A stretch of 6,326 nucleotides of DNA from Candidatus Lithacetigena glycinireducens (GTDB lineage: Bacteria > Coprothermobacterota > HKB111). Positions within the stretch are counted from its first letter, which is position 1; each line of letters begins with the position of its first letter. A program made the position numbers and the translations under genes. The stretch covers positions 1-6,326 of the forward strand of contig QLUP01000060.1 of NCBI GenBank assembly GCA_018725485.1. The letters run 5' to 3'. Shown one piece after another: positions 1-6,326 of this stretch. The notes beneath the pieces are model-generated. The model searched no databases. It had not been told where the DNA came from and saw nothing but the letters and a program-made list of their open reading frames with translations.

Positions 1-995
1 ACATATACTTCTCTTTCTAAATCTATCCAGATTGATGTCCCCGTATAACCGGTATGTCCAATAGTTCGGGGTGAAAAAAGGTCTCCAGAAGAAGATAATC
101 TTCGGCTTCTCATATCCCATCCCAGTCCCCGGTTCTCGTTAAGAGTCGAAGTATGAGACCTGGTCATCTCCTCCGCTACTTCCCTGGATAAGATAACTGT
201 TTTTTGGTATTTACCCTTATTGAGAAACAGTCTTGCCAGTATGCTTAAATCATTAGCATCAGAGAAAAGACCTGCATTTCCCGAAACACCTCCCAGAAAA
301 CGGGCATTGGGGTCATGTACTATTCCTTTAAGGAGCTGTCCGTTTATAATTTCCGTAGGGGCAATCGATTGCTTTTTTAAGTTATCGGGATTAAAAAAAC
401 TGTTTTCCAACTGTAGGGGTTTAGCAATTTCCTCCTTAAATAACACAGCCAGGTTTTTTTGAGTAACTTTTTCTAAAATTTCTGCTAATAAAATAAACCC
501 CAGGCAGCTGTACCTTACTCGTGAGAATGGTGGTGATAACAGGGGTTTCTCTATTATTTTATTTATGGCCTCCTCTCTTGATTGACTTCCAGTATAAATA
601 TCTCCCCAGGGAGCAATACCCGAAGTGTGGGTTAATAAATGAAAAAAGGTCACTTTACTTTTGTATGGGCCATTAAACTCGGGCATAAAGATGTTAACTT
701 TATCATCCAGCCTGAAAAGACCCTTTTCCAACAAAATCATAGTTATTAATGCTGTTGCTAATGGTTTGGTCATAGAAGCTATATCGTAGATGGTGTTGGT
801 TTCATTTTCTACAGACTCCGGAATGGTTGACCTGTTTCCAAAAGATAAAAACAATGGTATTTCATTAGCTTTCCCCACCAGAAGAACTCCTCCGGGAAAA
901 ACCCCTTCCCTTATACCACTCTGGATAAGGTTTAACAGGGAATTTACCGGTAGATGTTCACCAGTAATAAAGTTGAAGGATGTAGTATTATTCAT
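1..995 (-). CDS. Serine hydrolase, beta-lactamase / penicillin-binding-protein-like family (partial, C-terminus cut by window edge)
   Basis: The minus strand reads open for 331 codons from an ATG at 995 to the left edge. The protein has the three marks of the class C beta-lactamase / DD-peptidase-like fold: the nucleophile motif S74-M-T-K77 (in DIASMTKPLATA), a Tyr motif Y162-S-C164 followed by LGFILLAEILE, and H314-T-G316 in place of KTG. Also visible are THTSGI (122-127) and a family-typical stretch HDPNARFLGGVSGNAGLFS (227-245). There is no signal peptide or membrane segment, so it is probably cytosolic. Such proteins act as esterases, amidases or peptidases on D-amino acid or ester substrates; the exact substrate cannot be read here. 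The third residue of the Tyr motif is Cys instead of the more usual Asn or Asp. Related proteins usually continue a few dozen residues past the HTG, so the missing end is probably short. The ATG lies only 5 nt after the tRNA-Thr 3' CCA and no well-spaced ribosome binding site is seen. The family call is firm; the start is less certain. Confidence 0.88.
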   Translation of the reverse strand, partial: MNNTTSFNFITGEHLPVNSLLNLIQSGIREGVFPGGVLLVGKANEIPLFLSFGNRSTIPESVENETNTIYDIASMTKPLATALITMILLEKGLFRLDDKVNIFMPEFNGPYKSKVTFFHLLTHTSGIAPWGDIYTGSQSREEAINKIIEKPLLSPPFSRVRYSCLGFILLAEILEKVTQKNLAVLFKEEIAKPLQLENSFFNPDNLKKQSIAPTEIINGQLLKGIVHDPNARFLGGVSGNAGLFSDANDLSILARLFLNKGKYQKTVILSREVAEEMTRSHTSTLNENRGLGWDMRSRRLSSSGDLFSPRTIGHTGYTGTSIWIDLEREVY

Positions 996-1000
996 ATTCC

Positions 1001-1075
1001 TGGAGCCGGTGGAGGGACTTGAACCCCCAACCTGCTGATTACGATTCAGCTGCTCTACCATTGAGCCACACCGGC
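1001..1075 (-). tRNA. tRNA-Thr (anticodon CGU)
   Basis: A complete 75-nt cloverleaf reads on the minus strand. The acceptor stem GCCGGTG/CACCGGC has 7 perfect pairs, the D stem is GCTC/GAGC, the anticodon stem is GCTGA/TCAGC with loop ATCGTAA, the variable loop is AGGTT, and the T arm is GGGGG-TTCAAGT-CCCTC with one G-U pair. The anticodon at positions 34-36 is CGT, which reads the threonine codon ACG. G1-C72, C2-G71 and G35-U36 match known threonine identity elements. The CCA end is encoded. The discriminator base is U, and positions 32/38 are A/A. The serine hydrolase gene begins 5 nt downstream on the same strand, so the two are probably on one primary transcript. Confidence 0.96.
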
Positions 1076-1082
1076 ATTCTAA

Positions 1083-1091
1083 ATTTTACCA
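1083..1091 (-). promoter_or_regulatory. Candidate extended -10 promoter for tRNA-Thr and the serine hydrolase
   Basis: On the minus strand the sequence TGGTAAAAT fits an extended -10 element (TGn plus TAAAAT) ending 7 nt before the tRNA 5' end. Transcription would then begin at or within a base or two of tRNA nucleotide 1. No good -35 hexamer is seen at 17 nt spacing (CATAAT), which is tolerable for an extended -10 promoter. The call rests on the motif and position only. Confidence 0.4.
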
Positions 1092-1101
1092 TTTAATGAT
1101 A

Positions 1102-1107
1102 TATAAT
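1102..1107 (+). promoter_or_regulatory. Candidate -10 element for the plus-strand gene cluster
   Basis: A perfect TATAAT lies 47 nt before the ATG of the Cys-rich small gene, inside the short divergent spacer, which is where a promoter for the rightward cluster is expected. The -35 candidate is poor (TTCTAA at 19 nt spacing). The region is very AT-rich, so a chance match is possible. Confidence 0.35.
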
Positions 1108-1133
1108 TATGATGTTTGTTGCTTATTTTAACT

Positions 1134-1139
1134 GGAGGA
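1134..1139 (+). promoter_or_regulatory. Ribosome binding site that fixes the start of the Cys-rich small gene
   Basis: GGAGGA lies 9 nt before the ATG at 1149. It shows that translation begins at 1149 and not at the in-frame ATG at 1116, which would place this Shine-Dalgarno sequence inside the coding region and add 11 residues (MLLILTGGSFK) that do not look like the family. Confidence 0.8.
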
Positions 1140-1148
1140 AGCTTTAAA

Positions 1149-1349
1149 ATGGAATGCCATATTAAAGAAAATATAGAAAAATGCTCCTGTTCGTATAATA
1201 ACTGCTCTCGCAGAGGTAAATGTTGCGAATGTATTTCCTATCATTGGTCTAAAAAACAGTTACCAGGTTGTTTATTCCCCGCTGAAGCTGAAAAAAGTTA
1301 CAACCGGACCCTGAAATATTTTTTGGAAGTTTATGGAAAGGAAGTTTAG
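1149..1349 (+). CDS. Small Cys-rich cytosolic protein, DUF6485-like
   Basis: This is a 66-residue protein with eight cysteines (C3, C12, C14, C19, C25, C26, C28, C41) and two histidines (H4, H32), most of them packed into KCSCSYNNCSRRGKCCECI. A basic stretch and an ELP/QLPGC-FP-type segment follow, then a charged helical C-terminus. The spacing CxC-x4-C-x5-CCxC-x3-H-x8-PGC matches my memory of the DUF6485 family of short clostridial 'cytosolic proteins', whose function is not known. The cysteine pattern suggests metal binding (zinc or iron-sulfur), which is inference. There is no signal peptide. It is the first gene of the rightward series and lies 52 bp before the Ord-like dehydrogenase with no terminator between, so co-transcription is plausible. 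Confidence 0.85.
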   Translation: MECHIKENIEKCSCSYNNCSRRGKCCECISYHWSKKQLPGCLFPAEAEKSYNRTLKYFLEVYGKEV

Positions 1350-1401
1350 AAATACTTCAACCCTGCAGTTTAATAATTTACCCATTTTTTAGGAGGTTTT
1401 T

Positions 1402-2403
1402 ATGCAACCCATAGGTGTAGTACAATTTGGTCTCGGTCCAATAGGAAAAGGGGTAGCCCGAATAATTTGTGAAAAAAAGGAGTTAGCCCTTGTTGGTGGC
1501 GTAGACACCAATCCCCAATATATTGGTAAAGACCTTGGTGATCTTATAGGCGTAGGTCCTCTTGGGGTACCAGTAAAGGGTAGTTTATCTGAGCTTCCCC
1601 TGGATAAAGTGCAGGTGGTAGTTCATACTACTCAATCATACATTCCTCAGATTTATTCTCAATTAGAAGAAATAATTAAACTAAAACTCCATGTTGTTTC
1701 CACTACCGAAGAGTTATCTTTTCCTTTTATTAAAAACAAGGAAATGGTAAACAATCTTAATAATTTAGCTGTGGAAAACAAGGTAAGTGTCCTGGGAACA
1801 GGGGTTAACCCCGGCTTTCTTATGGATTCTCTTCCACTCTTTTTAACTTCAGTATTAAAAAAGGTTTATAAAATCAGGGTTTTAAGGCTGATGGACGCAG
1901 CTAAAAGGAGAGGTCCTTTCCAGGTTAAGATCGGTTCGGGATTATCAATTGAAGAATTTAAAAGAAGGGTTAGTGAAGGTACCCTCGGACATGTTGGTTT
2001 AGAAGAATCCGTATATTTCGTAGCCACCTCTTTAGGTATGAAAGTAGCCAGATACACTGAGACTATTGACCCGGTAACTACTGATGCCTTCATTAAAACT
2101 GACCATGTTGAAGTAGAGCCTGGTAAAGTAAGGGGTTTATACCAGGTTGGCACTGCCCTGGATGAGGAAGGGAAAGAGCTTATAAAGCTTGAATTCAACG
2201 CTTTTCTTAATGCTATGGATCCACACGATTTGATTGAAATTACCGGTGAACCCTCCCTTAAAGTGCTTATCCCCGGTGGAACACCCGGCGACATTGCTAC
2301 TACCTCTATCGCAGTCAATTGCATTCCCAAAGTACTAAGCGCTCCCCGGGGTTTAATCACTATGAAAGACATTGCGCTCAGTCATAATATTGGGAGTTTT
2401 TAA
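1402..2403 (+). CDS. DapB/Ord-like NAD(P)-dependent dehydrogenase, substrate unknown
   Basis: The 333-residue protein starts with a Rossmann motif G10-L-G12-P-I-G15 and has an acidic D35 (VGGVDTN) at the end of the second strand, a position that often favours NAD over NADP. Later motifs are VVHTTQSY (73-80), LGTGVNPGFLMD (131-142) and a C-terminal GGTPGDIATTSIAVN (292-306). This architecture, a dihydrodipicolinate-reductase-like N-terminus with a 2,4-diaminopentanoate dehydrogenase-type C-terminus, is that of Ord from clostridial ornithine degradation and of many proteins labelled 'dihydrodipicolinate reductase'. Its length fits Ord-like proteins (about 340) and is longer than true DapB (about 270). 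It is not called Ord, because the partner thiolase genes ortA/ortB are absent; instead tdh and kbl follow, the first only 15 bp away. AGGAGG at 1391-1396 sits 5 nt before the ATG. A role on an amino or amino-keto acid linked to threonine breakdown is inference. Confidence 0.85.
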   Translation: MQPIGVVQFGLGPIGKGVARIICEKKELALVGGVDTNPQYIGKDLGDLIGVGPLGVPVKGSLSELPLDKVQVVVHTTQSYIPQIYSQLEEIIKLKLHVVSTTEELSFPFIKNKEMVNNLNNLAVENKVSVLGTGVNPGFLMDSLPLFLTSVLKKVYKIRVLRLMDAAKRRGPFQVKIGSGLSIEEFKRRVSEGTLGHVGLEESVYFVATSLGMKVARYTETIDPVTTDAFIKTDHVEVEPGKVRGLYQVGTALDEEGKELIKLEFNAFLNAMDPHDLIEITGEPSLKVLIPGGTPGDIATTSIAVNCIPKVLSAPRGLITMKDIALSHNIGSF

Positions 2404-2418
2404 ACCCTGGAGGTAACT

Positions 2419-3453
2419 ATGAAAGCCCTTATTAAAAGTAGTTTCGAACCGGGAGTTACTCTAATGGAGGTAGAAAAACCCGTTCCCTCCAAAAATGAAG
2501 CCCTAATAAAAGTTAAATACAGTTCTATCTGTGGCACCGATTTACACATCTATAAGTCAGATGCCTGGGCTCGTAGCAGGATAAAACCTCCCTTGATTAC
2601 CGGTCACGAAATGGGTGGTACAGTGGTGGAAATAGGAAGCAGAGTGAGTCTGGTTAAAGTCGGGGATAAAGTAGCTGTTGAGACCCATATTGTTGACTGG
2701 TCCTGCGCAGAATGTCGCCAAGGAAAACCTCACTTATGCAGTTCAACCAGGATTCTGGGCATAGACTGTAATGGGTCCTTCGCTGAATTCGTAACCATTC
2801 CAGAAACTAATTTGATAGTAAACTCTCCTTTAGTACCTGATGAATTCCTACCCCTGGAAGAACCGCTGGGAAATTCGGTTCATGCAGCCACCATAACCCA
2901 GGTTTCTGGAAAGAATGTGCTGGTTGTAGGTTGTGGCCCACTGGGTCTTTTACTTCTCTCGGTTTTGAAATGTTATGGAGCTTCCCGGGTAATAGTTTCT
3001 GAACTTAATGACTACCGTATCGACCTGGCCAAGAAATTAGGAGCGGATTTAGTGATAAAACCCTATGAACTTAACCTGGTAAACGCTGTAAAAGAAGCCA
3101 CCCGGGGAGAAGGTGTGGATGTATCTTTTGACATGTCAGGACACCCCCTGGGAATAAGCGATGCACTTAAGGCTCTTAAACCAGGTGGACATATGATCTT
3201 TTTTGGTTTACCAACTTCTGATATTCCTCTTAATATTGCTGATGATGTAATATTCAAAGGTATAACCTTACACGGGGTTATCGGTCGCCAGATGTTTGCC
3301 ACCTGGTATGAAGTTTTAAACCTCATCGAAAATAAAAAAATAGATTTATTCCCCATTATTACCCATAGATTCCCCCTATCGGAAATCGATAAAGCTATGG
3401 AAGTTATGTCTCAGGGAAAATCGGGCAAGATAATCCTTAATCCTGAACTTTAA
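2419..3453 (+). CDS. tdh: L-threonine 3-dehydrogenase (zinc-dependent medium-chain dehydrogenase)
   Basis: The enzyme oxidises L-threonine to 2-amino-3-ketobutyrate with NAD+. The 344-residue sequence matches E. coli Tdh (341 residues, from memory) along its whole length. Catalytic zinc ligands are C38 (SICGTDLHIY), H63 and E64 (TGHEMGG), with T40 and H43 as the proton relay. The NAD site has G171-C-G173-P-L-G176 and acidic E195 (VSELNDYR), which supports NAD. The Tdh-typical segment GRQMFATWYE (289-298) and ITHRFPL (314-320) separate it from other alcohol dehydrogenases. In the structural zinc lobe C96, C99 and C107 are kept, but the first ligand is D93 instead of Cys. TGGAGGT at 2408-2414 precedes the ATG. 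It lies between the Ord-like gene and kbl, which uses its unstable product. Related polyol or butanediol dehydrogenases are the alternative, but kbl next door makes Tdh the clear choice. Confidence 0.93.
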   Translation: MKALIKSSFEPGVTLMEVEKPVPSKNEALIKVKYSSICGTDLHIYKSDAWARSRIKPPLITGHEMGGTVVEIGSRVSLVKVGDKVAVETHIVDWSCAECRQGKPHLCSSTRILGIDCNGSFAEFVTIPETNLIVNSPLVPDEFLPLEEPLGNSVHAATITQVSGKNVLVVGCGPLGLLLLSVLKCYGASRVIVSELNDYRIDLAKKLGADLVIKPYELNLVNAVKEATRGEGVDVSFDMSGHPLGISDALKALKPGGHMIFFGLPTSDIPLNIADDVIFKGITLHGVIGRQMFATWYEVLNLIENKKIDLFPIITHRFPLSEIDKAMEVMSQGKSGKIILNPEL

Positions 3454-3516
3454 CAGTTAATGAATGGGGGTAGTGCTTAAATAATTTTTAGAACAACCTA
3501 AGGGAGGTTTAGTAAT

Positions 3517-4710
3517 ATGAAAAAATTCCTGGAAATGATCCTTATGGATAACTTGAGACAGTTAGAAGAAGAAAACCTTTTAACTTACCTCAAAGTGCTT
3601 TCTTCTCCCCAGGGTCCCTGGGTTAATATCGGTGAGAAACGACTCTTAAACCTATCTTCCAATAATTACCTCGGTTTTAACACTCACCCACTTATGGTTA
3701 AATCGGCTATTGAAGCCACTGAAAGGTGGGGAGTTGGTTCTGGAGCTGTAAGAACCATTGCTGGTACTTTGCAGTTGCATATGGATCTGGAAAACGAATT
3801 AGCCCATTTTAAGCAGGTTGAATCAACTTTAGTATTCCAATCTGGTTATGCTACCAACCTGGGTGTTATTCAAGCGATGCTATCAGAAAATGATGTCATC
3901 GTTTCAGACTCTCTTAACCATGCTTCTATCATAGATGGTGCCAGGCTTTCCCGGGCTAAAACATTAGTTTATCAGCATACTGATATGAACAGTCTTGAAG
4001 AAAAATTGACTGAAGCACAAACCCTCAAACCTGGAAAAGTTTTACTGGTGACCGATGGGGTTTTCAGTATGGATGGAGATATTGCCCCTCTTCCGGATAT
4101 TGTTAAACTTGCGGATAGGTTTGAAGCCATCTTAATGGTTGATGATGCCCATTCCTCAGGAGTTTTGGGTAGAAACGGCAGGGGTTCTGTTGACCACTTC
4201 AACCTTCATGGCAGCGTGGACATACAGATAGGAACACTATCCAAAGCACTGGGAACTATGGGTGGTTATGTAGCCAGCAGCAGTTCCTTAGTAAAATATC
4301 TTATACAGAGAGGAAGACCATTGTTGTTTTCTACCTCCCACCCTCCTGGAGTAGTGGCTGCCACCCTTACCGCCTTGGAAATACTTAAGTCACCTGAAGG
4401 TGAACACCTGATAAACACACTCTGGGAAAATACCACTTACTATAAAGGAAAACTCGCAAAAATGGGATTTAACACTGGTATTTCTCAAACCCCCATAACC
4501 CCTATAATTACAGGAGAGGCCAGTGTTGCCCGCGAATTCAGTCAAAACCTATTCCAGGAAGGAGTTTTTGCTCAAAGTATAACCTTTCCCACGGTTCCCA
4601 GGGGAAAAGCCCGCGTGAGAACAATTGTAACTGCTACTCATTCACGCGAAGACCTTGATTTCGCTCTGACTAAAATGGAAATTGTAGGTAAAAAATTAGG
4701 AATCATTTAA
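3517..4710 (+). CDS. kbl: Glycine C-acetyltransferase (2-amino-3-ketobutyrate CoA ligase)
   Basis: This PLP enzyme of the alpha-oxoamine synthase family cleaves 2-amino-3-ketobutyrate with CoA to glycine and acetyl-CoA, completing the threonine route begun by Tdh. Its 397 residues match the usual length of about 395. Visible motifs are LSSNNYLGF (46-54), GSGAVRTIAGT (74-84), VFQSGYATNLG (106-116), DSLNHASIIDGARLS (131-145) with H135 stacking on PLP, TDGVFSMDGDIAPLP (179-193), VDDAHSSGVLG (208-218) with D209 and H212, and GTLSKALG (239-246) with the Schiff-base lysine K243. GRPLLFSTSHPP and RVRTIVTATHS follow. The sequence is close to Bacillus subtilis Kbl from memory. AONS (BioF) is the main alternative, but the tdh neighbour and the VRTIAGT and HPP motifs favour Kbl. 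AGGGAGG at 3501-3507 lies 9 nt before the ATG and supports this start over the ATGs at codons 7 and 10. The 63-bp gap after tdh holds no clear hairpin. Confidence 0.95.
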   Translation: MKKFLEMILMDNLRQLEEENLLTYLKVLSSPQGPWVNIGEKRLLNLSSNNYLGFNTHPLMVKSAIEATERWGVGSGAVRTIAGTLQLHMDLENELAHFKQVESTLVFQSGYATNLGVIQAMLSENDVIVSDSLNHASIIDGARLSRAKTLVYQHTDMNSLEEKLTEAQTLKPGKVLLVTDGVFSMDGDIAPLPDIVKLADRFEAILMVDDAHSSGVLGRNGRGSVDHFNLHGSVDIQIGTLSKALGTMGGYVASSSSLVKYLIQRGRPLLFSTSHPPGVVAATLTALEILKSPEGEHLINTLWENTTYYKGKLAKMGFNTGISQTPITPIITGEASVAREFSQNLFQEGVFAQSITFPTVPRGKARVRTIVTATHSREDLDFALTKMEIVGKKLGII

Positions 4711-4713
4711 CCT

Positions 4714-5589
4714 ATGATTGAGCCTACAACTTTTTCGGGTCTAAAAGCCCTGATGGCTTTTTATAACCTGGCTCCCAAAAAGAGAAAAGGGCAAAACTTT
4801 CTCGTTGATAATAACATCGCCAAAAAACTTTGCTTTTCCCTGAACCTTTCAGAAAAAGAGCCAGTACTGGAAATAGGTGGTGGGTTTCTATCCCTGAGTT
4901 TTCCTCTTCTTAAAGCAGGTTATAATTTAACTACTATTGAATATGACAGCTCTTTTTTACCCTGGTACCTGGAAGTTAAGAACCATTACCCCAACTTTAA
5001 TTACCTTATAGGAGATATAAGGAAAATGTTGCCTGATATCTCTGCTTTTTTTGCCAACCAAATACCCACTCGTGTTATTGGTAATCTTCCTTATTATTTG
5101 ACTTCTCACCTGCTGTTCCTTTTCTTGCCCGGAAAGTGGTGGAAAGAAGCCATCTTCACCATCCAGAAGGAAGTTGCAGACCGGCTTATGACCCCTCCTG
5201 GATCTAAACAGCGCTCCCCTTTAACCCTGATGAGAGAAGAGTATGTTAACATAAAAGTTGTTGCTGACTTGCCCCCTCAGGTATTTTACCCCCCTCCGGG
5301 GGTAAATTCCAGGGCTATTTTCTTGCAACGCAAGCTGGAATATAACCTTTCAGAAGAAGAAGATAATTATTTAAGAAAAGTGATTTACCTTAGTTTTTCT
5401 AAAAAAAGAAAAACAGTTCTAAACAGCCTATCTTTGTCTTCCCTGGGGCTGAAAAAAGAATTGCTGGCTGACATTTTTAAAGAAACTACCCTTGACCTAA
5501 ACCTTAGAGCAGAAGATCTGTCCTTGAAAGATTTTTTGTTTTTAGCGAAAACCCTGAAAGGTAGCGGAGTTGCAATACCCGAAATATAG
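4714..5589 (+). CDS. ksgA: 16S rRNA (adenine1518-N6/adenine1519-N6)-dimethyltransferase, divergent
   Basis: KsgA/RsmA uses S-adenosylmethionine to dimethylate two adjacent adenines in helix 45 of 16S rRNA, late in small-subunit assembly. The 291-residue protein shows KKRKGQNFLVD (22-32), SAM motif I VLEIGGGFLSLSF (51-63), acidic E76 (IEYD), D101 (IGDIRK), the catalytic N124-LPYY-128, IQKEVADRLM (150-159), FYPPPGVNS (191-199), SKKRKTVLNSL (229-239) and the C-terminal RAEDLSLKDF (265-274). The catalytic motif is intact and the overall order is that of KsgA, not of Erm resistance methylases. Several normally strict positions differ: the third glycine of motif I is Leu59, the usual YG before LS is RS, and the Asp of PPxVDS is Asn. 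It starts 3 nt after the kbl stop; the only AGGA (4698-4701) is 12 nt from the ATG, so translational coupling is likely. It overlaps ispE by 20 nt. Confidence 0.92.
   Translation: MIEPTTFSGLKALMAFYNLAPKKRKGQNFLVDNNIAKKLCFSLNLSEKEPVLEIGGGFLSLSFPLLKAGYNLTTIEYDSSFLPWYLEVKNHYPNFNYLIGDIRKMLPDISAFFANQIPTRVIGNLPYYLTSHLLFLFLPGKWWKEAIFTIQKEVADRLMTPPGSKQRSPLTLMREEYVNIKVVADLPPQVFYPPPGVNSRAIFLQRKLEYNLSEEEDNYLRKVIYLSFSKKRKTVLNSLSLSSLGLKKELLADIFKETTLDLNLRAEDLSLKDFLFLAKTLKGSGVAIPEI
5556..5561 (+). promoter_or_regulatory. Ribosome binding site supporting a TTG start of ispE inside ksgA
   Basis: GAAAGG ends 8 nt before TTG at 5570. In the ispE frame an in-frame stop lies at 5555-5557 and no ATG or GTG exists before the conserved PAKLNL motif, so this TTG is the only standard start codon available. 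Confidence 0.65.
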
Positions 5590-6326
5590 GTCTCCAGCTA
5601 AACTAAACCTAACTCTGGATATAAAAGGCCTGAGGAAAGATGGTTACCATGAGATAGATTCCCTGGTAGCCCTTATTTCTTTAAGTGATGAAATTGAGAT
5701 TATCCCCGGAGATGCAGGAATAGAATTCATTCCTCCCCTACCTGAAACCAGTTTAAATAAAGACCACAATACCGCTTATTTAGCCTGGGAATTTTTCCGA
5801 GAAAGACTTTCAGAAACAATTAAAATAAGGGTGTATAAAAACATTCCCCTGCAAAGTGGGCTGGGAGGTGGAAGTAGTAATGGAGCGGTGGTTCTACAAG
5901 CCTTAAATAACCTCTCGCAAAATCCCTATACTCAAGAAGAACTCCAAAGTATTGCTTTGAAAATTGGCTCAGATGTCCCGCTTTTCCTCCATAAAGGTAA
6001 TTTTTTTAGAGTGAGAGGTAGAGGGGAGATTGTAGAAGAACTTACTCTTAAACAAAACCTGTACCTTATTGTAATACTGACCGGTATAAAAATTTCCACT
6101 TCTGTCGCTTATCAAACCTGGGATAAGTTTAATATTGATTCTACTGCTTTTACAGAGCAGTTTCTCTCCAGTGGGAGTATTGAACATCTTAGCAGTGCTT
6201 TCTGGGCTGTATTGGATAGAATTTCTCCGAATCTTAGAACTATGAAAGAAATACTTCTATCTATGAGCGCCCCAGTGATAGGAGTTAGTGGTAGTGGTGG
6301 AACTTTATTTTTACCTTTTTATTGCC
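5570..6326 (+). CDS. ispE: 4-diphosphocytidyl-2-C-methyl-D-erythritol kinase (partial, C-terminus cut by window edge)
   Basis: IspE phosphorylates CDP-methylerythritol with ATP in the MEP pathway to isoprenoid precursors. The frame is open from TTG at 5570 to the right edge, 252 codons. GHMP-kinase motifs are in order: SPAKLNLTLD (8-17) with catalytic K11, KDGYHEIDSL (23-32), the ATP-binding glycine loop PLQSGLGGGSSNGAV (93-107), IGSDVPLFLHKG (132-143) with catalytic D135, and the C-terminal GVSGSGGTLF (238-247). Most IspE proteins have 280-300 residues, so about 30-45 are missing. KDGYHEI separates it from homoserine or mevalonate kinases. The start codon is TTG, overlapping the ksgA end by 20 nt, which suggests coupled translation and possibly low expression. 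Adjacency of ksgA and ispE is common in Bacillota, sometimes with small genes between as in Bacillus. Confidence 0.93.
   Translation, partial: MQYPKYRSPAKLNLTLDIKGLRKDGYHEIDSLVALISLSDEIEIIPGDAGIEFIPPLPETSLNKDHNTAYLAWEFFRERLSETIKIRVYKNIPLQSGLGGGSSNGAVVLQALNNLSQNPYTQEELQSIALKIGSDVPLFLHKGNFFRVRGRGEIVEELTLKQNLYLIVILTGIKISTSVAYQTWDKFNIDSTAFTEQFLSSGSIEHLSSAFWAVLDRISPNLRTMKEILLSMSAPVIGVSGSGGTLFLPFYC

Follow-up and report, generated by a model that had tools for sequence, protein, structure and literature searches.

A predicted group-G1 amine dehydrogenase gene lies beside tdh and kbl in two genomes of one bacterial genus

The 333-aa Ord-like protein encoded just ahead of tdh and kbl in the DNA analyzed here belongs, judged by its phylogenetic position and active-site residues, to the group-G1 native amine dehydrogenases, and is a paralogue of Ord rather than Ord itself. 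Its gene holds the same place before tdh and kbl in two genomes of a single genus, an operon context seen in no other G1 locus that we surveyed. The reading we favor on balance, with modest confidence, is that this protein acts as an NAD-linked dehydrogenase with a carboxylate-bearing amine as its substrate, that its gene is co-transcribed with tdh-kbl, and that it serves Stickland-type amino-acid fermentation.

Gene order at the tdh-kbl locus

The window, meaning the whole stretch of 6,326 nucleotides analyzed, is the entire contig C162 of a draft genome (1.24 Mb, 204 contigs, 83% complete). On its forward strand, the Ord-like gene (1402..2403) is followed after 15 bp by tdh (2419..3453), encoding a 344-aa L-threonine 3-dehydrogenase, and, after a further 63 bp, by a kbl-type gene (3517..4710) whose 397-aa product is a predicted 2-amino-3-ketobutyrate CoA ligase or alpha-oxoamine synthase. 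These coordinates confirm the arrangement described in an earlier sequence-only reading, which had placed a 333-aa Ord-like ORF 15 bp 5' of tdh with kbl behind it. The run of genes continues past position 4710, where that reading had ended it: ksgA (rsmA; 4714..5589, forward strand, over the TIGR00755 cut-off) begins 3 bp past kbl, and an ispE-like gene, recognizable as a GHMP-kinase-like ORF (5570..6326, forward strand), overlaps the end of ksgA and leaves the contig. Upstream of the Ord-like gene lie a small cysteine-rich gene of the DUF6485 type (1149..1349, forward strand; PF20095, 6.4e-08) and, on the reverse strand, a tRNA-Thr (1001-1075).

The same gene order is found at locus L002 of a sister genome (QLTX01, 'Ca. 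Psychracetigena formicireducens' BS5B28), which belongs to the same genus as the window genome. There the three gaps measure 15, 65, and 3 bp, the DUF6485 gene aligns with that of the window, and the ispE-like gene is complete. BS5B28 comes from The Cedars springs and has been assigned to the proposed phylum 'Ca. Lithacetigenota' (PMC9751293). Proteins of the locus are 85-89% identical between the two genomes, with dN/dS of 0.08-0.14, values that indicate purifying selection, and the gene order is kept in both species. The Ord-like gene is most likely co-transcribed with tdh-kbl in this genus; because ksgA and ispE belong to the same run, shared transcription is weak evidence of a shared pathway.

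The Tdh protein scores 404.8 bits against NF003808 (cut-off 380) and 400.2 bits against the stricter TIGR00692, short of that model's 458.4, and its nearest solved chains are Tdh of the Pyrococcus/Thermococcus type. The kbl product exceeds the cut-offs of NF005394 (490.5 bits, cut-off 460) and TIGR01825 (551.5, 535.4) and falls below that of TIGR01822 (383, 493); we assign it by these scores to the TIGR01825 subfamily. It also scores just past the cut-off of the BioF model TIGR00858 (427.3 bits, 426.5), and the nearest match among solved chains carries annotations for BioF as well as Kbl activity, so neither its acyl nor its amino specificity should be presumed. Together, Tdh and Kbl would convert threonine to glycine and acetyl-CoA. 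The window shares with such threonine cleavage units a Tdh gene adjoining one for a Kbl/BioF-family enzyme, and it differs from them in having a G1 dehydrogenase gene before the pair and ksgA-ispE directly after it. A parallel with the ord-ortA-ortB-oraS-oraE operon lies in the position of a dehydrogenase upstream of a CoA-dependent cleavage enzyme, although in the window the dehydrogenase is of another group, the cleavage enzyme is unrelated, and the true operon is found elsewhere in the same genomes.

Family, tree position, and active site of the Ord-like protein

The Ord-like protein combines a DapB-type N-terminus (PF01113) with a DAP_DH_C domain (PF19328, 3.9e-37), and solved homologues align with it over its full length, which fixes its fold family. 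Against the Ord equivalog model NF040740 it reaches only 262.7 bits, below the cut-off of 400. In a maximum-likelihood tree of 88 proteins, 78 G1 rows split from 8 G2 rows, the clade of characterized Ord, with support of 100/99, and the window protein falls inside G1.

Group G1 is defined by Arg at P9, Arg at P12 (Phe in G2), and His at P15 of the active site (PMC11164908). With P positions read from that study's text and placed by alignment to AmDH4, we find the signature complete in the window protein, which also has the catalytic Glu at P3. Alignment to solved relatives pairs Glu103 (codon 1708..1710, forward strand, as are those that follow) with the catalytic Glu102 of AmDH4, Arg162 (1885..1887) with Arg161 at P9, and His197 (1990..1992) with His197 at P15, while Arg169-Arg170 (1906..1911) take the place of the Phe168-Gly169 pair of true Ord (P12). 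Close homologues of the window protein also contain the motif RRxPxQxKxG. Glu103 would be the catalytic residue, and Arg162, Arg169, Arg170, and His197 would bind acid groups of the substrate. Asp35 lies at the position of AmDH4 Asp33, which by the rule given in PMC11164908 suggests use of NAD(H). Taken together, these features point to an enzyme that most likely carries out NAD-linked oxidative deamination, or the reverse reaction, on a carboxylate-bearing amine or amino acid.

Compared with Ord (G2; AmDH4 6G1M, 7XDU), the window protein shares the fold family, the cofactor domain, the catalytic Glu, and the carboxylate-binding residues corresponding to Arg161 and His197, whereas it carries Arg-Arg in place of Phe168-Gly169, groups in a separate clade, and is not encoded beside ortAB. 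Its identity to the Ord encoded in the sister genome is only about 32%. Its likeness to G1 (reference member Vulcanisaeta distributa E1QRK4; PMC11164908), drawn from the group definition and from close homologues, extends to full-length homology to the family, the catalytic Glu, Arg at P9 and P12, and the conserved His. The same study modeled 1,427 G1 active sites; the substrates that its authors hypothesized for the group failed, and they report the ketone substrates of G1 as still not known.

Genomic contexts of G1 genes

To place the locus among its relatives, we drew on 386 bacterial genomes, 195 genomes of an Asgard-containing phylum, and 90 of three other phyla (some overlapping the first set), and analyzed 75 distinct G1 loci, counting a gene as linked when it lay within 4 genes. 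The sister-genome locus was the only one of the 75 with tdh or kbl at that distance, and ortAB, Kdd, KamA, and Kce were found near none of them. The nearest relatives in the tree outside the genus (L058 and L161) have no adjacent tdh or kbl. Within the window's own phylum, other members carry tdh at 40-46% identity, and the six such loci that we read had unrelated neighbors, no adjacent G1 gene, and no Kbl match; no G1 gene was found in these other members. On present evidence, then, the linkage is limited to one genus, represented by two genomes. The sequence-only reading had put forward a possible extended cassette, in which the Ord-like enzyme may feed Kbl, and had named a lack of conserved linkage among homologues as evidence against it. 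At the surveyed loci outside the genus we found no linkage to tdh-kbl, and on the 75-locus survey we reject a conserved cassette of this kind across G1.

Elsewhere, G1 genes keep varied company. PLP aminotransferases make up 19 of 62 operonic G1 neighbors vs 7 of 730 other genes of the same loci (Fisher p = 2e-17, a value that ignores phylogeny), an enrichment that leans mostly on related Asgard genomes. Most of these enzymes are GSAM-like class III aminotransferases from Asgard archaea, encoded both upstream and downstream of G1, and two of them that were scored against the HemL model (350 and 292 bits, cut-off 527) are too divergent to count as HemL. Class IV transaminases adjoin G1 in two bacterial loci, upstream of it in one and downstream in the other, and at locus L067 the G1 gene overlaps a member of the gene family that includes the DctM subunit of a TRAP-type (acid) transporter. 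In haloarchaea, G1 genes have close by either histidine-degradation genes, a D-aminoacylase, and RidA or a dipeptide epimerase. Among plasmid-borne homologues, three haloarchaeal genes carry the G1 motif in contexts that are different or without annotation, and the motif is absent from a Neorhizobium homologue. The common thread of these contexts may be the metabolism of acidic amino compounds, which would fit a pocket with three arginines.

This variety bears on whether the three enzymes of the window act together at all. The G1 enzyme could catalyze an unrelated redox step and share with tdh-kbl nothing more than an operon, one that also takes in ksgA and ispE. The presence of such housekeeping genes in the run, the confinement of the linkage to one genus, and the changing neighbors of G1 in other genomes are all consistent with chance proximity. 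However, three consecutive genes for amino-acid-type enzymes, with constant spacing in two species, are not what this account would lead one to expect, and we hold it as a possibility of low confidence.

A single pathway for the three enzymes, in which the G1 enzyme makes or consumes 2-amino-3-ketobutyrate starting from 2,3-diaminobutanoate, or else handles a by-product of Tdh and Kbl, strikes us as distinctly unlikely. The 15-bp gap to tdh kept in two species, the similar constraint on all three genes, and analogy with the chemistry of Ord argue for it. Yet tdh and kbl adjoin no G1 gene at other surveyed loci, and the gene run includes ksgA and ispE. The proposed substrates also appear ill suited to the pocket: the extra arginines suggest a substrate with a second acidic group, which 2,3-diaminobutanoate does not have, and aminoacetone, having no carboxylate, would be a poor fit to an arginine-rich site and is disfavored.

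Amino-acid fermentation genes and the role of the operon

The sequence-only reading was correct that ortA and ortB are missing from the window; both lie on contig C146 of the same genome, in the order ortA-ortB-oraS-oraE, and C146 breaks off just upstream of ortA, at the expected place of ord. In the sister genome, ord-ortA-ortB-oraS-oraE form a single operon in which OrtA, OrtB, and OraE score far over their equivalog cut-offs and the encoded Ord is a true G2 member. Both genomes also hold the lysine fermentation set kamA, kamD, kamE, kdd, and kce, with all five over equivalog cut-offs in the window genome and those of the sister genome recognized through matching sequences and order. As the ornithine and lysine pathways have gene sets of their own, neither needs the window enzyme. 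Each genome further encodes a homologue of the glycine reductase GrdB with one in-frame TGA, scoring 596 and 593 bits, just below the cut-off of 602.

A plain Ord role, in which the window protein would oxidize 2,4-diaminopentanoate in ornithine fermentation although its gene has moved away from ortAB, is highly improbable. In favor of this role, the protein has the family and catalytic Glu of Ord, ortAB and oraSE are present elsewhere in its genome, and PMC11164908 records unexpected activity on 2,4-diaminopentanoate for a few G1 members. But its score under the equivalog cut-off, its place outside the G2 clade, the Arg it has instead of Phe168, and the true Ord in the sister genome's separate ort operon lead us to reject this role, much as the sequence-only reading had anticipated in calling it unsupported. 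We also reject a role in lysine fermentation in place of Kdd, because the genome has its own Kdd over cut-off, and we disfavor a biotin route through KAPA amination, having found no BioB over cut-off in any of the phylum's nine genomes.

Returning to a dehydrogenase in the service of Stickland-type fermentation, the window's Tdh and Kbl would turn threonine into glycine and acetyl-CoA, and, from what is known of these pathways, that glycine would feed glycine reductase. Because the cell has genes for glycine reductase and for ornithine and lysine fermentation, the operon most likely contributes to fermentation of this type. A long shot among the ways in which the G1 enzyme might meet the threonine pathway, if it does so at all, has it acting on 2,3-diaminobutanoate or another such vicinal diamino acid to form 2-amino-3-ketobutyrate. 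Kbl would then cleave this product to glycine and acetyl-CoA, with the glycine passing to glycine reductase. If true, this would be a previously unknown fermentation route and would give G1 its first physiological substrate.

The gene inventory, as predicted from sequence, is at odds with the published account of BS5B28, whose authors report finding no complete route of amino-acid degradation in that genome (PMC9751293). Genes for ornithine, lysine, and threonine fermentation, together with glycine reductase, matter for deciding if these bacteria from serpentinite settings are lithotrophs of H2, formate, and glycine, as proposed, or amino-acid fermenters too. For the enzyme family, G1 has been a large and widespread group with neither an assigned substrate nor a useful reported genomic context. 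The two new contexts described here, linkage to tdh-kbl within a single bacterial genus and repeated association with PLP aminotransferases, most marked in Asgard archaea, narrow the substrates to assay.

Neighbours of G1 genes in other genomes

In Asgard archaea, genes for GSAM-like class III aminotransferases repeatedly adjoin those of the G1 amine dehydrogenases, the group to which the Ord-like protein belongs (loci L003, L004, L005, L181, L186, L188, L189, L191, L195, L198, L199 and L200, among others), with either gene coming first; both of the two such aminotransferases tested fell below the cut-off of the HemL model. Two bacterial genomes carry a class IV aminotransferase gene immediately next to the G1 gene, 5' of it in one and 3' in the other (L060:5839-6750 and L061:8011-8850). 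At L067, the G1 gene (6116-7108) overlaps the 3' end of a TRAP-transporter large-subunit family gene on the same strand, which suggests that the substrate there is acidic and imported.

Tdh and the upstream flank

The window Tdh (2419-3453) has Asp in place of one structural-zinc cysteine, reading HIVDWSCAEC where the closest solved Tdh has HIVCGKCYAC, and the sister genome shares this replacement. On the strand opposite to the threonine-cleavage operon, and a short way 5' of it, lies a tRNA-Thr gene (1001-1075), a placement that is probably coincidental. Beyond that tRNA gene, a minus-strand beta-lactamase/esterase-like ORF (3-992) is cut short by the end of the contig; its sequence marks it as a putative serine hydrolase, and unrelated genes occupy the equivalent place in the sister genome.

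Lysine and ornithine fermentation genes

Of the fermentation genes covered, both 'Ca. Psychracetigena' genomes carry kamA, kamD, kamE, kdd and kce for lysine, and ortA, ortB, oraS and oraE for ornithine. These lie on contigs C161 (L119:6644-12100) and C146 (L120:3371-7637) of the window genome and at L121 and L024 in the sister, where ord accompanies the ornithine genes. Together with the accompanying GrdB, they conflict with a published search of the sister, BS5B28, said to have turned up no complete pathway for degrading amino acids (PMC9751293).
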